Shown here piece after piece: positions 1 to 35,789 of a stretch of 35,789 nt of DNA. The position numbers were made by a program, and so were the translations under genes. The notes below the pieces were generated by a model that worked only from the letters and a program-made list of their open reading frames with translations, did no database searches and was not told where the DNA came from. Origin of the DNA: a virus. Within the stretch, counting starts at the first letter, position 1. The number at the start of each line of letters is the position of its first letter. The stretch is taken from positions 1 to 35,789 of IMG/VR virus record IMGVR_UViG_3300034013_000323. One strand, written 5' to 3'.

Positions 1-18
1 AACGTTACCAGTAATATT
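1..18. repeat. Right half of a hairpin cassette repeat (window edge)
   Basis: The window opens with AACGTTACCAGTAATATT. This is the core-box half of the hairpin repeat that separates the cassettes: GTTA, hexamer CCAGTA, then A. The matching inverted end of the same cassette is at 259-268 (reverse complement TTA, GCAGTA, G). The missing left half resembles the sequence at the far right edge of the window. Confidence 0.65.
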
Positions 19-238
19 ACAGAAGAAGTGAATACTCATATAAAACTCTCATTTTATCATAAGAATCTATCTCATTTGAAAGTTTAGGATAAACATATTT
101 TAAAGTTCCCTTAATATCTTCAATTCTTTTTTCTGAATATTTATCTAATTCTTCTTGAAGCATTTCGTAAAATTTAGAATATTTACCACCAATTGAAGTG
201 TCTTGAATAATTTCATTTAACAAATCTTGCTCTATCAT
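17..238 (-). CDS. Hypothetical 73-aa cassette protein
   Basis: I do not recognise this protein. It is small, charged and probably helical: it starts MIEQDLLNEIIQ and has Lys/Glu-rich helices with several tyrosines. There is no signal peptide or membrane segment. It is the only gene of its cassette. The stop codon lies 9 bases from the GTTA core of the repeat at 1-18, and the ATG lies about 30 bases from the TAAC core at 266-269. The leader shows no clear TAnnTTTG promoter, so expression probably depends on transcription from neighbouring DNA. It is supported as a real gene by its fit between the cassette ends and by its strand. Confidence 0.6.
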   Translation of the reverse strand: MIEQDLLNEIIQDTSIGGKYSKFYEMLQEELDKYSEKRIEDIKGTLKYVYPKLSNEIDSYDKMRVLYEYSLLL

Positions 239-258
239 AATAATTTAGTTTAAAAATA

Positions 259-400
259 CTACTGCTAACAACGGTTATACAATAGTTGGGTTAATTGTTT
301 AATTTAAAGTTTTGTTTGTGTCGGGATAATTTGTGTTAATCTGAAAAATTACGGCTTACTTAATACCAACCATCGTATAGCCGTCGAACGTTAAATGCAA
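259..400. repeat. attC-like hairpin repeat H2
   Basis: This spacer carries a CTAAC core (266-269), then an imperfect inverted repeat with arms at 271-289 (ACGGTTATACAATAGTTGG) and 366-384 (CCAACCATCGTATAGCCGT). The arms match at 16 of 19 positions. The spacer continues with a short gap and a GTTA core at 390-393. The loop is 76 bases and contains GTGTTAATCTGAAAAATT, similar to loop sequence in the other copies. The left core and hexamer match the start of the 17-238 cassette. The right core begins the methyltransferase cassette. Confidence 0.75.
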
Positions 401-402
401 TA

Positions 403-1287
403 CTACGTAATACCGTTGAAAATATGTGCTATTACATCAACTGTCCATCCATTGCCTAACATTTTAAATCTTTCAGTATTACTTACGCAATCTGTATAAT
501 TTTCTGGAACTGTTTGTAATTTCTCAAATTCTTTAGCTGTCAATAGTCTGCATAAAGTTTTATCTTCATTAAGCAGATATTGGTTTGTATGGCAGTTTTT
601 TGTTGTTAAACAATTTGCTTTATCATTTTTTACCCAATTCAACCCTTTATCAATTCGCATTTTGTCGCCCCAATTTTTATAAAAACATTTTGGTATTTCT
701 CTGAATGGTAGATTTTCTAAAATATTAGAAAACAAAATATTTTTATCTTTTGGTAAATCAAATTTTATATTTGTCCAATAAAGTCTATCTCTATTTTGAG
801 CAGAAACTAAATTACTATTAAAAGCTATTGGTTCAACTCCTAATTCTTTTGAGATAATATCACGCCATTCTTTTTTCATATTTACGTTTTCTAACATAAA
901 TAAAACTTTAGGATTGGTTTGTCTTATTTCTTTTAATACTCTTACATATTCCCAAAATAAACCACTTTTCCCATCAAATCCACTACCATTCCCAAAAGAG
1001 CTAAAACTTTGGCAAGGACTTCCACCAATAAATAAATCAATTTTTGGTAAGTCTTTAGCGTAAACTCTTGAAACATCGCCTAATTGTTTTGTTCCCGGAA
1101 AGTTTTTTTGAGTCACTTTAATTGCACTTTCGTCTATTTCACAAGCATAGTAATTTTCATATTGAATCCCAGCTTTATTAAGTGCTATTTGTCCGCAACT
1201 CATACCATCGAAAAAAGAAAGTACTGCATTTAACACCACATTGGCTCTATTGCCAGGTTCGGGATTTTCTGAATGTTTGTTTTGCAT
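403..1287 (-). CDS. DNA (cytosine-5-)-methyltransferase
   Basis: This protein would transfer a methyl group from S-adenosylmethionine to C5 of cytosine in DNA. The 294 residues carry the ordered motifs of the family. Motif I is FFDGMSCGQIAL (about 25-36). Motif IV is GGSPCQSFS with the catalytic Cys92. Motif VI is MLENVNM with Glu133. Motif VIII is QNRDRLYW (164-171). A C-terminal motif X-like LGNGWTVDVIAHIF ends the protein. The target-recognition region between VIII and X is short. No restriction endonuclease gene adjoins it, so it is probably a solitary phage enzyme protecting DNA against host restriction. It sits alone in a cassette: its stop lies 9 bases from the GTTA core at 390. The recognition sequence cannot be read from here. 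Confidence 0.92.
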   Translation of the reverse strand: MQNKHSENPEPGNRANVVLNAVLSFFDGMSCGQIALNKAGIQYENYYACEIDESAIKVTQKNFPGTKQLGDVSRVYAKDLPKIDLFIGGSPCQSFSSFGNGSGFDGKSGLFWEYVRVLKEIRQTNPKVLFMLENVNMKKEWRDIISKELGVEPIAFNSNLVSAQNRDRLYWTNIKFDLPKDKNILFSNILENLPFREIPKCFYKNWGDKMRIDKGLNWVKNDKANCLTTKNCHTNQYLLNEDKTLCRLLTAKEFEKLQTVPENYTDCVSNTERFKMLGNGWTVDVIAHIFNGIT

Positions 1288-1312
1288 TTTATTGTTTGTT
1301 TTTAAAATAAAT

Positions 1313-1363
1313 GTTTAGGTTGTTTTAGTGGCAACAAAGCCAATCTGTAAACGTTAGCACTTA
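1313..1363. repeat. Short, degenerate hairpin repeat H3
   Basis: This is a reduced version of the cassette spacer. GTTTAGGTTG (1313-1322) can pair imperfectly with CCAATCTGTAAAC (1340-1352), with a small loop. It is followed by the core GTTA at 1353-1356, hexamer GCACTT and A. The right-hand core is intact and matches the far end of the next cassette. The left-hand core of the methyltransferase cassette is not clearly recognisable. Confidence 0.5.
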
Positions 1364-1573
1364 TTTTCGAGAACGAGTACTTACAACACGTTCGCTTTTC
1401 CGAATGATACAAATTTCATTCTCAAAATGCGTTTCAAAATTCCATCTATCAAGAGTAAATTTTGATATTCCTATTTCGTGAGTATTGCACAATATTGTCA
1501 AATCTCCGTAGTAAAAATGCTTTTCGTTTTCAAGTACGTTTTTAAATTCAATATGGTATAATTTTTTATTCAT
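1361..1573 (-). CDS. Hypothetical 70-aa cassette protein
   Basis: I do not recognise this protein. It begins MNKKLYHIEFKNV and looks like a small beta-rich soluble protein with a C-terminal basic stretch (ERVVSTRSRK). It overlaps the upstream 111-aa gene by 8 bases, so the two are probably translationally coupled. Its stop codon lies 4 bases from the GTTA core at 1353, which places it at the 3' end of a three-ORF cassette. There is no membrane segment. Confidence 0.6.
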   Translation of the reverse strand: MNKKLYHIEFKNVLENEKHFYYGDLTILCNTHEIGISKFTLDRWNFETHFENEICIIRKSERVVSTRSRK

Positions 1574-1901
1574 AAAAAAGCTCTGTTTTAGTTAATAAAA
1601 AATATAAATTTTGAAGCTCGTGAACTGTTTCGATTTTTATCAATTTATCAAGTGATTTTATTTCATAATAATTATTCATTGCCCATATATAAAATTCAAT
1701 TTCACCATATTTTATAAAATTTTTTGAATATTTTACAAACCCAAACTTTAATAACCATTCTTCTGTTAATGGTATTGGTTCAAATAGATTTGGATTTGAT
1801 TCAATATTACAAAGTCCAAAAAAAGATTTCATTTGAATTTTTGTTTTGTAAGTTTTAGAATAAACCCAATTACCAATTCTTAATTCTTTAAAGTTTATCA
1901 T
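1566..1901 (-). CDS. Conserved phage protein of the 'ELRIGNWV...LTEEWLLKFGF' type
   Basis: This is a 111-residue protein of unknown function. The pattern KELRIGNWVY near the N-terminus, PIPLTEEWLLKFGF in the middle and VHELQNLYFLLT at the C-terminus resembles a small protein I recall as recurrent in Bacteroidota phages and prophages. I know no biochemical role for it. It lies in the middle of a cassette, downstream of a broken 71-codon gene and overlapping the 70-aa gene by 8 bases. Confidence 0.7.
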   Translation of the reverse strand: MINFKELRIGNWVYSKTYKTKIQMKSFFGLCNIESNPNLFEPIPLTEEWLLKFGFVKYSKNFIKYGEIEFYIWAMNNYYEIKSLDKLIKIETVHELQNLYFLLTKTELFYE

Positions 1902-1969
1902 AATTTTATTTTATTTTAATCAAAAGCACCTCACGTTTTTTACTTGGTGGCTACTCCCAAACCTTTAAT

Positions 1970-2206
1970 TTAATTATTTTCTAAAACTTTTAATTTATAT
2001 CTTGCTGCTAATTGAAAAATCAAATGTGATTTAGAGGCTAATTTAGTTAATATTTTATCTCTTGAACTTTCGAAAATACCTAAAGCTATTGTAGTTATTA
2101 TTTAAAAATTTTCTTCTATATCTTTTGGAGTTTCAAAACCACATTCTTTAGCTGCTAATAAAAATAATTCTAATGAGTTTTCTAATTTTGTTTCAATTGT
2201 TGTCAT
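1970..2206 (-). pseudogene. Interrupted 77-codon gene (in-frame TAA)
   Basis: Reading from ATG at 2206 gives 34 codons (MTTIETKLENSLELFLLAAK and on to DIEENF), then TAA at 2102-2104. The same frame then continues open for another 43 codons (IITTIALGIFESSRDK and on to LKVLENN) to TAA at 1970. Both halves are amphipathic helix. A single A-to-T change (Lys AAA to TAA) would explain the break. A promoter-like TATATTTG lies just upstream at 2234-2241. It could instead be an intact 34-aa gene followed by an untranslated remnant. Confidence 0.55.
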
Positions 2207-2228
2207 AATTTCTATTTGTTTAAATTTG

Positions 2229-2260
2229 TTTTACAAATATAAGTAATAATATTTGTAAAA
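2229..2260 (-). promoter_or_regulatory. Promoter inside a perfect inverted repeat
   Basis: On the minus strand TATATTTG (2234-2241) fits the Bacteroidota -7 consensus TAnnTTTG. It lies in one arm of a perfect 11-bp inverted repeat, TTTTACAAATA (2229-2239) and TATTTGTAAAA (2250-2260), with a 10-base spacer. The arrangement suggests an operator overlapping the promoter of the 2206 gene group. No good -33 TTG is seen at 19 bases. Confidence 0.45.
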
Positions 2261-2312
2261 ACCTGATTAAATTACAAAAATAAATATTAAAATTTGTAAA
2301 TAGCAATAAAAA

Positions 2313-2454
2313 CAAGTGCTAACAGTGGTTTTATTCAATAGCGGTTTCGGTCTTTAATCGAAAATTAGTCTGTATTTGTAAACTTTAGGCATAACCGAAA
2401 GATGGTTTTTTTACTTTTCCACAACTAAATATAGCCGAGAACCGTTACCAGCAA
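2313..2454. repeat. attC-like hairpin repeat H4
   Basis: The left core GCTAAC (2318-2323) is preceded by hexamer AAGTGC and C, which mirror the other end of the cassette at 1354-1363. The arms around GTGGTTTTATTCAATAGCGG and the AACTAAATATAGCCGAGAACC region pair imperfectly. A smaller internal TTTCGG/CCGAAA pair lies inside. The loop contains TTAGTCTGTA (2365-2374) and GAAAGAT (2397-2403), both shared with repeat H6. The right core is GTTA at 2444-2447. Confidence 0.7.
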
Positions 2455-2468
2455 CCGCCAGTATTGGG

Positions 2469-3266
2469 TTATTTCGTGTCGCAAAAAATGCCACAATCAT
2501 AAGATTTTATTTTTCCTCCTTTTGCATCTTCTGGTAATTCATCAAGAAATATTCTTTTACCTTTCAATTTTACAAGTTTGCATCCAATTCGTTTACTCTG
2601 TTCAGAACGTTGTTCAAATACGTCAGGAAATGTTTTACGAACCAAATTCCAATAAGTTGGCGATTGGCTCTTTACACATCCGATACAATTTGCATTTGGA
2701 TAACCTAATTTATAAATTTTAGGTAATTCAATTCCCGCTTCTTCAAGTATTTTAAAGCAATCAATTTTAGTTAATTTCTCATCAATTAAAACAGGAAACA
2801 CATTACTTCGCTCAAATTTTGTAAATCTTTCGTGCCTTGCTTTTTCATCAATTGTAAAACCTAAAACGTGATAGTCAATTTTGTTTTCTGTTTCAAATTC
2901 ATAACGAGCTTGTTTTTTTAGGAATTTAGTGCAAGGCGCACCGTGAACACCACTAATGTATTTTCTTTTTTCAAAAACATCTATAATTGACGCAGTCGGA
3001 AACTCTTTGCTTTTCGCTTCAATAATTGGTAATCCAATCCATTTTTCAACATCTTTTAAAAACCTTCTGTTATCTTCGTGTTCCTCAACAACAGGATTAT
3101 TTACAACTAATATATTATATCTTTCCCCATAAATTTCAATAGTTTTTTTAGCAGCAACTGCGGAAGCTGCACCACAAGAAAACCAAACGGCAATAGTAGG
3201 ACGTGATATACTGGTAACACGTGATATACTCAATGTCTTATTCTCGGTTATTTCGTTTTTTAACAT
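2469..3266 (-). CDS. PAPS reductase-like (adenine nucleotide alpha-hydrolase fold) protein
   Basis: This is about 265 aa from the preferred ATG at 3266. An in-frame ATG at 3290 also exists, but the later one has the usual A-rich leader. It carries the PP-loop-like motif VWFSCGAASAVAAK, a VVNNPVVEEHEDNRRF segment, the HGAPCTKFLKK region and a C-terminal cysteine group (NCIGCVKS, then YDCGIFC) that may hold a metal or Fe-S site. The family includes PAPS/APS reductases and phage homologues. In phages the substrate is generally unknown, with nucleic acid modification and sulfur transfer both possible. It occupies its own cassette between H4 and H5. The superfamily call is firm and the reaction is not. 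Confidence 0.8.
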   Translation of the reverse strand: MLKNEITENKTLSISRVTSISRPTIAVWFSCGAASAVAAKKTIEIYGERYNILVVNNPVVEEHEDNRRFLKDVEKWIGLPIIEAKSKEFPTASIIDVFEKRKYISGVHGAPCTKFLKKQARYEFETENKIDYHVLGFTIDEKARHERFTKFERSNVFPVLIDEKLTKIDCFKILEEAGIELPKIYKLGYPNANCIGCVKSQSPTYWNLVRKTFPDVFEQRSEQSKRIGCKLVKLKGKRIFLDELPEDAKGGKIKSYDCGIFCDTK

Positions 3267-3308
3267 CTTTTTGTTTTTAATAATTAACATTCGTTTTCAT
3301 AAGTCGGC

Positions 3309-3338
3309 ACTAAGTATAGCACCATACGTTAGTAGCAA
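3309..3338. repeat. Minimal hairpin repeat H5
   Basis: This is the smallest spacer in the array: ACTAAGTAT (3309-3317), loop AGCACC, ATACGTTAGT (3324-3333). The GTTA core at 3328-3331 is part of the right arm, followed by GTAGCA and A. The left core hexamer (reverse complement GTGCCG) does not match the other end of the 2469 cassette (CCAGCA). This boundary therefore looks rearranged or shortened. Confidence 0.5.
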
Positions 3339-3340
3339 TA

Positions 3341-3703
3341 TTAGCGTATCGGTTCTAAAGACTCAATTCTATCATCAACGTAATCTTTTAAAAGAAAAAC
3401 ATTGTTATTATACTTTGCAGAGGCTAACCGCTGATTCCATTCGGAAACTTCACGATTAATTGAAGCTAATTCAAACTGACTTTCATACTTTCTGGCATAT
3501 TCCAAAGTTTCAACAAAAGCTTGTCTTTTAGTCACAAATTGATTATAATCATAACTTGCAATCGACCAAAATATAGTGTGCATAATCAAATAAATTCCAG
3601 CAATTAAACCTATAATTACGCCTAAAAATCCATACTCGTAACTTTTAATAGCTACTACAATTCCTAAAATTGTCAATCCTAATAAAATAAAAAATAATTC
3701 CAT
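3341..3703 (-). CDS. Small membrane protein with cytoplasmic coiled-coil-like tail
   Basis: This is a 120-aa protein of unknown function. Two hydrophobic segments fill the first 50 residues (FFILLGLTILGIVVAI, then GFLGVIIGLIAGIYLIMHTI). The hydrophilic C-terminal half is helical (QAFVETLEYARKYESQFELA). It is the single gene of a cassette whose stop lies 9 bases from the GTTA core at 3328. A phage membrane protein of this kind could be a superinfection-exclusion or host-takeover factor, but nothing in the sequence proves that. Confidence 0.65.
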   Translation of the reverse strand: MELFFILLGLTILGIVVAIKSYEYGFLGVIIGLIAGIYLIMHTIFWSIASYDYNQFVTKRQAFVETLEYARKYESQFELASINREVSEWNQRLASAKYNNNVFLLKDYVDDRIESLEPIR

Positions 3704-3711
3704 AATAAATA

Positions 3712-3854
3712 CTGGTTATAACAGCAATTACACGCTATTGCTACATTTGTGATTAATTTAATATTTAGTCTGTACCTTAAAGTTTCGTGTTAAACTGAAA
3801 GATAGTTTTGTGCTTGTACGCAACAGACGTGTAGTTGCAAAACGTTAATATTGA
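3712..3854. repeat. attC-like hairpin repeat H6
   Basis: The left core ATAAC lies at 3718-3722. The arms are GCAATTACACGCTATTGC (3724-3741) and GCAACAGACGTGTAGTTGC (3820-3838), which pair along nearly their whole length with one bulge. The right core is GTTA at 3844-3847, followed by ATATTG and A. The loop shares TTAGTCTGTA (3765-3774) and GAAAGAT (3797-3803) with H4. The right core GTTA overlaps the stop codon of the next gene. Confidence 0.75.
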
Positions 3855-4300
3855 CAAATTTGCCCCGTGAAATTTACTTGAAAAGGCTGGTTAATATTCA
3901 AAGCCGAACCACTCGTATTGGTGTAAGAGTAGAAGTAAGTATTTCCACTTACCCACGTTCCCGCTGGCTGAAAAGTTTTTCCTTGAATTACTAAAGTAGC
4001 GTTTGGGTTTACGATTGGGATATTTGATTGAAATTTCAAATAATAACCATTGCTTTGACCTTGACCAGTTACCAAAATAGGGCAATTTGTAGGCGGTGTG
4101 TATTGATAATAAGATGCTGGCACTTTCATAATTTCCCCATTTCTTATAACTAAAATGGTATCGTTTACCGTGCCTATTGAGGCCTTAAGTTTTACGTTTC
4201 CGTTAACTTCTAGCTTGGCCGTTGGGTTTTTCGTTCCGATTCCAACGTTTTGAGAAATTGCCATTGTTGGCAAAAACAGTAGTAAAAATAGTTTTTTCAT
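3845..4300 (-). CDS. Exported protein with 'NVGIGTKNPTAKLEVNG' fibre-like start
   Basis: This is a 151-aa protein with a clear signal peptide (MKKLFLLLFLPTMAISQ, cleavage expected after about residue 16). The mature start NVGIGTKNPTAKLEVNG is a motif common at the start of Bacteroidota surface proteins and phage tail-fibre/S74-type chaperone proteins. The rest is beta-rich (GQGQSNGYYLKFQ, NATLVIQGKTF). A signal peptide is odd for a virion protein, so this may act in the host envelope. The TAA stop overlaps the GTTA core of H6. It is unclear whether this gene is the last cassette or the first phage-core gene. Confidence 0.65.
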   Translation of the reverse strand: MKKLFLLLFLPTMAISQNVGIGTKNPTAKLEVNGNVKLKASIGTVNDTILVIRNGEIMKVPASYYQYTPPTNCPILVTGQGQSNGYYLKFQSNIPIVNPNATLVIQGKTFQPAGTWVSGNTYFYSYTNTSGSALNINQPFQVNFTGQICQY

Positions 4301-4311
4301 TTTGCTTGTTT

Positions 4312-4584
4312 TTAAATACTTAAATCGTTATTTGCGTTTAAATAAGCCTGATTCGCCCATACTTGGGCAGCGATAGCATTAACATACATTGTATATCCGC
4401 AATCTGCTGTCTGCGCTTTATTAATCGAGTTCATAGCTTCTCTACAAGATTTTAAAGCCATCCAGTTGTCTTCGTTTTCTTCATTATCCATAATTTCACA
4501 AACTATTGTATCAAGTTCATTAAGAATAGTTGTTAATTCTTTTTGCTCTGTTGTAGTTTCGATTTTAAAAGTAAGTGCCGTCAT
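4312..4584 (-). CDS. Hypothetical 90-aa protein
   Basis: I do not recognise this protein. It is acidic and probably all-helical (TTEQKELTTILNELDTIVCEIMDNEENEDNW, read in parts), with a small helix-rich C-terminal half containing AIAAQVWANQAYLNA. It is the first gene after the extended promoter at 4630-4659 and is followed 11 bases later by the exported 151-aa protein, so the two are probably co-transcribed. Confidence 0.65.
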   Translation of the reverse strand: MTALTFKIETTTEQKELTTILNELDTIVCEIMDNEENEDNWMALKSCREAMNSINKAQTADCGYTMYVNAIAAQVWANQAYLNANNDLSI

Positions 4585-4598
4585 AATTTTTTAGTTTA

Positions 4599-4624
4599 AG
4601 ATAATAACTTCGTTGCTGTTATCT
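4599..4624 (-). promoter_or_regulatory. Small leader hairpin
   Basis: AGATAA (4599-4604) and TTATCT (4619-4624) form a short inverted repeat with a 14-base loop. It lies in the expected 5' leader between the promoter at 4630 and the ATG at 4584. Weak ATAAC and GTTAT boxes inside it recall the cassette cores, but the match is too short to call a cassette end. Confidence 0.3.
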
Positions 4625-4629
4625 GAGTA

Positions 4630-4679
4630 CAAATATACAACTGTTTTTTAATTACGCAATAGTGAAATTAAAATTTAAC
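4630..4679 (-). promoter_or_regulatory. Extended Bacteroidota promoter, copy 1
   Basis: On the minus strand TTG (4657-4659), exactly 19 bases, then TATATTTG (4630-4637) fits the -33/-7 promoter of the Bacteroidota primary sigma factor. The -33 region reads ACTATTGCGTAATTAAAA and is preceded by an AT block TTAAATTTTAATTT. The same string occurs upstream of three other operons. It drives the 4584 gene. Confidence 0.75.
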
Positions 4680-5238
4680 ACTTTTTATTTATCAAATCTT
4701 TAATTTTCAGGTCGTACTGAATTTTTTTAGCTATCAATTGTTCTTTCGTCCATTTATACTGTCTCGTTTCGTTTGCTAATAATTCAATTTTACGTACAAA
4801 ATCTTCGCTGTAACGGCTTATTAATCCTTCACGGTACATTAACTCGTTTCCATTTAAAAAACGGTTGCATTTTCGACATTGTTTATGACAATTCATTTCG
4901 TGGAAAATAACTCCAGAGTATATTTCGGCTTTTTTAAAATGCCCTCCATCCCATAAGTTCTTGTCATTGCCCCCACAAGAAATACAGGGTAGGTCTTGAT
5001 CCCGTAACCTTATAAATTTTTGAAACGATTTCTTGGCCTCGGTTTCGTATTCAGACAACGTTTTAATTTTATCTTTCAAAACAGCTTTTTCTTTTCGCCA
5101 CTCTTTAGCTTTATTTTCTTTGATTTTTTTTGCGTGTTCAATAGCAAAAGCCACTTTACAATTATAATTGTCGCAAACTGGCTCTAATGTGCTTCTTATC
5201 GGGCTAAATGGTTGTTTACAAACTTTGCATTTTTTCAT
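4675..5238 (-). CDS. ninG: NinG-like recombination protein
   Basis: NinG (Rap) of lambda is a structure-specific endonuclease helping phage recombination. The 187-aa product matches the family pattern: an N-terminal zinc-binding cysteine set (MKKCKVCKQPF, then CDNYNCK), a lysine-rich helix, a central CISCGG with WDGGHFKKAEIYSG, and the HKQCRKCNRFLNGN block that resembles an HNH-type site. Length is close to lambda NinG. It lies in the recombination/replication operon and just upstream of promoter copy 1. The stop is close to the AT block of that promoter. Confidence 0.85.
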   Translation of the reverse strand: MKKCKVCKQPFSPIRSTLEPVCDNYNCKVAFAIEHAKKIKENKAKEWRKEKAVLKDKIKTLSEYETEAKKSFQKFIRLRDQDLPCISCGGNDKNLWDGGHFKKAEIYSGVIFHEMNCHKQCRKCNRFLNGNELMYREGLISRYSEDFVRKIELLANETRQYKWTKEQLIAKKIQYDLKIKDLINKKC

Positions 5239-5243
5239 TTATG

Positions 5244-5414
5244 CTAGTTTATTATTTTCAAGATTTGATTTAATTTTTTGTCTGTAATTTCTTTTGACTT
5301 TCGTTTTTCATTGATAGCGGTTAATACCTCGTGTGTTAATGGGTCTGACCAATAATACTTATTGAAATTTATTCCTTTTTTTCGTCCTGCTCCTTTTGGG
5401 TTCTTTTCGTTCAT
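5244..5414 (-). CDS. Hypothetical 56-aa basic protein
   Basis: The ORF from ATG 5414 to TAG 5244 encodes MNEKNPKGAGRKKGINFNKY followed by a helical Lys-rich tail. It ends 5 bases before the ninG start, so it is probably in the same operon. The PKGAGRKKG start resembles the basic N-terminal arms of small DNA-binding phage proteins. It is not recognised otherwise. A TATATTTG box lies just upstream at 5435-5442. Confidence 0.55.
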   Translation of the reverse strand: MNEKNPKGAGRKKGINFNKYYWSDPLTHEVLTAINEKRKSKEITDKKLNQILKIIN

Positions 5415-5434
5415 TTTATTTTTTTTTGTTTTAG

Positions 5435-5442
5435 CAAATATA
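5435..5442 (-). promoter_or_regulatory. Candidate -7 promoter box before the 56-aa gene
   Basis: TATATTTG lies about 21 bases before the 5414 ATG, with ACTATTAATTTAAAA upstream. That string is a degenerate version of the -33 region of the extended promoters. It lacks the TTG. Confidence 0.4.
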
Positions 5443-5489
5443 CAAAAGTTATTTTAAATTAATAGTAGCAAAATTAAAGTAATTTTTTA

Positions 5490-5654
5490 TCAATCGTCAT
5501 TAAAAATATTTTTTTGGTAAATTGAAGATGCTGATTTCTTACAAAATTCTATTTTTAATTTTGCTAATCTTAAAGCTTCTAGTTGAATAGATAATGGAAT
5601 ATTTTCTTCAATAAACATTTTAATAATTTTGTTTGCTAATTTTTCTGTTTTCAT
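5490..5654 (-). CDS. Hypothetical 54-aa protein
   Basis: The ORF from ATG 5654 to TGA 5490 encodes MKTEKLANKIIKMFIEENIP and a helical C-terminal part ending KNIFNDD. It starts 6 bases after the stop of the DnaA-like gene and is on the operon strand. Not recognised. There is no membrane segment or signal peptide. Confidence 0.5.
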   Translation of the reverse strand: MKTEKLANKIIKMFIEENIPLSIQLEALRLAKLKIEFCKKSASSIYQKNIFNDD

Positions 5655-5659
5655 ATTTT

Positions 5660-6007
5660 TTAAATAAATTCGTTAACATAATTACCTCCAGCGGAAAAAA
5701 GATTAAAATAAGGCTCTTTAAAAAGAATTGTGATTATATTTTCAATATCCGACTTAATATCAGGGTAAACTTCTTTTTTTAGCTTAACATCATTAACGTG
5801 GTGTATAACGTCAGCGTGCGTTACTTTGATAAAATTACCAATTTCAGGGAATGAATTATTTGTAAATTCCCGAGACAAAAAACAAAATAATTTTCTAGCT
5901 TTTACCGATTCTTTTTTTTGACTTTTGCTGTTTAAAATATTATCCTTAAATTGAAAGTAATCGCATACAGCAGTGTGTATTTCTTGTAAAGTGAATGTTT
6001 TTTCCAT
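5660..6007 (-). CDS. DnaA domain IV-like DNA-binding protein
   Basis: This 115-aa protein resembles the C-terminal DNA-binding domain of DnaA without its ATPase. VKARKLFCFLSREFTNNSF, then PEIGNFIKVTHADVIHHVNDV (about 35-75), parallels the DnaA pattern of helix, 'S..EIG..F..RDHTTVLHA'. HADVIHH stands for the signature HTTVLHA. By analogy it may bind DnaA-box-like sites at a phage origin or on host DNA, or interfere with host initiation. It lies next to the RepA-type ATPase in the replication operon. The similarity is read by eye. Confidence 0.6.
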   Translation of the reverse strand: MEKTFTLQEIHTAVCDYFQFKDNILNSKSQKKESVKARKLFCFLSREFTNNSFPEIGNFIKVTHADVIHHVNDVKLKKEVYPDIKSDIENIITILFKEPYFNLFSAGGNYVNEFI

Positions 6008-6019
6008 TTTTTTTTAGTT

Positions 6020-6247
6020 TTAATCAGTTAATTTTTTATAGTAAAATATTATTGTTTTGGCAATTGCCTCGTTAATGTCTTTTTCTAAAATCGGTTTGTC
6101 AAATGTTTTTATATTGCCGTAATTGTCAACTTGAATATACCAACGACCGTTTTTGATTACTGGGTAAATTAGTATATCACGACTTATCAAATGGTATATT
6201 TGGTCGGCAGAGGCTTTTACAGTATTAATTAATTTTCTATTTGCCAT
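6020..6247 (-). CDS. Hypothetical 75-aa protein
   Basis: I do not recognise this protein. It is a basic N-terminal helix (MANRKLINTVKASADQIYHL) followed by a beta-rich part (ILIYPVIKNGRWYIQVDNYG). It shares one base with the start of its downstream-strand neighbour pair: the stop of the ATPase gene is at 6247 and this ATG is at 6247. This indicates tight coupling in the replication operon. Confidence 0.55.
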   Translation of the reverse strand: MANRKLINTVKASADQIYHLISRDILIYPVIKNGRWYIQVDNYGNIKTFDKPILEKDINEAIAKTIIFYYKKLTD

Positions 6248-7092
6248 TATTCAATCAAATAAGGGAGCGCATTTTTATCAATAGCAAACTCAAAATCATC
6301 AAACTTATAGCCACGAGAATAAGAATTAGTAACCTTGACCGACCCGTCCTCGTTCAAATCCAATTCAATAACGGTTTCGGCTTTTTTCAATACATAAGTT
6401 CCCAAATGTCCTAAAGGCTTCCCTGTTAATCCTGATTTATGTATTACGGTTGTAATATGAATATTATAATCGTAAGTCCATCTCATTATGTAGTCAGACG
6501 CTTCTTTGCTCATTACAATATCGTTAGTGTTTTCTACTAAGTCCGCAATACCATCAATACTAACAAGTTTTACTTTTGTTTTGTACAAATTTTCCTGATT
6601 TTTTAAACAATAATCAATCAATTGAAGTCTTTGGCTTGATGTAAGGCTTCTAGTAACGTAGCTTTTGTAATTAGGGTAATCTTGCCCTACCATTTCAATA
6701 ACACGCCTAAAAGACCTTTGAGCGTAATAATTACCCATTTCAGTATCAAAGTCTAGTATTGTGTAATTCTCTTTTCTATGGGTCTTAATGTTGCTAAATT
6801 GTATGTTAGAGTTACCCCCAATGTAACACGCTAGTAATGCCGACTTTAAAAATGATTTCTTTGATTTTGAAACGGCTACTATTGCAGAAAATTCGCCAGC
6901 CGTCATTATCGGTGTATCGTAGTAATTGCCTTTATATTCGTGTTGACCGATTGAAAGCAACATTTCAGGCGGTTTTAATTCCTCTGATAAGTCCACAAAA
7001 CAACTACTTTCTAACGAAGCAATATTAAATACTACTTCAGGTTCATTTTTTATTTCGTCAAAATTCAAGTCCATACTATTTGTAATTATCAA
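6247..7092 (-). CDS. RepA/AAA-type replicative ATPase (helicase or helicase loader)
   Basis: This is a RecA-fold NTPase of about 280 residues. GEFSAIVAVSKSKKSFLKSA (about 67-86) occupies the P-loop position and VKLVSIDGIADLV is the Walker B strand. Downstream IHITTVIHKSG and KPLGHLG match the sensor region of the RepA-like helicase family. The P-loop is unusual: SKSKKS replaces GxxxxGK[ST], with both glycines changed. I recall similar variants in Bacteroidota phages. It probably unwinds DNA or loads a helicase at the phage origin. The start could be ATG 7092 or ATG 7074; the latter sits just after the upstream stop at 7076. Confidence 0.7.
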   Translation of the reverse strand: MIITNSMDLNFDEIKNEPEVVFNIASLESSCFVDLSEELKPPEMLLSIGQHEYKGNYYDTPIMTAGEFSAIVAVSKSKKSFLKSALLACYIGGNSNIQFSNIKTHRKENYTILDFDTEMGNYYAQRSFRRVIEMVGQDYPNYKSYVTRSLTSSQRLQLIDYCLKNQENLYKTKVKLVSIDGIADLVENTNDIVMSKEASDYIMRWTYDYNIHITTVIHKSGLTGKPLGHLGTYVLKKAETVIELDLNEDGSVKVTNSYSRGYKFDDFEFAIDKNALPYLIE

Positions 7093-7564
7093 CGTCTTTT
7101 AAAAAGTCGTTTGCGGATTTGTAAATGCTTTTTTCTACCGTTTCATAAGCCCAACTACTCATAAGTTTTTTAAGTAATTCGCTTTTGTTTTCGGCTAACT
7201 TTTCGGTTTCATCTTTTAAAATATTATCGGTTTCAATTCCTAAACTTTTAAAAAATTCTAAATCCTCGTGAATGTTCAACGATTTTTGAAGTACTTGGAT
7301 ATGATGCTCGACTGGCAAACGTAAAAATACAGAAGTTTCTTTAATTGCTTTTTTAATGTTTCCGTAATATTCTAAATTGATTTTTAAAACTACGATCATT
7401 AACTTTAAAAACAGTTTGTTATCGTGAGCCATTTGCCTTTCGGATAATTCAATACTTTCTTTTAAGTGTTTCAAAGCGTCAACGTCTTGTTGATAAATTA
7501 CTTTATTATTTCGTTTGAAAGTATTGAAAATCCTTTCAATTGATTTGTGGTCTTTCCAGCTCAT
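7076..7564 (-). CDS. Hypothetical 162-aa helical protein
   Basis: The protein is almost entirely helical and charged (KDHKSIERIFNTFKRNNKV, LKESIELSERQMAHDNKLF). It has no cysteine or recognisable motif. It lies between the 104-aa gene, which it overlaps by 4 bases (ATGA), and the RepA-like ATPase, so a replication accessory role is likely from context only. Confidence 0.6.
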   Translation of the reverse strand: MSWKDHKSIERIFNTFKRNNKVIYQQDVDALKHLKESIELSERQMAHDNKLFLKLMIVVLKINLEYYGNIKKAIKETSVFLRLPVEHHIQVLQKSLNIHEDLEFFKSLGIETDNILKDETEKLAENKSELLKKLMSSWAYETVEKSIYKSANDFLKDVDNYK

Positions 7565-7875
7565 AGTAGTTTTGATTTTTTAGATTTTAAATATTCTCGA
7601 ATCCAAAAGCAAATAACTTGTGTGTTTAGTTTGTAAGTAATTCCGTATTTAGCTAAACTACCATTTCTTAAAGCTTCTCTAATGTCTTTTAAATTCATAA
7701 ACTTAAATTCGTCTATTAAATCAACAGCGGTTAAATCTATGTCTTTGAAATCCATATCTAAACGGCTCATAACAATCGCTAAAGATTTTTTCACTTCATC
7801 TGCGGATTCCGTCAGTTCTAATTGCTGTAACGATTTGTTTAAATTCGTCTGTAGCTGTAATTGTTGATTTTCCAT
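7561..7875 (-). CDS. Hypothetical 104-aa protein
   Basis: It starts with a glutamine-rich MENQQLQLQTNLNKSLQQLE helix and ends with a basic region (FWIREYLKSKKSKLL). The middle contains FKFMNLKDIREALRNGSLAKYG, which could be a helix-turn-helix-like segment. It overlaps the end of the upstream replication gene by 80 bases in another frame. That is long for a phage but is supported by the coupled downstream ATGA. Function unknown. Confidence 0.55.
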   Translation of the reverse strand: MENQQLQLQTNLNKSLQQLELTESADEVKKSLAIVMSRLDMDFKDIDLTAVDLIDEFKFMNLKDIREALRNGSLAKYGITYKLNTQVICFWIREYLKSKKSKLL

Positions 7876-8431
7876 TTTTAAAAGTATTTATGTTTGAATG
7901 CCATTTTGAAAGTCTAAGTTTTAAATTCCACGTTCTTTGCATTTCACGCCTGAACTTTTTACCATTGTCATTTGTTTCAGTCCAGTAGTCGTAAAATTCT
8001 TTTAACATTTCGCGAGAATATGTATTTGAAAATTCTTTTAGTGTGTGAGCAAATTTTAATTTGCGACTATCTATATCTTCTTTTATATCATTTACATTAT
8101 CATTAACACTTACACTATCACTTACACTTACGGCATTTTTGGTATCATTTGGCATGCGGTCGTATGCGGTCGCATTTATTTTGTTCCACCGCTTGTTAGC
8201 GTTTTCAATATTCTTAAGTCGTATGTTTTCGTATTTTTGCAAATCACGTTTTAAAGACTGTTTAATCGGCTCAAAAGTCAATTGGATAATCAAGTCATCA
8301 GTTATCGGGTTTTCATCATTAACATACTGCAAAATATGCTTAAATAACTCTCCAGCTTTGTCGTTTGGCATTTTTGAAACCGTGTGAATTAAATCGCAAT
8401 AAAGTAAAAATGATTTTTTATCAGTTGCCAT
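7796..8431 (-). CDS. Phage replication protein with DnaD/DUF6291-like layout
   Basis: This 211-aa protein has an N-terminal part typical of Bacteroidota phage replication proteins (KKSFLLYCDLIHTVSKMPND, then AGELFKHILQYVNDENP). A low-complexity linker follows (AVSVSDSVSVNDNVNDI). The C-terminal domain (EFYDYWTETNDNGKKFRRE, then WNLKLRLSKWHSN) resembles DNA-binding tails of replication initiators. The linker is encoded by short direct repeats that may be origin iterons, as in lambda O. It has a strong Shine-Dalgarno site, GAGGAGGTG ending 5 bases before the ATG, which is rare in this phylum. It overlaps the upstream 72-aa gene by 11 bases. Confidence 0.65.
   Translation of the reverse strand: MATDKKSFLLYCDLIHTVSKMPNDKAGELFKHILQYVNDENPITDDLIIQLTFEPIKQSLKRDLQKYENIRLKNIENANKRWNKINATAYDRMPNDTKNAVSVSDSVSVNDNVNDIKEDIDSRKLKFAHTLKEFSNTYSREMLKEFYDYWTETNDNGKKFRREMQRTWNLKLRLSKWHSNINTFKNGKSTITATDEFKQIVTAIRTDGIRR
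8107..8172. other. Candidate replication origin iterons inside the replication gene
   Basis: Two 12-bp tandem units begin CACTTACAC (8107-8115 and 8119-8127). About 26 bases further there are two units of ATGCGGTCG with a 10-bp period (8154-8162 and 8164-8172). They fall in the linker-coding part of the replication gene, where lambda-type phages place ori. The repeats could also simply reflect a repetitive linker (SVSDSVSVND). Confidence 0.35.
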
Positions 8432-8639
8432 TATTCACCTCCTCACTTTCTGTAATTTTATTAATTTCAGTTCGAATAGTCTTAGCAAATTTGATAGATG
8501 TTGACTTATCTAATAAAATTTGCTTGTAAGATTCGCCTTGCGAGAGCCTAAATAAAATACAATTGTCTTCAGAAACAGCACATTGTATAGAAATGTGATT
8601 GTAGTTAGCGTCAATAAATTTTAATTCAAATTTTGCCAT
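8421..8639 (-). CDS. Hypothetical 72-aa protein
   Basis: This is a small, mostly beta protein (MAKFELKFIDANYNHISIQC) ending in an acidic tail SEEVNNGN that is encoded by the Shine-Dalgarno site of the next gene. Not recognised. It is the first gene after the structured leader at 8705-8770. Confidence 0.55.
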   Translation of the reverse strand: MAKFELKFIDANYNHISIQCAVSEDNCILFRLSQGESYKQILLDKSTSIKFAKTIRTEINKITESEEVNNGN

Positions 8640-8704
8640 AATAATAACTGTTTTTAGATACAGATAAACTATTTAGTTAAAAGCAAAAATCCCATAATTC
8701 CACC

Positions 8705-8770
8705 GCTTCTCACTTCGGTTTCCTTATAGGATTTTGTGTAATTTTTTTACGTTGGTATGTTGTGAGAAGC
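8705..8770 (-). ncRNA. Structured leader or small RNA (9-bp perfect stem)
   Basis: GCTTCTCAC (8705-8713) and GTGAGAAGC (8762-8770) form a perfect 9-bp inverted repeat around 48 bases, with a smaller TCCT/AGGA pair inside. A TATATTTG box lies immediately upstream on the minus strand (8784-8791). The transcript would start near 8778 and carry this stem in a leader of about 140 nt before the 8639 ATG. No ORF fills the interval. It could be a regulatory leader or an RNA acting on its own. Confidence 0.4.
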
Positions 8771-8783
8771 CAACTTTACTCTA

Positions 8784-8791
8784 CAAATATA
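8784..8791 (-). promoter_or_regulatory. Candidate -7 promoter box before the structured leader
   Basis: TATATTTG fits TAnnTTTG. The -33 element is not obvious at 19 bases. The position just downstream of the 68-aa gene stop suggests an internal promoter for the replication operon. Confidence 0.4.
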
Positions 8792-8794
8792 ATA

Positions 8795-9001
8795 TTATTT
8801 TTTTAATATCTCATCAATTATCTTTAAATCTCGAGGATTTATTTGCTTATCGTCTAAATAATCTCGACCTAATCTAGTAGCTTGACCTAATAACTCATTG
8901 ATATACCGCACGTTTTCAGGAGATAAATATGTTTTTCGCAAGAATGGAGTTTTTTTTACCATTGCTTTGAAATGTTCTGTTTCTTCTATTTGTTTTCTCA
9001 T
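8795..9001 (-). CDS. Hypothetical 68-aa helical protein
   Basis: I choose ATG 9001 because its ATGA overlaps the thyX stop. A start at 9022 would add 7 residues and lengthen the overlap. The product MRKQIEETEHFKAMVKKTPF and its tail (DDKQINPRDLKIIDEILKK) are charged and helical. Function is unknown; context suggests co-expression with nucleotide-metabolism genes. Confidence 0.6.
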   Translation of the reverse strand: MRKQIEETEHFKAMVKKTPFLRKTYLSPENVRYINELLGQATRLGRDYLDDKQINPRDLKIIDEILKK

Positions 9002-9657
9002 AAAAACATACCGTTGCGCCAATCAATGTTGTTAAATACATTTGGCAATTCTACTTCTAATTGTTCCCCGATTAATTTTGCAATTTCTTGCACTTCCTTT
9101 TGGCTGTGGTGGTCTAATCTAACATTTAAGAAACTTAACCAACTTCTTAATGTTCCGTTTGCGGACAAGGTAGAAATAGTGCATTCAGGCAATATCATCC
9201 TTGCGCATTCTTTAGCTACCCCAGCTTCAATTAAAGATTTATAAACTCTTTCAGTCTGTTCTAAATGATAATTAATATAATCATTAGATTTAACACCTAT
9301 ACCGATTAATTCAGGGTTAAACACCTCACTACTACTCTGTCTATTCGTATCGTGTTCTTTTCTTAACTCTATTCTTTCAAACTCTACCTTATTGGAATAC
9401 CTTTGTGAATGTTCTTGAAATTTTATTGACGAGTGCCTTAATATTTGCCTACCAATAGCCCTACTTGTTTCAATTTCAAATGTAAAATTAATCATATCTA
9501 AAGGAGACCAATGTGCATTATTTATTAGGTATTTTACTAGCTTTCCATTATCTTCTTTTATAACACCATGCCTTGCAATTGCCGATATTATCTCTTCGCT
9601 GTTTAATTCGGAATACTTACCTACTCCGATTGTTTTAGTTACTAATACTGCCTTCAT
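8998..9657 (-). CDS. thyX: Flavin-dependent thymidylate synthase ThyX
   Basis: ThyX makes dTMP from dUMP using FAD, NADPH and methylenetetrahydrofolate. The 219-aa length is typical. The ThyX signature RHR-X7-S is present as RHSSIKFQEHSQRY (74-87), with Ser in place of the third residue Arg. Other family segments are HWSPLDMINFTFEIETSRAIGRQ, read in parts (49-71), ARMILPECTISTLSANGTLRSW in parts, and FLNVRLDHHSQKEVQEIA near the C-terminus. It lies beside MazG, so the pair manages nucleotides during phage replication. The Arg-to-Ser change is the only oddity. Confidence 0.9.
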   Translation of the reverse strand: MKAVLVTKTIGVGKYSELNSEEIISAIARHGVIKEDNGKLVKYLINNAHWSPLDMINFTFEIETSRAIGRQILRHSSIKFQEHSQRYSNKVEFERIELRKEHDTNRQSSSEVFNPELIGIGVKSNDYINYHLEQTERVYKSLIEAGVAKECARMILPECTISTLSANGTLRSWLSFLNVRLDHHSQKEVQEIAKLIGEQLEVELPNVFNNIDWRNGMFL

Positions 9658-9853
9658 TTTCTTTTATGTATAAATCAATTAATATTTTGGTTTTTTCTAA
9701 ATCTTCAATAAACTTTCCTTTTTTTCGGCATCGAACAATTCTTTTAATTAAATCAAATTCATATGAGTTAAGTTTCTGATCCTCGCAAAATTTATAAATA
9801 GAGCCGTTTGAATTGTCGTAGTGTTTATTTTCCATCTTTTTCAAATTTTCCAT
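9635..9853 (-). CDS. Hypothetical 72-aa protein
   Basis: This is a small charged protein, MENLKKMENKHYDNSNGSIY, with a basic centre (IKRIVRCRKKGKFIEDLEK). It overlaps both mazG (29 bases, or 11 if the ATG at 9835 is used) and thyX (23 bases), which supports coupled translation. Not recognised. Confidence 0.5.
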   Translation of the reverse strand: MENLKKMENKHYDNSNGSIYKFCEDQKLNSYEFDLIKRIVRCRKKGKFIEDLEKTKILIDLYIKENEGSISN

Positions 9854-10181
9854 TTATCATTTTTCCATTCCTTTTTGAAATCACATTATAGGCACTTTCA
9901 AGGCACTCAATTAAATTTAAACCTTGCAGTTTAGCTCCTATAATAATTGTTACTAAAATATCGCCAAATGCGTCTTGAATCTCCTCTTTAGTATTGCAAG
10001 TTGTTCCTTTATTGTTTTTGTAAGTTTGGCAGTCTTTACTTTGCCAAAAAATAGCCTCTATAAGTTCGTTGACTTCTTCAAGTGTTTTGTCGGCTTGTGC
10101 TACTGGTGTGGCTTTATCTAAAATTCCTTTATCTTTCGCCCACTCTAATACTTTTACTTCTAAATCTTCGTATTTTTTCAT
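9825..10181 (-). CDS. mazG: MazG-like nucleotide pyrophosphohydrolase
   Basis: MazG-family enzymes hydrolyse NTPs or ppGpp-like nucleotides to monophosphates. The 118 residues show the helical metal-binding pattern: KTLEEVNELIEAIFW (about 32-46) with the EExxE-type acidic set, then EEIQDAFGDILVTIIIGAK with the ExxD-type pair. AYNVISKRNGKM follows, the usual C-terminal helix. It neighbours ThyX in the early operon. Phage MazG proteins may counter host stress or defence signalling, which is family knowledge rather than something visible here. Confidence 0.85.
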   Translation of the reverse strand: MKKYEDLEVKVLEWAKDKGILDKATPVAQADKTLEEVNELIEAIFWQSKDCQTYKNNKGTTCNTKEEIQDAFGDILVTIIIGAKLQGLNLIECLESAYNVISKRNGKMINGKFEKDGK

Positions 10182-10196
10182 AATTATTTATTGTTT

Positions 10197-10466
10197 TTAA
10201 ATAAAGTTTTCTACCTGATGAGTATCTAAATTAGTGTATGTATGAATCAATTTTCTCATTTCATTTCCGCAACTTTCAGCCATCTTATAGCGGTCTTCAA
10301 TACTCATCTTATCGTATTCCATATTGTCGTATAATTTGTCCATTAAAGCGGTCTGAAATATTATCAACGTGTTCATAAATTCACGATTTGTGAAGTGTGG
10401 CTTTTTGCCCGCATCATTCAGATAACTCATTGCTATCTCTTCTAATTTATTTGAGTGTTTTTGCAT
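10197..10466 (-). CDS. Hypothetical 89-aa protein
   Basis: The protein is helical and slightly acidic, MQKHSNKLEEIAMSYLNDAG, with FTNREFMNTLIIFQTALMDK in the middle. It has no recognised motif. It lies 3 bases from the 82-aa gene in the early operon. The even spacing and shared strand support it as a real gene. Confidence 0.55.
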   Translation of the reverse strand: MQKHSNKLEEIAMSYLNDAGKKPHFTNREFMNTLIIFQTALMDKLYDNMEYDKMSIEDRYKMAESCGNEMRKLIHTYTNLDTHQVENFI

Positions 10467-10469
10467 AAT

Positions 10470-10718
10470 TTACATATTTGGGTTAAAACTTTTTCGCATT
10501 ATCGTATTTATTTTATTGGTTAATTCCGCAAAATAAGTGCTTTTTTGGATCGTGTAAGTGTTACTTACCTCATCATTAAGAAGTTCGCACATTTCGGTTA
10601 AATCGCTCTTTAACTGCTTCATTCGTTCTGTTGTTGGTTTTAAATCGTCAAGGCATTCAAGTAGCAATTGCATTAATGCGTAGAATAAATGCATTTTCAT
10701 ATTTTTAAATTTGCTCAT
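10470..10718 (-). CDS. Hypothetical 82-aa protein
   Basis: The protein is helical (MHLFYALMQLLLECLDDLKP) with a heptad-like pattern (RMKQLKSDLTEMCELLNDEV), so a coiled-coil partner protein is plausible. It belongs to the run of small early genes under the promoter at 11120. Function unknown. Confidence 0.55.
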   Translation of the reverse strand: MSKFKNMKMHLFYALMQLLLECLDDLKPTTERMKQLKSDLTEMCELLNDEVSNTYTIQKSTYFAELTNKINTIMRKSFNPNM

Positions 10719-10728
10719 AAAATTGGTT

Positions 10729-10878
10729 TTAAAAATTAATTTCTTCGTTTATTTCATCCCGAAATTTTTTGAAATCGCTTTCCATTTCGGTAATAAAATC
10801 TTTGTGTTTTTTAAGTTCTTTTTCCAAAGCTTCGATTCTTAGAGCTTGGAATTTTTCTAGGTCGGTTTGTGGATTCAT
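10729..10878 (-). CDS. Hypothetical 49-aa coiled-coil protein
   Basis: The ORF from ATG 10878 to TAA 10729 encodes MNPQTDLEKFQALRIEALEK followed by an acidic/basic helix ending EINEEINF. Its ATGA overlaps the stop of the 73-aa gene. Short length and heptad spacing suggest a small helical bundle. Not recognised. Confidence 0.55.
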   Translation of the reverse strand: MNPQTDLEKFQALRIEALEKELKKHKDFITEMESDFKKFRDEINEEINF

Positions 10879-11096
10879 AATGTTTTGTTATTTAGTTTTT
10901 CAATTTCTTTTCTAACGCTATACCAATAGCCTTTCCCTCGTCCAATTTTTGGTAAATCTTCTCTAAGTGCTTTTATAATTTCATTAACTGCTATTATTGC
11001 ACAAGTTTTAGCTTGTGCCTTTGACATTGTGAAAATAACATCTTTTTCAATATGAAATTTTAGCAAAAATTCTTCAGCTTTTTCTTTCGGTGTCAT
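10875..11096 (-). CDS. Hypothetical 73-aa protein
   Basis: An upstream in-frame ATG at 11132 exists, but the promoter -7 box (11120-11127) lies inside that extension, so the transcript starts later. ATG 11096 is therefore the start. The product begins MTPKEKAEEFLLKFHIEKDV and includes AKTCAIIAVNEIIKALREDL, resembling many Bacteroidota phage proteins of unknown role. It overlaps the 49-aa gene by ATGA. Confidence 0.65.
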   Translation of the reverse strand: MTPKEKAEEFLLKFHIEKDVIFTMSKAQAKTCAIIAVNEIIKALREDLPKIGRGKGYWYSVRKEIEKLNNKTL

Positions 11097-11119
11097 AAGT
11101 TTTGTTTTAAATTCTTTAG

Positions 11120-11169
11120 CAAAGATAGTCATACTTTTTAATTACGCAATAGTAAAATTAAAATTTAAC
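11120..11169 (-). promoter_or_regulatory. Extended Bacteroidota promoter, copy 2
   Basis: TTG (11147-11149), 19 bases, TATCTTTG (11120-11127). The -33 region ACTATTGCGTAATTAAAA and the upstream AT block are nearly identical to those of copy 1. It lies right after the terminator of the SSB-like gene and drives the operon from the 73-aa gene towards replication genes. Confidence 0.8.
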
Positions 11170-11183
11170 ATTTTATTTTTAAT

Positions 11184-11216
11184 AAAAAAAGTCGGCTAAA
11201 TTAATAACCGACTTTT
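11184..11216 (-). terminator. Intrinsic terminator after the SSB-like gene
   Basis: On the minus strand AAAAGTCGG, a 12-base loop, CCGAC and seven T residues form a classical terminator about 20 bases after the stop at 11235. It separates the recombination operon from promoter copy 2. Confidence 0.8.
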
Positions 11217-11234
11217 AGAGCTTTTTTAACCATT

Positions 11235-11597
11235 TTAGAAAGGTAGCGAATCATCTTCTATATCAATATCAGACTGCTCAACTGCATCGGTGCTTTTCTT
11301 TACAAAAATCTTTAAATTACCTAAATAAGGCAAACTAATTTCTTTTGCTTTTTCAGCTCCTAATTTTTTCCAAATTTCAGAAGGTAGTTTTTGAACTTGA
11401 AAACCGTAATTTCCGTTTTGGTCTTCCGAATCCATTGTAACTACATCGGTTTGTAAGTAAACAGCATCGTCTTTTAAAGTCAGATAGTTGTCATCAATTG
11501 GAAGTACTAAGCATTTTTGACCGCTTTTTGCAGTAATAATTGAATGCTTCATTTTTGTAAGTGCTACGCTTAATGCGTATGATTGTAGTTTTGCCAT
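11235..11597 (-). CDS. SSB-like protein with acidic DDSLPF tail
   Basis: This 120-aa protein ends DIDIEDDSLPF. It matches the acidic, hydrophobic-tipped C-terminus that bacterial and phage single-stranded DNA-binding proteins use to recruit partners. The body is beta-rich (KCLVLPIDDNYLTLKDDAVY, NYGFQVQKLPSEIW) but lacks an obvious OB-fold signature. The position beside NinB-like and YqaJ exonuclease genes fits a role coating ssDNA during recombination or replication. The tail is directly visible; the ssDNA-binding fold is inferred. It ends its operon with a terminator. Confidence 0.6.
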   Translation of the reverse strand: MAKLQSYALSVALTKMKHSIITAKSGQKCLVLPIDDNYLTLKDDAVYLQTDVVTMDSEDQNGNYGFQVQKLPSEIWKKLGAEKAKEISLPYLGNLKIFVKKSTDAVEQSDIDIEDDSLPF

Positions 11598-11647
11598 TTT
11601 ATAAAATGTATTTATTTAGCTTACCTTTTTTTACTGTTGTCGGCTTT

Positions 11648-12088
11648 TCAGTTTAATTCTAAAGTTAAATTTTCGTTCGGATCAGGAATATCAACTCCTA
11701 AAAATTCAGCCGACCATTTTTGAATATCAACTATGTAATCCATAAATTGAGAGGTTGTCATTTCAGAACTACTAATCTTTTCGCTTATGCATTCGCCTGT
11801 ATCGGTATTAATAATTTCACGTTCGGGTGCAAACATTTTTAAAACAATATTGTAGTGTATGTTTTCAGCCGTTCTAAACTCTCCAGTAGCTTCTTTTAAG
11901 CCATTTTGAACGATTGGTAAAACTACGCCCCAATAAAAATTGTTTTGAGGATTGGAGCGTGTTTTTTTTACCTTTTCAATCGTGAATAAACAATCCTTAC
12001 CTTCAAAGCTTTTAACCGCATCTACAATGTGATTAATGTTTCTTTTGAATTTACCATTTAATACGTTGGTTCGGATTTGTATTTTCAT
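11648..12088 (-). CDS. NinB-like recombination protein
   Basis: This 146-aa protein carries KKTRSNPQNNFYWGVVLPIV (about 41-60), the R-S-xxQN-xxxW pattern of the NinB/Orf recombinase-accessory family, which binds ssDNA and SSB in lambda. The C-terminal half (SSSEMTTSQFMDYIVDIQKW, then FLGVDIPDP) matches the family's closing segment. Its stop overlaps the exonuclease start by one base, and it precedes the SSB-like gene. Confidence 0.75.
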   Translation of the reverse strand: MKIQIRTNVLNGKFKRNINHIVDAVKSFEGKDCLFTIEKVKKTRSNPQNNFYWGVVLPIVQNGLKEATGEFRTAENIHYNIVLKMFAPEREIINTDTGECISEKISSSEMTTSQFMDYIVDIQKWSAEFLGVDIPDPNENLTLELN

Positions 12089-12705
12089 TAGAATTGTTGA
12101 TTTTCGGTCAAATACTTAACATAATCATTTCTTATTTCAGTAGCTTCTGCAATTCTTCGTTTAATCAAATCAATACGAGCTTCATCACGTTCTACAATTA
12201 TTTCGTGCCACATCTCTTTTCCTTTAAAAATAATATAGTTGAAAAAATGACAACGAACCGAATTTGTACACATCATCTGCATTTGCATCTGGTCTAAATA
12301 AGCCTTATCAACCACCTCAATTCCTTTTGCGACTAATTTAAAAAACTTAGTCGAACGAGGGCATTTGATTTCTAAGATAGCATCCTGACCTACTAATCCA
12401 TCGGGACTTGCTCCAGCATTATCTCCAAAAGTAAAGAATGAAGTTTCTTGAACGTCTAAAAAATCAAATTCTTTTAAATCTTTAAATTTACGAAAAGCAA
12501 TAGGTTCTAATTCCGTGCCTCGTTTCATATCGTAACTTTCAAAACTTTCTTCTTCATCAACGCCGTAAACTAATTCACAAGCTTTTTCAAAAGCATAAGT
12601 TTCTCCTGTTAAACCCAACCCTTTAACTCCTAAAAGGTCGCTAATTCGGGATGCAGTAAACCTACCTTCCCGAACTTTGAACCATTCTTTAGACCTCTGT
12701 TCCAT
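12088..12705 (-). CDS. YqaJ/lambda-type exonuclease
   Basis: This is a 5'-3' dsDNA exonuclease of the PD-(D/E)XK fold for single-strand annealing recombination. The 205 residues show RSKEWFKVREGRFTASRISD at the start and KRGTELEPIAFRKF (about 62-75). The core follows as GASPDGLVG with its Asp, LEIKCPRS giving the ExK, and YLDQMQMQMMC as the QxxxQ helix. Together these are diagnostic. The 169-aa neighbour, overlapping by 17 bases, may be its annealing partner. Confidence 0.88.
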   Translation of the reverse strand: MEQRSKEWFKVREGRFTASRISDLLGVKGLGLTGETYAFEKACELVYGVDEEESFESYDMKRGTELEPIAFRKFKDLKEFDFLDVQETSFFTFGDNAGASPDGLVGQDAILEIKCPRSTKFFKLVAKGIEVVDKAYLDQMQMQMMCTNSVRCHFFNYIIFKGKEMWHEIIVERDEARIDLIKRRIAEATEIRNDYVKYLTENQQF

Positions 12706-13198
12706 AAGTTAGATATTTTTGATAAACTTCATCAGTTAAATTGTAAATTTTTTCGATTTGTTCACGGGTGGCATTTGCGCCTTTAGCTTTCTCGAAATTA
12801 CTTTCTGTAAATTCAGGCTTACTTTTCACTAATTTTGGCTGTACGGGTCTAATTCTAACGCCCTGAGTAAGTCCGCCAGTAACCGCCCTTACATTTTCAT
12901 CAATGTATAATTCAATTACTATGTCTTTCCAATTTTCCACAAATGGACTACCGCCAGCAAACGCTTTAATTTGCTTTGAATTTGTTGCGTTTAAAACTAA
13001 AGGTTTTATTTTTTCGTAAAAATATGCGATATTAAAGTCTCCTTTTTTTCCAGCTACCTTTGCGCCAAACTCTTGTTTAACTTCTTTAATAGTAAATATT
13101 AAAGGTTTTTTTTGTTCAATTAAGTCTTCTAAATCTGCGCTTCCTAAGTGGTCTGATTTAAATACATTTCTGTAATGATGTTTGTTCTGTGTACTCAT
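12689..13198 (-). CDS. Hypothetical 169-aa protein, possible recombinase partner
   Basis: Not recognised with confidence. It has an N-terminal MSTQNKHHYRNVFKSDHLGS, a central WKDIVIELYIDENVRAVTGG and a C-terminal helix (ATREQIEKIYNLTDEVYQK). The first part resembles Bacteroidota phage proteins that accompany YqaJ exonucleases. Being first in the operon under promoter copy 3 and overlapping the exonuclease, it could be an annealing protein or SSB-type partner, but no RecT or Erf motif is visible. Confidence 0.6.
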   Translation of the reverse strand: MSTQNKHHYRNVFKSDHLGSADLEDLIEQKKPLIFTIKEVKQEFGAKVAGKKGDFNIAYFYEKIKPLVLNATNSKQIKAFAGGSPFVENWKDIVIELYIDENVRAVTGGLTQGVRIRPVQPKLVKSKPEFTESNFEKAKGANATREQIEKIYNLTDEVYQKYLTYGTEV

Positions 13199-13221
13199 AA
13201 TTTTTAGTTTTAAAGTTTTTT

Positions 13222-13265
13222 CAAATGTAGCATAATTTGTTTAATTACGCAATAGTAAAAATAAG
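13222..13265 (-). promoter_or_regulatory. Extended Bacteroidota promoter, copy 3
   Basis: TTG (13250-13252), 20 bases, TACATTTG (13222-13229), with the shared ACTATTGCGTAATTAAA string. It drives the exonuclease/NinB/SSB-like operon that ends at the terminator at 11184-11216. Confidence 0.75.
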
Positions 13266-13267
13266 TT

Positions 13268-13378
13268 TTATTTAAAATAAATTAACAGTTTTACAGCTGT
13301 TAAAATAATTGAACAATAAAGGATTACTCCTAAAAACACGTGAACTGATCGGATCAACTCTTCTTTATTTTCTTTCAT
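13268..13378 (-). CDS. Hypothetical 36-aa single-span membrane protein
   Basis: The ORF from ATG 13378 to TAA 13268 encodes MKENKEELIRSVHVFLGVIL and continues through one hydrophobic helix (VFLGVILYCSIILTAVKLLI). The leader contains an A-rich stretch. It lies between the hairpin element at 13488-13598 and promoter copy 3. Not recognised; small membrane proteins of this type are common in phage early regions. Confidence 0.45.
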   Translation of the reverse strand: MKENKEELIRSVHVFLGVILYCSIILTAVKLLIYFK

Positions 13379-13487
13379 TATTTTATGTTTTTTTAATTTT
13401 CAACGCTTAAAACTCTATAATTCAGGCGTTTTTAATTTGGTTTTGTAGTGATTAGTTGTAAAATATCAAAACGATTTTACAAAAACA

Positions 13488-13598
13488 TATATAAGCAATA
13501 GCGGGCGGGGCTTGGTTATACCGAAAAGTCAATGCACATTTGAAATTCCAGCCTTCCCTCTTACGTGCTGTGCTACTCACTCCGCTACTGCTCATATA
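13488..13598. repeat. Hairpin element related to the cassette repeats, inside the phage core
   Basis: Arms TATATAAGCAATAGCGG (13488-13504) and CCGCTACTGCTCATATA (13582-13598) match in inverted orientation at 15 of 17 positions. The arm string resembles GGTTATACAATAG and TTATTCAATAGCGG of H2 and H4. The enclosed 77 bases are visibly more GC-rich (GCGGGCGGGGCTTGG) than the surrounding DNA. A 48-codon ORF that fills it on the minus strand (13595 to 13449) is probably spurious. The rest of the 13379-13617 gap shows nothing else I can name. Confidence 0.6.
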
Positions 13599-13617
13599 CT
13601 TTGCTGTTTGCCATCAG

Positions 13618-13839
13618 TTAAACAACATCACGGCAAACCAAAATAGATATTGAAATAGCTTGAATAAATGAAGTTATCCAATTTATAGTATTGTTTTCTA
13701 TCCCCGCATCTCCATAAACTTGATGAAATATAATTGTTAGTGGTATTCCAATAATAGGAATGAAAGGCAAAAATTTACGCCATATAACAGCGGTTTTGTC
13801 GCATTGTGGCACTTGTGTGTTTTTTGAAAGTTCAGTCAT
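13618..13839 (-). CDS. Hypothetical 73-aa membrane protein
   Basis: It has two hydrophobic helices (FLPFIPIIGIPLTIIFHQV and WITSFIQAISISILVC) joined by a short polar loop, with a polar N-terminus. Its stop lies about 20 bases from the hairpin element at 13598. It belongs to the operon of small genes under promoter copy 4. A role in exclusion or lysis timing is possible but not shown. Confidence 0.5.
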   Translation of the reverse strand: MTELSKNTQVPQCDKTAVIWRKFLPFIPIIGIPLTIIFHQVYGDAGIENNTINWITSFIQAISISILVCRDVV

Positions 13840-13850
13840 AATTTTAAAAT

Positions 13851-14126
13851 TTATTTATTATTTCTTTGTTTGTCGTACTTTTCCATTGTTTTTATAAAAC
13901 TTAAACACGTGTTGTAAAAGTCGTTTATATCAAAAGATAAGTGGTGTTTTACAAAACAAAAAGGATAATCATTATTCCTATCTTCTGTGTCTTCTTTCAA
14001 CTTATTAGCAACTTTCATCAAGTTATTCCAATCCTTGCTCCAATCAATTTTTTCAGCAAAACTCAACTTATCAAAGTCAATGTTTAGATATTCCGCAAGT
14101 AGTTTGTTTTTTTCTATCTGTACCAT
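13851..14126 (-). CDS. Hypothetical 91-aa protein
   Basis: Soluble, mixed-charge protein (MVQIEKNKLLAEYLNIDFDK, then FCFVKHHLSFDINDFYNTCL). No motif recognised. It starts 2 bases after the stop of the 40-aa cysteine-rich gene, so it is part of that operon. The WSKDWNNLMKVANKL segment is reminiscent of small Bacteroidota phage proteins of unknown function. Confidence 0.55.
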   Translation of the reverse strand: MVQIEKNKLLAEYLNIDFDKLSFAEKIDWSKDWNNLMKVANKLKEDTEDRNNDYPFCFVKHHLSFDINDFYNTCLSFIKTMEKYDKQRNNK

Positions 14127-14128
14127 AA

Positions 14129-14251
14129 TTAATTATCGTTTTCGTAACCTTTTTTGCAATTATTATCGCAGTATCTACCCTCGCAAGGTTCGCCACAAAA
14201 TGCACATTCGTTTTCCTCTTGTGGTCTTTCGTTGTTGTAAGTATCTATCAT
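14129..14251 (-). CDS. 40-aa zinc-ribbon-like protein
   Basis: The ORF from ATG 14251 to TAA 14129 encodes a short protein with five cysteines: ECAFCGEPCEGRYC followed by DNNCKKGY. The spacing CxxC...CxxxxxC/CxxxC suits one zinc site. Phages often encode such mini zinc proteins, which may bind RNA polymerase or other host proteins. The role here is unknown. It sits between the 53-aa and 91-aa genes with small gaps. Confidence 0.55.
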   Translation of the reverse strand: MIDTYNNERPQEENECAFCGEPCEGRYCDNNCKKGYENDN

Positions 14252-14286
14252 AATATAAGTGCGTTACAGGCGCACCCCTGATTTAG

Positions 14287-14448
14287 TTAATTTCTGGATA
14301 ATGACTTTAAAACTTCGCCTTGCGTTTTATAAGTTCTAGTTATTAGGGCATAAATTCTATGGCTCGCAAAATAACCAACTCTCTCTCTATTGTTGTAGCT
14401 TGCTACTAGATTGTACTCTTTTCTGTTTATTTTCTCTTGGATTGTCAT
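14287..14448 (-). CDS. Hypothetical 53-aa basic protein
   Basis: The ORF from ATG 14448 to TAA 14287 encodes MTIQEKINRKEYNLVASYNN followed by a basic stretch (RERVGYFASHRIYALITRTYK). It is the first gene after promoter copy 4, with a leader of about 25 nt. It is basic overall and possibly nucleic-acid binding. Not recognised. Confidence 0.5.
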   Translation of the reverse strand: MTIQEKINRKEYNLVASYNNRERVGYFASHRIYALITRTYKTQGEVLKSLSRN

Positions 14449-14475
14449 AATTTCTATTTGTTTTTAATTATGGTT

Positions 14476-14525
14476 CAAAGATACATCTATATTTTAATTA
14501 CACAATAGTAAAATCAAAATTTAAC
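14476..14525 (-). promoter_or_regulatory. Extended Bacteroidota promoter, copy 4
   Basis: TTG (14503-14505), 19 bases, TATCTTTG (14476-14483), with ACTATTGTGTAATTAAAA and the AT block TTAAATTTTGATTT upstream. It lies directly after the terminator at 14543-14570 and starts the first early operon. Confidence 0.8.
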
Positions 14526-14542
14526 ATTTTATTTTTAAGCGC

Positions 14543-14570
14543 AAAAAACCCCGACTTATTACAATCGGGG
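14543..14570 (-). terminator. Intrinsic terminator after the lysis genes
   Basis: On the minus strand CCCCGA, a 10-base loop, TCGGGG and six T residues. It can end the lysis transcript and also the short transcript starting at the TATATTTG box at 14637. Confidence 0.85.
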
Positions 14571-14631
14571 TAAAACTAAATCCAAAACCAAAACTTATGA
14601 AAAATTCCTAAACAACGCTGGCGTGCGCTTA
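14543..14631 (-). ncRNA. Candidate small RNA between promoter and terminator
   Basis: TATATTTG (14637-14644), with a TTG 18 bases upstream, lies at the very end of the spanin gene. About 60 bases later comes the terminator at 14543-14570. The interval has no ATG-started ORF on the minus strand and includes a GC-rich GCGCACGCCAGCG motif that can fold. A transcript of about 90 nt would result. It may instead be an inert remnant of the 3' end of the lysis operon. Confidence 0.4.
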
Positions 14632-14645
14632 AAGTACAAATATAA

Positions 14646-15086
14646 TTATTTTTTCATAACAACAATAATTATTAAAGCTAAAACTATCCAAATCAAAGGA
14701 TTTTTTAAAAAACTTTCTTCTTTTACCGATTCTTTGATTTTGCTTTTGTCTTTTAAATTACGCAATTCAAGGCGTAATAAGTCGATTTCAGCGCTTATGC
14801 AGTCGCTCTTGGATATATTACCCTGTTTATCGTAATATGTTTTTAGAATCGTCCCTTGTCGGCTTACAGTTGTAATAACAGTATCTTTATAAATTACATT
14901 TGGAACGATGTATGTAACTGTGTCTCCTTTTCTGACTTCTTTAATTTCGATTCTTTCACTTGTTTCAATGTCTTTTTTTTCCTTGGTAGATTCTTTTTTA
15001 ATACCGCAAGAAAACAAACAAAAAAGCAAAATCAATATTAAAATATTTTTCCAATAATCTAAAATCAAACTTTTAATCGTTTCCAT
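14646..15086 (-). CDS. Unimolecular spanin (lipoprotein with C-terminal membrane anchor)
   Basis: Spanins disrupt the outer membrane at the last step of lysis. The 146-aa product has an N-terminal hydrophobic signal with lipobox-like LFCLFSCG (Cys about 28). A charged periplasmic region follows (KKESTKEKKDIETSERIEIK, later a helix with LRLELRNLKDK). A C-terminal membrane helix (NPLIWIVLALIIIVVMKK) ends it. Outer-membrane lipid plus inner-membrane anchor in one chain is the u-spanin layout known from phage T1 gp11. It follows the CHAP endolysin by about 40 bases. Confidence 0.75.
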   Translation of the reverse strand: METIKSLILDYWKNILILILLFCLFSCGIKKESTKEKKDIETSERIEIKEVRKGDTVTYIVPNVIYKDTVITTVSRQGTILKTYYDKQGNISKSDCISAEIDLLRLELRNLKDKSKIKESVKEESFLKNPLIWIVLALIIIVVMKK

Positions 15087-15128
15087 TTTATTTGTAAGTT
15101 GAACTGTTCGGGATTTCCGAACAGCTGG

Positions 15129-15587
15129 TTAAATAGGTCGTGCGAATAATACATTAAGGTTTTTTCGAGTTCTACTCATAACTTCTCCACCGTTGCTTTG
15201 GTTGATCAATGAAGTGTTGCCCTCAATCGTGAAAAATATTCCGTTTTCTTTATCTTTCCAACCGTTAAAAATACCAGTATGGTCGTGTCGTCCGTCGCCG
15301 TTCCAATCAAAGAAAACGATGTCGCCTACTTGCGGATCGGTTACTATTTGTTTCATTTTACGAAAGTATGCTACTGCTGTTTGACAGCCTGCGAACCCTT
15401 TTAGAAACCCAATTCTAGGCAATTGATAGCCAGCCATAGCATAGCAGTAAGACACGAAAATACCGCACCAAGCTACGCCATCTAATCCAAACCATTTGCC
15501 GTAAATAGTTTCATTTGAGTTTTTCGGGCTTTCTTTTTGTCCCACTTCATTAAATGCAATATTTGCAATTTTTTGTCCTTTACTCAT
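15129..15587 (-). CDS. CHAP-domain endolysin
   Basis: This is a peptidoglycan amidase/endopeptidase of the NlpC/P60-CHAP class, 152 aa, with a single catalytic domain. The expected residues are Cys41 in GVAWCGIFVSYC, His103 in GRHDHTGIF and the polar pair in IEGNTS (122-127). VGDIVFFDWNGDG precedes the His strand, as in CHAP domains. There is no signal peptide, so a holin is needed for release; the gene next upstream is holin-like (stop at 15590, ATG at 15587). Confidence 0.9.
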   Translation of the reverse strand: MSKGQKIANIAFNEVGQKESPKNSNETIYGKWFGLDGVAWCGIFVSYCYAMAGYQLPRIGFLKGFAGCQTAVAYFRKMKQIVTDPQVGDIVFFDWNGDGRHDHTGIFNGWKDKENGIFFTIEGNTSLINQSNGGEVMSRTRKNLNVLFARPI

Positions 15588-15589
15588 AA

Positions 15590-15910
15590 TTATTTTGATA
15601 TTAATTTTACTATCATTTCACGTACCGCATCGACTAAAGCTTGTAAGAAAAAGTCAATGTTAAATTTGTAAATCACATATTCAGCAATCTTTTCTCCCGA
15701 TATTGATACAACACCTACTATTAGTGGTAAATAAGCGTTTTCAATATGTTTATTTACGAACGGGAAAACGAAATAAGCGCATCCGATTCCGATTATAAAA
15801 CTTAATACTACTCTAGTCATTGTCATTTTCTCTTTCTTTACCTGCGTAGCCACCTTAATAGATATTGCAATAAATGATGGAATGAAAATTTTGTAAAAAA
15901 AATTAATCAT
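15590..15910 (-). CDS. Holin-like membrane protein
   Basis: It has about 106 residues from ATG 15910; an ATG at 15937 would give 115. It has three hydrophobic stretches (KIFIPSFIAISIKVA, VVLSFIIGIGCAYFVF, AYLPLIVGVVSISGEKIAE) and a C-terminal amphipathic helix. The pattern and position directly before the endolysin resemble LydA/phage holin family proteins. It would form lesions in the inner membrane. The 15910 start reduces the overlap with the preceding gene to 8 bases. Confidence 0.7.
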   Translation of the reverse strand: MINFFYKIFIPSFIAISIKVATQVKKEKMTMTRVVLSFIIGIGCAYFVFPFVNKHIENAYLPLIVGVVSISGEKIAEYVIYKFNIDFFLQALVDAVREMIVKLISK

Positions 15911-16229
15911 TTCTTCGGGGATGTTCTTGTACGGCATATCGGACTACTGTTATTATTGTTATAAAAATTGCGAAAAGTATTTCGTTTAAACCAAAAACCA
16001 AAGGATTGAAAAACATTTCATCAAACAAATTATTCAAAGATAATGAAAATAAAAAAAATGAAATCCAAATTTTTCTAAAATTCAAAAATACAAACAAACA
16101 TAGCAACATTATAAAAGTAGCTTGTAATTTGTCGAAGCAATTAACACCGACCAACTTATTAATTTGACTCCAAAACAAATAATTAGCTAAAATTATGAAT
16201 GTTGCTATGTATAGAATGTATTTGTGCAT
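15903..16229 (-). CDS. Hypothetical 108-aa membrane protein
   Basis: It has four hydrophobic segments (YILYIATFIILANYLFW, ATFIMLLCLFVFLNF, WISFFLFSLSLNNLF, EILFAIFITIITVVRY) and very few charges outside the ends. It lies between the 40-aa gene (1-base TAATG overlap) and the holin-like gene, so it may be a second holin or an antiholin. No family recognised. Confidence 0.6.
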   Translation of the reverse strand: MHKYILYIATFIILANYLFWSQINKLVGVNCFDKLQATFIMLLCLFVFLNFRKIWISFFLFSLSLNNLFDEMFFNPLVFGLNEILFAIFITIITVVRYAVQEHPRRND

Positions 16230-16351
16230 TATCGGTCTCTTTTCGGTCTTGTTCCGATCAACTCCAAGTTAACGGTTGCTAAGATGTCATTTGCTTGCTG
16301 AATAGCTCTCTCTTCCTCTTGTGTTGCAAGTCTTTTAGTGGTTACTTTCAT
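16229..16351 (-). CDS. Hypothetical 40-aa protein
   Basis: The ORF from ATG 16351 to TAA 16229 encodes MKVTTKRLATQEEERAIQQA and a basic C-terminus (LIGTRPKRDR). It is one helix plus tail, fused by TAATG to the next gene. Not recognised; accepted because it fills the gap with matching operon spacing. Confidence 0.45.
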   Translation of the reverse strand: MKVTTKRLATQEEERAIQQANDILATVNLELIGTRPKRDR

Positions 16352-16379
16352 ATTGAAAAAATTTAATTAATTATAAATA

Positions 16380-16745
16380 TTAAGGAATTATTGACCAATC
16401 AAAAGCAACTGTACCCGTTAATCCTGTGACAAATATAACGTCAAATGTCGTTGTTGTTTTATTTGCGACGTAAAACAGTACCGCTGTTAATAAATTAGTC
16501 GGTGTGACTCTTACTTTATAAGTGTTGCTTGGTTGTGTAGTTGGTAGTGTTACCGTAAAATTAGTTGTAGATGTTCCAACTTCTGAAAAACTCCCAGAAC
16601 CCCCTAAACTGCTCTTTTCAATATACCCAACTAATTGTAATCCGTTACCGTCTGGGTCGCCAAAAACAGCGATTTTAGTTGCGTCTGTGTTTTCTGATAC
16701 GTTCGCTATTTTTGCACCGTTTGGAAAATTTTGCTCTCCTGCCAT
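16380..16745 (-). CDS. Small structural protein, likely virion surface or tail-associated
   Basis: This 121-aa protein is beta-rich and has a Ser/Thr/Gly composition (SSLGGSGSFSEVGTSTTNFT, TTTTFDVIFVTGLTGTVAFD). MAGEQNFPNGAKIANVSEN resembles starts of Bacteroidota phage decoration or fibre-accessory proteins. It lies in the fibre-to-lysis interval, with its start overlapping the stop of the 99-aa membrane protein by one base. Function inferred only from composition and place. Confidence 0.5.
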   Translation of the reverse strand: MAGEQNFPNGAKIANVSENTDATKIAVFGDPDGNGLQLVGYIEKSSLGGSGSFSEVGTSTTNFTVTLPTTQPSNTYKVRVTPTNLLTAVLFYVANKTTTTFDVIFVTGLTGTVAFDWSIIP

Positions 16746-17044
16746 TATAGTATGTTTTTAATTGTAAAAATAATAAAAGGAATTGCAAAGGTCGCAATTG
16801 CATCAAAGAAATTTCCCGTACCTTTTTTTCTAAACTCGGATAAAAACTCGACAAAAAAAGCGATAATTACTACCGTTGCGAATGCGAAGTCTTCGGGGAT
16901 CAAAAAAGATAATCCAAAATAAATAACAGTACCGAAAAAAGCGTGTAAAATGTATTCGGCATATTTCAAGTCCTTAAACCATTCAGGCATTAAATTGAAA
17001 AATGTTATTTTAAAATCGTTGATTTGTTCTAGTATTTCTTTCAT
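16745..17044 (-). CDS. Hypothetical 99-aa membrane protein
   Basis: Three hydrophobic helices (AEYILHAFFGTVIYFGLSFL, FAFATVVIIAFFVEFLSEF, AIATFAIPFIIFTI) are linked by short loops, after a 25-residue amphipathic N-terminus. The topology would suit a holin-type protein, and phage genes of this kind are usually next to fibre and lysis genes. It overlaps the 92-aa gene by 4 bases (ATGA). Confidence 0.6.
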   Translation of the reverse strand: MKEILEQINDFKITFFNLMPEWFKDLKYAEYILHAFFGTVIYFGLSFLIPEDFAFATVVIIAFFVEFLSEFRKKGTGNFFDAIATFAIPFIIFTIKNIL

Positions 17045-17319
17045 TGTGGTTTGTTTAGTGGCATTTTGCCAATGGATATTAAGTATTGGTTGAATTCTTC
17101 TAAAAGCTCCTGAGATTCGTTAATTACGGGCTGTGAATTGAAATTAGCTATCTCTTCTTCCGTGGCTATTTCCTCCCAATTTGTTCCATTCCAAGAATTG
17201 ACAATAAATTTAGGCTCGATTTCCGTTTCGATTAAATCGTATTTTTCAGTGTCGAAAACAAAATTTTCAACAGCTATTCCCGAATGTAATTTCCCTGATT
17301 TTTCAATTAGATATTTCAT
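17041..17319 (-). CDS. Hypothetical 92-aa fibre-adjacent protein
   Basis: Acidic protein (MKYLIEKSGKLHSGIAVENF, then PKFIVNSWNGTNWEEIATEE). The segment SWNGTNWEEIAT resembles short carbohydrate- or tail-chaperone-like repeats in fibre assembly proteins. It shares its first base with the last base of the fibre gene. A fibre assembly or chaperone role is a context inference. Confidence 0.5.
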   Translation of the reverse strand: MKYLIEKSGKLHSGIAVENFVFDTEKYDLIETEIEPKFIVNSWNGTNWEEIATEEEIANFNSQPVINESQELLEEFNQYLISIGKMPLNKPQ

Positions 17320-19610
17320 TATAATACTTGTATTAAAGATGAATAGATGACCATATCGCTTGGGCTTGTGATGTTTATTCCATAAATCCTCAGCGTTTGC
17401 GGGTTCGAAAATGAAACAGAAGTAGTCAAGTAAGAAGATGCATTCGAGGATTCGTCTGTGATTGGTCTTAGCGTTGGATTCAAGTAATAGATATTGCCTG
17501 CTGATTCGTTAAGATTAATGCTTCTAATTGCTAGCCAATTGGTATTGCCCGCTGCTATTGTTTCAGAAATCGCTATTTCAGTTTCAACCAAAGTAACCGT
17601 GTCAAATAATCTTACTATGATTCTTGAATTGTTCCCCGTAATGCTTCGTCTTGCTCGAATATCAAATTTTAAAATATCTTTTCCTGAAAAAGAGCCTATG
17701 TTTTCCTCTCTTAATAAAGTAGTAACTCCCGAAACAAGTAATGTTGAACTAACAGAACCGTTAGCTATTATTAAGGGCAAGTTTGAAATAATTGATTTTT
17801 CAGTTGGAGAAAGCAATCCAGCATTTGTCCCGTCCGCAAGTGGTATAATTGCATCTGTACCCGTTGAACTCGTAACCGTTCCGTTTGTTGGGCTTGGTGT
17901 GTAGCCTAAATTTGTTGCGCTACTTCCGCTAGCCCCGTAATTTTTAGATGTCCAGTCCGTCCCATCATAAAATCTATAAACTAAAGCACCAGCTGTATAA
18001 CCTACACCGTTTATTGTAGTTGTGCCACCGACTACGTGAACTATGTAGCCCTTGTTTGTTTCGGGGTCGGGGTCGGTAACTGTTAACGTTCCATTTGTGG
18101 AATAAGCTACTAAATTAACCGCTGTGAATGATGATGTTTGGATGTTGGCGAAGGGTAAATCTGATAAATAAGCTAAGGCTTTCCATTCTGTACCGTTGTG
18201 TATTGTAGGTCTGTTTGAATTTCCTGAATCAAAAATTAACATTCCTGACATTGCGTTTGTAATACTCGGTAATGTGGCTCTGAAAATTCTTACCGCACCG
18301 TTTCTGAAAATGGTAAAAGCATCTCTTTTAACGCTACTTGTTCCATTTCCATAATTAACAAGTCTATCAGTACCGTTATTTAAAGGCTCATAATCTGTTC
18401 CATAAATACCACCGCTATGTTCGCCTGTTGCTCTTGCAAAATTACCAAGCCCTTCAGCATGAGATTGATTACCCAAAGCTCGCGTACTTTGACCTTCAGC
18501 GTGTGACGATTCGCCTTCAGCAATAGTATCATAACCTTTAGCAAAAGAAACAAGCCCTGTCGCCCTACTTTCGTATCCTTTTGCGTGAGAGTAATCTCCG
18601 CTAGCTGTAGTGTCTCTACCCTCTGCTGTAGCTCCTATTCCTGTTGCACCTCTAGTAGAGCTAGCACCTGTACTAAAACTTAAATCAATTGCATTTTGTC
18701 CTATATCACCGTAATTATCGGGATTGAATCCTTTAAGTCTGTAACCCGTGTTACCGCCTTCTGTAATTTTAATTAATTCTCCACCACCACCACTAGGTGT
18801 TCCATTAGCTAATAAGTGGTTGACGCTCCAATATTCCACATCATCAACAACTTCAATTAATTTTAAGATTGCAAGTCCGTTGGTTGGGATTAGAGGAGAG
18901 CCTATAAATTCAATGTCTGTATCAAATAAAACCTCTCTAGGTGTAGGCGAAGTATTTTTAATCCAAAATTCCGTATTAGCTGTAAATCCTAAACTTAAAA
19001 CGGGGTCGAATTCCGTTGTGATTGTTAGAAATTTATTGTCGTCTGATTGCTCAATTACATACGGGGCTTCGGCTGTTACTAATTTTACCGTTCGGTTTGG
19101 TAAAGTCGTTGGCAAAGTGCTTCCAATTACGAAAACTCCGCTAATAATCAGGAAATCGCCAACTTCCATATCGTTAAGGTAATTGACAGTTGTTCCTGAT
19201 TGACTCCAATCAACGCCAACCTCTTGTGTAGAAGTACCATTGAACCTTACCGACATCACTTGTACGTTTTCTGGAACAATAAACGAAGTACTGTCTATAT
19301 AATCAAATCTAGTGTCAGGATATACGGCAATTGAATTTATTTCAGGTTTGTTTTTAATAAAATCATCGGCTTCATCATCGGTCTGATTCCAATCGGCTTG
19401 CACGTTTACCTCAGCACCCTCTTGAATCCCTGATAGCTTAATTTTTTCCGAATTAGTAAAATTATTTTCGCTCAACCCTTGCCCCGTTACTTTATCAACT
19501 TTGGACGAGTAAAGCTCTGTGTTCATCGCTTGTTGCTTTATAAATGCATTTCGCAAATCATCTCCAAGCCCGTCGTTAGGGAACGAAACGTTAAAATTTT
19601 CTTGTGCCAT
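17319..19610 (-). CDS. Tail fibre / receptor-binding protein with YadA-like head repeats
   Basis: This is a 763-aa fibre. The N-terminal region (MAQENFNVSFPNDGLGDDLR) looks like a virion-attachment domain. Residues of about 305-403 contain repeated units typical of trimeric autotransporter heads (YadA-like left-handed beta roll), for example GATAEGRDTTASGDYSHAKG, GESSHAEGQSTRALGNQSHA and GLGNFARATGEHSGG. A beta-rich C-terminal region (NIGSFSGKDILKFDIRA, NPQTLRIYGIN) may be a jelly roll. It probably forms a trimer and binds the host surface. It follows the connector gene directly (start 19610). Confidence 0.82.
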   Translation of the reverse strand: MAQENFNVSFPNDGLGDDLRNAFIKQQAMNTELYSSKVDKVTGQGLSENNFTNSEKIKLSGIQEGAEVNVQADWNQTDDEADDFIKNKPEINSIAVYPDTRFDYIDSTSFIVPENVQVMSVRFNGTSTQEVGVDWSQSGTTVNYLNDMEVGDFLIISGVFVIGSTLPTTLPNRTVKLVTAEAPYVIEQSDDNKFLTITTEFDPVLSLGFTANTEFWIKNTSPTPREVLFDTDIEFIGSPLIPTNGLAILKLIEVVDDVEYWSVNHLLANGTPSGGGGELIKITEGGNTGYRLKGFNPDNYGDIGQNAIDLSFSTGASSTRGATGIGATAEGRDTTASGDYSHAKGYESRATGLVSFAKGYDTIAEGESSHAEGQSTRALGNQSHAEGLGNFARATGEHSGGIYGTDYEPLNNGTDRLVNYGNGTSSVKRDAFTIFRNGAVRIFRATLPSITNAMSGMLIFDSGNSNRPTIHNGTEWKALAYLSDLPFANIQTSSFTAVNLVAYSTNGTLTVTDPDPETNKGYIVHVVGGTTTINGVGYTAGALVYRFYDGTDWTSKNYGASGSSATNLGYTPSPTNGTVTSSTGTDAIIPLADGTNAGLLSPTEKSIISNLPLIIANGSVSSTLLVSGVTTLLREENIGSFSGKDILKFDIRARRSITGNNSRIIVRLFDTVTLVETEIAISETIAAGNTNWLAIRSINLNESAGNIYYLNPTLRPITDESSNASSYLTTSVSFSNPQTLRIYGINITSPSDMVIYSSLIQVL

Positions 19611-20092
19611 TAGTGCAGTTGAATTAAATTAGTACGATTGTTATTTTCATTACTACACGCTTGTTTGTACTCGGGAATATTGACCGTTTTTATAAATTCA
19701 AAAAACATTCCCTCGTAACTTATTGCAACCGCTTCGTAATTTTTACCTAAAATAGCGTTTTCGTTTAATGTTAAGTTTGTCGAACCCTCAACGCCTACTT
19801 TATACGATCCGTTATTAGCTACTTTCGAAACTCCCAAAGATAAATATATTGAAATCGTGTGAAACGCCAACATATAGACTACATAGTCGTTGTAGATAGT
19901 TAGATACACGCCTGTTAAAGTTCCCGCTGTATAATCAGATACTATTTTATCGTATAAATCCGCACTTAAAACCCTTTTAACATTAGTGTTTTGAGCAATA
20001 TTGATACTCGGTCTAATGCTATCAACATCAATGTTTCCGCTTGTTCCCGTGATGTCGGGAATATCGCTTGCTTTAATTAGTAACTTCTTCAT
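19610..20092 (-). CDS. Head-tail connector-like protein
   Basis: The protein is 160 aa. ASDIPDITGTSGNIDVDSIR then SINIAQNTNVKRVLSADLYD suits the small helical adaptor proteins that sit under the portal (DUF6712-like in Bacteroidota phages). The helical core LTIYNDYVVYMLAFHTISIY and a polar C-terminus follow. It overlaps the portal gene end by 20 bases. The assignment rests on the neighbourhood and helical pattern, not on a diagnostic motif. Confidence 0.6.
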   Translation of the reverse strand: MKKLLIKASDIPDITGTSGNIDVDSIRPSINIAQNTNVKRVLSADLYDKIVSDYTAGTLTGVYLTIYNDYVVYMLAFHTISIYLSLGVSKVANNGSYKVGVEGSTNLTLNENAILGKNYEAVAISYEGMFFEFIKTVNIPEYKQACSNENNNRTNLIQLH

Positions 20093-21443
20093 TTATTGTG
20101 TCTGTTTTTGGTTTACCTAATAATTTAACCGCTGTGTCTCGTGAATATCCATATATAATATCAAGCATATTAATCGCACTTTCGTAGGTTGTCAATCCTT
20201 GAGCATAGCTTGCTTGTATTTCAAGTAATGCTTGAACCCCTCCGACACTTCCTTTTAACGAAGCTTGTGCTTCTAGTGTTTTATCGTCTAAAACAGATAC
20301 ATTTTCAGTTGATAAAGGTGTCATTTCGCTTGAAATCACTGTGTTTTCTTCTTCTGTTAATGTTTTTTCAGCTTCAAAATTTTTGAAATCGAGTACAATA
20401 TCGGGATTTATAAGATTAAATACTTCTTGTAAACCTCTTAAAATAACCTCTCTAGCTGGGTTAATGTGTTTTCTGAATAACTCTTGTGTAGCTACTTCTC
20501 TTTCATCGGCATTATTTGAAAATCCGCCACCTTGGTTGCTTCCTGAAAACAAAATAGGCGGTGCTGAATGCGCTACGATTATCTTTCTTTCAGCTTCTTC
20601 TGAGTAAAATACATTTTGTTGGTTTAATTCGGGTGGCGAAATTCTATCTATAACCAAAGCTTCTTCCGCCCCCTCATTGAAAGAAACGAAAACTTTACCC
20701 TTATTAGACGTTCCTATTGTTTTTTCTCTAAGTTTATCAGCTTCTTTATCAGCTTCTTTTTTATCTAAAATCCTACCGTTATTATAATTGAAAATAGTAA
20801 TGTCTTCCATCCCATTTTGAAAATGATGCAATGCTCCGTTGGCTAATTCTCCCTCGACTTTAGTCCACGGAATACCGCTAAAGTAATCAGGTACTGGGAA
20901 AAAACTTTCAGCCGTTGGTCGTCTAACATAGAGTATTTCTAAGTCTGATTTTCTTTTCCCATCGAATTTAGGATAAAACGCTGGCTTATATCTCCATCTA
21001 TTTAGCCAATCCCAGCTATACCAAAATCCGTCCACTTTCATATCGTCTTGAACGTTTATCCCTAACTTTGAAATAGGCACATACTCAATTCTTGCGGGTT
21101 TGTCGCCTGCACTCCATATTACTTGAGCTGAACAACCACCGTAAGTCTTGTAATCCTGACACATCAATTCAACGTCTGTTTGACTTATGTATTTTCGTAA
21201 ATCAATTCCATTCTTATCAATTAATCCCTCGCCAAAGATATAACTTACAAAGGCATTTATAATTGATGAATTTGTTGGACTATCGTCGTAGGCATCTTTG
21301 TATCGTTTAAAATTGATATTATCAACTCCATTCGTTATCCATTTCCTGCCTATAACAGGCTTAATATCAATAGGCTGAAATGCGCTAAAAGCAACCGAAC
21401 CGCTAAATGCGTGTACTTTATTCTGTGTAGAATTTGTTTCCAT
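20073..21443 (-). CDS. Portal protein
   Basis: This is a dodecameric ring protein at the capsid vertex. About 456 aa from ATG 21443; an upstream in-frame start at 21476 would overlap the previous gene more. Typical portal features are an N-terminal FQPIDIKPVIGRKWITNGVD, EYVPISKLGI and a wing-like middle (PTAESFFPVPDYFSGIPWTK). The conserved FSNNADEREVATQELFRKHI helix region and FNLINPDIVLDFKNFE near the C-terminus follow. The gene lies after the capsid genes rather than after the terminase. Confidence 0.85.
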   Translation of the reverse strand: METNSTQNKVHAFSGSVAFSAFQPIDIKPVIGRKWITNGVDNINFKRYKDAYDDSPTNSSIINAFVSYIFGEGLIDKNGIDLRKYISQTDVELMCQDYKTYGGCSAQVIWSAGDKPARIEYVPISKLGINVQDDMKVDGFWYSWDWLNRWRYKPAFYPKFDGKRKSDLEILYVRRPTAESFFPVPDYFSGIPWTKVEGELANGALHHFQNGMEDITIFNYNNGRILDKKEADKEADKLREKTIGTSNKGKVFVSFNEGAEEALVIDRISPPELNQQNVFYSEEAERKIIVAHSAPPILFSGSNQGGGFSNNADEREVATQELFRKHINPAREVILRGLQEVFNLINPDIVLDFKNFEAEKTLTEEENTVISSEMTPLSTENVSVLDDKTLEAQASLKGSVGGVQALLEIQASYAQGLTTYESAINMLDIIYGYSRDTAVKLLGKPKTDTINEEVTN

Positions 21444-21735
21444 ATTCAAAGTTTTGTATATCCGTGCCGTTTGCAAGTACTGTTAATTTTCCGTAATAAA
21501 TAGGCGTGTTCGAATTTTTAATCACAAAAGAGTATTTATTTCTAATTGCAAAATCTACTTGAGGCGTTGGTATTGTTAAATAAATTCGTCCTAAATTTTC
21601 CGTCCAATTGCACGCTTCAATAATAAGTAAGTTGCTAATTTCATTTCGCAATTCTATAATTAAATCATCCGAAATTTGCGGGTAAATTAAAGGGACAAAA
21701 GAAAATGTATAAGGGTTTTCTGAAATTGTTTTCAT
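21418..21735 (-). CDS. Hypothetical 105-aa head-region protein
   Basis: An in-frame GTG at 21789 exists, but it lies upstream of a terminator hairpin whose sequence would become the N-terminus. ATG 21735 is therefore chosen. MKTISENPYTFSFVPLIYPQ is followed by LTIPTPQVDFAIRNKYSFVI, a beta-rich small protein. It lies between the probable tail tube and the portal, so a neck or capsid-completion role is possible. Not recognised. Confidence 0.55.
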   Translation of the reverse strand: MKTISENPYTFSFVPLIYPQISDDLIIELRNEISNLLIIEACNWTENLGRIYLTIPTPQVDFAIRNKYSFVIKNSNTPIYYGKLTVLANGTDIQNFEYGNKFYTE

Positions 21736-21746
21736 TTTTTTTGTAT

Positions 21747-21777
21747 AAAAAAAGCCAATTATAAAAACTGGCTTTTT
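21747..21777 (-). terminator. Intrinsic terminator after the 183-aa gene
   Basis: On the minus strand AAAAGCCA and TGGCTTTT pair around an 11-base loop and are followed by T residues. It lies about 20 bases after the 21798 stop and may reduce expression of the portal relative to the capsid and tube genes. Confidence 0.7.
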
Positions 21778-21797
21778 GATTTTAAACACCTCCTTAA

Positions 21798-22349
21798 TTA
21801 GACGTATGCCAATAGTGCAGAGGCATAGTCGGTTAATGCATCACCCGTTAAAATATAACCTCTTGAAAAATCAGGCTCCATTGTGTTGAGAGTAACAGTA
21901 AACCCGTTTAAGTCTGTCAAAGACCCACCAGTTTGATCATCGGCTGTAATTGCTATAGCTCCTAACTGCGACCCACAAGCTCGAATAGAGCCGTCATTAT
22001 GTTCTATAAAAAAAACAATTTCGCCTTTTAGAATTTCTTCTACGAGCTTAACGTTAACTAAATCAGCACCCTTTGGAACAGCTAATATAACGGGTAAATT
22101 CCCTGTTACCGAAGTACTACGAGTATCTCCTCCGCTTGTTCCGTTTTCAACGTAATTGGTTGCCGTATTCTTAACCTCTAATCGTGCCAAAGAACCAGCT
22201 CCAAATACATCGGCTAATTCAGTAACGCCTGTAACTGTTTTTATTATTGTGTTTTGCGAATCGTAAGCACCAACGGTAACGGCTTTAATTCCACCGAAAC
22301 CAATACCGCACATTTTTCTACTCTTTGTAAAAGTTGCACATCCTGCCAT
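21798..22349 (-). CDS. Probable major tail (tube) protein
   Basis: This is a 183-aa beta-rich protein (TVGAYDSQNTIIKTVTGVTE, LTDLNGFTVTLNTMEPDFSR) with low charge, consistent with abundant tube subunits. MAGCATFTKSRKMCGIGFGG gives an unusual Cys-containing start. It sits right after the major capsid gene and before a terminator, suited to high expression. An alternative is a capsid decoration protein. Confidence 0.5.
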   Translation of the reverse strand: MAGCATFTKSRKMCGIGFGGIKAVTVGAYDSQNTIIKTVTGVTELADVFGAGSLARLEVKNTATNYVENGTSGGDTRSTSVTGNLPVILAVPKGADLVNVKLVEEILKGEIVFFIEHNDGSIRACGSQLGAIAITADDQTGGSLTDLNGFTVTLNTMEPDFSRGYILTGDALTDYASALLAYV

Positions 22350-22394
22350 ATCTTTTTTATTTTAAAAGGGAGGTTTTACGCTCCCTTGTTAATA

Positions 22395-23429
22395 TTATCC
22401 TACGTAAAGTACGTTGAACTTCTGATTTGCAACGTGCGCTCCGATTGTCATAATTGACTTAATGAACATATCCTCACGGTTGTTTGCAATCTTATCAACA
22501 TTGATACTGTTGTTATCAGAAGCTAAATCAGTTACCCAGAAAATGTGAGATTTCAAAGCAACGATAACTACATTGTTTGGAACTGGTACAAATTCGATTA
22601 ATAAGCCATTGAATCTAAACTCTGTGTTCGCATCGTTAATTTGGAACGGTCTGTTAAAATCAGAAACAACATTGTTTGCTGTTACCAACATTTGCTTTAC
22701 ATTTTTAGGCGCATAAATGATAGGTTGCTCTGCACCTGCTAATACCTCAGCTGGAATAGCTGCATAGATTTTATCAAATTCCGCCTTAATATTCGTTGGG
22801 GTTAAAACCGCTCCTGCAACTTTAATACGGCCGCCTAATGCTGGTGTTTGGGTTGCGTTGCTGTTGTTGTAAATCATTTTAGCAACCACTCCATCGACTT
22901 GCAAAGTGCCCGCTACTGGCGTCAAGCTTGCGATAAGTGTTTTTTCTGCAGCGCCTACTGAGCCTTGACCAGCACCCGATGTCAAAGCCGCTACTGCTGT
23001 TTGAGTAGTTGCTTTTACGCCCGACCAAAACAATTGTTCTAAAGCCAAACTCATTTTTTTAGCGTAAATTCCGCCAATTAAAATTCGTTCAAATTCGCTT
23101 GAACTTGTGTTATAAGCACCAGGAGCCATATCTCTTTTAAATCGAGAAAATCTCAAATTATCAGGGCAGAAAGTTTGGTAAAACATACCTTTATCAGGCG
23201 TTACCACCGTGTCAAATGCGCTTAATTCTCCCGCACTTGTTGGGTCACCGCAAGTAAATTGCTGAAGCGTTGCTGTTGCACTTGCTTCTGTGAAAATTGT
23301 TTCTGCTTTAACGTCGGTTTCGAACGTTACTAAACTTTTTGCGATTGTTTGATTTTCGAATAAAATCTCTTCGATAATCGGTTCGGCTGCTACGCCTCTA
23401 ATATCTACTTTGTTGTAAACTATTGCCAT
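22395..23429 (-). CDS. Major capsid protein
   Basis: This is a 344-aa HK97-fold-like capsid protein. It has an N-terminal arm region (MAIVYNKVDIRGVAAEPIIE) and a central FSRFKRDMAPGAYNTSSSEF. It also has KAEFDKIYAAIPAEVLAGAE, and AEQPIIYAPKNVKQMLVTAN followed by NTEFRFNGLLIEFVPVPNNV, the beta strands of the P and A domains. The position after protease/scaffold and before tail tube fits. The Ala/Gly/Val-rich composition fits an abundant structural protein. Confidence 0.85.
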   Translation of the reverse strand: MAIVYNKVDIRGVAAEPIIEEILFENQTIAKSLVTFETDVKAETIFTEASATATLQQFTCGDPTSAGELSAFDTVVTPDKGMFYQTFCPDNLRFSRFKRDMAPGAYNTSSSEFERILIGGIYAKKMSLALEQLFWSGVKATTQTAVAALTSGAGQGSVGAAEKTLIASLTPVAGTLQVDGVVAKMIYNNSNATQTPALGGRIKVAGAVLTPTNIKAEFDKIYAAIPAEVLAGAEQPIIYAPKNVKQMLVTANNVVSDFNRPFQINDANTEFRFNGLLIEFVPVPNNVVIVALKSHIFWVTDLASDNNSINVDKIANNREDMFIKSIMTIGAHVANQKFNVLYVG

Positions 23430-23459
23430 TTTTTATTTTTTTTATTAGTTGTTTTTTTG

Positions 23460-23702
23460 TTAATCTTCTGTTTCTTCTTCTTCAATTTCTTCAACCACTT
23501 CAACTATTTTTGAAAGTTTGTTGTGGTGTTTTAATTCATTAGTAATGATACTAATTTGACTTTCTGAAAGTTCATCTTTTAAATAATCCTCAACGCTTAC
23601 ACCTACTGGAATAGCTGATAAGAAATCATCATAAGAGACACCATCATTAAAAGGATTTACAAAATTTGTATTTTCTGTTACTTGTATTTTTCTCTTTGCC
23701 AT
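23460..23702 (-). CDS. Small acidic head-region protein
   Basis: This 80-aa protein ends VVEVVEEIEEEETED, with a mixed middle (FNDGVSYDDFLSAIPVGVSV). Such acidic proteins between protease/scaffold and capsid are often scaffold- or capsid-associated. Function not shown by sequence. It lies 8 bases from the protease gene and 30 from the capsid gene. Confidence 0.55.
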   Translation of the reverse strand: MAKRKIQVTENTNFVNPFNDGVSYDDFLSAIPVGVSVEDYLKDELSESQISIITNELKHHNKLSKIVEVVEEIEEEETED

Positions 23703-23710
23703 TTTATTAG

Positions 23711-24664
23711 TTATTTTGATGCTCTAAATTTTTCTAATGGGGTCATTTTTTCAAAATCCTTTTGCATTTCGATTTTGCTTGGTACATTTTGAATCGGCTC
23801 GCTCGCTGGTGTTTCATTTTTAAACGTGATCAAGTCAGAAATTGCTTTTTCTTTTTCCGCTTTCATCGTAACCAAATCAGTTTCCGATTTCACTTTGTCC
23901 GCTTCCATCATTGAAAGTTTTTCCTCAAGTAAAGCTACTTGTTCTTTCAATTTCTTGTTCTCCTCTTCGTAATCGGGGTCATCATCATTTGTTGTCGGCT
24001 CTGCTGGGGGTGTCGCATTTTTCAAAGCTTCCTCCTCCGCCATTTTCAAAGCTATCGCATCTTCTTCGGCTTTGATTTCCTCGGGGGTCTTTTCGTCGGC
24101 GAATAAAGCTTTTTTGAAAGCTTCAAACGCCGTAAGAATTTTCTCTTTTGTCATTTCAATTATATTTGTTTGTTGTTCAAAAATTACGTTGCCCTCTACT
24201 GATAAGCCATCTAAATTACCTGTTTTAATTTCGTTCCAAACCTCGGGGTTGTCGATTTTAAAACCCATCACTAAACTACCTTTCGGAGCATCTAAGCCTA
24301 ATAATTCCGCTCTATTATCATTGCCAACTATCCAACTCTCAAATGGGAATATACCCTCTGTGTTGAATGATTGATGATTTATATTCGTTCCTGAATTTGC
24401 GTTGGTTCTGAAATAATCTTGCTGAAACTTCTCGATAGTTTCGGCTGAATAAAATACGTTAGCTGGCTTCCCTTTTACGTCTTTACGAAATATTAATTTA
24501 TTCGGAATCATTGCGACTGAATAAACTATTTTCTTTTCTTCGTTAGTAAAATGCAATACTTCGCTTGTTTCGTTGCTAAATTTTATCAACGTTTTTTCAA
24601 TAGCTGGGTCTTTTACCAAGCTAACTTTGTGATTTTCTGTAAATTTAATCTCGTAAACGTCCAT
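23711..24664 (-). CDS. Prohead protease (XkdF-like, S78_2) with scaffold domain
   Basis: This is a 317-aa fusion. Residues 1 to about 170 look like the XkdF-type prohead serine protease: KKIVYSVAMIPNKLIFRKD, then NANSGTNINHQSFNTEGIFP with the likely catalytic His and an adjacent WIVGNDNRAELLGLDAPKGS, then VWNEIKTGNLDGLSVEGNV with the Ser. Residues 190-300 are a charged coiled coil (EEENKKLKEQVALLEEKLSM) that would be the scaffold. An internal ATG at 24154 (residue 171) could give the scaffold alone, as in lambda C/Nu3. The family assignment is by eye. Confidence 0.7.
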   Translation of the reverse strand: MDVYEIKFTENHKVSLVKDPAIEKTLIKFSNETSEVLHFTNEEKKIVYSVAMIPNKLIFRKDVKGKPANVFYSAETIEKFQQDYFRTNANSGTNINHQSFNTEGIFPFESWIVGNDNRAELLGLDAPKGSLVMGFKIDNPEVWNEIKTGNLDGLSVEGNVIFEQQTNIIEMTKEKILTAFEAFKKALFADEKTPEEIKAEEDAIALKMAEEEALKNATPPAEPTTNDDDPDYEEENKKLKEQVALLEEKLSMMEADKVKSETDLVTMKAEKEKAISDLITFKNETPASEPIQNVPSKIEMQKDFEKMTPLEKFRASK

Positions 24665-24672
24665 ATTTTAAA

Positions 24673-24707
24673 CAAAAAAAAGCCTGCTCGCTTTACGCAA
24701 GTAGGCT
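24673..24707 (-). terminator. Terminator-like hairpin in the protease leader
   Basis: On the minus strand AGCCTACT and AGCAGGCT pair around a loop and are followed by eight T residues, only about 10 bases before the ATG at 24664. It lies downstream of the promoter-like box at 24760. It could act as an attenuator or simply end the tape-measure transcript. Confidence 0.55.
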
Positions 24708-24759
24708 GTTTATACTGATTTTCAAGGTAATATGCATCTTCACATATTTTAATTATAAG

Positions 24760-24767
24760 CAAATATA
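24760..24767 (-). promoter_or_regulatory. Candidate -7 promoter box for the head genes
   Basis: TATATTTG lies about 100 bases before the protease ATG, just after the 46-aa gene stop. No clear -33 TTG is seen. Confidence 0.4.
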
Positions 24768-24774
24768 GGAATTT

Positions 24775-24915
24775 TTAACTTACATTATCTTTTTTGTGGT
24801 AAAAATTTTGTAAATCAGCATCATTTACTTGGTCTTTATTCCTTTTTGCTGTTCTTTTTTTCGATAATAGCTGGTTTCCGAACTCAACTAAATCTTCTTC
24901 CGTGAAGTTTCCCAT
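24775..24915 (-). CDS. Hypothetical 46-aa protein
   Basis: The ORF from ATG 24915 to TAA 24775 encodes MGNFTEEDLVEFGNQLLSKK followed by a basic helix (RTAKRNKDQVNDADLQNFYH). It lies between the tape-measure stop and the head genes. Not recognised; a head or tail assembly helper is possible only from position. Confidence 0.5.
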   Translation of the reverse strand: MGNFTEEDLVEFGNQLLSKKRTAKRNKDQVNDADLQNFYHKKDNVS

Positions 24916-24946
24916 AATTAAAAATTTTAAATTTTACCCAAATATA

Positions 24947-26656
24947 TTAAAAACTGTTTTCATTTACCAAAACTTTCACATTATTTTGAGCTTTGGAAAT
25001 ATCGCTTTCAAGAACTGTAACTTGCAAGTTCTGTTGTGATTGCGTTACCGAATTAGCAATCTGATTTTCGCTTGAATTTTGGAATTGAACTTGTGGAGTT
25101 GCTCCAGAACCAGTTGGGGTTGCTCCCGCTTGACCTCCACCGCCACCTGCCGAACCCCCGCCACCTAATGCTGACAATGCTTTTTGAGTAGCTAGTAGAG
25201 TCGAGGCAATCCCAATACCAGTACTTACATTATTAAGAGCAATTACTGGTGCAGCACTTGCACCCCCAGTCGCAATAGCTTGAGGCGTTGCCAATGCGCC
25301 AACGTTCGCTGTATTATTAGCTATTATTTGCTTTCCAATTCCAACCGCATTTTCAGCTATAATCGCTGCTTTTTGCACCGCTTTATTTTTTCCAAAAATA
25401 TTTTTTACCAAGTCAATCCCTCGGGATAAACTATCAATTTGTAACGCTTGTATTTGCTCTTTTTGCTCAGCTTCGGCTTGTGCTATCCTAATTTGTTCGT
25501 CGGAGAAAAATTTAGCTTGCTCTAGTGCTAACCTGCCGTTTTCTTGGTCTGATTCGAACTTTTCTTGCTTGGATTTCTCGTCTAAGGCGATTAACTCTTC
25601 ATCTCTTAATCTATTAGCTTCGTCTAACTCTTTAAGTGCTTGTTTTTCCGCATCAATTCTTTCTTGTAATAGTCTTTTTCTTTCGGCTTCTTGTGCTTTT
25701 CTTTCTTCAAAAACTTCTTTATCAAGCGCTTTTTGTTCATTTCTGAGACTGTTAGCGTTCGCTAATTGCTCTGATTCCTGACCGCTTATGCGTTCTTGAA
25801 TATCTGATATTCTAGTAAGTGCCTCAGCTCTTTCATCTAAGTTGGCTGTACTCTCTCCCTCTTGTTTTATTCTTAAATTAGCAACATTCAATTGCTGTTT
25901 AGCAATTGATAATTCCGCTTTTAATTGTTTTTGTAATACAACTCCTAATTGTTCGTTGAGTTTTACCCTTTCACTTATCGACTTGGTTTCGTCGTCTCTT
26001 TGTTGTCGTATTTTTTCCGCTTGACGTTGATAGTCTAATTGGATTCTTTGGCTTTCTCTTTGTGCTTTTTGCAGTTTTGCCTCTGCATCAGCTAATTTCC
26101 CGCTAGCCGAAACATTATTCTCAACGGCTTTCGTTAACGAGTTCAATGCATTAGCTGCCGAATCTAATCCAAATGCTTTTAATGTTTTTTGCAAAACTAA
26201 GGAAGTGCCTAATATTGCTTTTCCTGCTAAATCAAACGCCTTAGCTATTTTATCGACTAAGAAGCTTGCAACGGGCTCTAGTGCTTTGATTAAGCCACTA
26301 AATAACCCACTAATAATTGACAGCCCTTTTCCAAACTTATTACTATTTGCTTCTGTCGAAAAAAAAGCTTTTCCTAGCAATAAGACCGCCCCGACAATTG
26401 CAGTTAAAACCGCCCCGATAGGATTAGCGACTAACGCCCAAGCTGCTTTACCCATTGCTATAAATCCTTGAACCGCACCTGTTGTGGCTGGTGCTAATTC
26501 TTCTAAGGCTTGTCTTTGCGTCTGAGTTGTTTTGGTTGCGCCTGCTTGTGATTTCGCAGTCTGTTCCGTGGCTTCGGTTAAAACATCGACCTTTTTTGCT
26601 GTTTCTTGAGCGTTGGTTTCGGTCGTAATTATAATCTTTTGTTCTATGTCGTTCAT
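24947..26656 (-). CDS. Tape measure protein
   Basis: It sets tail length and is ejected with DNA. At 569 aa it is short for the family, which predicts a short tail. The N-terminal coiled coil (TTETNAQETAKKVDVLTEAT) is followed by a hydrophobic segment (ANPIGAVLTAIVGAVLLLGK). A long Ala/Glu/Gln/Lys coiled coil spans about 190-410 (KLQKAQRESQRIQLDYQRQA). A C-terminal hydrophobic/Gly-rich region (ALSALGGGGSAGGGGGQAG) ends the protein. The downstream and upstream genes are tail genes. Classical tail chaperones are not directly upstream, but a frameshifting gene lies further up. Confidence 0.85.
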   Translation of the reverse strand: MNDIEQKIIITTETNAQETAKKVDVLTEATEQTAKSQAGATKTTQTQRQALEELAPATTGAVQGFIAMGKAAWALVANPIGAVLTAIVGAVLLLGKAFFSTEANSNKFGKGLSIISGLFSGLIKALEPVASFLVDKIAKAFDLAGKAILGTSLVLQKTLKAFGLDSAANALNSLTKAVENNVSASGKLADAEAKLQKAQRESQRIQLDYQRQAEKIRQQRDDETKSISERVKLNEQLGVVLQKQLKAELSIAKQQLNVANLRIKQEGESTANLDERAEALTRISDIQERISGQESEQLANANSLRNEQKALDKEVFEERKAQEAERKRLLQERIDAEKQALKELDEANRLRDEELIALDEKSKQEKFESDQENGRLALEQAKFFSDEQIRIAQAEAEQKEQIQALQIDSLSRGIDLVKNIFGKNKAVQKAAIIAENAVGIGKQIIANNTANVGALATPQAIATGGASAAPVIALNNVSTGIGIASTLLATQKALSALGGGGSAGGGGGQAGATPTGSGATPQVQFQNSSENQIANSVTQSQQNLQVTVLESDISKAQNNVKVLVNENSF

Positions 26657-26658
26657 CG

Positions 26659-28809
26659 CTAGAAGTTTAATAGTGTTAATTTTGTTTTACCTGTTGTTAT
26701 GTCGATTTGAGCTTCTAAAATTTCGTACTTGGTGTCTTGAATTATAATTTCGTTTTGTAGTCTGAATCCATTAGGTGTAGCTCCTAATCCTTGCACGGTG
26801 CTATCTTGATTCAAGTATATTTCAGAACTTGGCAAAATCAAGTTGAAAGTTTGAGATAATGCATTTGGGTTAAGTAATCGCTCAATAAAACCTTTATAAT
26901 AATTTTGAAACAAAGTAGCGGGATAATTTATACTTTGAATTGTTAAAATTGAAAACGAAAGTGTATTTAAATTCTCTTTACAAAAAGGCAATACTTTATT
27001 ATAGGCGTTCAATGACGACATCACAAGCGAGCCGTTTGTTGCTATGTTTTGGCACGCTAAATTTTTTTCCAATAATTCCGTCCCGTGATAATAAAATAAT
27101 GTAGGCTCGTCTAAGTTAGGCGTGTATCTGAACCGCCCTTGATCGTCTATCTCTGGACTTTCGTCTGTGAATCCATAAGCCGTATATGTATTTTGCAATC
27201 CAATCAATAATACTGGAGGTATAATTGAAAAATGCGTTTCAACCTTAAATTCATTTGCTTTTTCTGGTTTTACTAATGGAAAAAAGGTTTGCCCGTATTT
27301 AATACCGAATTGTTTTTCAAAATCCGAATTGCTCTTATACTTGCTGTCTGTGTGCTTGAAGCTGTAATAATTAAACGGATTGTTCGGCTCTTTTTCAACG
27401 TCTGAAATGTCAGCATAAGGAGTATAATCTACTTCTCTCTTCGAGTAAACCAAAGAACTTGTATCAATATCTTTAGGCGTTAAGAAAAATAAATTATCGT
27501 CCGTTGGCGAACTGTCATAAATTGCCATATTAAAAGTCTTTAGATAACTTGTCAGAAAGTCAATTACTTTCATTTCAGGCAATGATTTGATCAAATCAAT
27601 ATTACTAGAACCTGTCAAATCTGAATTGAAATTATCAAGATAGGTAGATACTCTATCATTAAGAGTATTCCTGTACAATACTCTGGACAAACTTTTGCTC
27701 CAATAAACTGGCTTATCAAATTTTATAAATGTGAAAAATTCAAATTCATTATCATCAAACAAGTACATTGGTATTTCGCAATTCAATTCGTTTGTCCCGT
27801 TCTTAATTTCAAAATCAAAAGCCAATACTGTAAAGAAGTCTGACTTCCTTACAATTGAAATAGTGGCGCTTCCAGTAGATAATGACTCTCCAATTACTGT
27901 ATCTACTAATATAATTCGGTATTGAACGAATAAAACAGTAGAACTTACTGTTATTTTAATCGAACTATCGGTAAAATTAGCAACAGAAGTACCGTGTAAT
28001 GTAGGCGACTCGTTACTAAATTGCTTTGTTAATATAAATTTGTTAGGATTCTTTAGTGTAAAATCGCTTCCATTGCACCAAATATAGAGTTTTGTAAGGT
28101 CGTTTTCCTGTTCTAAAGGCGTATTAATGACTAATCCGTACTTTTGCTTTATCAAATTGATGATTGAAATCACGTTAATAACGGGTCTTAATTCGCCTAC
28201 ATTGATTATTTTATCCTGAAAAGGGCTATTAAGTGTATTAAATAAGATATTGTCAACAGCGTCAAGATTATTGCTATATTGCCAAACTCTATTGTTAGAT
28301 ATTAAAGGTACAAAATAATTGATATTAACCCCGTCAACTGTGATGTTTGCCGTTGATTTTAAGCGATTAAAGACATTATTGGCACGCCAACTTACTACGG
28401 CACTACTAGATGATAGGTCGGATATATTATCTTCGCCTAGCCTGTCTTTTAGCGATAAAAAAGTAGTTGTAAAACTTGCTGTAAATTCTAAAGCCTTGTT
28501 TTTTTCGTACTTAACAGACTTTAGTTTTAACTTTCCAATTTGCGACAACATCCCGTTGGTGTATATTTTACAACTAAATTCGTTGGTTGTGTTCACTTTT
28601 AAAACCTCTGTATTCCCAAAAAATCCCAACGCCAATCGATTACGAGGCGTTGCTGGAAAATTAAAATTCATTGAATAGGGAGCAAAGATTTTAGCAATAT
28701 CTTGCAAGTCTTTTTTGGAATTTTTAATAATAATGGACTCGTCTTTTTTTAAATCTAAAATATTAAATGCCGAGCCGTCTATACTTACATATACTTCTGT
28801 TGTTATCAT
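26659..28809 (-). CDS. Large tail protein (baseplate/hub candidate)
   Basis: This 716-aa protein starts MITTEVYVSIDGSAFNILDL and is beta-rich at both ends, with SMNFNFPATPRNRLALGFFG in the N-terminal quarter and DTKYEILEAQIDITTGKTKL at the C-terminus. It sits directly upstream (in transcription) of the tape measure gene, where siphophages of Bacteroidota have distal-tail/hub proteins. No enzymatic motif seen. Part of it may be a tail-tip hub with receptor-facing inserts. Confidence 0.6.
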   Translation of the reverse strand: MITTEVYVSIDGSAFNILDLKKDESIIIKNSKKDLQDIAKIFAPYSMNFNFPATPRNRLALGFFGNTEVLKVNTTNEFSCKIYTNGMLSQIGKLKLKSVKYEKNKALEFTASFTTTFLSLKDRLGEDNISDLSSSSAVVSWRANNVFNRLKSTANITVDGVNINYFVPLISNNRVWQYSNNLDAVDNILFNTLNSPFQDKIINVGELRPVINVISIINLIKQKYGLVINTPLEQENDLTKLYIWCNGSDFTLKNPNKFILTKQFSNESPTLHGTSVANFTDSSIKITVSSTVLFVQYRIILVDTVIGESLSTGSATISIVRKSDFFTVLAFDFEIKNGTNELNCEIPMYLFDDNEFEFFTFIKFDKPVYWSKSLSRVLYRNTLNDRVSTYLDNFNSDLTGSSNIDLIKSLPEMKVIDFLTSYLKTFNMAIYDSSPTDDNLFFLTPKDIDTSSLVYSKREVDYTPYADISDVEKEPNNPFNYYSFKHTDSKYKSNSDFEKQFGIKYGQTFFPLVKPEKANEFKVETHFSIIPPVLLIGLQNTYTAYGFTDESPEIDDQGRFRYTPNLDEPTLFYYHGTELLEKNLACQNIATNGSLVMSSLNAYNKVLPFCKENLNTLSFSILTIQSINYPATLFQNYYKGFIERLLNPNALSQTFNLILPSSEIYLNQDSTVQGLGATPNGFRLQNEIIIQDTKYEILEAQIDITTGKTKLTLLNF

Positions 28810-29948
28810 AATATCGAACTTCTGGTTTGTTCTAAATTCAAAACGTAATCAATTTTATTTTTATCGTTCAATCTTATTTTTTCAGTAAATTCTTGATTAG
28901 TCACAATTACTGGAATTTGCCAATGTGTTTTATATTTTCCGACATCAGCAAGTGTAACGGTTGTGCTGTCAATTGTAACTATTGTATCGTCGATTGTGAT
29001 AAATGTATTGTCAATCGTAACCCCGACCATATCAGGAAAAACAAGGTCGCCTTTGAATTTGATAAAATAAACCTTTGGCGAAAAGATAATTTGCTTAACT
29101 GTTTCGTTCATTGTTTCGTCAAGTGAACCTGTGTTAATTACGAATGTTTGCAAGGCTTCTACATTGCGTTTATCTTTATAATGAGCGTAGGTATTATCAA
29201 CCCTAGACATATCTCTGAAAGCTCTGTTCTGACTTTCATATTCTACTTTGATTTGAGAAAACAGTTTACCATTAGGAGTGAATGTTTCCCATAATCCCAA
29301 TTTATTTATAAACAAAATCAAACAAGGATCAAGCGAGCATCTACTCCAACCGCTTGGAATAGTTACTGGTTCGGTCTTAATAATATTTGAAGTAGTAGCC
29401 TCAGTTTGCGACAATGTGAAATCAAATGATTGCGAAAAATAATTATTGATTCTTGAATTATACCATTTATTGACTGTATTTGAGAATGGATTGTTCTTGT
29501 TTGGTGCCACTCCATTATTTCCAAGTATTTGGTTTTGCTCGTAATCCCAACGATAACCAGTAGTGGCTAAGTAAGTGGGACTTGTGAACACGACAATACC
29601 AAACCGCCTAACCACTTTTATTTGCCAAAATACGGCTTGTCCGCTAACCGCTGGTAATTCAAGTTCGTTATATCCTAGATTCGGATTAAGGTACGGAATT
29701 ATTAGGTTTGATAATTCAAACTCTATGTAGTTGTCATTGATAGACACCTGCTGTTTTTTCAATATAGAATTTGCAGAACCAAGCGTTTTGTTCAATGCTC
29801 CACTCCATACCCATAAATGCACGGTGTATTCGTCTAACAAAAATGCATTAGGGACGAAATTTTGTCTGTGATATATTGGGGAGTTCGCAAAAGTAATTTG
29901 ACTTACTTGCGTTATTGGAGTTCTGTCTGTTATCGGTAGTGTTGCCAT
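28806..29948 (-). CDS. Tail protein with heptapeptide repeats
   Basis: This is a 380-aa structural protein (MATLPITDRTPITQVSQITF; later YLNPNLGYNELELPAVSGQA). Near the C-terminus four units of a 7-residue beta repeat follow one another: VTIDNTF, ITIDDTI, VTIDSTT, VTLADVG (DNA 28955-29035). It overlaps the 716-aa gene by 4 bases. Likely a tail-tip or baseplate component from position and composition; no family certain. Confidence 0.55.
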   Translation of the reverse strand: MATLPITDRTPITQVSQITFANSPIYHRQNFVPNAFLLDEYTVHLWVWSGALNKTLGSANSILKKQQVSINDNYIEFELSNLIIPYLNPNLGYNELELPAVSGQAVFWQIKVVRRFGIVVFTSPTYLATTGYRWDYEQNQILGNNGVAPNKNNPFSNTVNKWYNSRINNYFSQSFDFTLSQTEATTSNIIKTEPVTIPSGWSRCSLDPCLILFINKLGLWETFTPNGKLFSQIKVEYESQNRAFRDMSRVDNTYAHYKDKRNVEALQTFVINTGSLDETMNETVKQIIFSPKVYFIKFKGDLVFPDMVGVTIDNTFITIDDTIVTIDSTTVTLADVGKYKTHWQIPVIVTNQEFTEKIRLNDKNKIDYVLNLEQTRSSIL

Positions 29949-29949
29949 A

Positions 29950-30333
29950 TTATGTAAATGGTGCTATTATTTCTGATAAAATTTCTTGTGCGATTAAGTC
30001 TGTGTAGTTTTCAATATTATCATTAACCGCTATTAATAATGCGTTCTTTTTTCCTGAGTTTTCTCCCTTTGGAAAATTGAACGCCCCGTAATATGTTTGA
30101 ACGCAAATCAAAGTGGTGTCGTTTAATAATCGGTAATTTTGGGAATCTCTAAGCTCTCCTCCAGCTCTTTGCAACGTGCCTTTAGGTTTTACCCTGTCTG
30201 TTTTATAAAACGTGTCTTTAGCTACTCTCGAGGTTTCTGTTGATTGTGCATAGATATTTTCGCCTAATTCCAAAAGGCGTTTACGGATTATTTTATCCGA
30301 CTGAATTTGCTCTTTACTCCTCCTCTTTGCCAC
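29950..30333 (-). CDS. Neck/tail completion protein, second copy (gp10-like)
   Basis: This 127-aa protein has a basic N-terminus (MAKRRSKEQIQSDKIIRKRL) and a middle TLQRAGGELRDSQNYRLLND followed by TTLICVQTYYGAFNFPKGEN. The QTYYG(A/I) string is shared with the adjacent 124-aa protein, which suggests tandem paralogues of the HK97 gp10-like completion family. It overlaps its neighbour by 20 bases. Confidence 0.55.
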   Translation of the reverse strand: MAKRRSKEQIQSDKIIRKRLLELGENIYAQSTETSRVAKDTFYKTDRVKPKGTLQRAGGELRDSQNYRLLNDTTLICVQTYYGAFNFPKGENSGKKNALLIAVNDNIENYTDLIAQEILSEIIAPFT

Positions 30334-30688
30334 GTATTCGAGATATCAATGCTTTTATTTTACTCGTTCCTTGTCGAATTAACGACCCAATTGCCGAACG
30401 CTGTGATGTTCTGCCTTGTCGTGTTTTCCTTTTTTCATTTACCGTGCCGTCAACATTTAAAAGGATTATTTTATAAGGAACACCCCTCGGCATTTTCTTT
30501 TTGACCAGTTCCTCTAATTGCGAATTATCTCCGTAAATTCCGTAATAAGTTTGACGAAACTCGTAAACACCATTACGAACTGTGTATCTAATTGAACGCT
30601 TCAATGTGCCTTGGTTCACACGAGCTGTTCGTTTCGCCTCAGCAACTATTCCTGCTGCAATTGTTCTTGTCAATTGGTCGTCTAGCAC
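30314..30688 (-). CDS. Neck/tail completion protein (HK97 gp10-like)
   Basis: This 124-aa protein includes AKRTARVNQGTLKRSIRYTV then NGVYEFRQTYYGIYGDNSQL, with a basic C-terminal tail. Pattern 'A(K/R)..(A/T)PV.TG.L..S.....' of gp10-type proteins is recognisable (here RVNQGTLKRSI). It overlaps the 149-aa gene by 7 bases. Probably closes the head-tail neck. Confidence 0.6.
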   Translation of the reverse strand: MLDDQLTRTIAAGIVAEAKRTARVNQGTLKRSIRYTVRNGVYEFRQTYYGIYGDNSQLEELVKKKMPRGVPYKIILLNVDGTVNEKRKTRQGRTSQRSAIGSLIRQGTSKIKALISRIRGKEEE

Positions 30689-31131
30689 GATGGTACTGTA
30701 TTAGGTAATTGAAATGTAACCGTAAATTGCCAGCCATCAAGGTCTTGTCTGTTGAAATTCCGCAAAGGTCTTAAGTCCGAATTACTCAATAAGTAGATTT
30801 CGTCATTATCTTGCTTCATCAATACGTTTATAAACCTATTTAACACAAAATGAGTTTCATTCATATTACTGAGGTAATTGGTATCACTCAATAACTTACT
30901 ATCATAGTTCGTGTTTGGCTTATCTCGTTGCTGTAATGCGGTTATTTGAAAAGAAAATGTAATAGCTTGATAAGTAACATTAGAGCCTGTTAGGTCTATA
31001 TTAACCAATTGATAGATGTTGTTTTGATTATGGTCTATTTCAATAGTCTTGGCCAAAGTAACCGTGTTAACTAAATCATCATTCGAGAAGTAGTTAATTA
31101 GAAATTCGTGTATTTTTGCTGTTGGTGTCAT
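30682..31131 (-). CDS. Tail terminator/completion-like protein
   Basis: This 149-aa protein (MTPTAKIHEFLINYFSNDDL) has alternating strands (VTYQAITFSFQITALQQRDK, DLDGWQFTVTFQLPNTVPSC) and a central helix. Fold pattern and place are those of tail-terminator proteins such as gpU-type. Its ATG overlaps the TGA of the frameshifted upstream reading frame (ATGA). Confidence 0.5.
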   Translation of the reverse strand: MTPTAKIHEFLINYFSNDDLVNTVTLAKTIEIDHNQNNIYQLVNIDLTGSNVTYQAITFSFQITALQQRDKPNTNYDSKLLSDTNYLSNMNETHFVLNRFINVLMKQDNDEIYLLSNSDLRPLRNFNRQDLDGWQFTVTFQLPNTVPSC

Positions 31132-31394
31132 TTTAAATTCTCTACTATTTTTTTTCTTAACAAATATTCGCCTTGGTATAAGAAACGTTCAATATCCCAA
31201 TTCAATACCTCATCTGACTTGGTTAGATCTCCACTACAAAGTAAGTAAATTATTTCAACATATCCACCGTAATACTCTACAAAGTTCTGACGTTCAATAC
31301 TTCCTTGTGTTATTTCGTTTGACCCTTGGAAATTAGGCGGGTTATAAATCCAAGGATAACGCTCTTTTATCCCTGCCGAGCGTTGACGAAAAAA
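31128..31394 (-). CDS. -1 reading frame extension without its own start (frameshift product)
   Basis: After a TGA in this frame, the sequence stays open for 86 codons (RQRSAGIKERYPWIYNPPNF and on) to TGA at 31128, with no ATG near its beginning. The zero-frame gene passes through T TTT TTC (31394 to 31388) in the exact phase for -1 slippage: GAT TTT TTC becomes TTT TTT then CGT. The fusion would be 117 + 86 = 203 aa. TGA overlaps the ATG of the next gene. It is probably made by programmed frameshifting, as for tail assembly chaperones; a one-base sequencing error is the alternative. Confidence 0.65.
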   Translation of the reverse strand, partial: FFRQRSAGIKERYPWIYNPPNFQGSNEITQGSIERQNFVEYYGGYVEIIYLLCSGDLTKSDEVLNWDIERFLYQGEYLLRKKIVENLK

Positions 31395-31738
31395 TCAATT
31401 ACCCACCTCGCTTGGTTAATTGTTACTTTCGGTTTGCAAAACGGAATACGATGTTTTACAACTGTGTCTATAAATTCAATTAGCATCTCTTCATTCAAGA
31501 AAGTATCAGCATCAATAAATTTACCCGCACGTTTCAATCCAATATCAATTTTGTACCAAAAAGGCAGTTTCTTTGGTTCTATGTTATTAATTGAGTGATT
31601 GAATTTAGCAATGCAATTATCATAGTCTTTTCTTCTTGGAAAGAAAACTTGCATCATCTGACTAATGATGAAGATTTCATCGTCTGAATCTTTTATTAAA
31701 TTCGTGTACTCGATGAATTTTTTAAAGTTGATCTTCAT
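31367..31738 (-). CDS. Frameshift-site gene, zero-frame product (123 aa)
   Basis: The zero-frame protein begins MKINFKKFIEYTNLIKDSDD and ends DFFVNARQG at TAA 31367-31369. A slippery heptamer T TTT TTC lies 7 codons before the stop. It is helical, with FFPRRKDYDNCIAKFNHSIN and KKLPFWYKIDIGLKRAGKFI in the middle. The gene lies between terminase and tail genes, which suits a tail assembly chaperone pair. No sequence signature of the chaperone family is visible, so the function is inferred. It overlaps the 70-aa gene by 4 bases. Confidence 0.6.
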   Translation of the reverse strand: MKINFKKFIEYTNLIKDSDDEIFIISQMMQVFFPRRKDYDNCIAKFNHSINNIEPKKLPFWYKIDIGLKRAGKFIDADTFLNEEMLIEFIDTVVKHRIPFCKPKVTINQARWVIDFFVNARQG

Positions 31739-31947
31739 ACCTCTTGGAATTTTTTAATAGTTCTTAATTTTGTAAAGTCTATTGCTTCGTTTGGAAACAA
31801 CTCAGTAAAAACTTTTTCACTTTTCAATTCGTTTTCTTTCAAAACTCGAAACTCTTTCCGCAAAAAAGGAAATAGATTGATGAAATGCTGTTTTCTTTGT
31901 TCACGCTGTAAGCTCGTACCTAATGGTACCTTAATTTTTTTTATCAT
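31735..31947 (-). CDS. Hypothetical 70-aa protein
   Basis: Basic and helical (MIKKIKVPLGTSLQREQRKQ, then RKEFRVLKENELKSEKVFTE). It starts in an ATGA overlap with the terminase stop and ends in an ATGA overlap with the 123-aa gene, so it is surely co-translated. Not recognised. Confidence 0.6.
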   Translation of the reverse strand: MIKKIKVPLGTSLQREQRKQHFINLFPFLRKEFRVLKENELKSEKVFTELFPNEAIDFTKLRTIKKFQEV

Positions 31948-33149
31948 AATACTTGTGATATTTTTCCAAATAAATTTTTATAAACACAATATCCACCCGC
32001 CTCTGTAATGTGGTCGAATCCTGACTGCTTGTCGGGTACTCCATTTTTATACGCTTGATTTTCCAAAGCCTCAGCATAATTAGGGCATAGTTTATCATTC
32101 ACGTAATACAGATCCTTTTGAAACGCTAAATTAACCCCATTCACTCGCTCTTGTACGCCTGGGTTCTTCTTTGGCGCATCAACTATGAATCCGTTTGCTT
32201 TCAATATTGAGAAGTCAGACGCTCCCGAAGTACTTCTAGCGTTACCACTTGCATCAGGATTAATTCGTAATTGATGACCTTTGTAATTTTCTTTTAGATA
32301 ATCGCAAATGGTCTGAGTATCATAACCTCCGTGAACTTCGCCAACCGCATAAAGTTTGCCGTTTCTTTTCACGTGAACGACAGCATTCATATTGGTAATG
32401 TTGAAATCCAACCCAACATAAAGCACTTCATTAGGCATAGGTATTGCGTCTGTGCGATGTGCTTTTCGGTTATATGAAGTATAGACTGATTGACTATTAA
32501 GATTAACGAAATCTCCGTTTAAATAAGCCGTAACTTGACTATCGGTGTACGTTTCTTTTAATGTTTCAATATAACCGCTCGGGAGAAATGGATTGTCAAA
32601 AGTTTTCGCTTTGATAACGTGTTTGTTTTCCGTAGCATTCTTAATAAAGAACTCATAAAGCCATTTGAATCCCTCAGGCGTGCCTACTACATCAGTCTGA
32701 TTAATCATCCCATCAGGTAGGACAGAACGGTTACGACCTATTATTTTCATAAACACATCCGCCATTTTATCTTTACTTAAAATGTCGGTTTCGTCGATTA
32801 GAGAATATCCGACTTCGTACCCGATAATTCGCTCAGGGTCTGACATATTCCGCAATAAGATGTTGCCGTAATTTGTTTTTATTACGTTGTCCGAACGGTT
32901 TATTGTAAATTGAATCCCGAAGTTAATTAATTGTGAAGTAAATTTTGGAATTGCTACGTCTTGAATAAGTCCGTATGTCGGTAGATAATATGCGCAGTTC
33001 ACATTCGGGAGCATCATTTTTTTTATAATAGTCTTGTCAACTCCACAATGACTTTTACCACTACCAAAACCGCCAATCAAGGCAGTATGTTTGGCGGTTG
33101 AATTAATAAACTCCCTTTGATGTTTAAGTGTCGCTATCTCTAGTTGCAT
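31944..33149 (-). CDS. terL: Terminase large subunit
   Basis: This is a packaging ATPase and nuclease of 401 aa. Walker A is GGFGSGKS (26-33); Walker B with its catalytic acid is YSLIDETD (115-122); the coupling motif is near VVGTPEG (154-160). The C-terminal RNase H-like nuclease carries Asp248 in LYVGLDFN, Asp299 in RINPDASGNARS and Asp379 in SGFDHITEAGG. It overlaps the small terminase end by 26 bases. The length is on the short side for headful terminases. Confidence 0.93.
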   Translation of the reverse strand: MQLEIATLKHQREFINSTAKHTALIGGFGSGKSHCGVDKTIIKKMMLPNVNCAYYLPTYGLIQDVAIPKFTSQLINFGIQFTINRSDNVIKTNYGNILLRNMSDPERIIGYEVGYSLIDETDILSKDKMADVFMKIIGRNRSVLPDGMINQTDVVGTPEGFKWLYEFFIKNATENKHVIKAKTFDNPFLPSGYIETLKETYTDSQVTAYLNGDFVNLNSQSVYTSYNRKAHRTDAIPMPNEVLYVGLDFNITNMNAVVHVKRNGKLYAVGEVHGGYDTQTICDYLKENYKGHQLRINPDASGNARSTSGASDFSILKANGFIVDAPKKNPGVQERVNGVNLAFQKDLYYVNDKLCPNYAEALENQAYKNGVPDKQSGFDHITEAGGYCVYKNLFGKISQVL

Positions 33150-33402
33150 CTGTCAATACTATTTTAGTAACCTCGCCGATATTTGTCTGCTCGATTATCT
33201 GTTTAGGCATTCCGTAATTATACTGAAAAAATAATTTAACCGCCCAATCCTTACCCTCTTTTAACGCTGTCGTCAATGCTTTAAATGCTAAAGGTTCTAA
33301 AGGTGTGAGTTTTTCAATTAACTTAACCTCTTCTGCTTTCGGTTTTCGTCCTGCATTTTTATTTCCACCGTTATTTCTTCTTCCATCCTCTTTCATTATC
33401 AT
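33124..33402 (-). CDS. terS: Terminase small subunit candidate
   Basis: This 92-aa protein has a basic Asn/Gly-rich N-terminus (EDGRRNNGGNKNAGRKPKAE) and a helical core (LEPLAFKALTTALKEGKDWA, KLFFQYNYGMPKQII). The pattern of AGRKPK followed by FFQY-GMPKQ resembles Bacteroidota phage small terminases that bind the packaging site. The gene overlaps terL. ATG 33396 is an alternative start two codons later. Confidence 0.75.
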   Translation of the reverse strand: MIMKEDGRRNNGGNKNAGRKPKAEEVKLIEKLTPLEPLAFKALTTALKEGKDWAVKLFFQYNYGMPKQIIEQTNIGEVTKIVLTDATRDSDT

Positions 33403-33424
33403 AAAAAATCATTAATGAATTTAA

Positions 33425-33432
33425 CAAATATA
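33425..33432 (-). promoter_or_regulatory. Candidate -7 promoter box for the packaging operon
   Basis: TATATTTG lies about 23 bases before the small terminase ATG, in the gap after the exported protein. A TTG at the expected -33 is not seen. Confidence 0.45.
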
Positions 33433-33443
33433 CAAAATTAATT

Positions 33444-33725
33444 TTACTTTTTCACGTTTGACCGTTTGTGATTCATATAAACCTCTCCTTTTTTTAGGAA
33501 AGATACGGGATAATTTTTGATCGGGTCTTTACGATTAACTTTAACGTTTAAAGGTAAATCAGTGAACTTATCCACACGCTGGTAAGTTGTATCTAATTTT
33601 GTAATTGATTGAACCACATAGCCAACTACTCTATGTGTGCTTGTATTAATTGACTTAACTGTTTTGATTGTGTCTTGCGCTGTAACTGCTTCAGCAACTA
33701 ACAGCAAAAATAAAAGTTTTTTCAT
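33444..33725 (-). CDS. Exported 93-aa protein
   Basis: Signal peptide MKKLLFLLLVAEAVTAQ (cleavage near residue 16) is followed by a soluble, basic mature part (DTIKTVKSINTSTHRVVGYV, then KNYPVSFLKKGEVYMN). A host-envelope location is expected. Its role is unknown. It lies 1 base from the ribbon-helix-helix gene and upstream of the terminase genes, so it is probably expressed with packaging genes. Confidence 0.6.
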   Translation of the reverse strand: MKKLLFLLLVAEAVTAQDTIKTVKSINTSTHRVVGYVVQSITKLDTTYQRVDKFTDLPLNVKVNRKDPIKNYPVSFLKKGEVYMNHKRSNVKK

Positions 33726-33726
33726 T

Positions 33727-33909
33727 TTAAAATGGTGTTTCTGATTTCTCAGTTTTTGGGATTAAATCTTTGTACTCTTTTTTGATTTTTTCAGCTATTG
33801 CATCTCTGATGAATTTACCGACATCTACGCTATAAGATTTCATTTTTTGCAAAGTTTTGTGTTGAATTTCTGAAATTCGTATAACCTTTGTTTTAGTATA
33901 TAGTTTCAT
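33727..33909 (-). CDS. Ribbon-helix-helix-like DNA-binding protein
   Basis: This 60-aa protein starts with a strand-like MKLYTKTKVIRISEIQH, then two helices (KTLQKMKSYSVDVGKFIRDA, AIAEKIKKEYKDLI). The layout is that of the Arc/MetJ type ribbon-helix-helix domain. It may regulate the packaging or cassette genes; its start lies about 30 bases from the cassette boundary at 33942. Confidence 0.6.
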   Translation of the reverse strand: MKLYTKTKVIRISEIQHKTLQKMKSYSVDVGKFIRDAIAEKIKKEYKDLIPKTEKSETPF

Positions 33910-33941
33910 AATTGTAATACATTTATATCTGTTAGCGATTA

Positions 33942-33952
33942 GTTAACCGCTA
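33942..33952. repeat. Cassette boundary core (left end of RNA ligase cassette)
   Basis: GTTA (33942-33945), hexamer ACCGCT (33946-33951) and A (33952). The same hexamer in inverted orientation ends the cassette at 34908-34918 (reverse complement TTA, ACCGCT, G). No full hairpin accompanies it on the phage side, so this is the junction of array and phage core. Confidence 0.6.
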
Positions 33953-33954
33953 TT

Positions 33955-34875
33955 TTAAAAGACGTTCGGTAATCTTTCACGAACTTTAGCGAAAACGAAA
34001 TGTTGAAGCGTTTTAAAATTAATAGTTGGGTTACGATTTTCTTTAACGAAATTCCAGCATTCCTCTTTTACAATTTCATAATAAATCACATTTAATAATC
34101 TTGGTATCATTTTACTACTCCAACCATCAATGCTTTCAATTTTAGCAAACTCTTTTTCACAAAAAGCAGTTGTAACATATTTTTCAGCAATTTCTTCTTC
34201 AACCATTTTTTTACCTTCAATAGTTGGTTTACCCATTACTTTAGCGTGTTTTTCTTTAAACTCGCTTGTTACAATTTTAGCCCAAGTTTTGCGACCATAT
34301 TTATTTTTAAAATCATAATTTTTTAAAACAATTCCTTCTCCGTAACCTTTGCCATCTTCAATAAGAAAATTGTTTTTCATTAATTGATTTACTAATTGTT
34401 CATAATTACTATTCCTAATTACAGCAATTGGTGGTATAAAATCAATTTCGTGTTTCTCTAATAATGGCTTATAATCGTTGTAGTGCAAGTAATTAAACTT
34501 TTCGTCTGTATCGTGTTGTAATTCTGATAAATCTCTATCTTCTACAACTTCAAAAACATAAAACTTTCTCCAAGCATCGTTTCTGTAAGTTTTTAAAGAA
34601 TGTGGTACAAGCCATTCTCCAAAAAGTCTATGTGTTGGGTTTTCTTTTAGGTAATTTAATAAGTTTTCTTGTTTTAAAACCCATTCCAAAAATCCAGCAT
34701 TATCTTTTTCAAGTGATAAATGACGTGTTCGGCTTCCAGCTTGTATTTCTCCGTTATGAAGCCATACACTTGCATTTGTTCCATCAATTTTTGGGAATAT
34801 GTGGCATTCTCCTAATTCAATGTTTTGAACTTCTGTAGTTCCAAATCTTTCTAAATGTTGATACTTTTTAAACAT
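33955..34875 (-). CDS. RNA ligase (T4 Rnl2-like)
   Basis: This is an ATP-dependent nucleotidyltransferase that would seal RNA nicks. The start is ATG 34875, because the upstream extension (MLTAVFLLIKLKFIN) reads into the hairpin repeat. The motifs are I KIDGTNASVW with Lys29 as the adenylated residue; motif III near HRLFGEWLVPH; motif IV EGIVLKNYDF; motif V RKTWAKIVTSEFKEK. About 306 aa fits the family. It may repair tRNAs cut by host anticodon nucleases, which is family knowledge. It is the sole gene of a cassette with perfect hexamer match at both ends. No polynucleotide kinase gene is seen beside it. Confidence 0.88.
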   Translation of the reverse strand: MFKKYQHLERFGTTEVQNIELGECHIFPKIDGTNASVWLHNGEIQAGSRTRHLSLEKDNAGFLEWVLKQENLLNYLKENPTHRLFGEWLVPHSLKTYRNDAWRKFYVFEVVEDRDLSELQHDTDEKFNYLHYNDYKPLLEKHEIDFIPPIAVIRNSNYEQLVNQLMKNNFLIEDGKGYGEGIVLKNYDFKNKYGRKTWAKIVTSEFKEKHAKVMGKPTIEGKKMVEEEIAEKYVTTAFCEKEFAKIESIDGWSSKMIPRLLNVIYYEIVKEECWNFVKENRNPTINFKTLQHFVFAKVRERLPNVF

Positions 34876-34907
34876 ATTTATAAATTTTAATTTGATTAAT
34901 AAAAAAA

Positions 34908-35047
34908 CAGCGGTTAACACACGCTTGGCAAAAAAGCGGTTTTAGTGCTAAATTGAACATTCGTGCTTTCTATTGGCATTTGTGCTAAAATGAAAGTTTG
35001 TGCTTCCAAGCCCGCTTCTTCGCCAAGCGTGGGAACGTTAGCAGTAA
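34908..35047. repeat. attC-like hairpin repeat H8 (cleanest copy)
   Basis: Left core GTTAAC with hexamer and C (34908-34918), then perfect 10-bp arms CACGCTTGGC (34920-34929) and GCCAAGCGTG (35022-35031). An inner AAGCGG/CCGCTT pair lies within, and the right core GTTAGCAGTAA (35037-35047) follows. Inside the loop a GTGCTAAA...TGAA unit is duplicated. Two nested stems separated by unpaired bases recall the R/L-box order of integron attC sites. Confidence 0.8.
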
Positions 35048-35326
35048 TTATTCAGAAACCTTATTTTTCATAAGTTCATTTAGTTTATCTTGGAACTTAC
35101 TTTGTTTAACAATCTTTTTTTCGTCATCTTTTGTTGCGTTCAAATCGACTTTTATTTCATTGCATTTTACCACAATAGCAATTATCCATAAAATAGAATA
35201 AAGTGTTATGAAAATACCCCAATAAAGGCTGTCTACTTTGAAATAATAAAGCAAAAACGAATAAAGAATAGTGCTTTGAAATGGTAATCTTACGGGTAAA
35301 CTTGTAATAACAAAATGTTTTTTCAT
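35048..35326 (-). CDS. Small membrane protein (92 aa)
   Basis: The start is ATG 35326; GTG 35329 precedes it and is less likely. There are hydrophobic segments (PFQSTILYSFLLYYFKVDSL and YWGIFITLYSILWIIAIVVK), then a charged C-terminus (DKLNELMKNKVSE). It is the single gene of a cassette whose end hexamers match perfectly (GCAGTA). Function unknown. Confidence 0.65.
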   Translation of the reverse strand: MKKHFVITSLPVRLPFQSTILYSFLLYYFKVDSLYWGIFITLYSILWIIAIVVKCNEIKVDLNATKDDEKKIVKQSKFQDKLNELMKNKVSE

Positions 35327-35343
35327 CACGTTTAGTATTATAA

Positions 35344-35483
35344 CTACTGCTAATACATAATTGTAGCAATAGCTTGATTGTTTTTTAATTTAATGTTTTG
35401 TGTTTTCTTGGTTAATTTTGGCTTAACCGATAATTAGTTTTGTTTCAGTACGCTACTGCAACAATTATCCAAATTGTGCGAGA
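35344..35483. repeat. attC-like hairpin repeat H9
   Basis: Left core GCTAA with hexamer TACTGC and C (35344-35353), then arms ATAATTGTAGCAATAGC (35357-35373) and GCTACTGCAACAATTAT (35452-35468), matching 15 of 17. The right core here is TTG rather than TTA: TTG, TGCGAG, A (35474-35483). The variant core is mirrored at the other end of that cassette (35731-35740). Confidence 0.75.
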
Positions 35484-35485
35484 TG

Positions 35486-35695
35486 CTACGAAACCGCATA
35501 AAAAGTGAATACATCAGAACATTTACGTAAATAAGTTACGATATGATATTCTTTGTTTTCTATTTCAAAAGAAGTTAAATAACAGTATTGTTTACCATTA
35601 TTAGAAATTCTACCATTTTTTATAACTCTTTGAACTAAAGTTAATACTGAAATATCATCCATTTCAGTTTGATTTTTGATTATTATTTTTGACAT
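35486..35695 (-). CDS. Hypothetical 69-aa cassette protein
   Basis: Small mixed-fold protein (MSKIIIKNQTEMDDISVLTL, YCYLTSFEIENKEYHIVTYL). It is alone in its cassette, with the stop 3 bases from the core at 35474-35483. Its two ends share the unusual TTG core with hexamers TGCGAG/TGCGAT. Not recognised. Confidence 0.6.
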   Translation of the reverse strand: MSKIIIKNQTEMDDISVLTLVQRVIKNGRISNNGKQYCYLTSFEIENKEYHIVTYLRKCSDVFTFYAVS

Positions 35696-35730
35696 TTTAT
35701 TTAATTTATTAAGTTAATATTTAAAAGCAC

Positions 35731-35789
35731 CATCGCACAACAGCAGTTACACAATACCAGCCGAATAAACGCAACCGCATAGGCTGGCA
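35731..35789. repeat. Left half of a hairpin cassette repeat (window edge)
   Basis: The core with hexamer lies at 35731-35740 (reverse complement TTG, TGCGAT, G). AACAGCAGTTACACAATACC follows, similar to AACAGCAATTACACGCTATT of H6, then a CCAGCC (35757-35762) / GGCTGG (35782-35787) stem. The repeat is cut by the window end and would be completed by sequence like that at 1-18. Confidence 0.65.

Follow-up and report, generated by a model that had tools for sequence, protein, structure and literature searches.

A cassette array at the ends of a phage genome

Both ends of a 35,789-base virus record, which in its entirety is the window analysed here, hold groups of gene cassettes separated by hairpins, one beyond the end of the structural genes (position 3845) and the other on the terminase side (position 33900). 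The record carries a terminase gene and has relatives among viral contigs, and Flavobacterium phage 6H (Duneviridae) shares the end of its array together with the adjoining gene. Because the contig ends cut a hairpin, of which a single arm is seen at 35738–35789 (the edge of its other arm may be window positions 1–8), we can only infer that they join; the two groups would form one array in a circular or permuted genome.

The hairpins run from a TAAC core to a GTTA core and were detected with a covariance model, R1, built from 17 phage hairpins and restricted to their interior, TAAC to GTTA. All sites and cassettes described here for the window lie on its minus strand. On the structural-gene side are sites at 266–393 (102 bits, its interior being among those used to build R1), 1231–1356 over the start of the methylase ORF (72 bits, outside the training set), 2320–2447 (95 bits), 3215–3331 over the start of ORF 2469–3290 (55 bits, outside the training set) and 3719–3847, which forms the structural-gene end of the array (89 bits). 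On the terminase side is the site at 34915–35040 (117 bits), belonging to the RNA-ligase cassette and with homologues 5′ of the ligase gene in the phage loci L032 and L038. A weaker hairpin occupies 35356–35473 (44 bits, model positions 6–121); this site, with edges at about 35351–35474, and the one at 35740/contig start are degenerate or truncated by the contig ends. The array ends beside the phage gene at 33444–33725 with a boundary core TAAC at 33942–33945 that no hairpin follows, and homology of the ligase cassette stops at 33942 in several phages (L031, L032, L033 and L043).

Eight cassettes lie in these two groups. Those with recognizable products are cassette 2 (390–1234), encoding a C5 cytosine methylase (PF00145, 4e-38; phrog_116), with ends AATGCA/AATGCA; cassette 4 (2444–3218), encoding a PAPS-reductase-like protein (phrog_424, 8e-45), with ends CCAGCA/CCAGTA; cassette 5 (3328–3722), encoding a small membrane protein (phrog_14705), with ends GTAGCA/TAACCA; and cassette 6 (33942–34918), encoding an RNA ligase (PF09414, 8.5e-17; phrog_548), with ends ACCGCT/ACCGCT. 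The others, delimited from the sequence, are cassette 1 (5–268; ORF 17–238; CCAGTA/GCAGTA), cassette 3 (1353–2323; ORFs 1361–1573 and 1566–1901; GCACTT/GCACTT), cassette 7 (35037–35354; ORF 35048–35329; GCAGTA/GCAGTA) and cassette 8 (35471–35741; TGCGAG/TGCGAT, with TTG cores).

An Rfam search of the window returned no matches, and no Phage_integrase match was found in the record, which may be incomplete. With at least seven sites by R1, where two close together suffice, and no integrase in the record, the array is a CALIN.

The hairpins resemble attC sites

Compensatory changes occur in 16 of the 23 stem pairs of the R1 alignment, and across 148 distinct sites 94.3% of pairs are formed, with a covariation of 0.674 compared with 0.173 after shuffling. 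As in attC sites, an imperfect palindrome with a covarying inner stem is bounded by a conserved outer GTT/AAC core, mostly TAAC/GTTA. The strict R′ consensus GTTRRRY is followed in its GTT core and not in its RRRY part, the first base after GTTA being G in 45, T in 32, C in 16 and A in 3 of 96; natural attC sites vary at this part of R′, and the attC-like assignment therefore stands. Sites detected by R1 are present in 173 of 395 Bacteroidota genomes, often in long arrays.

Cassette ends match through an extended outer stem

The initial annotation of the window listed six cassettes carrying matched hexamers at their two ends, and all six pairs are in place, agreeing at 5, 6, 3, 6, 6 and 5 of 6 positions, a result equalled by only 2 of 720 pairings. 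The list was nevertheless incomplete, two cassettes having been missed because their hairpin sites overlap ORF starts: the sites beginning at 1231 and 3215 complete two more matched cassettes, with AATGCA/AATGCA at 393 and 1231 and CCAGCA/CCAGTA at 2447 and 3215. Over the eight cassettes 42 of 48 end positions match, which is reached by 6 of 40320 permutations (exact p = 1.5e-4). The pair GTAGCA/TAACCA (3331/3719), noted as weak from the start, is still poor (3/6), and the hexamers that face each other across one hairpin do differ, with only 2, 0, 2, 3, 2, 1 and 1 matches.

The larger comparison that the annotation had called for bears this out. Among 106 cassettes, ends agree at 5.20 of 6 positions within a cassette, compared with 2.10 for ends on either side of a hairpin and 2.13 after shuffling; the highest value in 10,000 shuffles was 2.57, and shuffling inside each array gave 2.71 on average and 3.31 at most. 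Matching within cassettes is thus better than between random ends, and the ends are complementary in the circular form, as expected of attC cassettes. The hexamers play no role in R1, as only the TAAC-to-GTTA interior is modelled.

Beyond the hexamer, matching extends to position 11. In 96 well-matched cassettes, positions 1–5 agree in 95–99% and position 6 in 68%, position 7 does not agree in any, and positions 8–11 agree in 80–89%, a layout of five pairs, one obligate mismatch (position 7) and four further pairs. The end side of position 7 is A in 95 of the 96, and the start side is G, C or T, which gives mostly a G·T pair on the R1 strand and an A·C mismatch on the opposite strand. Just inside the core is a second fixed G·T pair (140 of 147 sites). 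The profile was unchanged when repeated with a detection method blind to these positions. In canonical IntI arrays of the same phylum the ends match at positions 1–6, and the second paired block is absent.

The R1 strand is the better-folding one at 123 of 130 sites; at all 130, the folded site is more stable with matched than with swapped ends. We propose that the fixed mispairs may help to choose the strand.

End matching as such is not new for integrons: the ends of most integron cassettes contain 9–11 consecutive self-complementary nucleotides (PMC2727003). What is new here is the system, not extended pairing of attC ends.

Each gene appears to travel with its own hairpin

The gene unit, not the repeat, had been proposed as the mobile piece. 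The cassette does appear to move, with ends that pair in the circle, but the repeat is not left behind. In all seven pairs of homologous cassettes found in different neighbourhoods, not all of them independent since some are repeats of one cassette family, the start-side hairpin is 83–100% identical and the other 58–64%. As one flanking hairpin is kept and the other changed, every cassette has a hairpin (attC) of its own, and sequence comparison indicates that the mobile unit is gene plus hairpin rather than the gene alone.

The original suggestion that the two ends are those of a single cassette and pair with each other in the circle agrees with the greater stability of the matched folds and with the RNA-ligase cassette, whose ends co-vary across phages as ACCGCT, GCCGCT or CCTGCT, each present at both ends. 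The homology of this cassette in L032 and L038 takes in the hairpin 5′ of the gene. It was sought on plasmids and not found there, and bacterial genomes gave one match only, at 57% identity.

A tyrosine recombinase adjoins the chromosomal arrays

Adjoining the hairpin arrays of bacterial chromosomes is typically a tyrosine recombinase of about 350 residues, which we refer to here as intX. In 21 of 27 genomes no more than 5 kb separate it from the closest site on the list, with a median of 1.9 kb (positions compared by hand between listings). Across the 395 Bacteroidota genomes, sites and intX co-occur with an odds ratio of 17.6 (p = 3e-29); relatedness of the genomes inflates this p value, and adjacency is less affected. 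The corresponding odds ratio for sites and canonical IntI is 0.55, that is, sites are under-represented in genomes with IntI. Sites without intX at the threshold occur in 73 genomes and intX without sites in 16, some of these assemblies being incomplete, and three of the recombinases counted as intX are divergent (L149, L150 and L154). Canonical IntI above the cut-off is itself present in 105 of the 395 genomes, far more than older complete-genome surveys suggest.

The protein matches PF00589 and has the catalytic R, K, H, R, H and Y of tyrosine recombinases, with R204, K229/K232, H294, R297 and Y329 invariant and H320 conserved in more than 90% (alignment A4). Its best NCBIfam match is NF040815, 'site-specific tyrosine recombinase/integron integrase', and nine intX proteins score 190–211 bits with the integron integrase model TIGR02249, below its cut-off of 265 (canonical IntI, 476). 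In the same alignment, gaps of 31 and 10 columns relative to IntI mark the absence of the IntI-specific insertion, an additional domain within the catalytic domain (Messier and Roy 2001, as cited in PMC2426708). Preceding the region shared with IntI is an extra stretch of about 75 residues (residues 1–75, L131:17415–18458), which has no Pfam match and could be a DNA-binding domain. In a phylogenetic tree intX joins IntI, and the Xer proteins encoded by these genomes fall separately (100/99); the tree is compatible with intX forming one clade or not (AU p = 0.46).

Immediately after the intX stop codon is a predicted attI-like site of about 100 bp, containing repeats and a CATATAAACAAGTT core, at which the first cassette starts. 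The cassette beside intX in L131 follows the same end rule (GGTGCTGGCGT/GGTGCAAGCGT), and plasmid NZ_CP041688.1 of Chryseobacterium sp. SNU WT5 carries intX, the attI-like site and six hairpins. The intX loci thus have the layout of an integron, with an integrase gene, an adjacent predicted attI-like site and an attC array, although the recombinase is by definition not IntI. Searches of viral contigs and phage records for full-length intX gave only partial or Xer-like matches of less than 60% identity.

Several other features were observed at these loci. Beside some arrays intX is broken by stops or in fragments (L129:5945–6870 in genome G404 and L133:5006–9935 in G141), which suggests that the recombinase was lost recently. 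In the array of the Chryseobacterium plasmid, a group II intron with its reverse transcriptase lies about 110 bases from an attC-like site (L267:20722–22464); group IIC introns are associated with integrons. Chromosomal cassettes near intX in L128 encode, by sequence, a reverse-transcriptase-like protein (13048–13884) and a UvrD-like helicase (9953–12913), which are possible defence genes.

Gene polarity is reversed in phages

Taking the hairpin strand as reference, genes have one orientation in phages (12:0) and the opposite one in chromosomes (78:6), and 48 of 49 flanking ORFs in phages, counted by hand, share the phage orientation. Genes run with the R1 strand in the phage loci (L054, L032 and L057–L086), so that phage cassettes have attC 5′ of the gene, whereas in the chromosomal loci (L127–L146) they run against it and attC lies on the 3′ side of the gene, the arrangement of ordinary integrons. 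The simple model does not account for the inverted orientation in phages, which might reflect selection for genes read in the direction of phage transcription.

Discussion

The array is very probably a flavobacterial-phage CALIN in which cassette ends are matched through an extended stem, and whose type of site is served by intX in Bacteroidota. Each cassette consists of one gene and one attC-like hairpin, in an array without its own recombinase. Once a cassette is excised as a circle, its ends would flank the hairpin and pair through TAAC/GTTA and 5 bp, pass a fixed non-Watson–Crick position and resume pairing for 4 bp. The extended stem would be part of a single-stranded recombination site, and the matching of the ends would be maintained by selection for base pairing in the circular form. 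The same sites would be served by intX and its downstream attI-like site in the chromosomes of Bacteroidota and on at least one plasmid, from Chryseobacterium. It is likely that intX recombines these hairpins and that its substrate is one folded strand, and phages may obtain cassettes from intX-bearing hosts.

That the cassettes are canonical ones, moved only by canonical IntI and acquired by the phage, with intX an unrelated neighbour, appears improbable. Published work describes CALINs in phages and the recombination of a Polaribacter phage attC by IntI1 (PMC9892861); canonical IntI is common enough in the phylum (the 105 genomes above), and its arrays also match at positions 1–6. The hairpins, however, are under-represented in IntI genomes and adjoin intX instead, an attI-like site lies directly 3′ of intX, and the second paired block with its obligate mismatch is missing from IntI arrays of the same phylum. 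As canonical IntI can act on at least one attC of a flavophage, intX is not necessarily the sole enzyme.

Palindromic repeats between genes, a GTTA/TAAC core at both ends and a window without a recombinase might also be read as transposon-like or regulatory repeats (REP or terminators), and the matched ends would then be the terminal inverted repeats, or the target duplications, of small transposons. This is very unlikely, as members of a transposon family would have their inverted repeats in common, whereas the variable ends here are private to each cassette, matched within it and co-varying in orthologous cassettes; moreover, one hairpin travels with each gene, and head-to-tail tandem arrays start at the attI-like site next to a tyrosine recombinase. 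Still harder to credit is a shuffling of phage genes by homologous recombination at shared hairpin arms, with end matching hitch-hiking from common descent. Phage genomes are mosaic, and the ligase cassettes have conserved outer hairpin arms around a centre that is different in L033, but private matched ends occur in unrelated cassettes, including those of bacterial chromosomes, and descent alone would not be expected to fix non-pairing at position 7.

Closest to the CALIN proposed here are the phage CALINs of Qi et al. 2023 (PMC9892861), for example that of Polaribacter phage P12002L, which is likewise an integrase-less attC array in a virulent flavobacterial phage, with methyltransferase cassettes. 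R1 matches P12002L at 39122–39245 (E = 2e-5) and more weakly at 38035 and 39893. An attC site of this phage was recombined in vivo by IntI1 (PMC9892861), although the sites matched by R1 may be other ones, and IntI1 activity is known only for this flavophage relative. The main text of PMC9892861 names no Flavobacterium phage. Relative to the phage CALINs described in it, the present work adds a likely host-side recombinase family, the extended outer stem and a gene polarity reversed with respect to attC.

With canonical IntI integrons (TIGR02249) the intX system shares an integrase gene, an attI-like site, an array of gene-plus-hairpin units, matched ends and one strand that folds preferentially. 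It differs in lacking the IntI-specific insertion, in the extra N-terminal residues, in a recombinase co-directional with the cassettes, and in the second paired block with its position-7 mismatch. The inverted integrons of Treponema and others resemble it in that the integrase is read in the cassette direction, but their integrase is a canonical IntI. A sub-clade of inverted IntI is mentioned in PMC8352920. The Xer recombinases (XerA/XerC/XerD) are also close, the best NCBIfam match of intX being NF040815, but the tree separates intX from them.

We lean slightly towards regarding these loci as a second kind of integron in Bacteroidota, operated by an IntI relative that lacks the I2 insertion, a domain regarded as indispensable for hairpin recognition. 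In such an integron an extended outer stem with fixed G·T-type mispairs would replace or precede I2-based recognition; it may predate the gain of I2 by IntI, and flavophages would carry its cassettes in inverted polarity. A search of open-access literature, which leaves out most subscription journals, turned up no earlier account of an I2-less system. The evolution of attC hairpins and the I2 domain of IntI, neither useful without the other, has been called a chicken-and-egg paradox (PMC4792948), and natural attC-like arrays served by an I2-less relative of IntI would make the question of their origin testable. Surveys requiring canonical IntI found few complete integrons in Bacteroidota (PMC9024848). 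The present results suggest that integron-like gene shuffling is common in this phylum, and that it reaches Bacteroidota phages, whose cassettes include genes for DNA methylation and RNA ligation.
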